Shown one piece after another: positions 1-45,071 of a DNA stretch of 45,071 nt. The translations under genes were made by a program, and so were the position numbers. Source of the stretch: an uncultured Bacilli bacterium (GTDB lineage: Bacteria > Bacillota_I > Bacilli_A > RFN20 > CAG-826); contig CALVUG010000005.1 of the NCBI GenBank assembly GCA_944363535.1, forward strand, positions 1-45,071, written 5' to 3'. Below the pieces are notes generated by a model. It was not told the DNA's origin, did no database searches, and worked only from the letters and a program-made list of their open reading frames with translations. The number at the start of each line of letters is the position of its first letter. Position 1 is the first letter of the stretch.

Positions 1-75
1 GGTTGAAGGGGTGGGCTTGGAAAGCTCATAGGTCTCGAAAGGGGCGCAAGGGTTCAAATCCCTTTTTCTCCGCCA
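1..75 (+). tRNA. tRNA-Ser(GGA), 5' end cut off by the window edge
   Basis: The window opens inside a class II tRNA. An anticodon stem TGGGC/GCTCA encloses the 7-nt loop TTGGAAA, giving anticodon GGA (Ser, UCC/UCU codons). A long variable arm follows, then a T arm around GGGTTCAAATCCC and an encoded 3' CCA ending at 75. Roughly the first 14 nt (5' acceptor strand and start of the D arm) lie outside the window. The gene borders the accessory segment that follows, and tRNA-Ser genes are common integration sites, but I found no convincing duplicated 3' end. Confidence 0.93.
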
Positions 76-91
76 TCATCGATTGTCGAGA

Positions 92-120
92 CACGTACGC
101 AAAAGTGCGTGTTTTTTCTT
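92..120 (+). terminator. Rho-independent terminator of tRNA-Ser
   Basis: The 7-bp stem CACGTAC/GTGCGTG (one G-U pair in RNA) with loop GCAAAA at 92-111 is followed directly by TTTTTTCTT. It sits 16 nt after the encoded CCA of tRNA-Ser. Confidence 0.85.
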
Positions 121-346
121 ATTTTTGGGCATTTTTCACCATGTTTAACATAGTTAGTAAATCAACAACCCACTAGTAACGGGCAACATAAAAACCCCGT
201 GAAAAAAACTGGACGGACACGAGGGTTTAAATCGCGCGCCCATAGAAAAGAATCTGCATTTCAAGACTCAATTTCTAATATTTAATGTTTTATGCTAAGT
301 AACTTATCTTAACCACATTAAAAAATGGCTTTAAAATAGCACTTCA

Positions 347-601
347 TTATAAATGTTTTAGTAATAATGGCACTGTATAATTATCTAATTTATAAACCAT
401 TTTTAATGTTGATGAATCAATCCCAATTAAAATGTCTAATAAATCTTGTCTTCTTACATCTTTTTCGTCATAAGAATTGGCAGCTTTCTGAACAATGCTT
501 TCAAAGCATCTTTCATCTTTTAGCGAATCAAACCATATTTTAACATCCACATTGCCAATTAGAGATGAGGCGTTAGGAACAAGTTCTTTGATTTTTTTCA
601 C
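347..601 (-). CDS. small immunity-like hypothetical protein (84 aa, GTG start)
   Basis: I do not recognise the family. The product is a small acidic/mixed-charge soluble protein without signal peptide or membrane segment. The start is GTG at 601, because no ATG is available near the N-terminus and a stop lies four codons upstream in frame. The GTG overlaps by GTGA the stop of a short decayed reading frame on the same strand whose peptide ends in RNYLKKL. A stop/start overlap of this kind is the usual coupling of a toxin tail to its immunity gene, so an immunity role is the best guess from context only. The gene is the last of a minus-strand run behind an ATPase, a toxin-like domain and another candidate immunity gene. 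It could also be a non-functional leftover. Confidence 0.5.
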   Translation of the reverse strand: MKKIKELVPNASSLIGNVDVKIWFDSLKDERCFESIVQKAANSYDEKDVRRQDLLDILIGIDSSTLKMVYKLDNYTVPLLLKHL

Positions 602-755
602 AGCTTCTTCAAATAATTACGATAAGACACTAAGTAAGGTGAACTGGTTGAATACCAAGCACCTCTTGCTCTATCCCAGTCTGTTGTTTTGCAATTACAT
701 TATGAAAACTAAATTCAAACTTAAATACAGACTCTGCATTAATTAAAAACAGACC
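598..755 (-). pseudogene. decayed toxin C-terminus remnant, frameshifted
   Basis: On the minus strand, 681-598 encodes a protein-like stretch beginning DWDRARGAWYSTSSP and ending RNYLKKL before TGA at 600-598. It is blocked upstream by a nearby TAA. A second open frame from 755 to a TAG at 632-630 reads with a similar protein-like composition (contains FHNVIAKQQTG) but has no ATG start. Joining the two requires a frameshift near 680. The layout, with the stop overlapping the start of the next small gene, suggests the tail of an old polymorphic toxin whose upstream part has been lost. This is inference from reading frames; no family could be assigned. Confidence 0.4.
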
Positions 756-780
756 CCATTAATGAAATCTGCTTTCCGTA

Positions 781-1242
781 TTATTTGTTTTGTTCAACTG
801 CTTTTTTGAATCTATCATCGCTATATAAATTAACGTAGAAATAATCGTCTTTTTTAATTATTCCGGATTTAATTAATAGAGAAACGTATATTGAATCAAA
901 AGTATCAAACATTGTCTCCTCTTCGCCTTCAGAAGGTTCGGTATCAAGCGAGAGGCCTAATCTATTAAATAATAATCCTAAAAATGGATATGGATCTTTT
1001 ACTTTGAGATTGTGACCATCAAAATTATAGAAGGCAAGCATAAAATTCCATGCAGGATATCTACCATTAATAGATTTTTTTAAATATTGAAACCATTCAT
1101 CAAAGACAATTTGTTCGCCGTATTCGTTAATTAATTGCTTAGCAATATCGGACAAACGTCCAACTTCGTCTTCTGAAAAATCACTTTGAAAATCAACACT
1201 AAATAATACCTTGTTAATGTCTTTGTTGTATTCCTTATTCAT
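781..1242 (-). CDS. candidate immunity protein of the upstream toxin-like gene (153 aa)
   Basis: The family is not recognised. The protein is small, acidic (runs such as DTEPSEGEEE near residue 105) and soluble, with many aromatic residues and no signal peptide. Its ATG at 1242 overlaps the TGA of the toxin-like gene as ATGA, so the two are translationally coupled. Small acidic proteins directly behind a toxin domain are the classic immunity partners of polymorphic toxins, where the acidic surface binds a basic nuclease; that is known of such systems and is inferred here. About 180 bases without an intact gene separate it from the 84-aa gene further downstream. The function would be to neutralise the cognate 139-aa product in the cytoplasm. 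Confidence 0.6.
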   Translation of the reverse strand: MNKEYNKDINKVLFSVDFQSDFSEDEVGRLSDIAKQLINEYGEQIVFDEWFQYLKKSINGRYPAWNFMLAFYNFDGHNLKVKDPYPFLGLLFNRLGLSLDTEPSEGEEETMFDTFDSIYVSLLIKSGIIKKDDYFYVNLYSDDRFKKAVEQNK

Positions 1243-1658
1243 AGAATAATTCCTCCTTTAAAGTCTTTGTGCTTAGGATATTTTTTGAAAGCTTCGTCCG
1301 CCCATTTCATAGATTTAGAATTAGGACGATAATGACCACTTTGATTGTCGAAAGAATATATTTTTCCTCCGCGAATATCAACTATGCCAGCCATTTTTAC
1401 TTTCGGATCAGTGCCACCAACTAATGTTGGGTGTGGTGTGGGTGTTTTGCTTGGCGTTCTACCGTTTCCATTTCTGCTACCAATAATTACTCGTTCATCA
1501 GTGGTAATTACGTATGGCATTTGTTTGTTGTAATGCTTATCAACAATATAATTGCCATTAATAGTTGAATCCAAATATTGGGTTGTTGGGTTCTTTGAAT
1601 AGCCAGTGCCTATCTTATAAACACCATGTTTGATGTCTTTCTTCATCATTTTAGACAA
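1239..1658 (-). CDS. orphan polymorphic-toxin C-terminal domain-like protein (139 aa)
   Basis: The protein is basic and Gly/Lys-rich. Its C-terminal half resembles the toxin tips of Rhs/contact-dependent proteins: an HPTLVGG element at about residue 76, an AGIVDIRGGKIYSFDNQSGH run at 90-109, then YRPNSKSMKWADEAFKKYP. The SGHYRP motif is the part I recognise from polymorphic toxin tips; a nuclease activity is only a guess. It lacks the long secretion and delivery regions of full-length toxins, so it is an orphan tip. The start is uncertain: TTG at 1658 follows the ATPase stop without a gap, and ATG codons lie at 1649 and 1646; none has a clear ribosome binding site. Its TGA overlaps the next gene as ATGA. 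Confidence 0.6.
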   Translation of the reverse strand: MSKMMKKDIKHGVYKIGTGYSKNPTTQYLDSTINGNYIVDKHYNKQMPYVITTDERVIIGSRNGNGRTPSKTPTPHPTLVGGTDPKVKMAGIVDIRGGKIYSFDNQSGHYRPNSKSMKWADEAFKKYPKHKDFKGGIIL

Positions 1659-2948
1659 TTAATCTTTAAGGCATGCAAGTGGGATGACGTAAACTCCATC
1701 ATCTCGTTTCATACCGTATCGTGTTCCAGTAATAATAATCTTTAAATCAGGAAGTCTTAACGGCACTTGTTTTTCATTTTTATTATATTCTTTAATTAGC
1801 CTTTCAATTTCAAGTAAGTCAGCCGCACCTCTATCAATTTCATTTTGTCCCAGCTTAAACTCTAATAAAGCATATCTTCCATCCTTAAGATGTAATACAC
1901 TATCAGCTTCTAAACCATATCTATCGCGGTAATATGACATAGTTCCATTCATCTTATTTGAATAAATTTTTAAATCTCTAACGCACAAGGATTCAAATAG
2001 AAAGCCTAGTGTCTTAAAGTCAGTATTAAAGAATTCTGGTTTGACACCTAGGGCTGCGACAGCAAGTGATGGATCAATTAGATTACGTTTAGCGCTAGCG
2101 CGAATAGCTTCTCTTGACCTAATGGCAGGACACCACGCAGGAATATCTTCGATAATATATAGCTTTTCAAGGGCGTGAACGTAATCTAAAAATGTCGGCT
2201 TACTTATGCCTGTAGTAGATGTAGCGTCACCATATATTGTCTTCGTCTCAGCAGTCGTACAAATATTTCTTGCATAAGATTTAAGTATTTTTTCTGCCCA
2301 TAGCGCATTTCTTTTAATTCCATCAATCTTAGAAATGTCTTTGTGACAAGTTTGATAATAGATATCTTCCGCAATAGCTAATTGTGATTCTTTCGTTTTA
2401 TTTTTCAAACTCTTTGGCCAACCACCACGACAAATAGCAAATATTAATTCATCAATCGATAGATTAGATTCAACAAATTCAAAGTCTTTCCCGTCAAATA
2501 ATTCCATCAATGATATTTTTCCACTGGATTCACCACTTTCATATAGGCTCATCGGATACATTTTTAACGTCGATATTCTGGCTGTACCAGTATGAGCTGT
2601 TTCGACATCATTAGAGGAAGAACCAGTTAAAATGTATAAGCCATTCTCATCGCTATTATCGTCGACGCTCTTTCTAATCGCACCCCAAATTTTAGGAGCA
2701 TCTTGCCATTCATCAAATAGTCGTGGTTTTTCCCCAATTAGTAACTTTGATGGCATAGTCTTAGCGGTCGCTAAGTATCCATCTCTTAAATCTTCATCTT
2801 GAAATTCGATGATGCTTCTAGCTTTTTGACTTGCGGTTGTGGTTTTACCACACCCTTTAGGACCTACAATTAAAGTCGCGCCAAAAGTGTTCAATTTAAA
2901 ATCTAATAAATCATCAGCAATTCGCTTTTTATAATCTTTTATTTTCAT
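1659..2948 (-). CDS. AAA-family ATPase with DUF4143 domain
   Basis: This is a P-loop ATPase of the AAA_14/DUF4143 type. Walker A is GPKGCGKTTTA at about residues 29-39, a Walker B-like acidic element RLFDEWQDAP lies near 76-85, and sensor-like ILTGSSS near 106-112. A DUF4143 C-terminal half follows, with the family's nuclease-like FESLCVRDLKIYS and LEFKLGQNEIDRG stretches. It ends in the usual family fashion (DGVYVIPLACLKD), so it is full length (429 aa). Family members are widespread solitary genes of unknown function, often in accessory regions. Here it heads a minus-strand run with a toxin-like and an immunity-like gene and is preceded by a promoter and a repeat array. ATG start with GTGGGG about 9 nt upstream. 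Confidence 0.88.
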   Translation of the reverse strand: MKIKDYKKRIADDLLDFKLNTFGATLIVGPKGCGKTTTASQKARSIIEFQDEDLRDGYLATAKTMPSKLLIGEKPRLFDEWQDAPKIWGAIRKSVDDNSDENGLYILTGSSSNDVETAHTGTARISTLKMYPMSLYESGESSGKISLMELFDGKDFEFVESNLSIDELIFAICRGGWPKSLKNKTKESQLAIAEDIYYQTCHKDISKIDGIKRNALWAEKILKSYARNICTTAETKTIYGDATSTTGISKPTFLDYVHALEKLYIIEDIPAWCPAIRSREAIRASAKRNLIDPSLAVAALGVKPEFFNTDFKTLGFLFESLCVRDLKIYSNKMNGTMSYYRDRYGLEADSVLHLKDGRYALLEFKLGQNEIDRGAADLLEIERLIKEYNKNEKQVPLRLPDLKIIITGTRYGMKRDDGVYVIPLACLKD

Positions 2949-2966
2949 AGTATTAACCCCACTTAA

Positions 2967-2995
2967 ATTTTAGAAGAAAAACGTAAAAACATCAA
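2967..2995 (-). promoter_or_regulatory. predicted promoter of the ATPase gene
   Basis: On the minus strand TTGATG (2995-2990) is separated by exactly 17 nt from TAAAAT (2972-2967), 18 nt before the ATG of the ATPase gene. The repeat array at 3001-3107 ends five bases upstream of the -35 box. Confidence 0.6.
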
Positions 2996-3000
2996 CAGAA

Positions 3001-3107
3001 TTTAACGTTTGTGTGGCAATTCATTTAACGTTTGTGCGGTATCTTACTTTACATTTGCGAAGTATTTTACTTTACACTTTTGTGCTATTTAACGTTTGCG
3101 AAAACTG
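3001..3107 (-). repeat. array of five degenerate direct repeats upstream of the ATPase promoter
   Basis: On the plus strand the units begin at 3001, 3024, 3048, 3071 and 3088 with TTTAACGTTTGTGTGG, TTTAACGTTTGTGCGG, TTTACATTTGCGAAG, TTTACACTTTTGTGC and TTTAACGTTTGCGAAA. Spacings are 23, 24, 23 and 17 bases. On the strand of the ATPase the core reads roughly CGCAAACGTTAAA. The helical-turn spacing and position directly upstream of the -35 box suggest a protein-binding array (operator or iteron-like). There is no conserved spacer structure, so it is not a CRISPR array. Confidence 0.7.
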
Positions 3108-3238
3108 TTTTTATATAAACTTAATTTAAATCTTAAAGCATGTTGAAGTTTAAAATGTTAACTACCAATCGTTAAAAGCCTATCTATTTTTTAATAAATT
3201 CAATCGCTTATTAGGAGGATATATAAGCAAATAATAAC

Positions 3239-3267
3239 TTGACTTTAAATATAATTTAAATAATAAT
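3239..3267 (+). promoter_or_regulatory. predicted promoter of degV
   Basis: TTGACT (3239-3244), 17 nt, AATAAT (3262-3267). It lies about 90 nt before the degV start, leaving a leader that contains the inverted repeat at 3282-3300. The rest of the 408-base gap 2949-3356 holds the ATPase promoter, the repeat array, and otherwise only AT-rich sequence. Confidence 0.45.
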
Positions 3268-3281
3268 CTCTATACTGATAA

Positions 3282-3300
3282 AAGGACACTAATTGTCCTT
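3282..3300 (+). promoter_or_regulatory. inverted repeat in the degV leader
   Basis: AAGGACA-CTAAT-TGTCCTT is a perfect 7-bp inverted repeat with a 5-base centre, just downstream of the predicted promoter. It has no T-run, so it is not a terminator. It could be an operator or an RNA hairpin. Confidence 0.4.
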
Positions 3301-3356
3301 ATATCAAAAAATTTTAAAAATAGAAAATTGAATTATTTCAATATTAGAGGATAAAT

Positions 3357-4181
3357 ATGCAATATAAAATAATCGTCGATAGCGCTTGTGATCTAAAAAA
3401 TAATTACTTAAAAGAAACTTATAACGAAGAAGAGATTGGCTTTGCTATCGTTCCTTTTATCATCGACGTCGATGGAAAAGAATTCGTAGACGATGATACT
3501 ATAGATACTAAAGTTCTTTTAGAACATTTAAATAAGTCGAAAAGATCACGTTCTAGTTGCCCTTCAACTTTAGATTTTGAAAAGGTGATGGACGCTACAT
3601 TTAATTTTGTCATCACCATTTCTTCTAAATTAAGTGGCTCTTACAATTCTGCGAACGCTGCTAAGAATGCACAAGATAAACATAGTTTTATCATCGATTC
3701 GAAAGGCACCGCTGGCATGGAAGAATTACTAGTAGATAAACTTTATCAACTAATTAAAGAAGGCAAAACTTACGAAGAAATTAAAAAGGATATCATCGCC
3801 TACCGCGATTCTTTAACTCTCTACTTCACCTTAGCGAAATACGATAACTTGGTGAAGACAGGTCGAATCAATCGTCTTTTAGCTAAGATCGTCACTCTCG
3901 CTCGTATCAAGGCGTTATGTAAAGCAAACGATGGTGAGATTGCTATCGCTAAAAAGTGTTTAACTTACAATCAATGTTTAAAGACGATCATTAATCACCT
4001 GCGTGAAAGCAAACAAAAATATGAAAAATGTGTCATCACTTACTGCATCGAAAACAAAGTAGCGAATGAACTTAAAAAACAATTAGAATCTTTAAATATC
4101 TTTAAGACAATTGTGGTTAGAAACGCTAAAGGCTTAGATGCATTTTATGCTTTAGAAAATTCTTTAATCGTCGTCTTTTAA
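3357..4181 (+). CDS. degV: DegV family fatty-acid-binding protein
   Basis: This is a two-domain DegV protein. DegV (FakB) proteins bind a fatty acid and present it to a kinase (FakA) for incorporation into phospholipids. Visible signatures are IVDSACDL at 5-12, the SSCPS loop near 62-66 that corresponds to the fatty-acid-contacting TSQPS loop, ISSKLSGSYNSA near 86-97, and IIDSKG near 110. The length of 274 aa is normal, if slightly short. The start is supported by AGAGGATAA just before ATG. The gene is monocistronic, with its own promoter, and converges on the lipoprotein gene 38 nt downstream. No FakA kinase is in the window, so the specific Fak role is inference. Confidence 0.9.
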   Translation: MQYKIIVDSACDLKNNYLKETYNEEEIGFAIVPFIIDVDGKEFVDDDTIDTKVLLEHLNKSKRSRSSCPSTLDFEKVMDATFNFVITISSKLSGSYNSANAAKNAQDKHSFIIDSKGTAGMEELLVDKLYQLIKEGKTYEEIKKDIIAYRDSLTLYFTLAKYDNLVKTGRINRLLAKIVTLARIKALCKANDGEIAIAKKCLTYNQCLKTIINHLRESKQKYEKCVITYCIENKVANELKKQLESLNIFKTIVVRNAKGLDAFYALENSLIVVF

Positions 4182-4219
4182 CTAAAAAAATAAGGTAAAT
4201 CGCCAATTAAATCATAATA

Positions 4220-4933
4220 TTAGCTTAATAAAACGTAATCATCAAAGTTTGGTTTACCTAAGTTTACCGTCGTATAATCGTAACTTAAAATAGTCGTCAA
4301 ATGTTCGTTATTCACCTTAGAATACACTAGATGATAATTATCGATTTCTACTTCAAAATTATTAATTTCATCTACTTCCACTTCCGCATGTAATTGACCT
4401 AAATTATTCGAATAATAAGCGTATGAATGAACTTGTTCTTCGTCGACATTCGTAACAAGAGAAGCATTTTGTGAGGTGAAATCTAAGACGTCATACGCTA
4501 ATAAAGATAAGCTTTGTACTCTACTTAAAAAACTTTCTCTTAATGGATCAGAATTTCCACTCGCACTCGAGAAAAAAACGTAACTACGCGTACGTAAATA
4601 AGTTCCATCCTCTTGTCTAACTTCTCTAACATCATGTAAATCTTGATGATTTTGAAAGACCCAATGTCTTTCCATGATGACATTATCTATGTAGATAGAA
4701 TAATAAAAATAATTCGCACTTAAATCGTAACGTTCATATCTTTCATTGTAGGAAGTACCATCATCTTCGATAAGATGAGAAGAAAGCGCATTCGAGGCTT
4801 CCACTTCTTGACGAGCGATTTTATCTTCGATATCTAAAGCGTATTGTTTGGCTGTTAAAATATCGATGCTCGTCGGATTACAAGCACTTAATAATAAGAT
4901 AGGTAATAAAGTTAATAGAATTTTTTTCTTCAT
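4220..4933 (-). CDS. hypothetical lipoprotein
   Basis: The N-terminus MKKKILLTLLPILLLSACNP is a type II signal peptide with lipobox LSAC; Cys18 would be lipidated and the protein anchored outside the membrane. The mature part (about 220 aa) is acidic, rich in Tyr, Ser and Asn and apparently beta-rich, with no domain I recognise. The ATG has no Shine-Dalgarno sequence. It lies downstream of a terminator-like hairpin, so either its own promoter is hidden or it depends on readthrough from the membrane protein gene upstream. Possible roles include cell-surface binding; nothing more specific can be said. Confidence 0.8.
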   Translation of the reverse strand: MKKKILLTLLPILLLSACNPTSIDILTAKQYALDIEDKIARQEVEASNALSSHLIEDDGTSYNERYERYDLSANYFYYSIYIDNVIMERHWVFQNHQDLHDVREVRQEDGTYLRTRSYVFFSSASGNSDPLRESFLSRVQSLSLLAYDVLDFTSQNASLVTNVDEEQVHSYAYYSNNLGQLHAEVEVDEINNFEVEIDNYHLVYSKVNNEHLTTILSYDYTTVNLGKPNFDDYVLLS

Positions 4934-4945
4934 AGTTATTTAGAA

Positions 4946-4972
4946 AGCAAAAAGAGGCTTAAGCCTCTTTTA
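4946..4972 (-). terminator. terminator after the small membrane protein gene
   Basis: The perfect palindrome AAAGAGGCTTAAGCCTCTTT at 4951-4970 has a T-rich run on the minus-strand side (TTTTTGC). It lies ten bases after the stop of the 122-aa gene and before the lipoprotein gene. Confidence 0.7.
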
Positions 4973-4980
4973 TAAACAAA

Positions 4981-5349
4981 TTATTCTTCCTTCGTTTCTT
5001 CGCTTACGACTTCGTTAAGTCTTTCGAGTCGACGCATGCGACGGTCATGTTCACGGTCAGATTTCTTCGCATTGACAAGTAAAGTGATGATGGCCACTAA
5101 AGCGCCCGCTGCTAAGACGACGAGTCCTAAGTTTCTAAAATTCATGTGGAAGCCAGCGCTATCCATCGCTTGTTCAGCTTGTTTGATTGGATTTAAATCT
5201 AGCGCGACGCCCATATTATCGCCCACTAAGCCAGTGACAAGTAAGGCTAAAGAGCTCACACCTAAGAAGATAGCGATGCCAAGGAAGATCCATTCCTTCC
5301 AAGAAATACGATGTTGTTTTTTACTTTTTTTCATACCTTTTTCTTTCAT
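4981..5349 (-). CDS. small two-TM membrane protein
   Basis: The 122-aa protein has a basic N-terminus, a first membrane segment (about residues 18-42, WIFLGIAIFLGVSSLALLVT), a roughly 30-residue loop, a second segment (about 73-92, NLGLVVLAAGALVAIITLLV) and a highly charged cytoplasmic tail (DREHDRRMRRLERLNE) that is probably helical. Both ends are predicted inside. I know no family. The start could be the first ATG (5349) or the internal one (5334). A promoter whose -10 box ends 11 nt before 5349 and the absence of a Shine-Dalgarno sequence favour the first and a near-leaderless mRNA. Confidence 0.75.
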   Translation of the reverse strand: MKEKGMKKSKKQHRISWKEWIFLGIAIFLGVSSLALLVTGLVGDNMGVALDLNPIKQAEQAMDSAGFHMNFRNLGLVVLAAGALVAIITLLVNAKKSDREHDRRMRRLERLNEVVSEETKEE

Positions 5350-5360
5350 AAATCGAACTT

Positions 5361-5390
5361 ATTTTAACAAATGTTGACGTAATTTGTCAT
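5361..5390 (-). promoter_or_regulatory. predicted promoter, near-leaderless, of the two-TM protein gene
   Basis: ATGACA (5390-5385), 18 nt, TAAAAT (5366-5361), then 11 nt to the ATG at 5349. No ribosome binding site fits between. Confidence 0.5.
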
Positions 5391-5415
5391 TAACTTTGTT
5401 AATTTTCTCCTTTCC

Positions 5416-6306
5416 TTAAGCACTATGATCTTCGTGATGTTCACTTTCCATCATCTTATTTTTTTCCGCTTGTTTTCTAGCTTGCTCTACCAATTCTTTA
5501 TATAACGGATTATAAACATCTTTCCAAATGATTTCATTTGGTCTAGTGTATTCAGCAATATGTTTGATCGTATCATTGAAGACATCTGGGAACTTTTTAC
5601 CACTAGGTAAGTCTCTTTTACCAGAAATCATCTCCAATAGACGAGAAACTTCATCGAACATATTACGCGTATTTTCGTCAGTGAGCCTACAATGGTTTTT
5701 AATGAAATTAAAGAAACCAAATATTTTTTGAATTTCTTGCGAGATGTAATTTGATTGAGGCGTCGGCTGCCCTTTAGTTTCGTTCATCGCCGTTTGGAAT
5801 TCTTTGAATTGAGCGTATAAATCTTTACAAAGTTGTAAGTAGATAAAACCACGATAGAAAGCATCGTTCGTGCGCATAAGTTTTTCAATTTCAGGTTCGA
5901 GTTGATTATTTTTCTTCGCCATGGTGAGATAGCCATAAAGAATATCTAACATCGTTTCGTAGATGCCGATGACGTAACTATAAATTGCCATGTGTTGCGA
6001 TTTATCAACTCTTAGTTCTTTTTCAGGCGTCACTTTGATGATGATCGAATCATCGCCGTAAACTTCATCATGGAAAGTTTTAATCTTATTTTTAATATCA
6101 TCGCCTAAATGTTTTTCATCTTGATTATTCTTTTCTAAGAAAGAGCCTAATGGGGTATTAGGTTGAATGCCACGTAAGATTAAATCTTTACGCATCAAAT
6201 ATGATTCGTAACTATAGGATGGCTTATCCATCGTATATTCCAAAGTATCACGAATCATGATGGAATAATGATAGATATTTAGGATGTAGATTGAGATGTT
6301 ATTCAT
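5416..6306 (-). CDS. hypothetical soluble helical protein (296 aa)
   Basis: I do not recognise this protein. It is predominantly helical and charged, without a signal peptide or clear membrane segment. The N-terminal 30 residues are Tyr/Ile-rich (MNNISIYILNIYHYSIMIRD), and the C-terminus is a basic-acidic helix ending in a His-rich tail, SEHHEDHSA, that might bind metal. The start is supported by AAGGAG about 8 nt before ATG. It follows the Cof-type phosphatase gene by two bases, so the two are very likely co-transcribed. No function is proposed. Confidence 0.75.
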   Translation of the reverse strand: MNNISIYILNIYHYSIMIRDTLEYTMDKPSYSYESYLMRKDLILRGIQPNTPLGSFLEKNNQDEKHLGDDIKNKIKTFHDEVYGDDSIIIKVTPEKELRVDKSQHMAIYSYVIGIYETMLDILYGYLTMAKKNNQLEPEIEKLMRTNDAFYRGFIYLQLCKDLYAQFKEFQTAMNETKGQPTPQSNYISQEIQKIFGFFNFIKNHCRLTDENTRNMFDEVSRLLEMISGKRDLPSGKKFPDVFNDTIKHIAEYTRPNEIIWKDVYNPLYKELVEQARKQAEKNKMMESEHHEDHSA

Positions 6307-6308
6307 AA

Positions 6309-7169
6309 TTAATACTCCTTATCTTCCTCGTAGATGAAACGAGCGAGGTCATAGTAATGTTTGACGATATGCGTCGCATATTTTTTCACCGTATTCGAAG
6401 CATGCGCCATGCAGACGTTATGTTTGAACTTTTCAAACATCGTAATATCGTTTCCAGAATCACCCGCGACGAAACATTCATCGCTAGGAATATTGAGATA
6501 GTTAAGATATTCGCTGATGGCTTTAGATTTTTCCGCTCCCGAAGGAGTAATTTCGATGACTTGATTCGACCAAGAAAATTCGAGGTGAGAAAATTTGGCG
6601 CGTAGTTCTTTATTCACCTCTTTGTTAAGTTCGATGTATTTCTTTCTTAAACCCATGAAGATGAGAAGCTTAGAAATTTTATTCGTCTTCAGTTGGTTAT
6701 TAAATAAGCCATCGGCTTTATTACGATCAGAAAAAGTATATTTTTCCGCGTAGCTAAATTGAAAAAAATACCAGATACGATACATTAATTTCAAGATGAT
6801 GTTACGTCTTTTAGCGGCGACGATAGAAGGAAAATTATCGGTCATGATGATGTAAGCTAAAGGATGATATTTTTCATCCATGTAATCGATGACACCTTGC
6901 ACATCTTTCCCGCTCATATATTTCTGTCTAACCATCTTAGCGTCCACCATCATGTTGGCTCCATTGCAGGACATGGAATCGATCGGACGAGCAATTTTCT
7001 TTTCCACTTTCTTGATGAAGTCTTGGCTTCGACCAGTGATGAGAGCGACACGTCCACCATCATCGATGTAACGACGTAAAAAATTGACGTTTCTTTTAGC
7101 AATTAATCTAAATCGACGCCTGGGGTAGAAAAGTGTTCCATCTAAATCTGTCGCTAATACTTTCTTCAT
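6309..7169 (-). CDS. Cof-type HAD-IIB phosphatase
   Basis: This is a haloacid dehalogenase-superfamily phosphatase of the Cof/YidA group, which acts on sugar phosphates, nucleotides or flavin in the cytoplasm. Counting from the chosen start: motif I DLDGTLF at 7-13 with nucleophile and acid Asp, motif II TGRS near 45, motif III Lys in GAEKSKAISEYL near 210, motif IV GDSGNDITMF near 235-244. A type IIB cap lies between motifs II and III. The longest frame would begin at a TTG (7196), but the family start pattern KKVLATDLDGT points to the ATG at 7169. A -10 box TATAAT ends 10 nt before this ATG with no Shine-Dalgarno, predicting a leaderless mRNA. Confidence 0.88.
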   Translation of the reverse strand: MKKVLATDLDGTLFYPRRRFRLIAKRNVNFLRRYIDDGGRVALITGRSQDFIKKVEKKIARPIDSMSCNGANMMVDAKMVRQKYMSGKDVQGVIDYMDEKYHPLAYIIMTDNFPSIVAAKRRNIILKLMYRIWYFFQFSYAEKYTFSDRNKADGLFNNQLKTNKISKLLIFMGLRKKYIELNKEVNKELRAKFSHLEFSWSNQVIEITPSGAEKSKAISEYLNYLNIPSDECFVAGDSGNDITMFEKFKHNVCMAHASNTVKKYATHIVKHYYDLARFIYEEDKEY

Positions 7170-7179
7170 ATGTATAAGC

Positions 7180-7185
7180 ATTATA
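7180..7185 (-). promoter_or_regulatory. -10 box of the Cof-type phosphatase gene
   Basis: A perfect TATAAT (7185-7180) lies 10 nt before the ATG at 7169. No good -35 box is seen. Transcription would start about 3 nt before or at the start codon. Confidence 0.5.
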
Positions 7186-7230
7186 CACTCACGCAATAAA
7201 TTTACATCATAAATTTTCGTTTCAAAGCAT

Positions 7231-7260
7231 AAAAAAAGGACTAATCTAAGACTAGCCCTT
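7231..7260 (-). terminator. Rho-independent terminator of hpf
   Basis: On the minus strand the RNA from 7260 folds AAGGGCUAG...UUAGUCCUU as an uninterrupted stem using two G-U pairs around UCUUAGA, followed by a run of seven T. It lies 14 bases after the hpf stop. The G-U pairs make it work only in this direction. Confidence 0.85.
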
Positions 7261-7273
7261 ACAAAATTAAGTA

Positions 7274-7828
7274 TTAAAGTTTGACGTCGTTCTCAGCTTG
7301 GAGTAGACCAATTCCACCATCGTGACGATGATAGACGATGCTAATTTTTTCATCTTCGCTATCAAGATACATGAAGAAATCATGATCTAATGCATCCATG
7401 CGTACGACAGCTTCATCGATGCTCATCGGTTTAAGATAGATCGATTTCGTACGGACGACTTCTTCATTATCTTCCACTTCTTTTTCTGCTTCGAAATTTT
7501 CAAAAGCAATAGCTTTACCTAAGCTCACACGCGTATTCTTACGTGACATACGCGTCTTCAATTTGCGCATTTGACCTTCGAGTTTATCGATGGCTTTATC
7601 GATGGCAGAATATAAATCTTCATCGACGACCTCAGCGCGGAAATCCATCATCTTCGTGAAGATGGTCACTTCCACTTTTGCGCCACGCTTATAAGATCTT
7701 ACGACGACGCGGCAAGTCACATCATCTGTGATGACGAAATATTTGTCCATGCGAGAAAGTTTAGTCTCGACAGCATGACTAATACCTTCGGTCACATCGA
7801 TGTTCTTACCAATAATTTGGTATTTCAT
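7274..7828 (-). CDS. hpf: ribosome hibernation promoting factor, long form
   Basis: The N-terminal S30AE/RaiA domain (about residues 1-95, MKYQIIGKNIDVTEGI...) binds the 30S decoding region. After a linker comes the C-terminal domain typical of long HPF (about 125-180, KPMSIDEAVVRMDALDHDFF) that dimerises 70S ribosomes into 100S particles. The length of 184 aa matches the long form of Gram-positive bacteria. The start has a strong AAGGAG 9-10 nt upstream. It is monocistronic, bounded downstream by a strong terminator. It is usually induced in stationary phase or stress; no specific regulatory site was recognised in the 160-base upstream gap. Confidence 0.95.
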   Translation of the reverse strand: MKYQIIGKNIDVTEGISHAVETKLSRMDKYFVITDDVTCRVVVRSYKRGAKVEVTIFTKMMDFRAEVVDEDLYSAIDKAIDKLEGQMRKLKTRMSRKNTRVSLGKAIAFENFEAEKEVEDNEEVVRTKSIYLKPMSIDEAVVRMDALDHDFFMYLDSEDEKISIVYHRHDGGIGLLQAENDVKL

Positions 7829-7989
7829 ATCATGTAACTCCTTTCAAAGAATTTGTGATTAGAAAACTCTACTTATATCGTAGCAAAAAACGAGCAAAAA
7901 TCATATGCCTTTTTACGCATTTTTTTATCTTTTCATAAATGTGAGACTAATTATTTGTAAATCTTTAAAAATTTGTTAGAAAAATTAAC

Positions 7990-9186
7990 TTACTGCTCAA
8001 CGTAAGGATGTGAAGCGATATATTTTTTAATCTCTTCGACCTTATCAAGTCTTTCCCAAGGCAGGTCTAATTCAAGATGGAAGAAGGCTGAATAATTCGA
8101 AGTATCGCGGTAAGAAAAAGATGGTTGATGTAAAGAGAAATTTTTGATGATGAGACCTGGTCTAGTTGGAAAGATATGACGCACTAAGCTAATGAGATAA
8201 TCATCGCTATAAGGTGAAGTCTTAAAAGTTTCGATCATCAAAGATAAAGCATCTTTTTGACCGATGACGTAAGATAATTCAATTTCAAGACGCTTCGCTA
8301 CTCCAGCAGCCACTAAGTTTTTAGCGATGTAACGAGCTAAATAAGCTGCACTTCGATCAACTTTTGATGGGTCTTTGCCGGAAAAAGAGCCACCACCGTG
8401 ACGAGCAAAGCCACCGTAAGTATCGACGATAATCTTTCTTCCAGTTAAGCCAGTATCGCCAAGTGGCCCACCTAGTACAAAGGAACCAGAAACGTTGATG
8501 TAAGGCGTAAAATCACGGTTTAGATGATATTTATCGATGATCGGATAAATAACTTCTTCTAACACGTATTTTTTAAAATGTTCATCCGCAGCATGGGGGT
8601 CGTGTTGGATGGACATGACGACGCTTATAACTTTAGGTTCTTTACCTTTTTCATATTGGACGCTTACTTCTGATTTCATATCAGGTCTTGCCCCTTTAAA
8701 GTCACCGCTTTTTCTTAGTTTCGAGGCTCTTTTCACTAATTCGATAGCAAGAAGATGCGCTAAAGGTAAATAAGCTTCCGTCTCATTGGTAGCGTAACCA
8801 AACATGATACCTTGATCACCTGCTCCTAAGTTTTCGATATTGATATCGTTAACGGCATCTGCGATTTCCTTCGATTGGGTGTGAATATGATTTTCGATGA
8901 TGACATCACGGTAATTTAATAAACCGACATCGTCACGATCGTAACCGATATCTTTGATGACTTCTTTAGCGATACTTTCATAATCGATGGTGATGTTTGG
9001 TTTACTAAAAGAAATCTCTCCTCCTAAAATCAAAAGCTTTTCAATGAACATACATTCGCACGCTACATGAGCGAGACTATCTTTAGCTAGACATGCATCT
9101 AAAATTGCATCTGCGATTTGATCGCACACCTTATCTGGATGCCCTTCTGCTACACATTCTGAAGTATAAATTTTTCTTTTTGCCAT
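7990..9186 (-). CDS. metK: S-adenosylmethionine synthase
   Basis: It makes S-adenosylmethionine from methionine and ATP in the cytoplasm, as a tetramer. Signatures are GHPDKVCDQIADAILD at 16-31 (ATP and metal binding), GAGDQGIMFGYA at about 121-132, and the glycine-rich loop GGGSFSGKDPSKVDRSAAY near 269-287. Length 398 aa is normal. ATG is preceded by AGGAGGG. It is monocistronic, and expression is controlled by the SAM-type riboswitch and terminator in its own leader (9213-9370), a feedback loop on its product. Confidence 0.97.
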   Translation of the reverse strand: MAKRKIYTSECVAEGHPDKVCDQIADAILDACLAKDSLAHVACECMFIEKLLILGGEISFSKPNITIDYESIAKEVIKDIGYDRDDVGLLNYRDVIIENHIHTQSKEIADAVNDINIENLGAGDQGIMFGYATNETEAYLPLAHLLAIELVKRASKLRKSGDFKGARPDMKSEVSVQYEKGKEPKVISVVMSIQHDPHAADEHFKKYVLEEVIYPIIDKYHLNRDFTPYINVSGSFVLGGPLGDTGLTGRKIIVDTYGGFARHGGGSFSGKDPSKVDRSAAYLARYIAKNLVAAGVAKRLEIELSYVIGQKDALSLMIETFKTSPYSDDYLISLVRHIFPTRPGLIIKNFSLHQPSFSYRDTSNYSAFFHLELDLPWERLDKVEEIKKYIASHPYVEQ

Positions 9187-9212
9187 CTTCTTTTTCCCTC
9201 CTATATATGAAT

Positions 9213-9238
9213 AAAGGCTTCCTCAATGAGAGAAAGCC
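9213..9238 (-). terminator. riboswitch-controlled attenuator hairpin before metK
   Basis: On the minus strand GGCTTTCTC (9238-9230), loop TCATT, GAGGAAGCC (9224-9216), followed by TTTATT. Its 5' arm and loop contain CTCTCAT (9232-9226), complementary to ATGAGAG (9269-9263), which includes the 3' strand of riboswitch helix P1. The two structures are therefore mutually exclusive. Confidence 0.8.
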
Positions 9239-9264
9239 CATAATTTATTTTTTAATTTGTTCCT

Positions 9265-9370
9265 CTCATCGTCATCTGAGGCGAGCACTTACTAATCGGA
9301 TTTCATTAGAGTTGCTACTATCTTTTTAAGCCTCGAAAGATAGTTCTTGATGAGGCAAACTTGCGTTTGC
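9265..9370 (-). promoter_or_regulatory. SAM-I/IV-clan riboswitch in the metK leader
   Basis: On the minus strand: a GCAAAC-GCAA-GTTTGC hairpin (9370-9355), P1 5' strand CTCATC (9354-9349) running into the clan motif ATCAAGA, a simple P2 hairpin with a 9-bp stem ACTATCTTT/AAAGATAGT, the core AGCAAC, P3 CTAAT/ATTAG, then AAGTGC, and P1 3' strand GATGAG (9270-9265). GAGGC in the P2 loop (9334-9330) can pair with GCCTC (9282-9278) as the family pseudoknot. The AUCAAGA / GCAAC / GUGC core is that of the SAM-I clan. The unbranched P2 and absence of P4 are more like SAM-IV or SAM-I/IV variants. With SAM bound, P1 forms and the terminator at 9213-9238 shuts off metK. Confidence 0.82.
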
Positions 9371-9379
9371 TTATTTATA

Positions 9380-9407
9380 ATTATGCTTATTTAGAAAAAT
9401 TTATCAA
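9380..9407 (-). promoter_or_regulatory. predicted promoter of metK
   Basis: TTGATA (9407-9402), 16 nt, CATAAT (9385-9380). Transcription would begin near 9373, just before the first leader hairpin. The promoter lies right behind the stop of pduL. Confidence 0.6.
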
Positions 9408-9410
9408 TAT

Positions 9411-9983
9411 TTATTTGATAAGTTCACCATAAACTTCACCACTTAAGTGCGCGGCATTAGCTTCGTCGGTGTCGATATGCATCGCTAAAGCGAACTTTTC
9501 GCTCACGCGGATGACGACATCATCATAAATTAAAGAACGATCAGCACTTGTGACTTTAACCTTGACGACATCGCGGTCCTTAACGCCATATTCTTCCGCA
9601 TCTTTTGGCGTCATATGGATATGTCTTTTGGCGACGATGACACCATTTTCTAAAGTGACGCTACCGGCTGGACCAACTAAAGTGATACCAGGAGTATTAT
9701 CGGTATCACCGCTTAATCTAACTGGAACGTTAGAAAGGCCTAAAGTCCTCGCATCCGTCAAAGAAATTTCCACTTGGTTACGACTTCTTACTGGTCCTAA
9801 GATACTCACGCCTGAAATCGTTTTCTTTGGTCCGACTAAATCAAGTCTTACATCACTTGCGAATTGACCAGGTTGAGAAAGCATCTTTTTGACGCCTAAT
9901 TCATCTTTACCAGTTAAAATTTTTAAGGTTTCTAAGGTGACATGTACATGTCTTGCACTTGTTTCAACTAAAATTTTATTCAT
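9411..9983 (-). CDS. pduL: PduL-type phosphate acyltransferase (phosphotransacetylase)
   Basis: It interconverts acyl-CoA (acetyl- or propionyl-CoA) and acyl phosphate. The protein has the two PduL repeats, each with its zinc-binding histidines: ARHVHVT at 10-16 and KRHIHMTP near 119-126, plus SDVRLDLVGPKK and the C-terminal MHIDTDEANAA. Length 190 aa is that of the cytosolic form: there is no N-terminal extension that would target it to a microcompartment, and no compartment genes are nearby. It most likely serves acetate production with an acetate kinase located elsewhere. ATG is preceded by GAAGGGAGA. It has its own promoter. Confidence 0.92.
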   Translation of the reverse strand: MNKILVETSARHVHVTLETLKILTGKDELGVKKMLSQPGQFASDVRLDLVGPKKTISGVSILGPVRSRNQVEISLTDARTLGLSNVPVRLSGDTDNTPGITLVGPAGSVTLENGVIVAKRHIHMTPKDAEEYGVKDRDVVKVKVTSADRSLIYDDVVIRVSEKFALAMHIDTDEANAAHLSGEVYGELIK

Positions 9984-10010
9984 AAATTCATTTCTCCCTT
10001 CATTCCTAAT

Positions 10011-10038
10011 ATTATAGAGATTAACAATCTAAACTCAA
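10011..10038 (-). promoter_or_regulatory. predicted promoter of pduL with an overlapping inverted repeat
   Basis: TTGAGT (10038-10033), 16 nt, TATAAT (10016-10011). The inverted repeat TCAAAT-A-ATTTGA at 10036-10048 overlaps the -35 end and could be an operator. Confidence 0.6.
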
Positions 10039-10151
10039 ATAATTTGAATTGTTATCATCACTATTAAATAACTTTTGTTAAACCTAACTTCCTATGCATT
10101 TCACTTTTAGTGTCGCCACTAACACCAGCTAAGAAAAGTATCATTTTTTAA

Positions 10152-10180
10152 TTGAATAATTTCATCGTTCACTTTATAAT
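10152..10180 (+). promoter_or_regulatory. promoter of tRNA-Leu(GAG)
   Basis: TTGAAT (10152-10157), exactly 17 nt, perfect TATAAT (10175-10180), 10 nt before the tRNA. Confidence 0.75.
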
Positions 10181-10190
10181 AACTAACGCT

Positions 10191-10275
<85 letters not shown>

Positions 10276-10283
10276 AATAAGTG

Positions 10284-10315
10284 AAAAAAAGTAGGCCTTA
10301 TGGCCTACATTTTAT
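10284..10315 (+). terminator. bidirectional terminator between tRNA-Leu and the oligopeptidase gene
   Basis: The hairpin GTAGGCC-TTAT-GGCCTAC (10291-10308) has an A-run on its left and ATTTTATT on its right, so it can terminate both the tRNA (plus) and the oligopeptidase gene (minus). The TAG stop of the latter lies inside the stem. Confidence 0.85.
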
Positions 10316-12011
10316 TATCATCAACTGCATTTAAGTAACGTTTGACTGGGCCAAGCGCTTTTTTAATATTACCATCTTCGAAAGGAATTCTTAATCCAGC
10401 ATGTTTTAACAATGACTTAAATGGATACTTTCCACCCATGCGACATAATTTGACGTACTTTTTAAACGCTTTTTCGCGGTTTAATGCGAAACGATGGAAG
10501 AATTCGAACGCCACTACTTGCGCTAAGGTGTAATCGATGTAATAGAACGGGGAAGAATAGATGTGACCTTGTCTCATCCAATAACCACCTTTCGCTAAGA
10601 ATGGTTCATCAGAATAATCTTTAAAATATAAATATTTTTGTTCGATCTTTTTCCAAGTAGCGCATCTTTCTTCATGCGTCATCTCCGGATGAGCGTAAAC
10701 TTCATGTTGGAATTCATCGACGCTTGCTCCATATGGTAAAAATAAGACCGCATCCGCGAGATGGGAGAAACGATATTTATCGACTTGATTGCCGAAGAAA
10801 TCATCCATCCACGGCCAAGAGATAAATTCCATGCTCATCGAATGAATTTCGCACGCTTCTAAAGTTGGACTACGGTAAGCAGGAACGCTGATGGAAGAAG
10901 ATTCGTAGCCTTGAAAGGCGTGACCCATCTCATGCGTCAAAGTAGCGACGTCTTCTTTCGTCCCGTTAAAATTTGCGAAGACAAAAGGCGCTTTATAAAG
11001 CGGGAAATAAGTCATATAACCACCCATATCTTTTCCAGGTCTAGCCTCTAAATCCATGAGATGATGATCGAGCATAAAATTGAAGAATTCGCCGGTGACA
11101 ATAGACATCTCTTCATACATCTTCTTTGCTTTTAACACGAGTTCGTCTTTCGTTCCAACCGGAGTAGCGTTCCCATCTTTAAAAGTGAGACTATAATCGT
11201 AATATTTTGGATTTTTAATGCCGACTCTTTTCAATTGACGGCTAAATAACTTCGCGGCGAGAGGAACGACGTCCTTAGCGATTTGATTGCGGTAGGCTTC
11301 TACTTCTTTTGCGTCATAGTCTAATCGACCGAGACGAAGGTAACCTAATTCGATATAATTTTTGAAACCAAGTTTTTTTGCCATCTCATCGCGAAGCCTT
11401 ACAAGGTCATCATAAATTTTTGCAAGGCTCGCTTCATTTTCTTGATAAAATTTATAGTAAGCATGCGCGGCTTCCTTCCTAGTTTCACGGTCTAAATCTT
11501 CCATGTGCTTAGCAATGCCAGCAAGATTTAAAATTTCCCCTCTAAAAGGAATTTTTGCCCCAGCGATAATTTGGCTACGTTTCATCACTAAATCATTTTC
11601 TAAGACGAGTTCTTCGATGATGGACGGATCAAAAGTTTTTAAACCAACTTCCACCATTTGGAAATAATATTCACCAAACTTAGCTTTTAAATCATTTAAA
11701 AATGGTGACTTCATCAACGATTTTTCAAATTCGTTTTGATAATTGCTCACTAAGGGGGAAACTTTATTTAACTGATCCATCAATTTGACAAGTTTTGGGT
11801 CATCCGTCTTCAATGTAAAATTGACGTTAATGGTCGTAAATTCAGTCGAGATCTTATCGATGTAACGGAAGTAAGCTTTCAAAGTTTTAATAGCTTCTTC
11901 TTTAGTTTTAGCGTTTTCTAAATTTTCCTTTAAAGAAGTAAACTTCTTTTCAATCGCCTTAATGTTTGGCTTTTTTAAAGGAAATTGTTCAAATGTTAAA
12001 TTCGTTTGCAT
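10305..12011 (-). CDS. M3 family oligoendopeptidase
   Basis: This is a zinc metallopeptidase of the M3 (PepF/thimet) family that trims cytosolic peptides. The zinc motif HEMGH occurs in THEMGHAFQGYESS near residue 365, with the third ligand Glu in PTLEACEIHSMSMEF about 25 residues on. Late in the chain, GHIYSSPFYYIDYTLAQ carries the His/Tyr residues typical of the substrate pocket. Length 568 aa is typical. ATG is preceded by TAGGAG. It follows the LemA-like gene by 11 bases, forming a two-gene operon, and ends in a shared terminator with tRNA-Leu. Confidence 0.93.
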   Translation of the reverse strand: MQTNLTFEQFPLKKPNIKAIEKKFTSLKENLENAKTKEEAIKTLKAYFRYIDKISTEFTTINVNFTLKTDDPKLVKLMDQLNKVSPLVSNYQNEFEKSLMKSPFLNDLKAKFGEYYFQMVEVGLKTFDPSIIEELVLENDLVMKRSQIIAGAKIPFRGEILNLAGIAKHMEDLDRETRKEAAHAYYKFYQENEASLAKIYDDLVRLRDEMAKKLGFKNYIELGYLRLGRLDYDAKEVEAYRNQIAKDVVPLAAKLFSRQLKRVGIKNPKYYDYSLTFKDGNATPVGTKDELVLKAKKMYEEMSIVTGEFFNFMLDHHLMDLEARPGKDMGGYMTYFPLYKAPFVFANFNGTKEDVATLTHEMGHAFQGYESSSISVPAYRSPTLEACEIHSMSMEFISWPWMDDFFGNQVDKYRFSHLADAVLFLPYGASVDEFQHEVYAHPEMTHEERCATWKKIEQKYLYFKDYSDEPFLAKGGYWMRQGHIYSSPFYYIDYTLAQVVAFEFFHRFALNREKAFKKYVKLCRMGGKYPFKSLLKHAGLRIPFEDGNIKKALGPVKRYLNAVDDNKM

Positions 12012-12022
12012 ATTTTTTACTC

Positions 12023-12586
12023 CTATCTAATCGTTTCTTTTTTCTTGAAACGTAACATTTTAAAAAGGTAACGAAATAAAAACCCTCTTATCCAATAATT
12101 GTAGCCATTCACGTCTAGATTATAAGAGGCGACGAGACGACGATATTCATCTTCGCTCTTCAAATAAGATTCTTTGAAAGCAAGATAATTTTTATCATTG
12201 TAATATTTATCGAGTTGTTCGACGTAAAAAACTAGATGAGCTTTCGCATCGTTTAAAGTTTTAAGATAATCTAAACGTTTACTTTCATCGATATTAGAAG
12301 TATCTAATTCTCTTAAACTATTTATCAAGGATAAATATTCTTTCGGTAATTCCAATTTCTTTTCTTTAAAATATTCCTCAATTTTCGTTAGTAACGTATA
12401 CCTTTGGTTAATTTGTAGACATATAGCCTTATATTTTGCTTTCATCTTTCCTTTGAAAGAAAGGACGAAACATAACGAGATGATAAATGTTAGTAGATAG
12501 AATCCCATGATAGAGCAGACAACAGCGATGATCGTAATTTGCCACCAAGTTAACGAAGTAAATGTTAGAAGGTTATTAAAATTCAT
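12023..12586 (-). CDS. LemA-like membrane protein
   Basis: One membrane segment near the N-terminus (about residues 17-42, ITIIAVVCSIMGFYLLTFII) is followed by a long helical region and a C-terminal SYNLDVNGYNYWIR element. The segment order, helix lengths and the YNxxVxxYN pattern fit the LemA family, whose members have an outside N-terminus and a cytoplasmic helical bundle of unknown function. The match is distant (187 aa). There is no Shine-Dalgarno; an extended -10 box TGCTAAAAT ends 9 nt before ATG, so the mRNA may be leaderless. It heads the operon with the oligopeptidase. Confidence 0.65.
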   Translation of the reverse strand: MNFNNLLTFTSLTWWQITIIAVVCSIMGFYLLTFIISLCFVLSFKGKMKAKYKAICLQINQRYTLLTKIEEYFKEKKLELPKEYLSLINSLRELDTSNIDESKRLDYLKTLNDAKAHLVFYVEQLDKYYNDKNYLAFKESYLKSEDEYRRLVASYNLDVNGYNYWIRGFLFRYLFKMLRFKKKETIR

Positions 12587-12595
12587 ACGCTATTC

Positions 12596-12604
12596 ATTTT
12601 AGCA
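12596..12604 (-). promoter_or_regulatory. extended -10 box of the LemA-like gene
   Basis: On the minus strand TGC-TAAAAT (12604-12596) ends 9 nt before the ATG at 12586. No clear -35 box and no Shine-Dalgarno. Confidence 0.45.
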
Positions 12605-12632
12605 TAGATTAACTAAGATATATTCACTAAAT

Positions 12633-12662
12633 TTGCACATTTTAGTATAAATGTGCTACACT
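12633..12662 (+). promoter_or_regulatory. promoter of the HAD-ispD-S1-pgi operon
   Basis: TTGCAC (12633-12638), 18 nt, TACACT (12657-12662) preceded by TGC (extended -10). The flanking TTTAGT...ACTAAA half-sites (around 12640-12665) form a loose dyad over the -10 box. Confidence 0.55.
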
Positions 12663-12680
12663 AAATAGCGAGGAAATAAC

Positions 12681-13523
12681 ATGAGAAAAAAACCAATCGT
12701 CGCTATTCTTTACGACTTCGATAAAACTTTATGTCGTGAAGACATGCAAAATTTTACTTTCATTCCAAATTTAGGAATGACTCCTCAAGAATTTTGGGGC
12801 AAAACCGGCGAATTTTCGCGCAAGGAAAACGTCGAACGTATTCTTTCTTATATGTATATGATGATCAAAGAATCGAAAGAAAAAGGCATCAAATTGACGA
12901 AAGAATATCTCAATGACCTAGGAAAAGAAATCAACTACTTCGATGGTGTCGTCACTTGGTTTAAAAGAATTAATGACTACGGAAAATCAAAAGGTATCAA
13001 AGTCGAACATTATCTCGTCTCAAGTGGCACGAAAGAAATCATCGATGGAACGATCATCGCTAAAGAATTTAAAGCGATTTATGGCTGCGAATTTCTTTAC
13101 GATGAAAAGACTAAAGAACCTATCTGGCCTAAGATGGCTATCAATTACACCCAAAAGACGCAATACGTCTTCCGCGTTTCTAAAGGCGTCTTAAATGCTT
13201 ACGAAGATGATAAGGTCAATGAAAAATCGCAGGAAAGAAGAATTCCTTACCGTAACATCATCTATCTCGGCGATGGGATGACTGATATCCCCTGCATGGT
13301 CCTCGTCAAAGAAAATGGCGGGCGTTCGATCGCCGTCTATCCGAAAGGTAAAAAAGAACTCGTCCAAAAATTATTTAACGATGGAAGAGTCAATTACATC
13401 TGCCCAGCGGATTATCGTAACGGTTCACAAATTGACCACGTCATCAAACTGACAATCGACGCCATTAGCATTTCCGATGAGATGAGCCGACGCGAAGCTA
13501 AACTTTCCCCGAAGGTAAAATAA
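12681..13523 (+). CDS. HAD-superfamily hydrolase, phosphoserine-phosphatase-like
   Basis: Motif I is YDFDKTL at 11-17 (nucleophile Asp, with Lys where many members have Gly), motif II VSSGTKEII near 112-120, and motif IV LGDGMTDIPCM near 196-206, with a Lys-containing stretch near 160-170 likely supplying motif III. The fold type is that of SerB-like HAD subfamily I, but length (280 aa) and cap are not those of SerB itself, so the substrate is unknown. ATG has GAGGAAAT upstream. It heads an operon with ispD (2 bases between), an S1 protein and pgi, so it may act on a sugar phosphate, which is inference only. Confidence 0.8.
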   Translation: MRKKPIVAILYDFDKTLCREDMQNFTFIPNLGMTPQEFWGKTGEFSRKENVERILSYMYMMIKESKEKGIKLTKEYLNDLGKEINYFDGVVTWFKRINDYGKSKGIKVEHYLVSSGTKEIIDGTIIAKEFKAIYGCEFLYDEKTKEPIWPKMAINYTQKTQYVFRVSKGVLNAYEDDKVNEKSQERRIPYRNIIYLGDGMTDIPCMVLVKENGGRSIAVYPKGKKELVQKLFNDGRVNYICPADYRNGSQIDHVIKLTIDAISISDEMSRREAKLSPKVK

Positions 13524-13525
13524 TT

Positions 13526-14203
13526 ATGAATTTTGCGGTCCTTCTTGCCGGTGGAAAAGGTGAAAGATTACGTAACGAATTAGAAAAGCCATTCGTCACT
13601 ATCTTAGATAGACCGCTATTTTCTTATCCCTTAGAGCTCTTTGAAAAAGAAACTTCTATCGATTACATCGTCTTAGTGATCAATCCAGAAAAAGAAGAAA
13701 TTTATCGCAATTACATTAACGAACATAATCTTTCGAAAATTTTAACGATCATCGAAGGCGGTAAGACTAGACACTCATCTTCTAAGAACGCTCTATCGTT
13801 TTTAAAAGACGTCGTACAAGATGATGATTACATTATCTTCCACGATGTCGCTCGTGCATTCTTACATGCAGATGATTTAAAAGATTTTCTTTTAGAATTA
13901 AAAAATCATCTTGCTCTATCGATGGCTTCCCCTTTAAAAGATACAATCGTACAAATAAAAGAAGAAGCTATCGAACAATATTTGAACCGCGATGAATTGA
14001 AGATTATCGAAACTCCGCAAGCATTTAAAGCTAAACCCTTATTAGAAGCTTATAAGAAAGCAAAGAATTCAGATTATAGCGACAATACGAAAGTATTTTT
14101 AGAAGCCGGACATAAGATCGACTTATTCTTTTCAAAACATCCGAACATCAAAATTACTACACCTGACGATTTGGAATTATTTAAGGCTTACTTAGGAGGA
14201 TAA
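13526..14203 (+). CDS. ispD: 2-C-methyl-D-erythritol 4-phosphate cytidylyltransferase (IspD)
   Basis: It transfers CMP from CTP to methylerythritol phosphate in the MEP isoprenoid pathway. The nucleotide loop is LLAGGKGERL at 6-15, followed by EGGKTRHSSS near 71-80, FHDVARAFL near 103-111 and IKITTPDDLELF near the C-terminus. The length of 225 aa fits IspD. LAGG instead of the usual AAG also occurs in the related ribitol-phosphate enzyme TarI, so TarI is the main alternative. An ispF gene at 24030-24554 shows that the MEP pathway exists here and favours IspD. It follows the HAD gene by 2 bases. Confidence 0.78.
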   Translation: MNFAVLLAGGKGERLRNELEKPFVTILDRPLFSYPLELFEKETSIDYIVLVINPEKEEIYRNYINEHNLSKILTIIEGGKTRHSSSKNALSFLKDVVQDDDYIIFHDVARAFLHADDLKDFLLELKNHLALSMASPLKDTIVQIKEEAIEQYLNRDELKIIETPQAFKAKPLLEAYKKAKNSDYSDNTKVFLEAGHKIDLFFSKHPNIKITTPDDLELFKAYLGG

Positions 14204-14207
14204 AACA

Positions 14208-14597
14208 ATGGAAGTAGGGTCTTTAATTATCGGAAAAATCAATCGCATCGTTCCTTATGGGGCTTTCCTCGAATTCGATGAAGGCTACCGCGGTCTTTTG
14301 CACATCTCTGAAATGTCCAAAAAATTTATAAGAGACATCAACCGCTTCGCCCACGTCGATGATGAAATCAAAGTCAAAGTCTTAGAAGTCGATGAGGAGC
14401 ACAAATTCTTGCACGTCTCATTAAAACAAGTGCCTTTGAATGAAAAAATGCTCAAAAGAGACGGAAAACTTGTCGAAATTAAGAAAAATCCAATAAAAAC
14501 TGTGGACATTTCCAAACTTCAAGATAAACTTGATGAGTGGGTAGACGCTACCTTGGAGGAAAATATCACAGATGATGAAGATAAATCTCACACATAG
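14208..14597 (+). CDS. S1 domain RNA-binding protein
   Basis: One S1 OB-fold domain fills residues 1-75 (GSLIIGKINRIVPYGAFLEF, GLLHISEMS, VKVLEVD, FLHVSLKQ). A short basic then acidic tail follows. The size and layout match the YugI/CvfD-type small S1 proteins that bind ribosomes and RNA. ATG has TAGGAGGATAA upstream. It is in the same operon as ispD and pgi; its last 26 bases overlap the start of pgi in another frame, so translation of the two is coupled. Confidence 0.88.
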   Translation: MEVGSLIIGKINRIVPYGAFLEFDEGYRGLLHISEMSKKFIRDINRFAHVDDEIKVKVLEVDEEHKFLHVSLKQVPLNEKMLKRDGKLVEIKKNPIKTVDISKLQDKLDEWVDATLEENITDDEDKSHT

Positions 14598-15849
14598 TCA
14601 AATCGACTTAAACGAATTAAATCTCGAAGAAAAAGTTCAAAAAATCGATGAGATGATCACGAAGAAAACTGGAGCCGGGAACGACTTTTTAGGCTGGGTT
14701 GATTATCCTTTACACGTCGATCAAGTTGAACTTAAACAAATCAAAGAAGACGCTAAGTACGTTAGAGAACATTTCGACACCTTAGTGGTCTGTGGAATTG
14801 GTGGATCTTATCTCGGGGCTCGTGCAGTGTATGAAGCCTTGAAAGGTCTATATCCTGAAGACCCTTTTAAAATTATTTTCTTAGGGCAAACTTTTTCAGG
14901 TACTTACATCGAACAAGTTTTACGTGTCTTAAAGCGAAGAAAATTTGCCATTAACGTCATCTCAAAAAGTGGGACGACGACCGAAACTTCGATCGCTTTC
15001 CGCTTGGTGAAAAAACTTTTAGTTGAACAAATTGGTGATGAAGAAGAAGCTAAGAAAGCTATCTTCATTACGACCGATAAAGAAAAAGGACTTTTAAGAC
15101 CGTTAGAAAAAGATGGCTACCGCACTTATACTTTACCTTCTGATATCGGTGGCCGTTATAGTGTCTTTACCCCAGTCGGTTTATTCCCTTTAGCCTGCGC
15201 AAACATCGACGTCGATGCTTTACTTTTAGGTGCAAAAGAAGCGATGCAATTATATTCAAACCCAAGTCTAAAAGAAAATAGTTGCTACCAATACGCCTTA
15301 ACGCGTTACGCGATGAAAGAAAAACTTGCAAAGCAAGTTGAATTATTCGTCACCTACGAACCACATTATCAAATGCTCAGCGAATGGCTCAAACAACTCT
15401 TCGGCGAATCGGAAGGTAAAGATCACTTAGGTATCTATCCTGCAAGTTGTTGTTTTTCCACCGATTTACATTCGCTCGGCCAATTTATTCAAGACGGTAA
15501 TCCTTTACTTTTTGAAACGATCATCTACATCGATTCCCCACTTCATGACGTAACTATCGCCAAAGATGAAAAAGATGAAGATCAACTTAATTATCTTGCC
15601 GGTAAAAATTTAGCGTTCGTCAACGAAAAAGCTTTCTTAGGGACACTCGACGCTCACGCTAATAGCGGTAACGTGCCTTGCATTGTCATCGAATTAGATA
15701 AGTTAGACGAAAGAACTTTAGGTCACCTACTTTACTTCTTCATGCGCGCTTGTGCAATGGCCTGCTATTTACTCGACATCAATCCTTTCAATCAACCGGG
15801 AGTGGAAGTCTATAAGAAGAACATGTTTAAACTCCTCGGAAAAAAGTAA
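14572..15849 (+). CDS. pgi: glucose-6-phosphate isomerase
   Basis: It interconverts glucose-6-phosphate and fructose-6-phosphate in glycolysis. Signatures are VVCGIGGSYLGARAVYEAL near 72-90, SKSGTTTETSIAFR near 130-144, GGRYSVFTPVGLFPLA near 190-205 and the C-terminal NPFNQPGVEVYKKNMF with the catalytic Lys region. Length 425 aa fits the shorter Gram-positive form. The start may be ATG at 14572 or 14575; both lie inside the S1 gene, with TTGGAGG 13-16 nt before. It is last in its operon; no clear terminator precedes the tRNA promoter. Confidence 0.96.
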   Translation: MMKINLTHSQIDLNELNLEEKVQKIDEMITKKTGAGNDFLGWVDYPLHVDQVELKQIKEDAKYVREHFDTLVVCGIGGSYLGARAVYEALKGLYPEDPFKIIFLGQTFSGTYIEQVLRVLKRRKFAINVISKSGTTTETSIAFRLVKKLLVEQIGDEEEAKKAIFITTDKEKGLLRPLEKDGYRTYTLPSDIGGRYSVFTPVGLFPLACANIDVDALLLGAKEAMQLYSNPSLKENSCYQYALTRYAMKEKLAKQVELFVTYEPHYQMLSEWLKQLFGESEGKDHLGIYPASCCFSTDLHSLGQFIQDGNPLLFETIIYIDSPLHDVTIAKDEKDEDQLNYLAGKNLAFVNEKAFLGTLDAHANSGNVPCIVIELDKLDERTLGHLLYFFMRACAMACYLLDINPFNQPGVEVYKKNMFKLLGKK

Positions 15850-15872
15850 GATATTTTTCTAAAAAATAGAGT

Positions 15873-15901
15873 TTGACGAAAGCCTGGCTAGGTGCTATTA
15901 T
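15873..15901 (+). promoter_or_regulatory. promoter of the five-tRNA operon
   Basis: TTGACG (15873-15878), exactly 17 nt, TATTAT (15896-15901) preceded by TGC (extended -10), 25 nt before tRNA-Val. Confidence 0.75.
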
Positions 15902-15926
15902 TAACAAGCACGTGCACTGGGCTAAC

Positions 15927-16002
15927 GGATGCTTAGCTCAGCTGGGAGAGCATCGCTTTTACACGGCGAGGGTCGGGAGTTCAATCCTCTCAGCATCCAC
16001 CA
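15927..16002 (+). tRNA. tRNA-Val(UAC)
   Basis: Acceptor GGATGCT/AGCATCC, anticodon stem TCGCT/GGCGA with loop TTTACAC (anticodon TAC), T arm with GTTCAATCC, encoded CCA. First of five tRNAs. Confidence 0.96.
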
Positions 16003-16009
16003 CACATTC

Positions 16010-16093
16010 GGAGGAATAGCGAAGTGGCCAAACGCGGCTGACTGTAAATCAGTTCCTTAGGGTTCGGTGGTTCAAATCCACCTTCCTCCACCA
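16010..16093 (+). tRNA. tRNA-Tyr(GUA)
   Basis: Class II layout with acceptor GGAGGAA/TTCCTCC, anticodon loop containing TGTAAA (anticodon GTA), long variable arm, encoded CCA. Confidence 0.96.
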
Positions 16094-16105
16094 TACCTCC
16101 TTTCT

Positions 16106-16180
16106 TGGGGTGTAGCCAAGAGGTAAGGCAACAGACTTTGACTCTGTCATTCGCTGGTTCGATCCCAGCCACCCCAGCCA
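16106..16180 (+). tRNA. tRNA-Gln(UUG)
   Basis: Acceptor TGGGGTG/CACCCCA, anticodon stem CAGA-/-TCTG with loop CTTTGAC (anticodon TTG), T arm GCTGGTTCGATCCCAGC, encoded CCA. Confidence 0.96.
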
Positions 16181-16190
16181 GTGTACAAAT

Positions 16191-16266
16191 CTCCCGTTAG
16201 CTCAGTCGGTAGAGCACTTGACTTTTAATCAAGGGGTCATAAGTTCGAATCTTATACGGGAGACCA
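16191..16266 (+). tRNA. tRNA-Lys(UUU)
   Basis: Acceptor CTCCCGT/ACGGGAG, anticodon loop ACTTTTAATC region giving anticodon TTT, T arm with GTTCGAATC, encoded CCA. Confidence 0.96.
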
Positions 16267-16275
16267 AATGAACTT

Positions 16276-16362
16276 GCCCTGGTGGCGAAACTGGTAGACG
16301 CACAGGACTTAAAATCCTGGGGTAGCGATACCGTGTCGGTTCGATTCCGACCCAGGGCACCA
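16276..16362 (+). tRNA. tRNA-Leu(UAA)
   Basis: Class II tRNA with acceptor GCCCTGG/CCAGGGC, anticodon stem AGGA/TCCT with loop CTTAAAA (anticodon TAA), long variable arm, encoded CCA. Last of the array. Confidence 0.96.
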
Positions 16363-16373
16363 GCTCCTTTTAA

Positions 16374-16404
16374 AAATTTCCTTACGTAAGTAGGGAATTT
16401 TTTA
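16374..16404 (+). terminator. terminator of the tRNA operon
   Basis: AAATTTCC (16374-16381) pairs with GGGAATTT (16393-16400), one G-U pair, followed by TTT. It lies 12 bases after tRNA-Leu. Confidence 0.75.
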
Positions 16405-16440
16405 TAGATTATGTATACTAGAAAAGGAAGGAACTAACTC

Positions 16441-18060
16441 ATGCGCGGTACGAACATGCATCTTTCATTCGGACTTACTAAAATCTTTGAAGATGCTTCA
16501 TTTAGTTTAGAAGATGATGATAAAGTTGGTCTCGTCGGCGTGAACGGGGCAGGTAAGACCACCTTCTTTCGCTTGCTTCTAGGCGAAGTTAGTTTAGATT
16601 CTGGTCAGCTTTCTTTTAACAAAAATAGAAGAGTAGGTTATCTTCCTCAGACGATCGATATCGAAGAACAAGACACCTTAACTTACGATTACATTTACGA
16701 TGGTAGACCAATAAGAAAAATTAATGCGGAATTAGATGAAATTTATGAAAGATTGAAAAATGAAGGTGATGATAATAGGCTTTTGAAGAGGATGGGAAAA
16801 TTGCAAGACCTCCTCGAATATTACGAAGTTTATCAGGCGGAAGATATCATGCTAGAACTCGTCATCAACATGCACATCGATTTAGATTTATTATCTAAAC
16901 CGATCAAAAATCTTTCCGGCGGTGAAAAATCGAAAGTTGCGTTCGCGCGCCTTCTATTTTCTAACCCAGAAATCTTATGCCTTGACGAACCGACAAACCA
17001 TCTCGATCAGCCTTCCAAAGCTTTCGTCACACAATATTTAAAAAACTATCATGGTCAAGTCATCATCATCTCGCATGATGTATCATTTTTAAACGCTATC
17101 GTCGCAAAAATTATGTACATCGATAAAGCCAATCATAAGATTAAAGTTTATGAAGGAATTTACGATGATTACATTAGACAATATAACGAAGAAAAAAGAT
17201 TGAAAGAATTGAACATTAGAAAGCAAGAAAAAGAAATATCAGCCTTAGAAGCATTCATCTTAAAAGCCAAACAAGCAAGTCAAACTAATCACGCTTTAAA
17301 AAAGATGAAACAAGACCGTGAAGCAAAACTAGCCAAGAAAAAAAGTGAACTCATTCAAAGAGAAAAAACTTATAAGAAGATGAAGATGCACATCGCTCCT
17401 AAAAGAGAGGGAGGACTTGTTCCTTTAGAAGTTGAACATCTAAAGTTTGCTTATCCAAATTCTAATCTTCTTTACGATGATTTGTCATTTAGAATCAAAA
17501 GGAATGAAAGATTTTTAATCGTCGGCAAAAATGGTGTCGGTAAATCGACATTACTAAAACTTATTATGGGTTTATTAACTCCTCAAGAAGGAAGAATTCG
17601 TTATAACCCTAAGACTGATATTGCTTATTATGCACAAGAATTAGAAAGTTTAGATTACGAAAAAAGCATCTATGAAAATGTCGATGATAAGAATTATAAC
17701 GAATGGGAATTACGGGCAATTCTTGCAAATTTCTTATTTTTTGAAAATGATATCAATAAGAAAGTAAAAGTTCTTTCCCCTGGTGAAAGAGCGCGTGTCG
17801 CCTTATGTAAGATATTATTACAAAAGGCTAATTTATTAATTTTAGATGAACCGACAAATCATCTTGATCCAGAAACTCAAATGGTCATCGCTTTAAATTT
17901 TAAGATGTTTGAAGGGACGATCATCTTAGTGTCACATAATCCTGCCTTCGTCTCCCAAATTGGCATCGACCGTATGCTCATCTTACCTTATGGACGTATC
18001 GATAATTATTCGGAAGAACTACTAGATTACTATTATTTCTTGAACACAAAAAAAGATTGA
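16441..18060 (+). CDS. ABC-F family ATPase
   Basis: Two ABC ATPase domains lie in one soluble chain without membrane segments. Domain 1 has Walker A GVNGAGKTT near 33-41, signature LSGGEKSK near 159 and Walker B LCLDEPTNHLD near 180. The interdomain linker (about 245-320, with HALKKMKQDREAKLAKKK) is basic and helical. Domain 2 has GKNGVGKST near 361, LSPGERAR near 442 and LILDEPTNHLD near 465. ABC-F proteins act on the ribosome E site; members include EttA-like translation factors and antibiotic-protection proteins. The 539-aa length and short linker resemble the housekeeping YdiF/Uup-type members, but specific assignment is not possible. ATG has AAGGAAGGAAC upstream. It ends in TGA. Confidence 0.92.
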   Translation: MRGTNMHLSFGLTKIFEDASFSLEDDDKVGLVGVNGAGKTTFFRLLLGEVSLDSGQLSFNKNRRVGYLPQTIDIEEQDTLTYDYIYDGRPIRKINAELDEIYERLKNEGDDNRLLKRMGKLQDLLEYYEVYQAEDIMLELVINMHIDLDLLSKPIKNLSGGEKSKVAFARLLFSNPEILCLDEPTNHLDQPSKAFVTQYLKNYHGQVIIISHDVSFLNAIVAKIMYIDKANHKIKVYEGIYDDYIRQYNEEKRLKELNIRKQEKEISALEAFILKAKQASQTNHALKKMKQDREAKLAKKKSELIQREKTYKKMKMHIAPKREGGLVPLEVEHLKFAYPNSNLLYDDLSFRIKRNERFLIVGKNGVGKSTLLKLIMGLLTPQEGRIRYNPKTDIAYYAQELESLDYEKSIYENVDDKNYNEWELRAILANFLFFENDINKKVKVLSPGERARVALCKILLQKANLLILDEPTNHLDPETQMVIALNFKMFEGTIILVSHNPAFVSQIGIDRMLILPYGRIDNYSEELLDYYYFLNTKKD

Positions 18061-18095
18061 ATAACCGAGACGATATTTTTAAAATTTAAAGAGCT

Positions 18096-18170
18096 TGGGG
18101 CGTAGCCAAGCGGTAAGGCAGCGGACTCTGAATTCGCCACTCGCTGGTTCGAACCCAGCCGCCCCAGCCA
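18096..18170 (+). tRNA. tRNA-Gln(CUG)
   Basis: Acceptor TGGGGCG/CGCCCCA, anticodon stem GCGGA/TTCGC with loop CTCTGAA giving anticodon CTG, T arm GCTGGTTCGAACCCAGC, encoded CCA. It begins 35 bases after the ABC-F gene without a clear promoter or intervening terminator, so it may be co-transcribed. It is the second tRNA-Gln of the window. Confidence 0.92.
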
Positions 18171-18299
18171 ATTTTTCTTAAATTAAATATTTATCATTCG
18201 TGTTAATTATTAAAAGTTAGCTTTCCATAACTTAATTTCATGACATTTTTATTTAAAAAGAAAATAAATACCGATATTATGAAAAAAGAGGTAACAATT

Positions 18300-18557
18300 A
18301 TGTCTTATCAATTAAGTGAAAATACGATGCGTGTCATCAAACTTGTCAACGAAGAAAAGAAATCCTACACCAAAAAAGAAATTCAAGAGATGAGTTTTGG
18401 TCTTACTTTCATCTATTTAGGCGTCCAATCTAAAAAAGATTTAAACGATGAACAAAAGATGTTTAAGAAAAATCTAGAAGACGCTATTAAAGAATTAAAT
18501 GAACACGCGGACGATGTCGACGTCGATTATTTTAACTACATGCTCGCTAAACTTTAA
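18300..18557 (+). CDS. small hypothetical protein (85 aa)
   Basis: I do not recognise this family. The protein is small, helical and charged (MSYQLSENTMRVIKLVNEEK), without a membrane segment. A longer frame opens at 18240, but the ATG at 18300 has AAGAGGTAA at the proper distance, so that is the start chosen. Its last 11 bases overlap the 3' end of the adenosine deaminase gene on the other strand. Confidence 0.7.
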   Translation: MSYQLSENTMRVIKLVNEEKKSYTKKEIQEMSFGLTFIYLGVQSKKDLNDEQKMFKKNLEDAIKELNEHADDVDVDYFNYMLAKL

Positions 18558-19533
18558 GATTTAAATACCAATCATTAAAATTTTCATCCATCTTCTTTTT
18601 TAATGCCCACTTATCTTCTTCATCGATGAAGCTAGCTTCTAAGGCATTACAAAGTAAAAGATAAACTTCATTTTTATGTAATTTAAATGCTTTGATGATG
18701 GCTTTATATTCTTCGTTAACATCCGTCATTGAAACGCACATATTATCGCTATTTAAGAAGAAATGCACACCTTTTAATAAGAAAAGACGAATAGGTAAAT
18801 CTTCGTAACGTAAGAAAGCTTTCGTTTGTAAATTGCTCGTCGGACAAATTTCTAAGAAAATCTTATTTTCTTTCAATCTAATCATCGTCATTTCATTATC
18901 TTTTGCTCTGACGCCATGGCCGATGCGCGATGCACCAAAATCTAAGGCTTGTTCAATCGATTCATAACCAGCGGATTCCCCAGCATGAATCGTATAAGGT
19001 ACGCCTAATTTTTGCGCTTCTTTAAATAGATTAGCGAATAAATTCGTAGGATATAAAGTTTCTGAACCAGCAAGATCGAAGCCGGAGACGCCTTTACCTA
19101 AATATTTTTTAACGAGTCTTAAAGTTTCTAAATTTTCTAATTCGTTTTTATCCCCTCTCATCGCACATAAAATTAAATTAGCTTTTATCTTTGCTTCTTT
19201 TAATCCTTCGATTGCGTCTATCACTACTTCTTCTTGATTCATTCCTTTCGCAATATGTAGTTGCGGAGCGAATCTAATTTCAGCGTAGATTAAACCTAGT
19301 TTAGAAAGCCTATCTAACAAAGATTTAACGCTATATTTAAGTGACCCTTTCACTTGCATGAGGCTAAGAGGTAAATCAAAACAACGTAGATAATCATCTA
19401 AAGACTTCGCTTCTTTTGGACAATGAATTAACGATTCGTAGTTCATAGGTAATTCAACTTGCGAAAGCTTAGATAGATAAATAAAATCTTCCTTACTTAA
19501 AGAACCATCTAAATGTAAATGTAAATCGAACAT
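18547..19533 (-). CDS. add: adenosine deaminase
   Basis: It deaminates adenosine or deoxyadenosine to inosine for purine salvage. It is a TIM-barrel metal hydrolase: HLHLDGSL at 4-11 (two zinc His), THAG-type IHAGES near 178-183, GHGV near 199 and the final zinc Asp in LNSDN near 276. Length 328 aa is typical. A relaxed or related specificity (adenine deaminase-type) cannot be excluded. ATG has GAAGG upstream. It is convergent with the 85-aa gene, overlapping by 11 bases, and divergent from nfu. Confidence 0.92.
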   Translation of the reverse strand: MFDLHLHLDGSLSKEDFIYLSKLSQVELPMNYESLIHCPKEAKSLDDYLRCFDLPLSLMQVKGSLKYSVKSLLDRLSKLGLIYAEIRFAPQLHIAKGMNQEEVVIDAIEGLKEAKIKANLILCAMRGDKNELENLETLRLVKKYLGKGVSGFDLAGSETLYPTNLFANLFKEAQKLGVPYTIHAGESAGYESIEQALDFGASRIGHGVRAKDNEMTMIRLKENKIFLEICPTSNLQTKAFLRYEDLPIRLFLLKGVHFFLNSDNMCVSMTDVNEEYKAIIKAFKLHKNEVYLLLCNALEASFIDEEDKWALKKKMDENFNDWYLNLKV

Positions 19534-19594
19534 ATATTGAACCTTCTTTCCTTACTTCCAACATTTTAACACAAAAATTTATTTATCATTTATC

Positions 19595-19623
19595 TTGTAT
19601 ATTATTCGCTTAATTTCTATAAT
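19595..19623 (+). promoter_or_regulatory. promoter of nfu, predicted leaderless
   Basis: TTGTAT (19595-19600), exactly 17 nt, perfect TATAAT (19618-19623), then only 10 nt to the ATG at 19634. No Shine-Dalgarno fits. Confidence 0.65.
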
Positions 19624-19633
19624 TTTTAACGTT

Positions 19634-19879
19634 ATGGAAAATAAGGATATCGTCTCACAAATTCAAGATGTATTAGAAAAAATCCGCCCCTTCATCAACC
19701 GCGATGGTGGCGATTTAGAATTCGTCAAATTTGAAGATGGCTACGTCTACATCAAAATGCTCGGGGCGTGCGATGGATGCGATCTAATCGACATGACGAT
19801 TTCTGAAGGTATCGAAGCCATCTTAAAAGATGAAGTCGATGGTATTCTAGGTGTCAAGTTAGATAAACCTAATTCTTAA
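19634..19879 (+). CDS. nfu: Nfu-type iron-sulfur scaffold (NifU C-terminal domain)
   Basis: A single NifU C-terminal domain of 81 aa that carries and transfers a 4Fe-4S cluster. It shows the family pattern IRPFINRDGGDLEFV near 14-28 and the cluster motif GACDGC (CxxC) near 45-50, followed by a helix and EVDGILGVKLD. The longer frame starting at TTG 19595 is wrong, because that TTG is the -35 box; the ATG at 19634 matches the family start. The mRNA is predicted to be leaderless. Its 3' end overlaps cysQ on the other strand by 11 bases. In this window it could supply clusters to MiaB and Nth, which is inference. Confidence 0.9.
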   Translation: MENKDIVSQIQDVLEKIRPFINRDGGDLEFVKFEDGYVYIKMLGACDGCDLIDMTISEGIEAILKDEVDGILGVKLDKPNS

Positions 19880-20663
19880 TATCTAAGAAATTATCGGGAC
19901 TATTAATTAATAAATATCCCCCACGGTTATAGACATCCTCACGGTTGTAGAGGAGTCTTTTTTTATCTTTGTTAAGTAAGGCTCCGCCTGCTTCTTCTAA
20001 AATTACTTGGCCAGCACAAGTATCCCATTCTTTCGTGTTAGAACTAATCCTAAAAGATACATCCGCAAGGCCAGAGGCGATAAGACACATTTTAATGCTA
20101 CTGCCGCAAGGTTTAACTTCTTTTATTAAAGATGAATATTTTTCGATAAGTTTCTTTTCTTCTTCGTTTGTGTGAAAGACGCTGGTGAGGCAAATAAGAT
20201 GATCTTTTTTATTCTTATTTGAATAAATTCTTTCTACTTTTCCTTCTTTATCGATGTGATAACTGCCGTAATCTTTCATCGCGTAATATATTTCATTTTT
20301 AGCAGGAATAACGATGACTCCAACGACTGGTTCGTGTTTGAACGCTAAAGCGATATTGATCGTAAATTCATCGTCGTGAGCGATGAAATCTTTCGTTCCA
20401 TCAATTGGATCGATGATGAAGACATAATCATTTTCTAATCTTTTTAAATCATCTTGTGATTCTTCAGTTAAAAAAGCGTAAGTTGGAAAAAGTTTAGAAA
20501 GATGTTCTTTTAAAAATTTATCGACTGCTTTATCAGCTTTCGTCACTGGGGAATGATCATCTTTAATTTCAACATCTAGATGCGCTTGATGATAATAATT
20601 TAAAGCGATATCTTGCGCGTCTTTGGCTAATTTAAGCATCGCTTCTAATTCTTTTTTAAACAT
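19869..20663 (-). CDS. cysQ: CysQ-like 3'(2'),5'-bisphosphate nucleotidase (inositol-monophosphatase family)
   Basis: A metal-dependent sugar-phosphatase-fold enzyme. Metal ligands are EES near 69-71 and DPIDGTKDFI near 86-95; later come CGSSIKMCLIASGLADV near 187-203 and EWDTCAGQVILEEAGG near 213-228. DGTKDF and EWDTCAGQ are the CysQ pattern rather than the SuhB one. CysQ turns 3'-phosphoadenosine 5'-phosphate into AMP. No sulfate-assimilation gene is in view, so the substrate could be pAp from coenzyme A-related reactions, such as acyl carrier protein activation. ATG has TTGGAGGAA upstream. It is the last gene of its operon and overlaps nrnA by 8 bases. Confidence 0.85.
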   Translation of the reverse strand: MFKKELEAMLKLAKDAQDIALNYYHQAHLDVEIKDDHSPVTKADKAVDKFLKEHLSKLFPTYAFLTEESQDDLKRLENDYVFIIDPIDGTKDFIAHDDEFTINIALAFKHEPVVGVIVIPAKNEIYYAMKDYGSYHIDKEGKVERIYSNKNKKDHLICLTSVFHTNEEEKKLIEKYSSLIKEVKPCGSSIKMCLIASGLADVSFRISSNTKEWDTCAGQVILEEAGGALLNKDKKRLLYNREDVYNRGGYLLINSPDNFLDIKN

Positions 20664-21621
20664 GATTTCTTTCCTCCAATATAGCGTCTAATCGATCGAT
20701 AACTTGCATTACTTCATCTAATGATGAAAGTCTACATCCTGCCGCATGAAGATGACCCCCTCCACCAAAAGAAGAAGCGACATCTCTCACATTAGCGACA
20801 TTTGATCTTAATTCGACTCGCACTGGACTTCCATCGACGAAGAAAGCAAAAATATCGTGACCTTTGACGTTAGAAAGTAAATTGACTTTACTAGCGACTT
20901 CATCTTGATTTACTTCTAATTTCGCTAATTCTTCTTTCGAGATGACAAAATATAAGACACCATTTTTCGATACTTGATAATGAGAAAGAACATAACCTTT
21001 TAAACGTAAATCTTTTTCTTCTTGCTCGTAAAGTTTTTTATACATCTTTTCATAATCGACTCCAAAATGCATCAAATAACCAGCGACGATAAACGTACGA
21101 TTATCGATCGGAGCATATAAGAAACGATTAGAATCGGTAATTAGACCTAAGTAAAGCGCGCTCGCACATTTAGAAGATAAGCTAAGATTATGTTTGAAGG
21201 CTAAAAATGCAATGAGACCAGCGCAGCTCACAAAAGAAGTATCAACTAGACTATTATTTTCATCTAGTGATTCATCAGGAATGTGATGATCGATGATAAA
21301 TATTTCCTTACATAAAGTAATTCTTTTATCTTCGACACGTCTTAAATTGGAGACGTCGACCATGATAGCGAATGCATCAATAAAATAATTATCATCCGCA
21401 GCGTCTAACGCCCCAAAGTCATCGAAAAAAAGAGGTAAGCCCGAAGAAAAGGCTTTAACCTCTTTATTAGGAAATTTTTTCTTTAAAATTTCTTTTAGAC
21501 CAATGAGGCTCCCATAACAATCACCATCTGGACTCACATGACCGAAAAGAGCAATTTTATCGTAAGAAGTTAATCGAGTTAATAAAGCATCAAATTTATC
21601 TACTAAATTAGTCGACGTCAT
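20656..21621 (-). CDS. nrnA: DHH/DHHA1 phosphoesterase, NrnA-like oligoribonuclease / pAp phosphatase
   Basis: DHH-family motifs: GHVSPDGDCYGSL near 27-39, VDVSN near 89-93, the DHH box IDHHIPDE near 110-117, and the DHHA1 domain with SFGGGGHLHAAGC near 287-299. NrnA degrades 2-5-nt RNAs and dephosphorylates pAp; both are known of the family, and a c-di-AMP-linker specificity (DhhP-like) is the alternative. Length 321 aa fits. Start ATG lies inside the 3' end of rpoE (14-base overlap), so the two are coupled. It is directly followed by cysQ, giving two enzymes that can act on pAp. Confidence 0.9.
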   Translation of the reverse strand: MTSTNLVDKFDALLTRLTSYDKIALFGHVSPDGDCYGSLIGLKEILKKKFPNKEVKAFSSGLPLFFDDFGALDAADDNYFIDAFAIMVDVSNLRRVEDKRITLCKEIFIIDHHIPDESLDENNSLVDTSFVSCAGLIAFLAFKHNLSLSSKCASALYLGLITDSNRFLYAPIDNRTFIVAGYLMHFGVDYEKMYKKLYEQEEKDLRLKGYVLSHYQVSKNGVLYFVISKEELAKLEVNQDEVASKVNLLSNVKGHDIFAFFVDGSPVRVELRSNVANVRDVASSFGGGGHLHAAGCRLSSLDEVMQVIDRLDAILEERNHV

Positions 21622-22003
21622 CTTCGCCTTTCTCGTCTTCTTCGTTTAAATCATCGTCTTCGTTATCTTCATCACTACCCTCTAACGATGAAGGATTTTC
21701 ATCATCATCTTGGAAAGCAGCGTTAGCTTCTTCTTCTAGTTCAGAATAGACGCTATTCATGTCGAGTTTAATCTTATCGAACGTTTGATTTTCGCGCAAA
21801 TCCCACGTATTATCGCCTAAAGACACAAATCTTGGGTCGATGATTAAGTTCGTGTAGAAGCGAGAAACTTTGTCGATTTTTTCTTCTTCATTAAATTCTT
21901 TAACTTCGGAAACTTTTTCCCAAAGTTCTTTGAAGGTGAAGATGCGACCTTCGTCTTTGATAAGTTGATAAGCGATATCTAACTGTGACATTGTTTTATC
22001 CAT
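21608..22003 (-). CDS. rpoE: DNA-directed RNA polymerase delta subunit
   Basis: The N-terminal winged-helix HARE-type domain (about residues 5-85, SQLDIAYQLIKDEGRIFTF...) is followed by a very acidic, disordered tail (residues about 90-131, Asp/Glu-rich). This is the layout of the Gram-positive delta subunit, which speeds recycling of RNA polymerase and sharpens promoter selection. Length 131 aa is short but within range. ATG has ATTGGAGGAAT upstream. It lies between argS (22 bases) and nrnA. Confidence 0.9.
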   Translation of the reverse strand: MDKTMSQLDIAYQLIKDEGRIFTFKELWEKVSEVKEFNEEEKIDKVSRFYTNLIIDPRFVSLGDNTWDLRENQTFDKIKLDMNSVYSELEEEANAAFQDDDENPSSLEGSDEDNEDDDLNEEDEKGEDDVD

Positions 22004-22025
22004 ATATTAATTCCTCCAATATAGA

Positions 22026-23648
22026 TTACATTTGTGTTGGAGCTTCCACTCCAATTAAATTTAAGGCACGCTTCATCGTAATTTTTGCTGCCTCAGCGAG
22101 AGCGAGACGATTTTTCGTCACGCCGATATCATCTTTATTGATGATACGACATTCAGTATAAAAGACATGGATGAGCTGTGCAAGTTTTTGTGCATAAAGA
22201 CAAATCTTATGAGCGCTTAAAGTCATGGCGGCATCAGCGATGACGTCTTCGAATTCATTAAGTTTTTTAATAAGTTCAAGTTCAGCTTCTTCTTTATAGA
22301 ATAAAGAATTTACGTCATAAGTTACATCTTCAGCTTGTTTTAAAACGCTACAAAGGCGAGCGTGAGCGTAACTTGCATAATAGAGCGGGTTAGAATTATT
22401 TTGTGCGGTCATGACACTTAAGTCTAAATCGAGGTGCGATGATTGGGCTCTTGAGACAAAGAAATATCGACAGGCATCCACTCCCACTTCTTCGATGAGC
22501 GATCTAAGCGTATTAGCCACTCCTTCACGTTTAGATAGTTTTACTTCTTTTCCATCTTTTAAAATGCGCACCATCTGAATTAAATCGATCGTGAGACGAC
22601 TATCATCGTAACCGAGTAGATGTAAAGCACTTTTCATACGATGAATGTAACCGTGATGATCAGCCCCAAATAGATCGATGAGCGAATCGAAACCACGTTC
22701 AAATTTATTGACGTGATAAGCAATATCAGGAAGTAAGTAAGTATATTCACCATTCGATTTGATGATGACGCGGTCTTTTTCATCGTAAACTAAACTCGTC
22801 TTTAAAAGTAAAGCATTATCTTCTTTATAAGAATATGGTTCTAATTTCTTGATGACCTCTTCCACTAAACCAGAATCTCTAATAGCTTTTTCTGAGGTAA
22901 AAATATCAAATTCAACTCTAAACATTTTTAAATCGCGTTTAATCTTTTCTAATTCTAATTCGATACCACGTTTGATGAAGATGTTTAAAGTTTTTTCGTC
23001 TTCATTTAGATAAGCATCACCAACTTCATCTTTTAATAGCTTTGCAATATCTATGACATCTTGACCAAAATAACCATCTTCAGGCATGGGAAGAGTTTTA
23101 TTAAATAGTCCAAAATAACGAGAACGTAATGATTCACCTAAGTGAGTGACTTGCGCACCACCATCATTGACGTAATATTCTTTTTTAACATCGTAGCCAG
23201 CGGCGTTTAAGATGCGCGCTAAAGAATCACCAATCGCCGCCCCTCGAGCGTGCCCTAAATGGATATCACCTGTCGGATTTATCGACGCAAATTCAAGACA
23301 AATTTTATGATTTTTTCTAGCTAAATTACCATAGGTATCTTCAGACGAAAGAATGTGTCTTACGATGTTAGAAAAATTATCTTCTTCAAAGAAGAAATTT
23401 AAAAAACCTGGCTTTGCTACTTCGATTTTTCTTAGATTACTTTGATCGATATTATCAAGTATCGCGTTTGCGATATCGAGAGGATTTTTCTTTAAAACTT
23501 TTGTTAATTTAAGTGCGACGTTACTAGCTAAATCGCCATGTTCAGGGCTAGAAGTTTTTAAGATATCAAAACTTACTTCATCGACGTTGACGTCAAGTTT
23601 TTTTAATGCTTCTAATATTTTATTTTTGATGATTTCTTCGTTTCTCAT
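22026..23648 (-). CDS. argS: arginyl-tRNA synthetase
   Basis: A class I synthetase. N-terminal Add-1 domain (residues about 1-90), then the HIGH-type motif in ASINPTGDIHLGHARGAA near 119-136, catalytic core, KLSKREG as the KMSKS-like element near 369-375, and the C-terminal anticodon-binding DALR domain. Length 540 aa fits. ATG overlaps the TGA of the preceding ywiB-like gene as ATGA. No T-box leader is present; the gene is internal to an operon. Confidence 0.96.
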   Translation of the reverse strand: MRNEEIIKNKILEALKKLDVNVDEVSFDILKTSSPEHGDLASNVALKLTKVLKKNPLDIANAILDNIDQSNLRKIEVAKPGFLNFFFEEDNFSNIVRHILSSEDTYGNLARKNHKICLEFASINPTGDIHLGHARGAAIGDSLARILNAAGYDVKKEYYVNDGGAQVTHLGESLRSRYFGLFNKTLPMPEDGYFGQDVIDIAKLLKDEVGDAYLNEDEKTLNIFIKRGIELELEKIKRDLKMFRVEFDIFTSEKAIRDSGLVEEVIKKLEPYSYKEDNALLLKTSLVYDEKDRVIIKSNGEYTYLLPDIAYHVNKFERGFDSLIDLFGADHHGYIHRMKSALHLLGYDDSRLTIDLIQMVRILKDGKEVKLSKREGVANTLRSLIEEVGVDACRYFFVSRAQSSHLDLDLSVMTAQNNSNPLYYASYAHARLCSVLKQAEDVTYDVNSLFYKEEAELELIKKLNEFEDVIADAAMTLSAHKICLYAQKLAQLIHVFYTECRIINKDDIGVTKNRLALAEAAKITMKRALNLIGVEAPTQM

Positions 23649-24049
23649 AACGCCTCAATTCTAATGTGATAATCCTCACTTTGTGGATTATCATTATCGT
23701 ATAGACTAAATTTGATATCAAGCAAATAATTTTTTCGATCAAAATAAGTTGTCTTCGCTTTGAACATCAAGGAAATTTTATCATCACTAACGATTTGACA
23801 ATCGGTGATGAAATTGTCACGAAGATAATAAGTTGAAGTAAGATGAGTGCTGTAAGATTTGATGGCCACTTCATCTTTACCTAGTTGAACGTAAACTTCG
23901 AAAGTTTTCTTATCATCATCGATACCAGTGAGAATAAAAGAATCTTGCTCGCTATTGAAGTAAGATAAAAACACACGGTAAGACTTCTCTTCTACTTCTC
24001 CATCGCGATGTTTGATGTTCCTTATGAAATTAGCGATATTCTTCTTCAT
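23645..24049 (-). CDS. DUF1934 family protein (YwiB-like)
   Basis: 134 aa, predicted beta-rich (lipocalin-like in this family), no signal peptide. Sequence similarity as read by eye is weak. The size, the beta-barrel-like alternation and above all the position directly before argS, as in many Bacillota, support DUF1934/YwiB. The function of the family is unknown. Its ATG lies 20 bases inside ispF and its TGA overlaps the argS start, so it is coupled on both sides. Confidence 0.6.
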   Translation of the reverse strand: MKKNIANFIRNIKHRDGEVEEKSYRVFLSYFNSEQDSFILTGIDDDKKTFEVYVQLGKDEVAIKSYSTHLTSTYYLRDNFITDCQIVSDDKISLMFKAKTTYFDRKNYLLDIKFSLYDNDNPQSEDYHIRIEAL

Positions 24050-24554
24050 AATTTATTTTTTTTCTTAATAAGACGACGCTAAGACAAGCGATTGCATTTT
24101 CGTCTTTAAAAGCACCAAGATGTTCATTCGTCCCAGCTTTAATCGAAACATTTTTCACTTCGGTGTGAAGTAAACTAGCAACACTTTCTCTCATCGATAA
24201 AATGTAAGGTTGAAGTTTAGGTTTTTCTAAAATTATCGAGATATCGATGTTATTAATTTCATATCCCATGTAGTCGCAAACACCGTAAATTGCGGTCAAA
24301 ATGGCTTTAGAATCTAGATTATTGGTCCAAGATAAACTATCTGGAAAGATCTTGCCTAAATCACCTAAGGTTAAAGCTCCAATGAGTGATTCGCTTACGC
24401 TATGTAACAATGCATCCGCGTCGCTATGACCATCTAGACCAAGTTCAAAAGGAATTTCCACCCCTCCTAAAATAAGAGGACGATGCGGGACTAAAGGATG
24501 AATATCATGACTTATCCCAATACGATAATTATCGTTAAATATTTTACCTTCCAT
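24030..24554 (-). CDS. ispF: 2-C-methyl-D-erythritol 2,4-cyclodiphosphate synthase
   Basis: The enzyme cyclises CDP-ME 2-phosphate in the MEP pathway; trimeric, zinc-dependent. Motifs: ISHDIHPLVPHRPLILGG at about 14-31 (metal Asp and His), LDGHSDADALLHSVSESLIG near 40-59 (metal His), GDLGKIFPD near 63-71, and SIKAGTNEHLGAFKDENAIA near 135-155. Length 174 aa is slightly longer than usual at the C-terminus, where the extension carries the start of the ywiB-like gene. The start is six bases after ychF. Together with ispD at 13526 it indicates non-mevalonate isoprenoid synthesis. Confidence 0.95.
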   Translation of the reverse strand: MEGKIFNDNYRIGISHDIHPLVPHRPLILGGVEIPFELGLDGHSDADALLHSVSESLIGALTLGDLGKIFPDSLSWTNNLDSKAILTAIYGVCDYMGYEINNIDISIILEKPKLQPYILSMRESVASLLHTEVKNVSIKAGTNEHLGAFKDENAIACLSVVLLRKKINYEEEYR

Positions 24555-24560
24555 GGCTTT

Positions 24561-25667
24561 TTAGACATTAAAACGAATGTAGACGATGTCTCCATCTTGC
24601 ATTTTATAGTCTCTTCCCTCCATTCTTAATTTACCAGCTTCTTTGACTTTTTGTTCATCTTTGTAGATGAGCATATCATCGTAATGATAGATTTCAGCTT
24701 TGATGAAACCTTTTTGTAAGTCCGTGTGGATGAGTCCTGCACATTCTTCTGCACTCATGCCATCTTTAAAAGTCCAAGCACGGCACTCATCTTTTCCAAC
24801 GGTGAAGAAAGTTTTTAAACCTAACGTATCATAGGTTAATTTAATTAAAGCATCTAAGCCAGATGACTTTAAATTTAAGTCTTTGAGGAATTCGTCTCTT
24901 TCTTCTTTTGGAAGATAGGCTAAATCTTTTTCTAGTTCGCAGCTGATAGCGATAGCTTGTTCATGATGCTTATTAGCGTAGTCTTTAACTTTTAAATATA
25001 ATTCATCGCTATCGACATCACTTAAAGATTCCGCTCCGACATTAGCGACGTAAATATGTGGCATGCTCGTAAGTAAATTTAAGGTCTTTTTAATATAATT
25101 AAATTCTTCTTCATTCCAAGTTAAGTATCTAGCTGGAATTGCTTTTTCTAAATTCTCTTTTAATTTATTTAAAATTTCCATTTCAAAAATCGATTCTTTA
25201 TCTTTATTGATGCGAGCTTTAGGCGCTACTTTTTCGATGCGTCTCGTCACGCTTTCTAAATCCGCGAGACAAAGTTCAAGATTGATCGTTTCAATATCTC
25301 GAATCGGATCGACACTTTCTTCGACATGAATAATACTTGTATCATTGAATGCCCTTACAACTTCGACGATAAGATCACATTCACGAATATGCGCTAAAAA
25401 TTTATTACCTAGACCCTCACCTTTCGAGGCTCCACGCACTAATCCAGCGATATCAAAATATTCTACTTGTGCGTAGACCGTCCTTAAAGGATTAAATAAA
25501 GAGGAGAGAAAATTTAATCTTTCATCATTATAAATGATGACTCCATCATTAGGTTCAATCGTGGCGAAAGGATAGTTCGCCGCTTCCACACTCTTTTTTG
25601 TAATCGCATTAAATAAAGTAGATTTGCCGACGTTAGGTAAACCGACGATACCGCTTTTTAAAGCCAT
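24561..25667 (-). CDS. ychF: YchF family GTP/ATP-binding protein
   Basis: This is a universally conserved Obg-related P-loop NTPase that prefers ATP and associates with ribosomes. G1 is GLPNVGKST at 9-17, G3 [10 protein letters not shown] near 73-82, G4 is the altered ANVGAES near 204, and the C-terminal TGS domain ends with [23 protein letters not shown]. Length 368 aa is standard. ATG has GGAGGATAAATAG upstream, which lies in the 3' end of the cold-shock gene (3-base gap), so the two are coupled. Confidence 0.96.
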
Positions 25668-25670
25668 AGG

Positions 25671-25880
25671 CTATTTATCCTCCACGTGGACGATGTTGAC
25701 AGCTTTAAATTTTCCATCGTAGCTTTCGATATCAAATTTAAATTTATCGCCCCTTTTTACATTACGTTTTTTCTTATCGATAAGAGCGGTTATATGAAAG
25801 AAAATATCTTTTCCGTCTTCTAGGTGTAAAAAGCCGAAGCCTTTCTTATCGTTAAAATAAATGCAAGTTCCTTCTTTCAT
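25671..25880 (-). CDS. cold-shock-domain protein
   Basis: A single cold shock OB fold of 69 aa: the RNP1-like KKGFGFLHLEDG at 12-23 and RNP2-like DIFFHITAL at 25-33 are clear. It is divergent at the start (CIYFNDKK instead of VKWFN), so not a canonical CspA. It binds single-stranded nucleic acid. It heads the csp-ychF-ispF-ywiB-argS-rpoE-nrnA-cysQ operon. There is no Shine-Dalgarno; a TATACT box ends 6 nt before ATG, predicting a leaderless mRNA. Confidence 0.85.
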   Translation of the reverse strand: MKEGTCIYFNDKKGFGFLHLEDGKDIFFHITALIDKKKRNVKRGDKFKFDIESYDGKFKAVNIVHVEDK

Positions 25881-25886
25881 AGCCTA

Positions 25887-25892
25887 AGTATA
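25887..25892 (-). promoter_or_regulatory. -10 box of the csp-ychF-ispF-argS operon
   Basis: TATACT (25892-25887) ends 6 nt before the ATG at 25880. The -35 region is only T-rich. An A/T-only palindrome AAAAAATATATTTTTT (25911-25926) between this and the upstream ABC gene may act as a weak terminator. Confidence 0.45.
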
Positions 25893-25924
25893 TTAACATA
25901 AATTTCTTTTAAAAAATATATTTT

Positions 25925-28741
25925 TTACCTTTTTAAGGATTCTAAAGCGTGAAGTTTTTCGATTTTTTTACTTTCTTTAAGGCTAGTAAACACACTAATT
26001 GAAAGGGCCACAACTAACATGACGATAGGTGAAATTAGTTCCAGTGAGAAGATGAAAGGAGTCATAAAATACATCGATAAAATGTAAGTAATTAAGCTAG
26101 ATAACACTACTAGTTCCACGAAAGCAAAAACGAACGCAAACAAAGAGAAAAAGACGCTATTTAAAATGAATAATTTTCTAACTTCTAGTTGAGGGAAACC
26201 GAGCAATTTTAAAACACCAATGTCTTTTCTATAGTCATGGATATTTAAATGGATGAGAACGCTTAATAGGAAGACGCTAGAAATGATAGCGATTAAAGAA
26301 AACGCTAGTAAGATGATAGAAATAGTCGTCGTGATCGATTTCACTTCCTCTTCTAATGTCGATAAAGGATTTAAAAAATCGTAATTAGGATAATTGTTTG
26401 ATAGTTTTAACTTAACCTCATCGATTTTAGATTCATCCTTAACTTCGATGATGGCGCCGTTAGGAATTAAGTCAAATTCTGATATACCTAATTTGAAACG
26501 AAAAAAATCTAAAGAAAAAGATGCATCATGATATATTTCTAAATTACTTTCTTGGATGATGCCTGTAACTTTTAAAGAAGTCTTTTTAAAGTCTCTATGC
26601 ACTCTTCCATCTTCCGTATAATATTCGTCGATACAAGAAGCGATATAAATTTGTTTTCCTAAAATATTTTCATCGTTAAATAAAGAATTTGCTAAAGCAC
26701 TAGAGATGACGATTTCATCTTCATTTTGAGCCCTCACTCCATCGATTTTTTCCTCGCTTTGTGGTTGTAGTGAAACTCCACCTAAAGTAGTCTTAGGATA
26801 ATAGCCCTCTTCTACACCTTCTGGAAGTAAGATTTCTTCCGTTAATGAAGCATTAAAATTACTGTATGCATCGATAGCTAAATTTAAGTTTTCATCCTCT
26901 CCTGCAAATAAGGTTCTATTGGCAAATCCCATCATCATATCTTGAGGATAAGAAACGTAACCTCCCGCCGAACAAAAGATGTAGCCATTGATCGAAGAAT
27001 CTTCATCTATCATATCGATTATTTCTTTTACGTTAAAATTATCTAACGACTGTTTGAACACTAAGGCACGCCTTAGTTCAGTTGATGAAACAAACTCACT
27101 TAAGACTAAATAATGCCTTTCTCCCATCCAATCGAAAACATATTTGGCGTACTTTTCATCATTTCTAACATCTTTATAAAATTTTTGATAATTTCTTAAA
27201 CTTACGTAATATGCTTTTTGCATGATCCAAGGTAAAGTTAGAACTTCACTCCATTCGTAAGTAATATCCATGAGCATCATATCTTCAAAGACGTATTCAT
27301 TCCATAAGGGATTATCTTGAAAAATTTGATATCGCTCTAAAGCGACGACTGCTCTTACTTTAAATATTTGTTGATCTTCATATCCAATTGAACCATTAGC
27401 TAAATTAAGCGTGACATATAATTCATTATTGGCGATGTACATCCCTAAATCTTGATAGGATGTTTTAATTTTTAAAACATAACACATATTGACCATTTCG
27501 ACGTACGGTAATGAGATGATGATTTCATCATCTTCTAAACTAGAGGGCATTTTAGGATAAACATCATCTTTTTCTTCGATGTAATCTAAAGGTAAATATT
27601 CATTGATGTGGCGAACGCTATAACCATTCAATTTGACGTATCTGGTGTTCACTTGATAACTAAACTCATTTATATCGGGAAAAAGCATTTCAAAATTGAC
27701 ATTATAGTAAGCACCTATTCCTATCACTTCATCAAATTTAGTTTCTATATCGTTTACTTCTTCATAACATAATGCATCTATTTTATTAGTCGTTTCAATC
27801 TGATTTTTAGCGGTGACGCTTAATTGATCACTTTGAAAAATACGAGAATAGGCCAGTTCCATATGCGAAGAAATTAAAGATGTTAGACTAATTGATAAGC
27901 CAATGCCAAGTAAGGCTAAAGAAGTCATCGAGTGCGATAATAAAAAACGCCATTTCTTCTCTTTGAAAGTATGATAAAAATGACGAAACATAAAACTAAG
28001 TTTTAATTGGGGAGTATTTTTAATGCTTCTTTTAAATTTTATTAAAGATATTTTCTTTTCATCTTCATCGATAATTTCGTTAATGTAATGATCAACTATC
28101 TTTCCATCTTTAATAGCGATGACTTCTGGGACATATTTATTCACTAATTCTAAATCGTGCGATATTAAGATGATGAGCATTTGATCTTTTAAAGAATAAA
28201 GTAATTGCATCATCTCATCAGCGTTAGTTTTATCTAATCCACCAGTTGGTTCATCTAACAATAATATTTTAGGGTCATTAGCTAACGCTCTTGCGCTTGA
28301 GACACGTGCTTTTTCACCTCCGCTCAATTTTCTTGCACTCTTATTTTTTAAAGCTTTGATATGTAACATCTCAAGTAAGTCATCGACCTTCTGCTTTTTA
28401 ACTTTTTCTTTTTCTTCGATGCATGCATCCAAAGTGATAGAAACATTACGATAAACCGAATCGAACGGGAAAAGATGGTGAAATTGATGAATAAAACCAA
28501 AATTATTCAATCTTAAATTCGCCTTTTGTTCTTCGTTTAATTCCGCTAGATCTTTACCAAAGACACTAATCCTTCCTTGATAATTATTTTCTAGTCCACT
28601 CATCAAATTTAATAGAGTAGTCTTTCCAGAACCTGAATCACCCACGATAGCGTAAAAGCCAGTTTTAGCAAAAGTAAAAGAAAAATCATCGACGACTTTT
28701 CTTTTGTCGTAGGTAACACTTACATGTTCTAATTTAATCAT
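25925..28741 (-). CDS. ABC transporter, ATPase fused to FtsX-type permease (938 aa)
   Basis: The N-terminal ABC ATPase (about 1-220) has Walker A GDSGSGKTT near 33-41, signature LSGGEKAR near 140 and Walker B LLLDEPTGGLD near 160. A MacB/LolCDE-type permease follows: one membrane segment near 265-290, a large extracytoplasmic domain of about 500 residues, and three segments at the C-terminus (ITTTISIILLAFSLIAIISS and two more). Permeases of this type push lipoproteins, peptides or drugs using a mechanotransmission mechanism rather than a pore. It overlaps the companion fusion gene by 4 bases (ATGA), so the two probably form a heterodimer. Substrate unknown. Confidence 0.88.
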   Translation of the reverse strand: MIKLEHVSVTYDKRKVVDDFSFTFAKTGFYAIVGDSGSGKTTLLNLMSGLENNYQGRISVFGKDLAELNEEQKANLRLNNFGFIHQFHHLFPFDSVYRNVSITLDACIEEKEKVKKQKVDDLLEMLHIKALKNKSARKLSGGEKARVSSARALANDPKILLLDEPTGGLDKTNADEMMQLLYSLKDQMLIILISHDLELVNKYVPEVIAIKDGKIVDHYINEIIDEDEKKISLIKFKRSIKNTPQLKLSFMFRHFYHTFKEKKWRFLLSHSMTSLALLGIGLSISLTSLISSHMELAYSRIFQSDQLSVTAKNQIETTNKIDALCYEEVNDIETKFDEVIGIGAYYNVNFEMLFPDINEFSYQVNTRYVKLNGYSVRHINEYLPLDYIEEKDDVYPKMPSSLEDDEIIISLPYVEMVNMCYVLKIKTSYQDLGMYIANNELYVTLNLANGSIGYEDQQIFKVRAVVALERYQIFQDNPLWNEYVFEDMMLMDITYEWSEVLTLPWIMQKAYYVSLRNYQKFYKDVRNDEKYAKYVFDWMGERHYLVLSEFVSSTELRRALVFKQSLDNFNVKEIIDMIDEDSSINGYIFCSAGGYVSYPQDMMMGFANRTLFAGEDENLNLAIDAYSNFNASLTEEILLPEGVEEGYYPKTTLGGVSLQPQSEEKIDGVRAQNEDEIVISSALANSLFNDENILGKQIYIASCIDEYYTEDGRVHRDFKKTSLKVTGIIQESNLEIYHDASFSLDFFRFKLGISEFDLIPNGAIIEVKDESKIDEVKLKLSNNYPNYDFLNPLSTLEEEVKSITTTISIILLAFSLIAIISSVFLLSVLIHLNIHDYRKDIGVLKLLGFPQLEVRKLFILNSVFFSLFAFVFAFVELVVLSSLITYILSMYFMTPFIFSLELISPIVMLVVALSISVFTSLKESKKIEKLHALESLKR

Positions 28742-30834
28742 TCTTCAGCTAGCTCCATATAAAGAGGATTTTTACGATGATAGATGAGAGGAATCTTGAC
28801 GCTAAGATAACAAACTAAAATACTTCCTAGATAAATTATTAATATGAGTAAAAATGGATAACCTAAATAAGATAAAAAAGGAATACTTAAAAAATTATCG
28901 ATGCCTAAAGTCATCTTAACTATCACGTTAGCAAGATAAGATAAAACTAAAGAAAGAATAATCGAGGCAGTCGCTGTAAAGATAGCTAAGTTTATTTTTT
29001 CATCGACGAAGATTGATTCGATATCTTCATCTTTCGCCCCGAGTACTGATAATATAGCGGCTTCTTTTTTCTCATCTAAAAAGGTAGCAAACGAAGTCAT
29101 AGCGATGATGAAAGCACTCGATAATATCGCTAATGCGATAAAGCCGAAAAGCGCTAATATGGCAATATCGATAAATGACATGTAGACATCGTAAGATAAT
29201 AAAGAAAAAGATGTGATAGCGAACTCTTCATTTTCTTCACTTTTAAACTCTTTGTCTAACGTATTTAAAGTATCTAATTCAACAACATTAATAAAACCAA
29301 TCATCTGATAACTTGATAAAGGATCGAAGTTAGATGATATCTTGATTAAATCATAAAAGCTAACGTCTTCATTGATCGAAGAAGAATAGTTAATAGCGTA
29401 GTTGTTTTGCGCGTATTCTCTTAAAGAATCGTAAGAAAGATATACCCTTGCGTCATTTAAAATAGGACTTTCCTTGGCCACACCAACAATCATCACTTCT
29501 TCTTGAAAGATGAAGTGTTCTTCAAAAGTCGCATTATCCTCATTTGAACTATGAAAAGATATCGTTTGATCGATATTAAATTTTAATGATTTACCTAGAA
29601 CTTCTTCCCCTACTTTTTCTATTAAAGAATGATAAAAAATTTCATTGATGACGCAACTATTATAACTATCTTCAAAATTATCTAATTTTTTTAAAAAATA
29701 ATCGTCTTCTTTCAATAAAGTTTTCGTCGGTGATAAAGAAACATCGAATTCAATATTATCTAGTTTTATTTTTTGATTAGGAAGAAACAAAGAAGATAAA
29801 TCATAATCAAAGATTATCTCATCAAATTTAGGACTAATAATTTCTAATTCTTCAAAATTGGGGCGATAAGATCTAGAGATGGAAACAAGTGAATTTTCCA
29901 TCGTGATATATTCTTTTTTCGAAACGTTAAATGTATCGGAATGAAAATAAGTCGCACTTAAATTTAAAAAGGAAGTAGATGCAGATGAATTTAAGCCTAC
30001 TAATAAAATAGCGAACACTAGACCAAAGGTCGAAGAAAGAAGCGCTAATATATGTCTTTTTTTATATTTTTTAAAATACTTTCTTTTAAAATATTTTTTC
30101 CAACTTTTATCTTTATATAAACTTGATTTAATAGTAATTTTTTCTTCATTTTTAAATGGAAGATTTTCCTTTTCTTTTTTGATTCCAGCTTCAGATAAAT
30201 GTAAGATAATATTGGAGTCATTTTTGAACATTTTTAAATTGTGTGAAACTACCACTACTAAATGAGTTTTTGCATACTCTTTTAAATATGATAAAATAAG
30301 GTAAGAATTTTCTTCATCTAAAGCCCCTGTTGGTTCATCACAAAGTAATAAAGGTGGTTCGTGAATTATCGCTCTTAAAAAAGCGACACGTTGTTTTTCT
30401 CCACCCGATAAGGTGTAACATTTTTGATCTTTTAAATGCGTTAATTTAAATTGATTTAATAAAGTATCAATTCGTTTACTTATATCTTTAGATGGTAATT
30501 TAAACGCTGCGCTTATCTTTAGATTTTCTTCAACAGTTTCTTCTTCAAAAAGATGGAAATGTTGAAATAAGATGCCTATAAGAGCGTTACGATATTTTAA
30601 ATTAGCTTGCCTATGATGTTTTTTAAATTGGTAACCAAAAACTTTTAGGCTTCCTTTATCGACGTAATCTAAACCACTGATGAGATTTAATAATGTCGAT
30701 TTACCTGAACCTGATTGGCCATAAAGTAAACATAAGCCTTTACTAGGTAAACTAAAGGAAATGTTTTTAAGTTCGAACGCTACTTGTTTTCCATTATAAA
30801 AAGTTTTTGAGACATTATTTAAGACGACGGACAA
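28738..30834 (-). CDS. ABC transporter, ATPase fused to FtsX-type permease (698 aa)
   Basis: The N-terminal ATPase has GQSGSGKST near 38-46, LSGGEKQR near 143 and LLLCDEPTGALD near 160. It is followed by a membrane segment near 260-285 (LALLSSTFGLVFAILLVGLN), an extracytoplasmic domain of about 270 residues and three C-terminal segments. It is smaller than its partner (938 aa), mainly in the outer domain. The start is TTG at 30834, the only plausible one, with AAGGGGG 7 nt upstream; that ribosome binding site is one arm of a hairpin (30842-30875). It lies directly behind the fhs-DUF951 genes. Confidence 0.87.
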   Translation of the reverse strand: MSVVLNNVSKTFYNGKQVAFELKNISFSLPSKGLCLLYGQSGSGKSTLLNLISGLDYVDKGSLKVFGYQFKKHHRQANLKYRNALIGILFQHFHLFEEETVEENLKISAAFKLPSKDISKRIDTLLNQFKLTHLKDQKCYTLSGGEKQRVAFLRAIIHEPPLLLCDEPTGALDEENSYLILSYLKEYAKTHLVVVVSHNLKMFKNDSNIILHLSEAGIKKEKENLPFKNEEKITIKSSLYKDKSWKKYFKRKYFKKYKKRHILALLSSTFGLVFAILLVGLNSSASTSFLNLSATYFHSDTFNVSKKEYITMENSLVSISRSYRPNFEELEIISPKFDEIIFDYDLSSLFLPNQKIKLDNIEFDVSLSPTKTLLKEDDYFLKKLDNFEDSYNSCVINEIFYHSLIEKVGEEVLGKSLKFNIDQTISFHSSNEDNATFEEHFIFQEEVMIVGVAKESPILNDARVYLSYDSLREYAQNNYAINYSSSINEDVSFYDLIKISSNFDPLSSYQMIGFINVVELDTLNTLDKEFKSEENEEFAITSFSLLSYDVYMSFIDIAILALFGFIALAILSSAFIIAMTSFATFLDEKKEAAILSVLGAKDEDIESIFVDEKINLAIFTATASIILSLVLSYLANVIVKMTLGIDNFLSIPFLSYLGYPFLLILIIYLGSILVCYLSVKIPLIYHRKNPLYMELAEE

Positions 30835-30841
30835 AAGAAAA

Positions 30842-30875
30842 CCCCCTTCAATAATTAATACGTATTTTTAGGGGG
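30842..30875 (-). promoter_or_regulatory. hairpin that contains the ribosome binding site of the ABC transporter operon
   Basis: On the minus strand CCCCCT (30875-30870) pairs with AGGGGG (30847-30842) around a 22-base loop that itself holds the palindrome AATACGTATT. The 3' arm is the Shine-Dalgarno of the TTG start, and TTTTCTTTT follows it. It may terminate the fhs operon, mask the ribosome binding site, or both. Confidence 0.6.
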
Positions 30876-30883
30876 CTAATATC

Positions 30884-31090
30884 TTAATCGATTGGTTTTT
30901 CTTGATGTTCTAAGACTTGCTTTATCGATTTATCAAATTTTTCGCGTGGTAGCATGATGTAATTCCCGCAGCCAAGACAACGAATTTTAATATCCGCACC
31001 CATGCGCACAATTTGAAATTTTTTATCACCTTTATGACAAGGATGATCTTTTTTCATCATGACGATGTCATAAAGTTCGTAAGTTATCAT
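30884..31090 (-). CDS. DUF951 family protein
   Basis: 68 aa. It matches the DUF951 pattern by eye: MMKKDHPCHKGDKKFQIVRMG, then IRCLGCGNYIMLPREKFDK with a CxxC pair and an earlier lone Cys. It is likely a small zinc-ribbon-like protein, widespread in Bacillota and of unknown function. Its ATG overlaps the fhs stop as ATGA, so it is coupled to folate metabolism by translation only; a functional link is not implied. Confidence 0.88.
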   Translation of the reverse strand: MITYELYDIVMMKKDHPCHKGDKKFQIVRMGADIKIRCLGCGNYIMLPREKFDKSIKQVLEHQEKPID

Positions 31091-32703
31091 ATGTCTAAAT
31101 CTTCCATCTTGACTGCAGCTGGTATCTTAGGAAGGCCAGGCATAGTCATAATGTTACCTAATAAAGGAATGACAAATCTAGCACCAGTAGCGAGATTTAC
31201 ATCTCTTACATGCACCTTAAAATCAATAGGAGCATTCTTAATTTTTGGATCATCACTAAAAGATAAAGGAGTCTTAGCCATGCAGACGTAGAAGTTATCA
31301 TATCCTGCTTTAGAAAATTCATCTAATTTCTTTAAGGCAACATCTTCATAAGTTACTTCACTCGCATGATAAACATTTTTGGCGATGCATTCGATCTTAT
31401 CTTTCAAAGGCAAATTTAAATCGTATAAAGGATGATAATTAGAATTACCTTCATCTAATTTTTTAACGACTAAATTAGCTAAATCTTTCGCCCCATTTCC
31501 TCCTTTTAAAAATCCATCGAGGAAAGCGAAATCAAAATGATTAGATTTACACCATTCGATTAGATAATTAATCTCTTCTTTACTATCACCTTTAAAATGG
31601 TTGATAGCGATGACGAATGGAACGCCATATAAAGACATATTTAAAGCATGTCTTTTTAAGTTTTCTAAACCAATTTCTAAAGCTTTTAAATTCTTCTTCG
31701 CACAATTTTTTTCTTCCACTCCACCATGAAGTTTAAGCGCTCTTATGGTGGCCACTAAAACGGCTAAATCAACAGGTAATTGACCGACTCTTGCGGTGAT
31801 ATCAAAGAATTTTTCCGCGCCAAGGTCCGCACCAAAGCCAGCTTCGGTGATGACGATAGGAGAAAGTTTTAAAGCAAGTCTAGTTGCAATTATTGAATTA
31901 GCACCATGTGCGATATTAGCAAACGGCCCACCATGCACTAAACAAGGAGTGTGTTCACTAGTTTGAACGATGTTAGGCTTAATTGCCTCTTTCATCAATT
32001 TTCCGATCGCATGACTTATCTTTAAGTCTTTGATATAGATAGGTTTATTATCGTAAGTGTAAGCTACTAAGATTTCATTGACACGATTTAAAAAATCATC
32101 GAAATCATGCGCGAGGCATAAAATAGCCATCATCTCACTTGCGACAGTAATAAGGAAAGATGAAGCATGTGCTTCTACTCTTTTTTCTCCTTCTGCGACG
32201 CTGATACGTCTTAAGGAACGATCGTTCATGTCGAGCGCTCTTTTCCAGACGATACGATGTGGATCAATTCCTAATTCATTACCTTGATAAATATGATTTT
32301 CGATGACTGCGGACACTAAATTAATCGCGCTAGTTAAGGCGTGCATGTCACCAGTGAAATGTAAATTGATATTTTCACTTGGTTCAATTGTCGACTTACC
32401 GCCACCAGTCGCTCCACCCTTGATACCAAAAACTGGTCCTAAAGAAGGTTCTCTTAAACATAAAAGCGCTTCCTTGTTGATTTTATTTAAGCCTAGACTA
32501 AGAGCGATGCTCGTCGTCGTCTTACCTTCGCCAAGCGAAGTTGGAGTAAGTGCTGTCACTAACACTAATTTGCCATCCGGCTTATCTTTTAAAGTATCTA
32601 AAATAGATAAATCAATCTTTGCCATATAATGTCCATAAGGAATTAGATATTTCTTATCGATATGAGCTTTTTTTGCAACTCTAGTAATGTCTATTAATTG
32701 CAT
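31087..32703 (-). CDS. fhs: formate--tetrahydrofolate ligase
   Basis: It makes 10-formyl-THF from formate, ATP and THF. The P-loop is TPTSLGEGKTTTSIALSLGL near 52-71, with further family blocks GIKGGATGGGKSTIEPSENI near 93-112, PCLVHGGPFANIAHGANS near 250-267 and TEAGFGADLGAEKFFDI near 286-302. Length 538 aa is slightly short of the usual ~555. ATG is preceded by AAGGTGATTAATTT. With glyA (38224) it provides one-carbon units in this genome. It follows tcdA by 3 bases. Confidence 0.96.
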   Translation of the reverse strand: MQLIDITRVAKKAHIDKKYLIPYGHYMAKIDLSILDTLKDKPDGKLVLVTALTPTSLGEGKTTTSIALSLGLNKINKEALLCLREPSLGPVFGIKGGATGGGKSTIEPSENINLHFTGDMHALTSAINLVSAVIENHIYQGNELGIDPHRIVWKRALDMNDRSLRRISVAEGEKRVEAHASSFLITVASEMMAILCLAHDFDDFLNRVNEILVAYTYDNKPIYIKDLKISHAIGKLMKEAIKPNIVQTSEHTPCLVHGGPFANIAHGANSIIATRLALKLSPIVITEAGFGADLGAEKFFDITARVGQLPVDLAVLVATIRALKLHGGVEEKNCAKKNLKALEIGLENLKRHALNMSLYGVPFVIAINHFKGDSKEEINYLIEWCKSNHFDFAFLDGFLKGGNGAKDLANLVVKKLDEGNSNYHPLYDLNLPLKDKIECIAKNVYHASEVTYEDVALKKLDEFSKAGYDNFYVCMAKTPLSFSDDPKIKNAPIDFKVHVRDVNLATGARFVIPLLGNIMTMPGLPKIPAAVKMEDLDI

Positions 32704-32706
32704 AAA

Positions 32707-33399
32707 TTAATCACCTTCTTTTAATAACTTTATCACAATTGAAGCCATAGTTAAGCCAAAACTTTGTGGGACGAACGCTAATGAGGCAAGTTCTTTACCA
32801 CGACTAAGAGGCGGTTCAATCGAATAGACTGCGTAAGCTCTAACGTAGACTTCGCCATCAAGCTCTTTAATCTTATGACGATAAATTTTTGCTAATGCAT
32901 CCCCTTTCGTCTCCATAATTTTTCCAGCTCTTACTAAAGTTGGATCAATTCTTTTAGCCGCGCCCATCGAAGTGATGAGAGGAATATCATTTTTTCTTGC
33001 ATAATCATATAAATTAATTTTATTAGGCATATCATCAATCGCATCCAAAATAAAATCAGGTTGATATTCATCAATTAAAGAATTTAAAGTTGTATCATAA
33101 AATTTAGGCAAAGTTTTAATATCTAAGGAAGGATTAATTTTAAGCAATTTTTCTTTTGCTACTGCAACTTTAAATTTACCTAAATCATTTAAATCGTAAA
33201 GGGCTTGTCTATTGAGATTTGAACTTTCCACTTTATCGCCATCGACGATGAAAAAATGAGTCGCGCCACTACGCACTAAACTTGTAAGTAAAGTAGAGCC
33301 AACCCCGCCTACGCCTACTAAAATAAAACGCGCATTCTTAAACTTTGTAAACGTCTTTTCACCTAATAATTGTTTTGATCTAATAAAAATATCATCCAT
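32707..33399 (-). CDS. tcdA: tRNA threonylcarbamoyladenosine dehydratase
   Basis: An E1-like (ThiF/MoeB-fold) adenylating enzyme that cyclises t6A37 of tRNA to ct6A. The nucleotide loop is VGVGGVGST near 28-36, then IVDGDKVESSNLNRQALY near 50-67 (with the Arg/Asn of the ATP site) and ILDAIDDMPNK near 117-127. The C-terminal SFGLTMASIVIKLL matches TcdA rather than ThiF. It has 230 aa. The start overlaps the miaA stop by 8 bases. It is the third tRNA A37-modifying gene in the run, after miaB and miaA. Confidence 0.9.
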   Translation of the reverse strand: MDDIFIRSKQLLGEKTFTKFKNARFILVGVGGVGSTLLTSLVRSGATHFFIVDGDKVESSNLNRQALYDLNDLGKFKVAVAKEKLLKINPSLDIKTLPKFYDTTLNSLIDEYQPDFILDAIDDMPNKINLYDYARKNDIPLITSMGAAKRIDPTLVRAGKIMETKGDALAKIYRHKIKELDGEVYVRAYAVYSIEPPLSRGKELASLAFVPQSFGLTMASIVIKLLKEGD

Positions 33400-34282
33400 G
33401 TTCTTTTAATCCTAAAATGTATTCTTTTCCTTCCTTTAAGGAATGGACCCAATGCACATCGAATTGATGAGTGAAGAAAGTCATCTGTCTTTTGGCATAT
33501 TTCTTCGTCTTACTTTTCATAATATTTAGAGCTTCTTCTAAAGAAATTTCTTCTTCTAAATAACGTAAGATTTCTTGATAACCTATCGCATCAACTTTTC
33601 TTAAGGAAGATTCATCCACTTCTTTTAGATGTTTAACTTCTTCAATTAAGCCATGTTTTACCATCAAATCGACTCTTTTTTCGATGCGTGAATATAATTC
33701 TTCACGCGGTATATCTAATCCAACAATATAGCAAGGATAAATCATTTTATGCTCTTGTTCTTTTTCTAATTGAGACTTCGTCTTACCATTCATCAAATAG
33801 ATTTCGATCGCTCTTAAGACACGTCTTCTATTTTTAAAATGAATTTTATTCGCACTTTCTAAATCGATTTTTTCTAGAGCTTTGTGTAAGGCAACGTCAT
33901 CTAATTTTTCGTATTCTTTTAAATCGACGCTACCGCGTTCAAATTCGCTAAATTGGTAGTCATATAAAATGGCTCTTAAATATAAACCTGAACCACCCAC
34001 TAAGACGATATTTTTCTTCTCTTTTAAAAGTTTATCGATGAGGGCTCTCGCCTTCTTTTGAAAGCTCATGATATTATTTCTTTCCTTAATCGATAAATTA
34101 GAAATGAAATGATGAGTGACGCTTTTAAGTTCTTCACTAGAGGGTTTATTCACGCCAATATTTAGTTCATCATACATCTGATAAGCATCGAAGTTGATGA
34201 TGTCCGCGTCTAAAATTTTAGCGACTTCGATCGCTAAATCAGATTTATGTGACGCTGTCGGGCCGACGATTGCCACCATCAT
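33392..34282 (-). CDS. miaA: tRNA dimethylallyltransferase
   Basis: It adds a dimethylallyl group to A37 of tRNAs reading UNN codons, the step before MiaB. The P-loop is IVGPTASHKSDLA near 5-17; the position that is Gly in GxxxxGK[ST] is His here. DAYQMYDELNIGVNKPS near 34-50, LVGGSGLYLRAIL near 99-111 and NRRRVLRAIE near 155-165 follow. The frame extends to an ATG at 34339, but the family start pattern favours the ATG at 34282 (or 34279), which gives 296 aa. No Shine-Dalgarno; a TATACT box ends 8 nt before. The isoprenoid donor would come from the MEP pathway genes seen here. Confidence 0.92.
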   Translation of the reverse strand: MMVAIVGPTASHKSDLAIEVAKILDADIINFDAYQMYDELNIGVNKPSSEELKSVTHHFISNLSIKERNNIMSFQKKARALIDKLLKEKKNIVLVGGSGLYLRAILYDYQFSEFERGSVDLKEYEKLDDVALHKALEKIDLESANKIHFKNRRRVLRAIEIYLMNGKTKSQLEKEQEHKMIYPCYIVGLDIPREELYSRIEKRVDLMVKHGLIEEVKHLKEVDESSLRKVDAIGYQEILRYLEEEISLEEALNIMKSKTKKYAKRQMTFFTHQFDVHWVHSLKEGKEYILGLKEHG

Positions 34283-34304
34283 ATAAGTAAAGTATAAACT
34301 AATT

Positions 34305-34625
34305 TCAATTATTTTTTGAGAGTAGACTAGCAATTTCATCTAATAAGATGAGACATTCTTCTTTCGCTCTTTTAAAATTGAAGACGATAGGATCTGAATT
34401 ATATTGTTCTTCTAATCTTAAATATTCTTCTTTATAGCGAACATATTTTTCTTTATCAAGAGCGAATTTAGACATATTTTGTTTCGCTTCATCAATCTCT
34501 TTTTGAAGTTTGATTAAAGAAGCATCCGCGTCCAATTTAGCTTTTAGTTTAAAATATTGTTTGACGCATTCTTCATTCATCACATCATCTTTTAATTTTT
34601 GGATGAGTAATTCTAATTCATCCAT
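34305..34625 (-). CDS. ymcA: YlbF/YmcA family protein (RicA-like)
   Basis: 106 aa, all helical, with the heptad-like YlbF/YmcA pattern (EECVKQYFKLKAKLDADASL, EIDEAKQNM). YmcA (RicA) with YlbF and YaaT forms a complex that directs RNase Y to cleave operon mRNAs. Here it lies immediately after rny and miaB, the same order as in Bacillus, which supports RicA. It overlaps miaB by 8 bases. No YlbF or YaaT gene is in the window. The assignment within the family rests mainly on context. Confidence 0.8.
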   Translation of the reverse strand: MDELELLIQKLKDDVMNEECVKQYFKLKAKLDADASLIKLQKEIDEAKQNMSKFALDKEKYVRYKEEYLRLEEQYNSDPIVFNFKRAKEECLILLDEIASLLSKNN

Positions 34626-36057
34626 CTACTCTTTCTCCAATTAAAGAATAAGTATGAGATGCAATGATTTTAACTTTGATAATTTTACCAATTAAAGACG
34701 CATCACCTTCGACGTGCACTAGTTTAAATTCTTCGGTGTAGCCACTCACGAAGCGAGGATCTTTTTTCGATACTTCTTCGATAAGAACATCATAAGTCTT
34801 ACCCACCATAGCGGTAGAAAGTCGTTCGATGATCTTTTCGCTCGTCTTGCTAAGACGATTGAAACGTTCGTGTTTTATTTCATCGCTAATTTGATTTTGC
34901 ATGATTGTCGCTGGAGTAAAAGGTCGAGGCGAATAGATGAAAGTAAATAAAGAAGCGTATTCTACTTCTTCAACTAAAGATAATGTATCTAAGAAATCTT
35001 CTTCGCTTTCACCAGGGAAGCCGACGATGATATCGCTACTTAAAGCGACGTGAGGAATCTTTTCTTTAATTTTTCTTACTAAAGATAAATATCCTTCACG
35101 GTCATAACGACGATTCATCGCTTTTAACACTTTCGAAGAACCACTCTGTACCGGTAGATGAATATATTTCATGATATTATCGTACTTAGCGATAACTTCG
35201 ATTAAAGCATCGTCAAAATCGAAAGGATGGGAGGTAATAAATCTTAATCTTTTTACACCAGTTTTCGCTACTTCTTCTAAAAGAAGAGCAAAATTTGTCC
35301 CATCTTTTAAATCTTTCCCATACGCATTAACGTTTTGCCCAAGCAATGTAATATCAAGATAACCATCTTTCACTAATTGTTCACATTCTTTTAAAACATC
35401 TCTTAAGGCTCTAGAGCGTTCCCTTCCACGCGTCGAAGGAACGATGCAATATGAACAAAATTTATCGCAACCATACATGATGTTGACGAAAGCTTTAAAT
35501 TTTTCTTTTCTGGTCGAGGGTAAATTTTCGACCACTTCACCGCTCGAAGATAAGATGTCGACGAACTTTTCATCATCGATGAAAGCACGCTTAAGGAAAA
35601 TTGGTAACTTCGCGATATCGTGCGTGCCGAACATGAAGTCGATGTGTGGGTAAGTTTTTAATATTTTTTCGACGATAGGTGGCTCTAAGGCCATACATCC
35701 GCAAAGAGCAATTTTCATTTGAGGATGAAGTTTTTTAATTGGCTTAAGGGAACCAATTTCACCATAGACCTTCTCTTCAGCGTTTTCTCTTACCGCGCAC
35801 GTATTTAAGATGACTAAATCAGCTTCTTCTTTTTTACTCGTTTCTTTCATCCCAAATTCTTTTAAGATGCCGAGCATTATTTCTTCATCACGAATATTAG
35901 CCTGGCAGCCATACGTACGGATGTAAACTTTCTTCCCTTTTAATAGGCTTAAATCATCTTCCCCTTTTTGATAATTACGACGAGAAAAGGGCGCATTGAT
36001 TTTAATGCGCGCCTTTTTAAAATCAGGGAATGAATAAATTTTATATTTATCTAACAT
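34618..36057 (-). CDS. miaB: tRNA-2-methylthio-N6-dimethylallyladenosine synthase
   Basis: A radical SAM methylthiotransferase. The N-terminal UPF0004 domain has the auxiliary-cluster Cys in TYGCQAN near 47-53, NTCAVRENAEEK near 85-96 and LCGCMALE near 118-125. The radical SAM motif is YGCDKFCSYCIVPSTRGRER near 194-213 (CxxxCxxC). A C-terminal TRAM domain covers about 405-475. Length 479 aa is normal. It acts after MiaA, which is encoded two genes downstream. It starts 2 bases after rny. It depends on SAM (metK) and iron-sulfur supply (nfu). Confidence 0.96.
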   Translation of the reverse strand: MLDKYKIYSFPDFKKARIKINAPFSRRNYQKGEDDLSLLKGKKVYIRTYGCQANIRDEEIMLGILKEFGMKETSKKEEADLVILNTCAVRENAEEKVYGEIGSLKPIKKLHPQMKIALCGCMALEPPIVEKILKTYPHIDFMFGTHDIAKLPIFLKRAFIDDEKFVDILSSSGEVVENLPSTRKEKFKAFVNIMYGCDKFCSYCIVPSTRGRERSRALRDVLKECEQLVKDGYLDITLLGQNVNAYGKDLKDGTNFALLLEEVAKTGVKRLRFITSHPFDFDDALIEVIAKYDNIMKYIHLPVQSGSSKVLKAMNRRYDREGYLSLVRKIKEKIPHVALSSDIIVGFPGESEEDFLDTLSLVEEVEYASLFTFIYSPRPFTPATIMQNQISDEIKHERFNRLSKTSEKIIERLSTAMVGKTYDVLIEEVSKKDPRFVSGYTEEFKLVHVEGDASLIGKIIKVKIIASHTYSLIGERVDG

Positions 36058-36059
36058 AC

Positions 36060-37625
36060 CTATTTGGCAGTTTCTACCGCACGATATTCACGGATGACAC
36101 TCACCTTAATTTGACCAGGATAAGTCATCTCATTTTCGATACGTTCACGTATATCTTGGGCTAATTTATAAGCTTGTAAGTCATCAATTTTTTCTGGGAC
36201 GACCATCACTCTTACTTCACGACCAGATTGCATCGCATAAGATTGATAGACACCATCGTAAGATTTACAAATTTCTTCGAGTTGTTCGATACGTTTGACG
36301 TAATTTTCTAAAATTTCACTACGCGCACCTGGACGAGCCGCACTTAACGTATCCGCAGCTTGGGTTAAAACAGCATAGACGGATTTAGGTTCGACGTCTC
36401 CATGGTGCGATTCGATAGCGTTGATGACGACATCTGGTTCACCGTATTTTTTAGCAAGTCTAACACCTACTTCGACGTGCGATCCTTCTAATTCGAAATC
36501 CGCGGACTTACCGATATCGTGTAATAAGCCACATCTTCGAGCGATATTAGGATCTAAACCTAATTCAGAAGCCATCATACCGCAAAGATAAGCCACTTCC
36601 ATCGAATGTTGATAAGCATTTTGACCATAAGAAGTACGGAATTTCATACGGCCGACGTATTCAAGTAATTCTTTGTTGATACGCGGTAAACCTAATTTGA
36701 AGGCAGCTTCTTGACCAGCTTCACGCGTCAAAGTTTGAATTTCATTTTTAACTTTTTCGACAACTTCTTCGATACGACCAGGTTGAATTCTTCCATCTTG
36801 AATTAGATATTCAAGCGAGCGACGAGCGATCTCTCTTCTGATCGGATCAAAACAAGAGACGGTAATAACTTCAGGTGTATCATCGATAATTAAATCGACG
36901 CCGAGAAGTTGTTCTAAGGAACGAATGTTACGGCCTTCACGACCGATGATACGACCTTTCATCTCATCGTTTGGAAGTGAGACGACTGAGACAGTCTTTT
37001 CTGTCGTCACTTCTTGGGCGTATTTATTCATCGCTTCAGCGAGAAGTTCACGTGCCTTATTATCCGCTTCTTCCTTCGCTTCATCTTCGCGGTTTTTAAT
37101 GTAAGCGGTCATCTCTTTAGAAACTTTGGATTCCACGCGTTTAAATAATTCATCGCGCGCTTCTTGTAAAGACATCTGAGCGACTTTTTCAAGTTCACTG
37201 ATGATGGAATCGATCTTTTCTTGTAAAGTAGCTTCTTTCTTATCGATTTCTTTGTTGCGACGAGCAATTTGTTCATTTTTCTCTTCTAAGACGTTTTCTT
37301 TTTGTAAGAGAGCTTGGTCGCGTCGATCGATACTTTGCTCACGTGAGAATAACTTATCTTCCTGCGATTGTAATTCTCTTTTCTTTTCGCGAATTTCTTT
37401 TTCCGCTTCTTGTTTCATTTCATAAACTGTTTGTTTACCATCAATTTGGGCATTCTTGACGATGTGATCAGCCTTTACTTCCGCATCCTTTATAATACGC
37501 GCAGCTTGTTTATTCGCTTTTTTCTTTTTAAGAATTGGCAAAAATAAAGTCGCTAGGATGTAACCGACGAGGGCGAGAAATAAAACGACACTAATCACGA
37601 GTAATGTGATTTCTAAATTTGTCAT
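36060..37625 (-). CDS. rny: ribonuclease Y
   Basis: A membrane-anchored endoribonuclease that starts bulk mRNA decay. The N-terminal membrane helix (about 5-30, [20 protein letters not shown]) is followed by a long coiled coil (about 35-200), a KH RNA-binding domain (about 210-275, [21 protein letters not shown]), and the HD domain with [10 protein letters not shown] near 370 and [16 protein letters not shown]. Length 521 aa is typical. ATG has AAAGGAGAAC upstream. The leader carries a perfect inverted repeat (37643-37661). It heads the rny-miaB-ymcA-miaA-tcdA-fhs run. Confidence 0.97.
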
Positions 37626-37642
37626 ATGTTCTCCTTTATCTA

Positions 37643-37661
37643 CTTTGTAGATATTACAAAG
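37643..37661 (-). promoter_or_regulatory. inverted repeat next to the rny ribosome binding site
   Basis: CTTTGTA-GATAT-TACAAAG (plus strand) is a perfect 7-bp inverted repeat located about 10 bases before AAGGAG on the minus strand. It could be an RNA hairpin or an operator. The rest of the 248-base gap up to 37873 contains AT-rich promoter sequence and no gene. Confidence 0.45.
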
Positions 37662-37837
37662 ATTACCTATAATATTACCAAGATAAAAAATTTCTAACTA
37701 GGCAAAGATGTAGATGTAAATTGGATTGCTCCACTTGATTCTTTTAAAGTGTTTGAGAATCTATAGGTAAGTAGCGTTAAGTTTTTTGCTACGTTTAAAT
37801 TATATTACAAAATCAAATAAAAGATATAACTACTTTT

Positions 37838-37866
37838 TTGCTTAAAATAAAATTTATTTATAAAAT
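37838..37866 (+). promoter_or_regulatory. promoter of the membrane-anchored small protein, predicted leaderless
   Basis: TTGCTT (37838-37843), exactly 17 nt, TAAAAT (37861-37866), then 7 nt to the ATG at 37874. The first transcribed base would be the A of the start codon. Confidence 0.6.
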
Positions 37867-37873
37867 AGTAGAC

Positions 37874-38227
37874 ATGAATTTCACTTTGAAAAGATTAATC
37901 TCATCGATCATTTCCTTCTTCGTCGCTCTAGGAGTAGGAATTGCTATCTTTTTCATCGTTAGAGCGTTCCAAGATGAAAATTATGTTTTAGAAACGCCAA
38001 CGCAATTAAGTTATGACTTAGAAAGTCAAACCCTCACTTGGTTAGAAGTTGAACACGCTGACGCCTACATCGTAAAGATCGATGAATCAATCACCGAACA
38101 AGTTAATGAAAATTATCTACATTACGAAATAGAAAAAACGACCGCTTTCGTCGTCCAGGCCATCGACACATCAAATACCTATGAGCCGAGTGCTAATTCG
38201 GTCGCTTTAATCGTGACAATCAATTAA
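37874..38227 (+). CDS. membrane-anchored small extracellular protein (117 aa)
   Basis: The N-terminal membrane anchor (about residues 8-29, ISSIISFFVALGVGIAIFFIV) is followed by a single beta-rich extracellular domain of about 80 residues (TPTQLSYDLESQTLTWLEVE, ADAYIVKIDE, TAFVVQAID) that looks like a fibronectin type III-like fold. No catalytic motif. The TTG at 37838 belongs to the -35 box; the ATG at 37874 is chosen. It overlaps glyA on the other strand by 4 bases at the 3' end. The function is unknown. Confidence 0.7.
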   Translation: MNFTLKRLISSIISFFVALGVGIAIFFIVRAFQDENYVLETPTQLSYDLESQTLTWLEVEHADAYIVKIDESITEQVNENYLHYEIEKTTAFVVQAIDTSNTYEPSANSVALIVTIN

Positions 38228-39432
38228 ATTTCTTCAACTTTTCTTAAAGAAGAAGTAATAGTAAGAACCTGATTTCTAGCTTCTTCTTTATCTAACTTCT
38301 TAGAAAGATAAGAATGAATAATATGCGCAACTAAACGCGCTTGACTTACATTTAATCCTCTCGTCGTAAGAGCGGCAAAACCGATACGTAAACCAGAAGT
38401 GACAGTTGGTTTTTCATCGTCGAATGGAAGCATATTTTTATTGACCGTGATACCAATTTCAGACAATAAATTTTCAGCTTCTTTACCCGTGATTTGATAG
38501 GATTTTTTCGTATTGAGTAAGAATAGATGCGTCTCGGTACCAGAGACTTCCGCTCCAAGTTTTAATAGTTCATCATGACAAGCTTTCGTGTTAAGTAAAA
38601 TATTACTTGCGTATGCTTGAAAAGCCTCTGAACTTGCTTCTTCAAAGCACATCGCCTTTGCAGCGATGATATGTTCAAGCGGTCCGCCTTGGACGCCAGG
38701 AAAACAAGCTTTATTAACTTTTTTAATAATTTCTTCACTATTAGTAAGAATGATTCCGCCTCTTGGTCCACGCAAAGTTTTATGCGTCGTCGAAGTCGCA
38801 ACATCGACGTAACTTAAAGGATTAGGAATAGCTTTACCAGCGATGAGTCCAGCGATATGAGCGATGTCCGCCATAAGGTAAGCACCTACTTCATCTGCGA
38901 TAGCACGTAATCTTTTAAAATCGATGATGAAAGGATAAGCGCTGAAACCAGCTAGTAAAATCTTCGGCTTAATTTCGCGTGCCATCTTCAAAATTAAATC
39001 GTAATCGAGACGACCATCCGCGCCTAGCGTATAATGATGTACTTCGTAAAGTTTAGATGAAAAATTGACTGGTGAACCATGTGATAAATGACCGCCTTGG
39101 TCGAGCGATAAAGATAAAATTTTATCGTGTTCATTTAAAAGTGCCATATAGGTAATCATGTTCGCTTGCGAACCTGAATGAGGTTGAACATTCGCAAACT
39201 TCACACCGAATAGATGAGTGACTCGAGCAATCGCTAATTCTTCGACGCTATCGACGTTTTCGCATCCCCCATAATAACGGCGGTGAGGATAACCTTCCGC
39301 ATATTTATTAGTGAAGATGCTACCAGCGAATAATCTGACATTTTTAGAAGCAAAATTTTCGCTTGCAATGAGGTTTAATTCTTCGTTTTGTCTTTTTGTT
39401 TCTAATTCTAATAATTCAAATAATTTATCCAT
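38224..39432 (-). CDS. glyA: serine hydroxymethyltransferase
   Basis: A PLP enzyme that converts serine and THF to glycine and methylene-THF. Motifs: NLIASENFASKNV near 19-31, YPHRRYYGGCENVD near 48-61, LSLDQGGHLSHGSPVNF near 106-123, DIAHIAGLIAGK near 190-201, and the PLP Lys in STTHKTLRGPRGG near 216-228. Length 402 aa is slightly short but complete. It is the last gene after recA (7-base gap) in the gpsB-to-glyA run. Confidence 0.97.
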   Translation of the reverse strand: MDKLFELLELETKRQNEELNLIASENFASKNVRLFAGSIFTNKYAEGYPHRRYYGGCENVDSVEELAIARVTHLFGVKFANVQPHSGSQANMITYMALLNEHDKILSLSLDQGGHLSHGSPVNFSSKLYEVHHYTLGADGRLDYDLILKMAREIKPKILLAGFSAYPFIIDFKRLRAIADEVGAYLMADIAHIAGLIAGKAIPNPLSYVDVATSTTHKTLRGPRGGIILTNSEEIIKKVNKACFPGVQGGPLEHIIAAKAMCFEEASSEAFQAYASNILLNTKACHDELLKLGAEVSGTETHLFLLNTKKSYQITGKEAENLLSEIGITVNKNMLPFDDEKPTVTSGLRIGFAALTTRGLNVSQARLVAHIIHSYLSKKLDKEEARNQVLTITSSLRKVEEI

Positions 39433-39439
39433 ATATATG

Positions 39440-40441
39440 TTACGCTACGACGCCATCTTTGATGCGTCCTAATAATTCTTCTTCTAAATCTTTATTTTGA
39501 CGAATGTATTCTTTTAAAGTTTCTCTTCCTTGTCCTAATCGACGATCATTATATTCGTACCAAGAACCAGATTTTTTGATGATGCCCATATCGACCGCCA
39601 CATCAAGAATTTCACCTTCTTTAGAAATACCTTTGCCATAGATGATATCAATCTTACAAGTCTTAAATGGCGGAGCGACTTTATTTTTGACGACCTTGAC
39701 AGTGCAAATATTACCGATGATATTTGCCCCTTCTTTGATAGCTTCGCTACGACGAATATCAATTCTCACACTCGCATAGAATTTTAAAGCACGACCGCCA
39801 GAAGTCGTTTCAGGATTACCATACATCACCCCAACTTTTTCTCTTAGTTGGTTGATGAAGATAACTGTGCAATTAGATTTATTTAAGATACCCGCTAATT
39901 TTCTCATCGCCTTAGACATAAGACGCGCTTGTGAACCTACTAAAGAATCTGACATGACGCCATCTAGTTCAGCCTGCGGCACTAAAGCAGCGACGCTATC
40001 GACGATGATGATATCTAATGCTTTCGAACTGACGAGCATATCGACGATATCTAAAGCTTGTTCACCACTGTCAGGTTGAGCCAAAATTAAATCGTCAATG
40101 TTCACTCCTAAATTATGAGCGTATTCAGGATCGATGCTATGCTCCGCATCGATGAAAGCAGCCTTTCCACCTTTCTTTTGGGCTTCCGCAATCGCGTGCA
40201 ACGCTAAAGTAGTCTTACCACTCGATTCAGGACCAAATATTTCGATGATTCTTCCGCGCGGATAACCACCTACGCCTAACGCGGCATCCATTAATAAAGA
40301 ACCAGATGATATCACATCCGTCTCCACGTCTGGGCGATCGCCTAATTTCATGATGGAACCTTTTCCAAAGGTTTTTTCGATTTGTTTTAGCGTCTCTTCT
40401 AAAACTTTGTCTTTGTTATTGCTCATTTCTTCTTTGGCCAT
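39440..40441 (-). CDS. recA: recombinase RecA
   Basis: The strand-exchange and SOS co-protease ATPase. Walker [14 protein letters not shown] near 70-82, Walker B-like [12 protein letters not shown] near 140-151, L1/L2 loop region with [21 protein letters not shown] near 197-217. Length 333 aa, with a short C-terminal tail. ATG has GAGAGGTAAAAATT upstream. The neighbour cinA is upstream, as in Bacillus. No SOS box was recognised; the gene is internal to an operon. Confidence 0.98.
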
Positions 40442-40476
40442 AATTTTTACCTCTCACTATATTAATACACGCTTTT

Positions 40477-40950
40477 TTAGTAGATGCTGCGTAAAAAATG
40501 ATCCAATTTTTCAAAAGCGAGACTAATCGATTTATTTCTTACTTCTTCTCTAGAACCATGTAGATGCATCTCATAAATTCTCGTCGATCTTTCGGAATCG
40601 ATGCACATATAACATAATCCAACCGTCTTATCTTCTTCCGCACCTGGACCCGCATTACCAGTGAAAGAAATACCGATGTCCGCGTTTAGTTTAAGACGCG
40701 CGCCACGCGCCATTTCAAAAGCACATTCTTTCGATATGACACCGAAATCTAAAATAGTTTTTAAACTTACTCCTAATAGTTTAGCTTTACTTGCGGGAGT
40801 ATACGTAACTACCGCCCCATTGAAGACCATCGAAGCACCTGGCACATCGGTGATAGATTTAGCAAATAAGCCACCCGTATAAGATTCCCCGCTAGCGATC
40901 GTGCGGTGACGGTCTTTTAATAATAAGACGATATCCTTGCTAGTTACCAT
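40477..40950 (-). CDS. pncC: CinA C-terminal domain protein (nicotinamide-nucleotide amidohydrolase)
   Basis: Only the CinA C-terminal (PncC) domain of 157 aa is present: SGESYTGGLFAKSITDVPGA near 16-35, FNGAVVTYTPASKAKLLGV near 38-56, and GISFTGNAGPG near 92-102. PncC deamidates nicotinamide mononucleotide to nicotinate mononucleotide for NAD recycling. The N-terminal MoCF-like domain of full-length CinA is absent, which is common for stand-alone PncC. It lies between pgsA (sharing one base) and recA. The gene could also be called cinA. Confidence 0.9.
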   Translation of the reverse strand: MVTSKDIVLLLKDRHRTIASGESYTGGLFAKSITDVPGASMVFNGAVVTYTPASKAKLLGVSLKTILDFGVISKECAFEMARGARLKLNADIGISFTGNAGPGAEEDKTVGLCYMCIDSERSTRIYEMHLHGSREEVRNKSISLAFEKLDHFLRSIY

Positions 40951-41582
40951 TAGTCATTCTCCTTTAACACTTGTCGGTTTTTATAGATGTATAAGGCACC
41001 GCCTACGACTGACGTAATAGCGGTTAGATAAGCTAAGACATTGACGATAATTTGTGTGATGAATGGATCACCGATATAGAAGAAAGGGAAGCCATTTAAT
41101 AAAACGATAGAAATAGTTAACATCTCTAAAACAGTCTTAATCTTTCCTAACATACCTGCTGCGATGACGACATTTTTTCTAGCGGCGATGATGCGAAAAC
41201 CATCGACGACGATATCTCTTAAAATTAAAATTATCGTGGCAAATACCGGTAAAACGATATTTTGTGACGTAGCAAAAGTCGAAGGAAGCACTAAGAAGAT
41301 GAGCATGACATTGATGAGCATCTTATCCGCAATTGGATCTAAGAACTTTCCAAGATTTGTCACTTGATGTAACTTTCTTGCGAGATATCCATCGAGCCAA
41401 TCCGTCATCGAAGCGAGGACAAAAATGATGAATAAGCATAAGTAGATGACATCAATTTGGCTATTGATAGAAGGACCCTTATAACCGAAGTACGCTCCAG
41501 CAATATAAAGCCCTGCTAAAGTAAGAATTAAAAAGATGACACTTACGATACGAATGACAGTAATCTTAGTTGGAAGATTCAT
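40950..41582 (-). CDS. pgsA: CDP-diacylglycerol--glycerol-3-phosphate 3-phosphatidyltransferase
   Basis: It makes phosphatidylglycerol phosphate at the membrane. The CDP-alcohol phosphotransferase motif is DWLDGYLARKLHQVTNLGKF then LDPIADK, with the DG..AR...G...D...D residues near residues 61-85. It has about five to six membrane segments. A TTG 15 bases upstream is inside the ribosome binding site; ATG at 41582 with AAGGAGAGAAAT is chosen (210 aa). It follows rnpB with no terminator between. Confidence 0.94.
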   Translation of the reverse strand: MNLPTKITVIRIVSVIFLILTLAGLYIAGAYFGYKGPSINSQIDVIYLCLFIIFVLASMTDWLDGYLARKLHQVTNLGKFLDPIADKMLINVMLIFLVLPSTFATSQNIVLPVFATIILILRDIVVDGFRIIAARKNVVIAAGMLGKIKTVLEMLTISIVLLNGFPFFYIGDPFITQIIVNVLAYLTAITSVVGGALYIYKNRQVLKEND

Positions 41583-41601
41583 ATTTCTCTCCTTCAATTA
41601 T

Positions 41602-41947
41602 GAGTATCGACCCTATAAGCCATGTTCTGTTATAGACGATTATTTGTCTACGCTTATGCGTGCTCTTAGCCATTCATTTCTAGCCTTGAACTTCCCCTAC
41701 CAAATTTGGGTTTCTCACTCACGGGGTTTACCAACGTTCCACTTTGCTATTTCTAACAAACTACGTCACTGTGGCACTTTATAGAACTTGACCATGACCG
41801 AAGTTTTAGGTTTCATTCTGCCGTTATGCACTCCTGCATACCTAGCGTTATTTTTTCCGCTAGCGTGAACACTACTAGCATCGCAGCTAGTGTGAGCATG
41901 GACTTTCCTCTAACTAACGAGTAGCCAGCAATCGTCCAGGTCGATGT
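41602..41947 (-). ncRNA. rnpB: RNase P RNA
   Basis: The catalytic RNA of RNase P. On the minus strand: P1 5' strand ATCGACC (41945-41939) pairs with GGTCGAT (41612-41606). Conserved region GAGGAAAGTCC lies near the 5' end, GAAACCC...GGTAGGGG near the middle, and ACAGAACATGGCTTATAG near the 3' end. Length of about 346 nt is normal. It lies directly after gpsB, as in Bacillus, and just before the pgsA ribosome binding site; type B is probable but not proven here. Exact ends are estimated from P1. Confidence 0.93.
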
Positions 41948-41951
41948 ATTT

Positions 41952-42305
41952 TTATTTTACTTTAGTGGGGTCCACTCCTGCAATGTATAGCGCTTTTTCT
42001 AAAGCGGAGATACGTTTGTAGAGTTCTAAATTATCGTATGACGCATTACTGTCATTAGCCTTAATTCCATCGAGTCTTTGCTTATACATCGCATTTTCGA
42101 TCGCTAATTTCTTATGACTTTCTTTTAGCTTCGCAAATTCTTTTTTCAAAGATTGATAATCTTTCATCATCTCTTCAAAAATTTCATAATCTTGGATGAC
42201 GACGTCAAGAAAGGCATCGACTTCACTCATCGCATAGCCCTTGACATTCGCATTAAATTCTTTCGCGAGTATTTTGTTGGAATTTAGTTTGACACTTTTA
42301 CTCAT
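41952..42305 (-). CDS. gpsB: cell division protein GpsB (DivIVA-type)
   Basis: The N-terminal DivIVA/GpsB domain (about residues 8-60: NSNKILAKEFNANVKGYAMS, EVDAFLDVVIQDYE) is followed by coiled coil and a short C-terminal helix (ELYKRISALEKALYI). The size of 117 aa fits GpsB rather than DivIVA. GpsB links cell-division and elongation peptidoglycan synthases. The longer frame start at 42350 is replaced by ATG at 42305, which has GTAGGGC upstream and the family start. It is directly followed by rnpB, whose -10 box overlaps this gene's stop codon. Confidence 0.88.
   Translation of the reverse strand: MSKSVKLNSNKILAKEFNANVKGYAMSEVDAFLDVVIQDYEIFEEMMKDYQSLKKEFAKLKESHKKLAIENAMYKQRLDGIKANDSNASYDNLELYKRISALEKALYIAGVDPTKVK
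41954..41983 (-). promoter_or_regulatory. predicted rnpB promoter inside the 3' end of gpsB
   Basis: TTGCAG (41983-41978), 18 nt, TAAAAT (41959-41954). The expected transcription start, about 7 nt on, coincides with the 5' end of rnpB at 41946-41947. Confidence 0.55.
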
Positions 42306-42342
42306 AAGCCCTACTTGCAATATCTTACTATGATTGAAGAAG

Positions 42343-42360
42343 ATAAGCAATATTGCTTAT
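42343..42360. promoter_or_regulatory. 18-bp perfect palindrome between gpsB and the exonuclease gene
   Basis: ATAAGCAATATTGCTTAT is identical to its own reverse complement. It lies in the divergent promoter region and has the form of a dimeric repressor operator. No regulator can be named. Confidence 0.5.
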
Positions 42361-42421
42361 AAGTAAATTGAAATTATTTTGCTTACTTTTGCACATTTGA
42401 GACTATTTTTACGTTCATCCT

Positions 42422-42430
42422 TGCTATAAT
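42422..42430 (+). promoter_or_regulatory. extended -10 box of the exonuclease-recU operon, predicted leaderless
   Basis: TGC-TATAAT (42422-42430) is a perfect extended -10, followed by exactly 7 nt to the GTG start at 42438. No -35 box at proper distance. Confidence 0.6.
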
Positions 42431-42437
42431 TAATAAC

Positions 42438-43160
42438 GTGAGACAACTAAAGAAAATTTTAAAAGATATCAAATACATCATCTTCTTCGATTTGGAAAGT
42501 ACCCAAATTCATCATTACGTCATCTCCATCGGAGCGAGTAAAGTTGAAATTGATGAAAAAGGTAAAATTAAAAAAGAAATAAAAAATTTTTATACGCTTG
42601 TCAAACCTTTAGAAAGGGTAGGAAGAGTCGTAAAAGACCTCACGAAGTTAGACGAAAAAACTTTATATAAGAAAGGAATCGATTTTCCAAAAGCTATCGA
42701 TAAATTTTATGAACTATTTAAAACTTCGATTCATCGCACGATATTTTTCACTTATGGCAATAGTGATAAACATATGCTCATCAATACTTGTCAAGATGAT
42801 GTGACGAGAGAAAAAGTTCTTAAAATCATTAAAAGGACTTACGATTTTTCTTCGATCATTTCTACTTATATTAAAGACACAAATGGCAACATTTTATCCT
42901 TACAGAAATTAGTGAAATTATTCAATCTAGAAACTTCTATCGATGCTCATAATGCTTTAAGCGATGCTTTAGATTTAAAAAATATTTATCGCGCGTTCAT
43001 CGAAAATAAAGAACTTCTTTACGAAAATTATCGTAAGATTATCATGTCTTATGGAAATCTTCCTTATCCTCTTCAACAAGTATTAAATAAATTAAAGAAA
43101 AATGAAAGCGTCACACCTGAGATGTTAGATGCCTTCATTAGGAAAGAAATCGATGATTAA
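42438..43160 (+). CDS. DEDD-type 3'-5' exonuclease (RNase H-fold)
   Basis: Exo I is FFDLESTQ at 15-22 (Asp and Glu of DEDD), Exo II FFTYGNSDKHML near 101-112 (Asp), and Exo III DAHNALSDALDLKNIY near 170-185 (His and Asp, DEDDh type). These are the residues of the DnaQ/epsilon-like 3'-5' exonucleases. It may be a DNA-repair or RNA-trimming enzyme; the chain is longer than a plain proofreading domain (240 aa) and has a Lys-rich C-terminus. The start is GTG at 42438, because the protein motif begins right after it. It overlaps recU by 8 bases, implying a shared repair role. Confidence 0.82.
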   Translation: MRQLKKILKDIKYIIFFDLESTQIHHYVISIGASKVEIDEKGKIKKEIKNFYTLVKPLERVGRVVKDLTKLDEKTLYKKGIDFPKAIDKFYELFKTSIHRTIFFTYGNSDKHMLINTCQDDVTREKVLKIIKRTYDFSSIISTYIKDTNGNILSLQKLVKLFNLETSIDAHNALSDALDLKNIYRAFIENKELLYENYRKIIMSYGNLPYPLQQVLNKLKKNESVTPEMLDAFIRKEIDD

Positions 43161-43740
43161 ATATCCGAACGGAACGAAGCAAATCGTGACGGCCCACGAA
43201 AAAAAGGAAAGAAAAATTAAGATCGCTTCCGCTAATCGAGGCATGGACTTCGAAGATGAAATCAATCAAACTTTAGCGTTCTATAAAGATGAAGATATTT
43301 GTCTCATGACTAAAAGACCTACACCAATCAATATCGTCAAAGTCGATTACTCGCATGGGGCAAAAATAATCGATGCTTATTTTGAAGCTCAATCCACTAC
43401 TGACTATAATGGAGTGTACAAAGGTCGCTACATCGACTTCGAAGCTAAATCAACACATTTGAATGCTTCGATTCCATTACACAATATTACCCCTCATCAA
43501 GTCGAACATTTGAAGATGGTAAAAAGGCAAGGCGGGGTCGCTTTCTTCCTCATTTCATTTATCAAACATGATGAGGTTTATCTTCTTGACGCAAGCGTTG
43601 TCATCACTTATTTTGACGAACAAAAAAGAAAATCTATTCCTTATGAAGTCGTAAAAAAAGAGGGTGTTTTAATTAAGAAAGATTACATCCCTCGCTTGCA
43701 TATCATCGAAGCTATCGAACAATGTTATTTTAAAAAATGA
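43153..43740 (+). CDS. recU: Holliday junction resolvase RecU
   Basis: A resolvase of Gram-positive bacteria that cuts four-way junctions and modulates RecA. Typical MIKYPNGTKQ start, NRGMDFEDEIN near 28-38, PTPINIVKVDY near 57-67, and the catalytic TDYNGVYKGRYIDFEAK near 83-99 (Asp, Glu-x-Lys). Length 195 aa is normal. Start ATG at 43153, with AGGAAAG upstream, lies inside the exonuclease gene, so a longer frame at 43129 is rejected. The stop is TGA. It overlaps the 3' end of nth on the other strand by 16 bases. Confidence 0.95.
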   Translation: MIKYPNGTKQIVTAHEKKERKIKIASANRGMDFEDEINQTLAFYKDEDICLMTKRPTPINIVKVDYSHGAKIIDAYFEAQSTTDYNGVYKGRYIDFEAKSTHLNASIPLHNITPHQVEHLKMVKRQGGVAFFLISFIKHDEVYLLDASVVITYFDEQKRKSIPYEVVKKEGVLIKKDYIPRLHIIEAIEQCYFKK

Positions 43741-44363
43741 CGGCAATAAGCCTTTAGTTTACATATTTCACAACGTGGAGAGATAGCTTTACAAATATTT
43801 CTTCCAAAACTGATCATCTGATGATGAAGTAATTTATAACGATAATCTTTAAAATATTTTTCTAACTTCAATTCGGATTTATAAGGATCATCTTTCTTAC
43901 TTCTTAAACCTAGGTTATAAGAAACACGATAAACGTGCGTATCGACTGGAAAAACTTGTGCATCAAATAGTTCGATTAAGATGACGTTTTTGGCTTTTAG
44001 CCCAATGCCAGGCAAAGATAATAAAAAGTTTTCATCATTTGGCACTTCTTTTAAATTTGATGATAAAAATTTATTAGCGATAGCGATGACGTTTTTGGCT
44101 TTTCTTTTCGCTAAGCCAAGCGGTTTTAAAATCGTCCTTACATCTTCGACACTAGCGTTCGCAAGAGCGACAATGCTTTGATATTTATCAAATAAAATTG
44201 CATCAACTTGATTGACTCTTCCATCTTTTGCCTGCGCGCTTAACATGACAGCGATGACTAATTGAAAGCCATTTTCATAATTTAAAGCGCACTTCGCTTT
44301 TGGATAAAGTTCGTTAAAATAATTGACGACAATTTGAGGATTTAATTTCGTTTTAATCATCAT
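43725..44363 (-). CDS. nth: endonuclease III
   Basis: A DNA glycosylase/AP lyase for oxidised pyrimidines. Helix-hairpin-helix LLSLPGIGLKAKNVI near 102-116 with the catalytic Lys, catalytic Asp region FPVDTHVYRV near 127-136, and a 4Fe-4S site with C-x6-C-x2-C-x5-C in CKAISPRCEICKLKAYC near 190-206. The long frame begins at 44384; ATG at 44363 (or 44360) near the dnaD stop fits the family start. No Shine-Dalgarno; coupling to dnaD by overlap. 212 aa. Confidence 0.95.
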   Translation of the reverse strand: MMIKTKLNPQIVVNYFNELYPKAKCALNYENGFQLVIAVMLSAQAKDGRVNQVDAILFDKYQSIVALANASVEDVRTILKPLGLAKRKAKNVIAIANKFLSSNLKEVPNDENFLLSLPGIGLKAKNVILIELFDAQVFPVDTHVYRVSYNLGLRSKKDDPYKSELKLEKYFKDYRYKLLHHQMISFGRNICKAISPRCEICKLKAYCRHFLK

Positions 44364-45000
44364 CGAGCCATTTGGCTTTCGCAATTTTTATCGTCTCTTC
44401 AATATTTTTATCCCAATTATGGGAAATGGTTGTGTAACCTTCTTTATCGACGTCTTCTCTTGCGACCATGCTAAGTAATTTTTTATCCACGGCGTTAAAA
44501 GAACGTCTTTTAGAACTAGCCACTTCTTTTAAAGCTGTCAAAATCATCTCTTCGCTATAACCCATATCTAACCAATCGTAAATTTTTTGATATTCGATGG
44601 GCGATAAGGAACGTTGAAAATATTTTTCAAATTCAGCGTAAATATTATGCACTTTGTTCGCTACTTCTTCTTCGCTTTCTTCCGCGTTAGCCTTGGCGAG
44701 TGACTTTTGATATTGCTTCGTCAATAAATTTTCTAAAGGTGATAAAGAAACGCTCACCTTTTTAGATTTATCAACTTCGTAAGAAATAATTTTATTTTTT
44801 AATAACTTAGTGAGTATCTTATCGATTTCTTCTGCTTTTAATGACATACGAAGAGCGAGAAGTTCGGCATCGATGAAAGAATTACCTTCACTTAAAAGTT
44901 GATCGATGACTAAAAGCACCGCTAAGGTAGATTCATCAAAACCCATCTTCTTATAGTTTGCAATTAAGACGTAACGTAAATCGATACCACTGTTTTTCAT
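44353..45000 (-). CDS. dnaD: DNA replication protein DnaD
   Basis: The N-terminal winged-helix domain (about residues 1-95, LAVLLVIDQLLSEGNSFIDAE) is followed by a C-terminal DnaD/DnaB2 domain (about 120-195, YAEFEKYFQRSLSPIEYQKI, YDWLDMGYSEEMILTALKE). This is the two-domain layout of DnaD, which works with DnaB and DnaI in loading the helicase. 215 aa from the ATG at 45000; a TTG 15 bases upstream overlaps the -10 box. It is followed by nth, as in Bacillus. The mRNA is predicted leaderless. Confidence 0.88.
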   Translation of the reverse strand: MKNSGIDLRYVLIANYKKMGFDESTLAVLLVIDQLLSEGNSFIDAELLALRMSLKAEEIDKILTKLLKNKIISYEVDKSKKVSVSLSPLENLLTKQYQKSLAKANAEESEEEVANKVHNIYAEFEKYFQRSLSPIEYQKIYDWLDMGYSEEMILTALKEVASSKRRSFNAVDKKLLSMVAREDVDKEGYTTISHNWDKNIEETIKIAKAKWLDDD

Positions 45001-45007
45001 ACCTACA

Positions 45008-45036
45008 ATTATCAAGTATTTTTTTCTTAAAGTCCA
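45008..45036 (-). promoter_or_regulatory. promoter of dnaD-nth, predicted leaderless
   Basis: TGGACT (45036-45031), exactly 17 nt, GATAAT (45013-45008), then 7 nt to the ATG at 45000. Confidence 0.6.
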
Positions 45037-45071
45037 CGACGAAAAAACTATATCATAGATAAAGTTTTAAA

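Follow-up and report, generated by a model that had tools for sequence, protein, structure and literature searches.

Riboswitches of the SAM-I/IV class keep the P4 helix and have a pseudoknot between the P3 loop and the 3' tail. SAM-I/IV variants without an internal loop in P2 are known (PMC2864571). For SAM-I itself (the S box, RF00162), the residues that contact or frame SAM have been listed (PMC3764141), and the k-turn has been described as an essential part of the RNA (PMC3651934). SAM-I variants can also change their ligand, as demonstrated by a spermidine class (PMC10853860). No description of a P4-less SAM-I RNA, or of the lineage considered here, was found in the open-access literature, subscription papers being outside that search.

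The window, i.e., the whole analyzed stretch of 45,071 nucleotides from an uncultured member of the Bacilli, contains a metK leader at positions 9370-9213 of the minus strand, between a pduL-type gene and metK. It is highly likely that this leader descends from SAM-I and acts as an OFF riboswitch for SAM, regulating metK through transcription termination. The features of the locus are given below; unless another basis is stated in brackets, they were read from the sequence.

9411-9983, minus strand, pduL-type phosphate propanoyltransferase gene, the upstream same-strand neighbor of metK (Pfam PF06130, E 8.5e-74)
9402-9407, minus strand, -35-like TTGATA (promoter scan 10/12, 16-nt spacer)
9380-9385, minus strand, -10-like CATAAT (promoter scan; same in G001 and G002, CATATT in G003)
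9355-9370, minus strand, P0, 5' hairpin GCAAAC-GCAA-GUUUGC, abutting P1 (sequence; predicted in 4/4 congeners)
9263-9356, minus strand, aptamer, extent matched by the hold-out covariance model R2 (53.2 bits, E 6.4e-10)
9349-9354, minus strand, P1 5' strand CUCAUC (sequence; P1 covaries among relatives)
9344-9348, minus strand, J1/2 AAGAA with the G11 and A12 equivalents at 9346 and 9345 (own alignment to SAM-I numbering; residue list from PMC3764141)
9318-9343, minus strand, P2, 8 bp (9343-9336/9325-9318), without k-turn or internal loop
9330-9334, minus strand, pseudoknot 5' strand GAGGC, in the P2 loop (covariation: GAGGU in G003)
9285-9315, minus strand, J2/3 and P3, GCAAC...GUAAGUGC, with UA bulge (sequence; invariant or covarying in relatives)
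9278-9282, minus strand, pseudoknot 3' strand GCCUC, after P3 (covariation: ACCUC in G003)
9271-9277, minus strand, 7-nt linker AGAUGAC where relatives have P4 (AAGTGC-to-GAT spacing)
9265-9270, minus strand, P1 3' strand (P1') GAUGAG, common to the antiterminator
9260-9270, minus strand, predicted antiterminator 5' strand GAUGAGAGGAA, overlapping the P1 3' strand (folding and shuffle test)
9225-9235, minus strand, predicted antiterminator 3' strand UUUCUCUCAUU, overlapping the terminator 5' arm (folding and shuffle test)
9215-9239, minus strand, predicted intrinsic terminator, 10-bp stem followed by UUAUUC (-15.5 kcal/mol)
9196-9202, minus strand, Shine-Dalgarno sequence AGGAGGG of metK, outside both alternative folds
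7990-9186, minus strand, metK, S-adenosylmethionine synthetase of 398 aa, the putatively controlled gene (Pfam PF00438, PF02772, and PF02773, all above cut-off)

Promoter-scan matches of the TTGATA-16-CATAAT kind are no more frequent than in shuffled sequences; TTGATA is also present upstream in L002 and L003. The leader is stably folded, with a z-score of -4.2 and none of 200 shuffles equally stable. The core motifs ATCAAGA, AGCAAC, and AAGTGC named in the preliminary description of this DNA were all found, at 9351-9345, 9316-9311, and 9290-9285 of the directly read minus strand, and so was its extra 5' GCAA-tetraloop hairpin, read at 9370-9355. The P2 strands are CUAUCUUU/AAAGAUAG in the window versus CCGCUC/GAGCGG in the congener G003, and the 10-nt P2 loop contains GAGGC. 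Pairing of this loop of an unbranched P2 with GCCTC, proposed previously, was borne out, since the pairs covary both in the genus, where GAGGC/GCCUC changes to GAGGU/ACCUC, and across relatives, where all five of them do. By length alone, the 5-bp pseudoknot is not significant (254 of 4,000 shuffles match it). The absence of P4 had also been recognized correctly, as only AGATGAC (9277-9271) separates the pseudoknot strand from P1'.

Rfam 15 scans (window at the gathering cut-offs; 901 nt and 121 nt at E ≤ 10) gave zero matches to SAM-clan families, RF00162, RF00634, and RF01725 included, and a genome-wide RF00162 search with laxer filters returned only a 13-bit match located elsewhere than the metK leader; the gathering cut-off of RF00162 is 44.4 bits. 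Therefore, by score the window RNA is not a member of SAM-I, SAM-IV, or SAM-I/IV. The preliminary description had named two observations on relatives and Rfam models that would speak against its SAM-clan reading: the missing score with all three families was indeed found, while the second, a lack of covariation in relatives, is contradicted by the clear covariation in the alignments. In the window's family, RF00162 matched 2 of 46 metK leaders, one of them above the cut-off, and left 44 unreported; in sister families of the order, it reported 10 of 12 metK leaders, nine above the cut-off and up to 65.3 bits (both scans used stricter, fast filters, with which some weak matches may be lost). The same metK leader thus passes the RF00162 cut-off in sister families, which points to SAM-I descent, and on this evidence the window RNA belongs to a SAM-I lineage that has diverged beyond the reach of the Rfam model, and does not represent a new class. 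The initial idea of a wholly new riboswitch class was dropped, as the sister-family metK leaders score 50-65 bits with RF00162. The P2 without an internal loop, as in SAM-I/IV (PMC2864571), would also suit convergence of an unrelated RNA on the SAM-I core, or a closer kinship with SAM-IV or SAM-I/IV than with SAM-I, but such an origin is extremely improbable given the same SAM-I scores of these orthologous leaders. Moreover, across 95 relatives RF01725 reported no metK leader of the window's family, and RF00634 gave no credible or genuine SAM-IV match, including none at the family's metK leaders, while RF00162 fits the intermediate metK leaders better than RF00634 or RF01725 does. The earlier statement that the RNA fits neither canonical SAM-I nor SAM-IV was right by score and by anatomy, and is refined here to a form derived from SAM-I by ancestry.

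Of 144 related genomes, 139 yielded a MetK, and the same RNA is present in nearly all leaders read. The alignment of related metK leaders suggested in the preliminary description was made twice, first with 40 and then with 27 diverse relatives, and revealed strong covariation, including the pseudoknot. Changes on both sides were observed for 23 of 27 pairs in the wider, 40-sequence set and for 22 of 30 in the 27-sequence set, and 92%–96% of positions paired versus 36%–44% with the partners slid. Model R2, built from the 27 sequences with no member of the window's genus among them, scored the window at 53.2 bits (E 6e-10), L002 at 58.1, L003 at 54.1, and L004 at 45.9. It found matches in 140 of 196 genomes of the window's order, with about one RNA per genome, and all 78 matches with metK coordinates are located 54–100 nt upstream of metK on the same strand. 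R2 recognizes the window RNA as well as the metK leaders of the sister families, where 9 of 12 score above the RF00162 cut-off; by eye, some sister leaders (e.g., L208) retain P2b and a GATGA-type k-turn remnant, and others (e.g., L203) do not. Matches in other Bacilli families are also metK leaders with canonical GGUGC cores. Leaders of this kind from f20, f11, and other families (L183-L200) scored 29–52 bits with model R1, and several of them combine canonical GGUGC SAM-I cores with very short P4 hairpins, e.g., GGGGAAACC. Second R1 matches at window position 37898 (13.7 bits), at C1:89784 of the genome (19 bits), and on C3 (13 bits) were dismissed as noise. A motif pattern scan of GTDB genomes yielded at least 119 stretches with the motif. 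Taxon names among the matches listed were Bacilli, Bacillales, Erysipelotrichaceae/Erysipelotrichia, Mollicutes, Coprobacillus, Bacillota/Firmicutes, or a Candidatus genus, the remainder being named only as uncultured bacteria; two of the three Candidatus genera among the matches listed were looked up, and both belong to Bacilli.

Equivalents of the SAM-I residues A6, U7, G11, A12, G43, C44, A45, C47, G56, U57, G58, C59, A87, and U88 are all present in the window, the numbering of single window bases being that of our own alignment. In SAM-I terms, G43-C59, C44-G58, A45/A46 against U57, and C47-G56 are kept (the C44, A45, U57, and G58 equivalents are 9314, 9313, 9287, and 9286), C48-G55 has U-A in its place, a compensated exchange, and UA forms the two-base bulge. 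All four k-turn residues (G19, A20, G35, and A36) are absent, and so is A61. Taken together, the pocket residues, the gene, and the descent suggest SAM as the ligand. Since the k-turn, called essential for SAM-I (PMC3651934), and P4 are missing, the affinity could be low. Retention of the aptamer fold with a different ligand, such as SAH, spermidine, or another SAM-related compound, has a precedent in the rare SAM-I variants that bind spermidine, one tested construct of which precedes a metK (PMC10853860), and the window does depart from SAM-I in having AAGUGC for AAGGUGC and in lacking A61. A changed ligand is nevertheless very unlikely, because the spermidine class alters the SAM-touching nucleotides of J1/2 and the P3 internal loop and the window keeps all listed contacts, a change of CC to CU in P3 compensates for that of GG to AG, and metK is the gene in all 78 cases.

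The terminator ends 28 nt before the metK start. The preliminary description had paired ATGAGAG (9269-9263) with CTCTCAT (9232-9226), and these positions are exact; the complementarity extends to 11 bp (9270-9260/9235-9225). Across four species, the P1 3' strand and its flank are able to pair with the terminator 5' arm over 9–11 contiguous positions. Shuffled sequences matched this antiterminator length in 2 of 4,000 cases for the window, 0 of 4,000 for G002, and 58 and 181 of 4,000 for the other two congeners. For the full leader of three congeners, RNAfold predicted P0, P1, P2, P3, and the terminator; for that of the window, it predicted P0, P1, the terminator, and a variant inner fold. With the RNA cut just before the terminator 3' arm, the antiterminator was predicted in all four species. 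In G003, its sequence is altered with the pairing kept. The evidence supports the earlier view that a SAM-clan aptamer, complete with an antiterminator/terminator switch, stands before metK.

RNA polymerase would start just upstream of P0, and transcribe P0 and then the aptamer. SAM bound between P1 and P3 would keep P1 (CUCAUC/GAUGAG) closed, and the P2-loop/J3 pseudoknot would pack P2 against P3, presumably compensating for the k-turn and P4. With P1 closed, the terminator arms could pair, and transcription would stop, presumably efficiently, ahead of metK. Without SAM, the P1' segment could pair with the terminator 5' arm as the antiterminator, and metK would be read. The OFF sign is deduced from this arrangement of helices. 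The U-tract after the window terminator (UUUAUUC) is short and interrupted, as expected if the hairpin before metK were an inefficient terminator and control acted through translation or RNA stability. This is quite unlikely, as the Shine-Dalgarno sequence lies downstream of both folds and is paired in neither, and the U-tract is strong in G003 (UUUUCUUUAUUUU) and in most relatives. Control by transcription termination remains the preferred reading.

The k-turn is lost throughout the window's family. The distance from AAGUGC to P1' (GAT) is 13–14 nt in all four species of the window's genus versus 23–41 nt in the 107 other correctly parsed metK leaders, nearly all of which have a clear P4 hairpin; by this spacing, only the window's genus has lost P4 (4/4 species). 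L082, which had looked like another P4-less leader, proved to be a wrong parse of P1, its hairpin lying further downstream. In the MetK tree, the four congeners form one clade on a long branch (support 100), and their sister group consists of L020, L022, and L049 (support 87), in which P4 is retained. P3 of the genus is 16 nt versus a median of 10, and 7 of 108 others reach 15. The P3 loop AAAUCC is invariant in the genus (9304-9297 in the window, at the same place in L002-L004), though the P3 stem changes. UCC of this loop could form only 3–4 bp with GGA right after P1, which also serves the antiterminator, and a SAM-IV-type pseudoknot between the P3 loop and the 3' tail is not claimed on 3–4 bp. 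The loss of the k-turn and P4 together with the Rfam score would be compatible with a decayed, non-functional SAM-I relic. However, G003 differs from the other three congeners in P2, P3, the pseudoknot, and the antiterminator, yet its helices remain paired, which argues against decay, and the hold-out model R2 still scores all four congeners; decay is thus highly improbable. The RNA is real and SAM-I-derived, and it is very probably functional.

Among L001-L149, 107 metK leaders have a recognizable terminator, L001-L004 of the window's genus included. In 79 of these 107, the apical loop of P4 and the 3' arm of the terminator are complementary by at least five Watson-Crick pairs, the typical partners being UCCCACA and UGUGGGA. 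At least six pairs were found in 58 leaders; shuffling the loops gave 5.5 (maximum 14), and exchanging them between species gave 18.7 (maximum 30). The P4 loop may therefore hold the terminator 3' arm in the ON state in most of the family. In the 28 leaders without such pairing, including those of the window's genus, P1'-terminator pairing is stronger (-10.2 versus -7.9 kcal/mol, raw p 8e-5). The trait changed at least seven times on supported branches of the MetK tree, and with phylogeny counted the trade-off between P4-loop and P1' pairing is reduced to seven independent pairs, and these give no significance in the sign test (median p 0.5), so an inverse relation of the two antiterminators is put forward as a suggestion. 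Neither the window's genus nor its sister clade has the P4-loop pairing, and both rely on the classic antiterminator built from P1', which may be the reason that P4 was free to disappear; the P4-loop pairing would have been dropped in the clade of the window's genus before P4 itself. In the broadest reading, the metK-leader RNAs of this gut Bacilli family would be a k-turn-less SAM-I subclass whose P4 loop also serves within the expression platform by pairing with the terminator 3' arm in most members, and the window's clade would have come to rely on P1' only and then lost P4, leaving a k-turn-less, P4-less aptamer of about 90 nt that still binds SAM. We regard this full scenario as evenly poised between right and wrong. 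If functional, the pairing of the P4 loop with the terminator is a second means of coupling a SAM-I aptamer to termination.

A second SAM-I-like RNA, without P4 and with a k-turn, was observed in the same order (L217-L236 and L238-L267, with L223 and L267 in G002 of the window's genus). Its motif is CCAUAAAGAG...GGGACAAGCCC...GCAACC...GGUGCUAAAGCUUG...GAUGG. Most copies score 34–62 bits with RF00162, and model R3 matches it in 60 of 196 genomes. A few copies precede metK, but most stand before unrelated genes, encoding FGase-like and Sel1 proteins, a MoxR-type ATPase, PduL, an apparent iron-sulfur protein, and small proteins of about 90 aa. This RNA also stands before the genes of two divergent MetK-like proteins, both about 350 aa long, at L236 (G054) and L256 (G073).

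The lineage exhibits a stepwise loss of parts from a much-studied riboswitch, the k-turn family-wide and P4 in one genus, with the pocket fixed. Its members are natural test pieces for telling the scaffold from the sensor parts of SAM-I. The current Rfam SAM models mostly miss the regulation of metK in a large group of uncultured Bacilli from the gut, and a new seed would be an easy repair. The RNA introduces no new principle; it is a naturally minimized version of a model riboswitch.

Compared with known systems, the window RNA shares with SAM-IV (RF00634) the common core of the SAM-I clan, but that model has no match in the window and no credible one in the 95 relatives. It resembles SAM-I/IV (RF01725) in a P2 without internal loop (PMC2864571); however, this model gives no match in the window either, and at the site of the SAM-I/IV pseudoknot between the P3 loop and the 3' tail only 3–4 bases (UCC/GGA) are complementary. 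The spermidine riboswitch (PMC10853860) is likewise SAM-I-derived and an OFF switch acting by termination, a sign presumed for the window, but that class has an altered pocket and polyamine genes, while the window pocket is intact and the gene is metK. The differences from SAM-I (RF00162) are the missing Rfam match, the absence of the k-turn, P2b, A61, and P4, the 5-bp pseudoknot located directly in the P2 loop, the extra 5' hairpin, and CU/AG instead of CC/GG at the base of P3. Common to both are the P1-P2-P3 order, J1/2 AAGA, the GCAAC...GUGC core, the asymmetric P3 bulge, the pseudoknot from the P2 loop to J3, the likely control of metK, and the antiterminator built from P1' and the terminator, a design that corresponds to the classic OFF logic of the S box.
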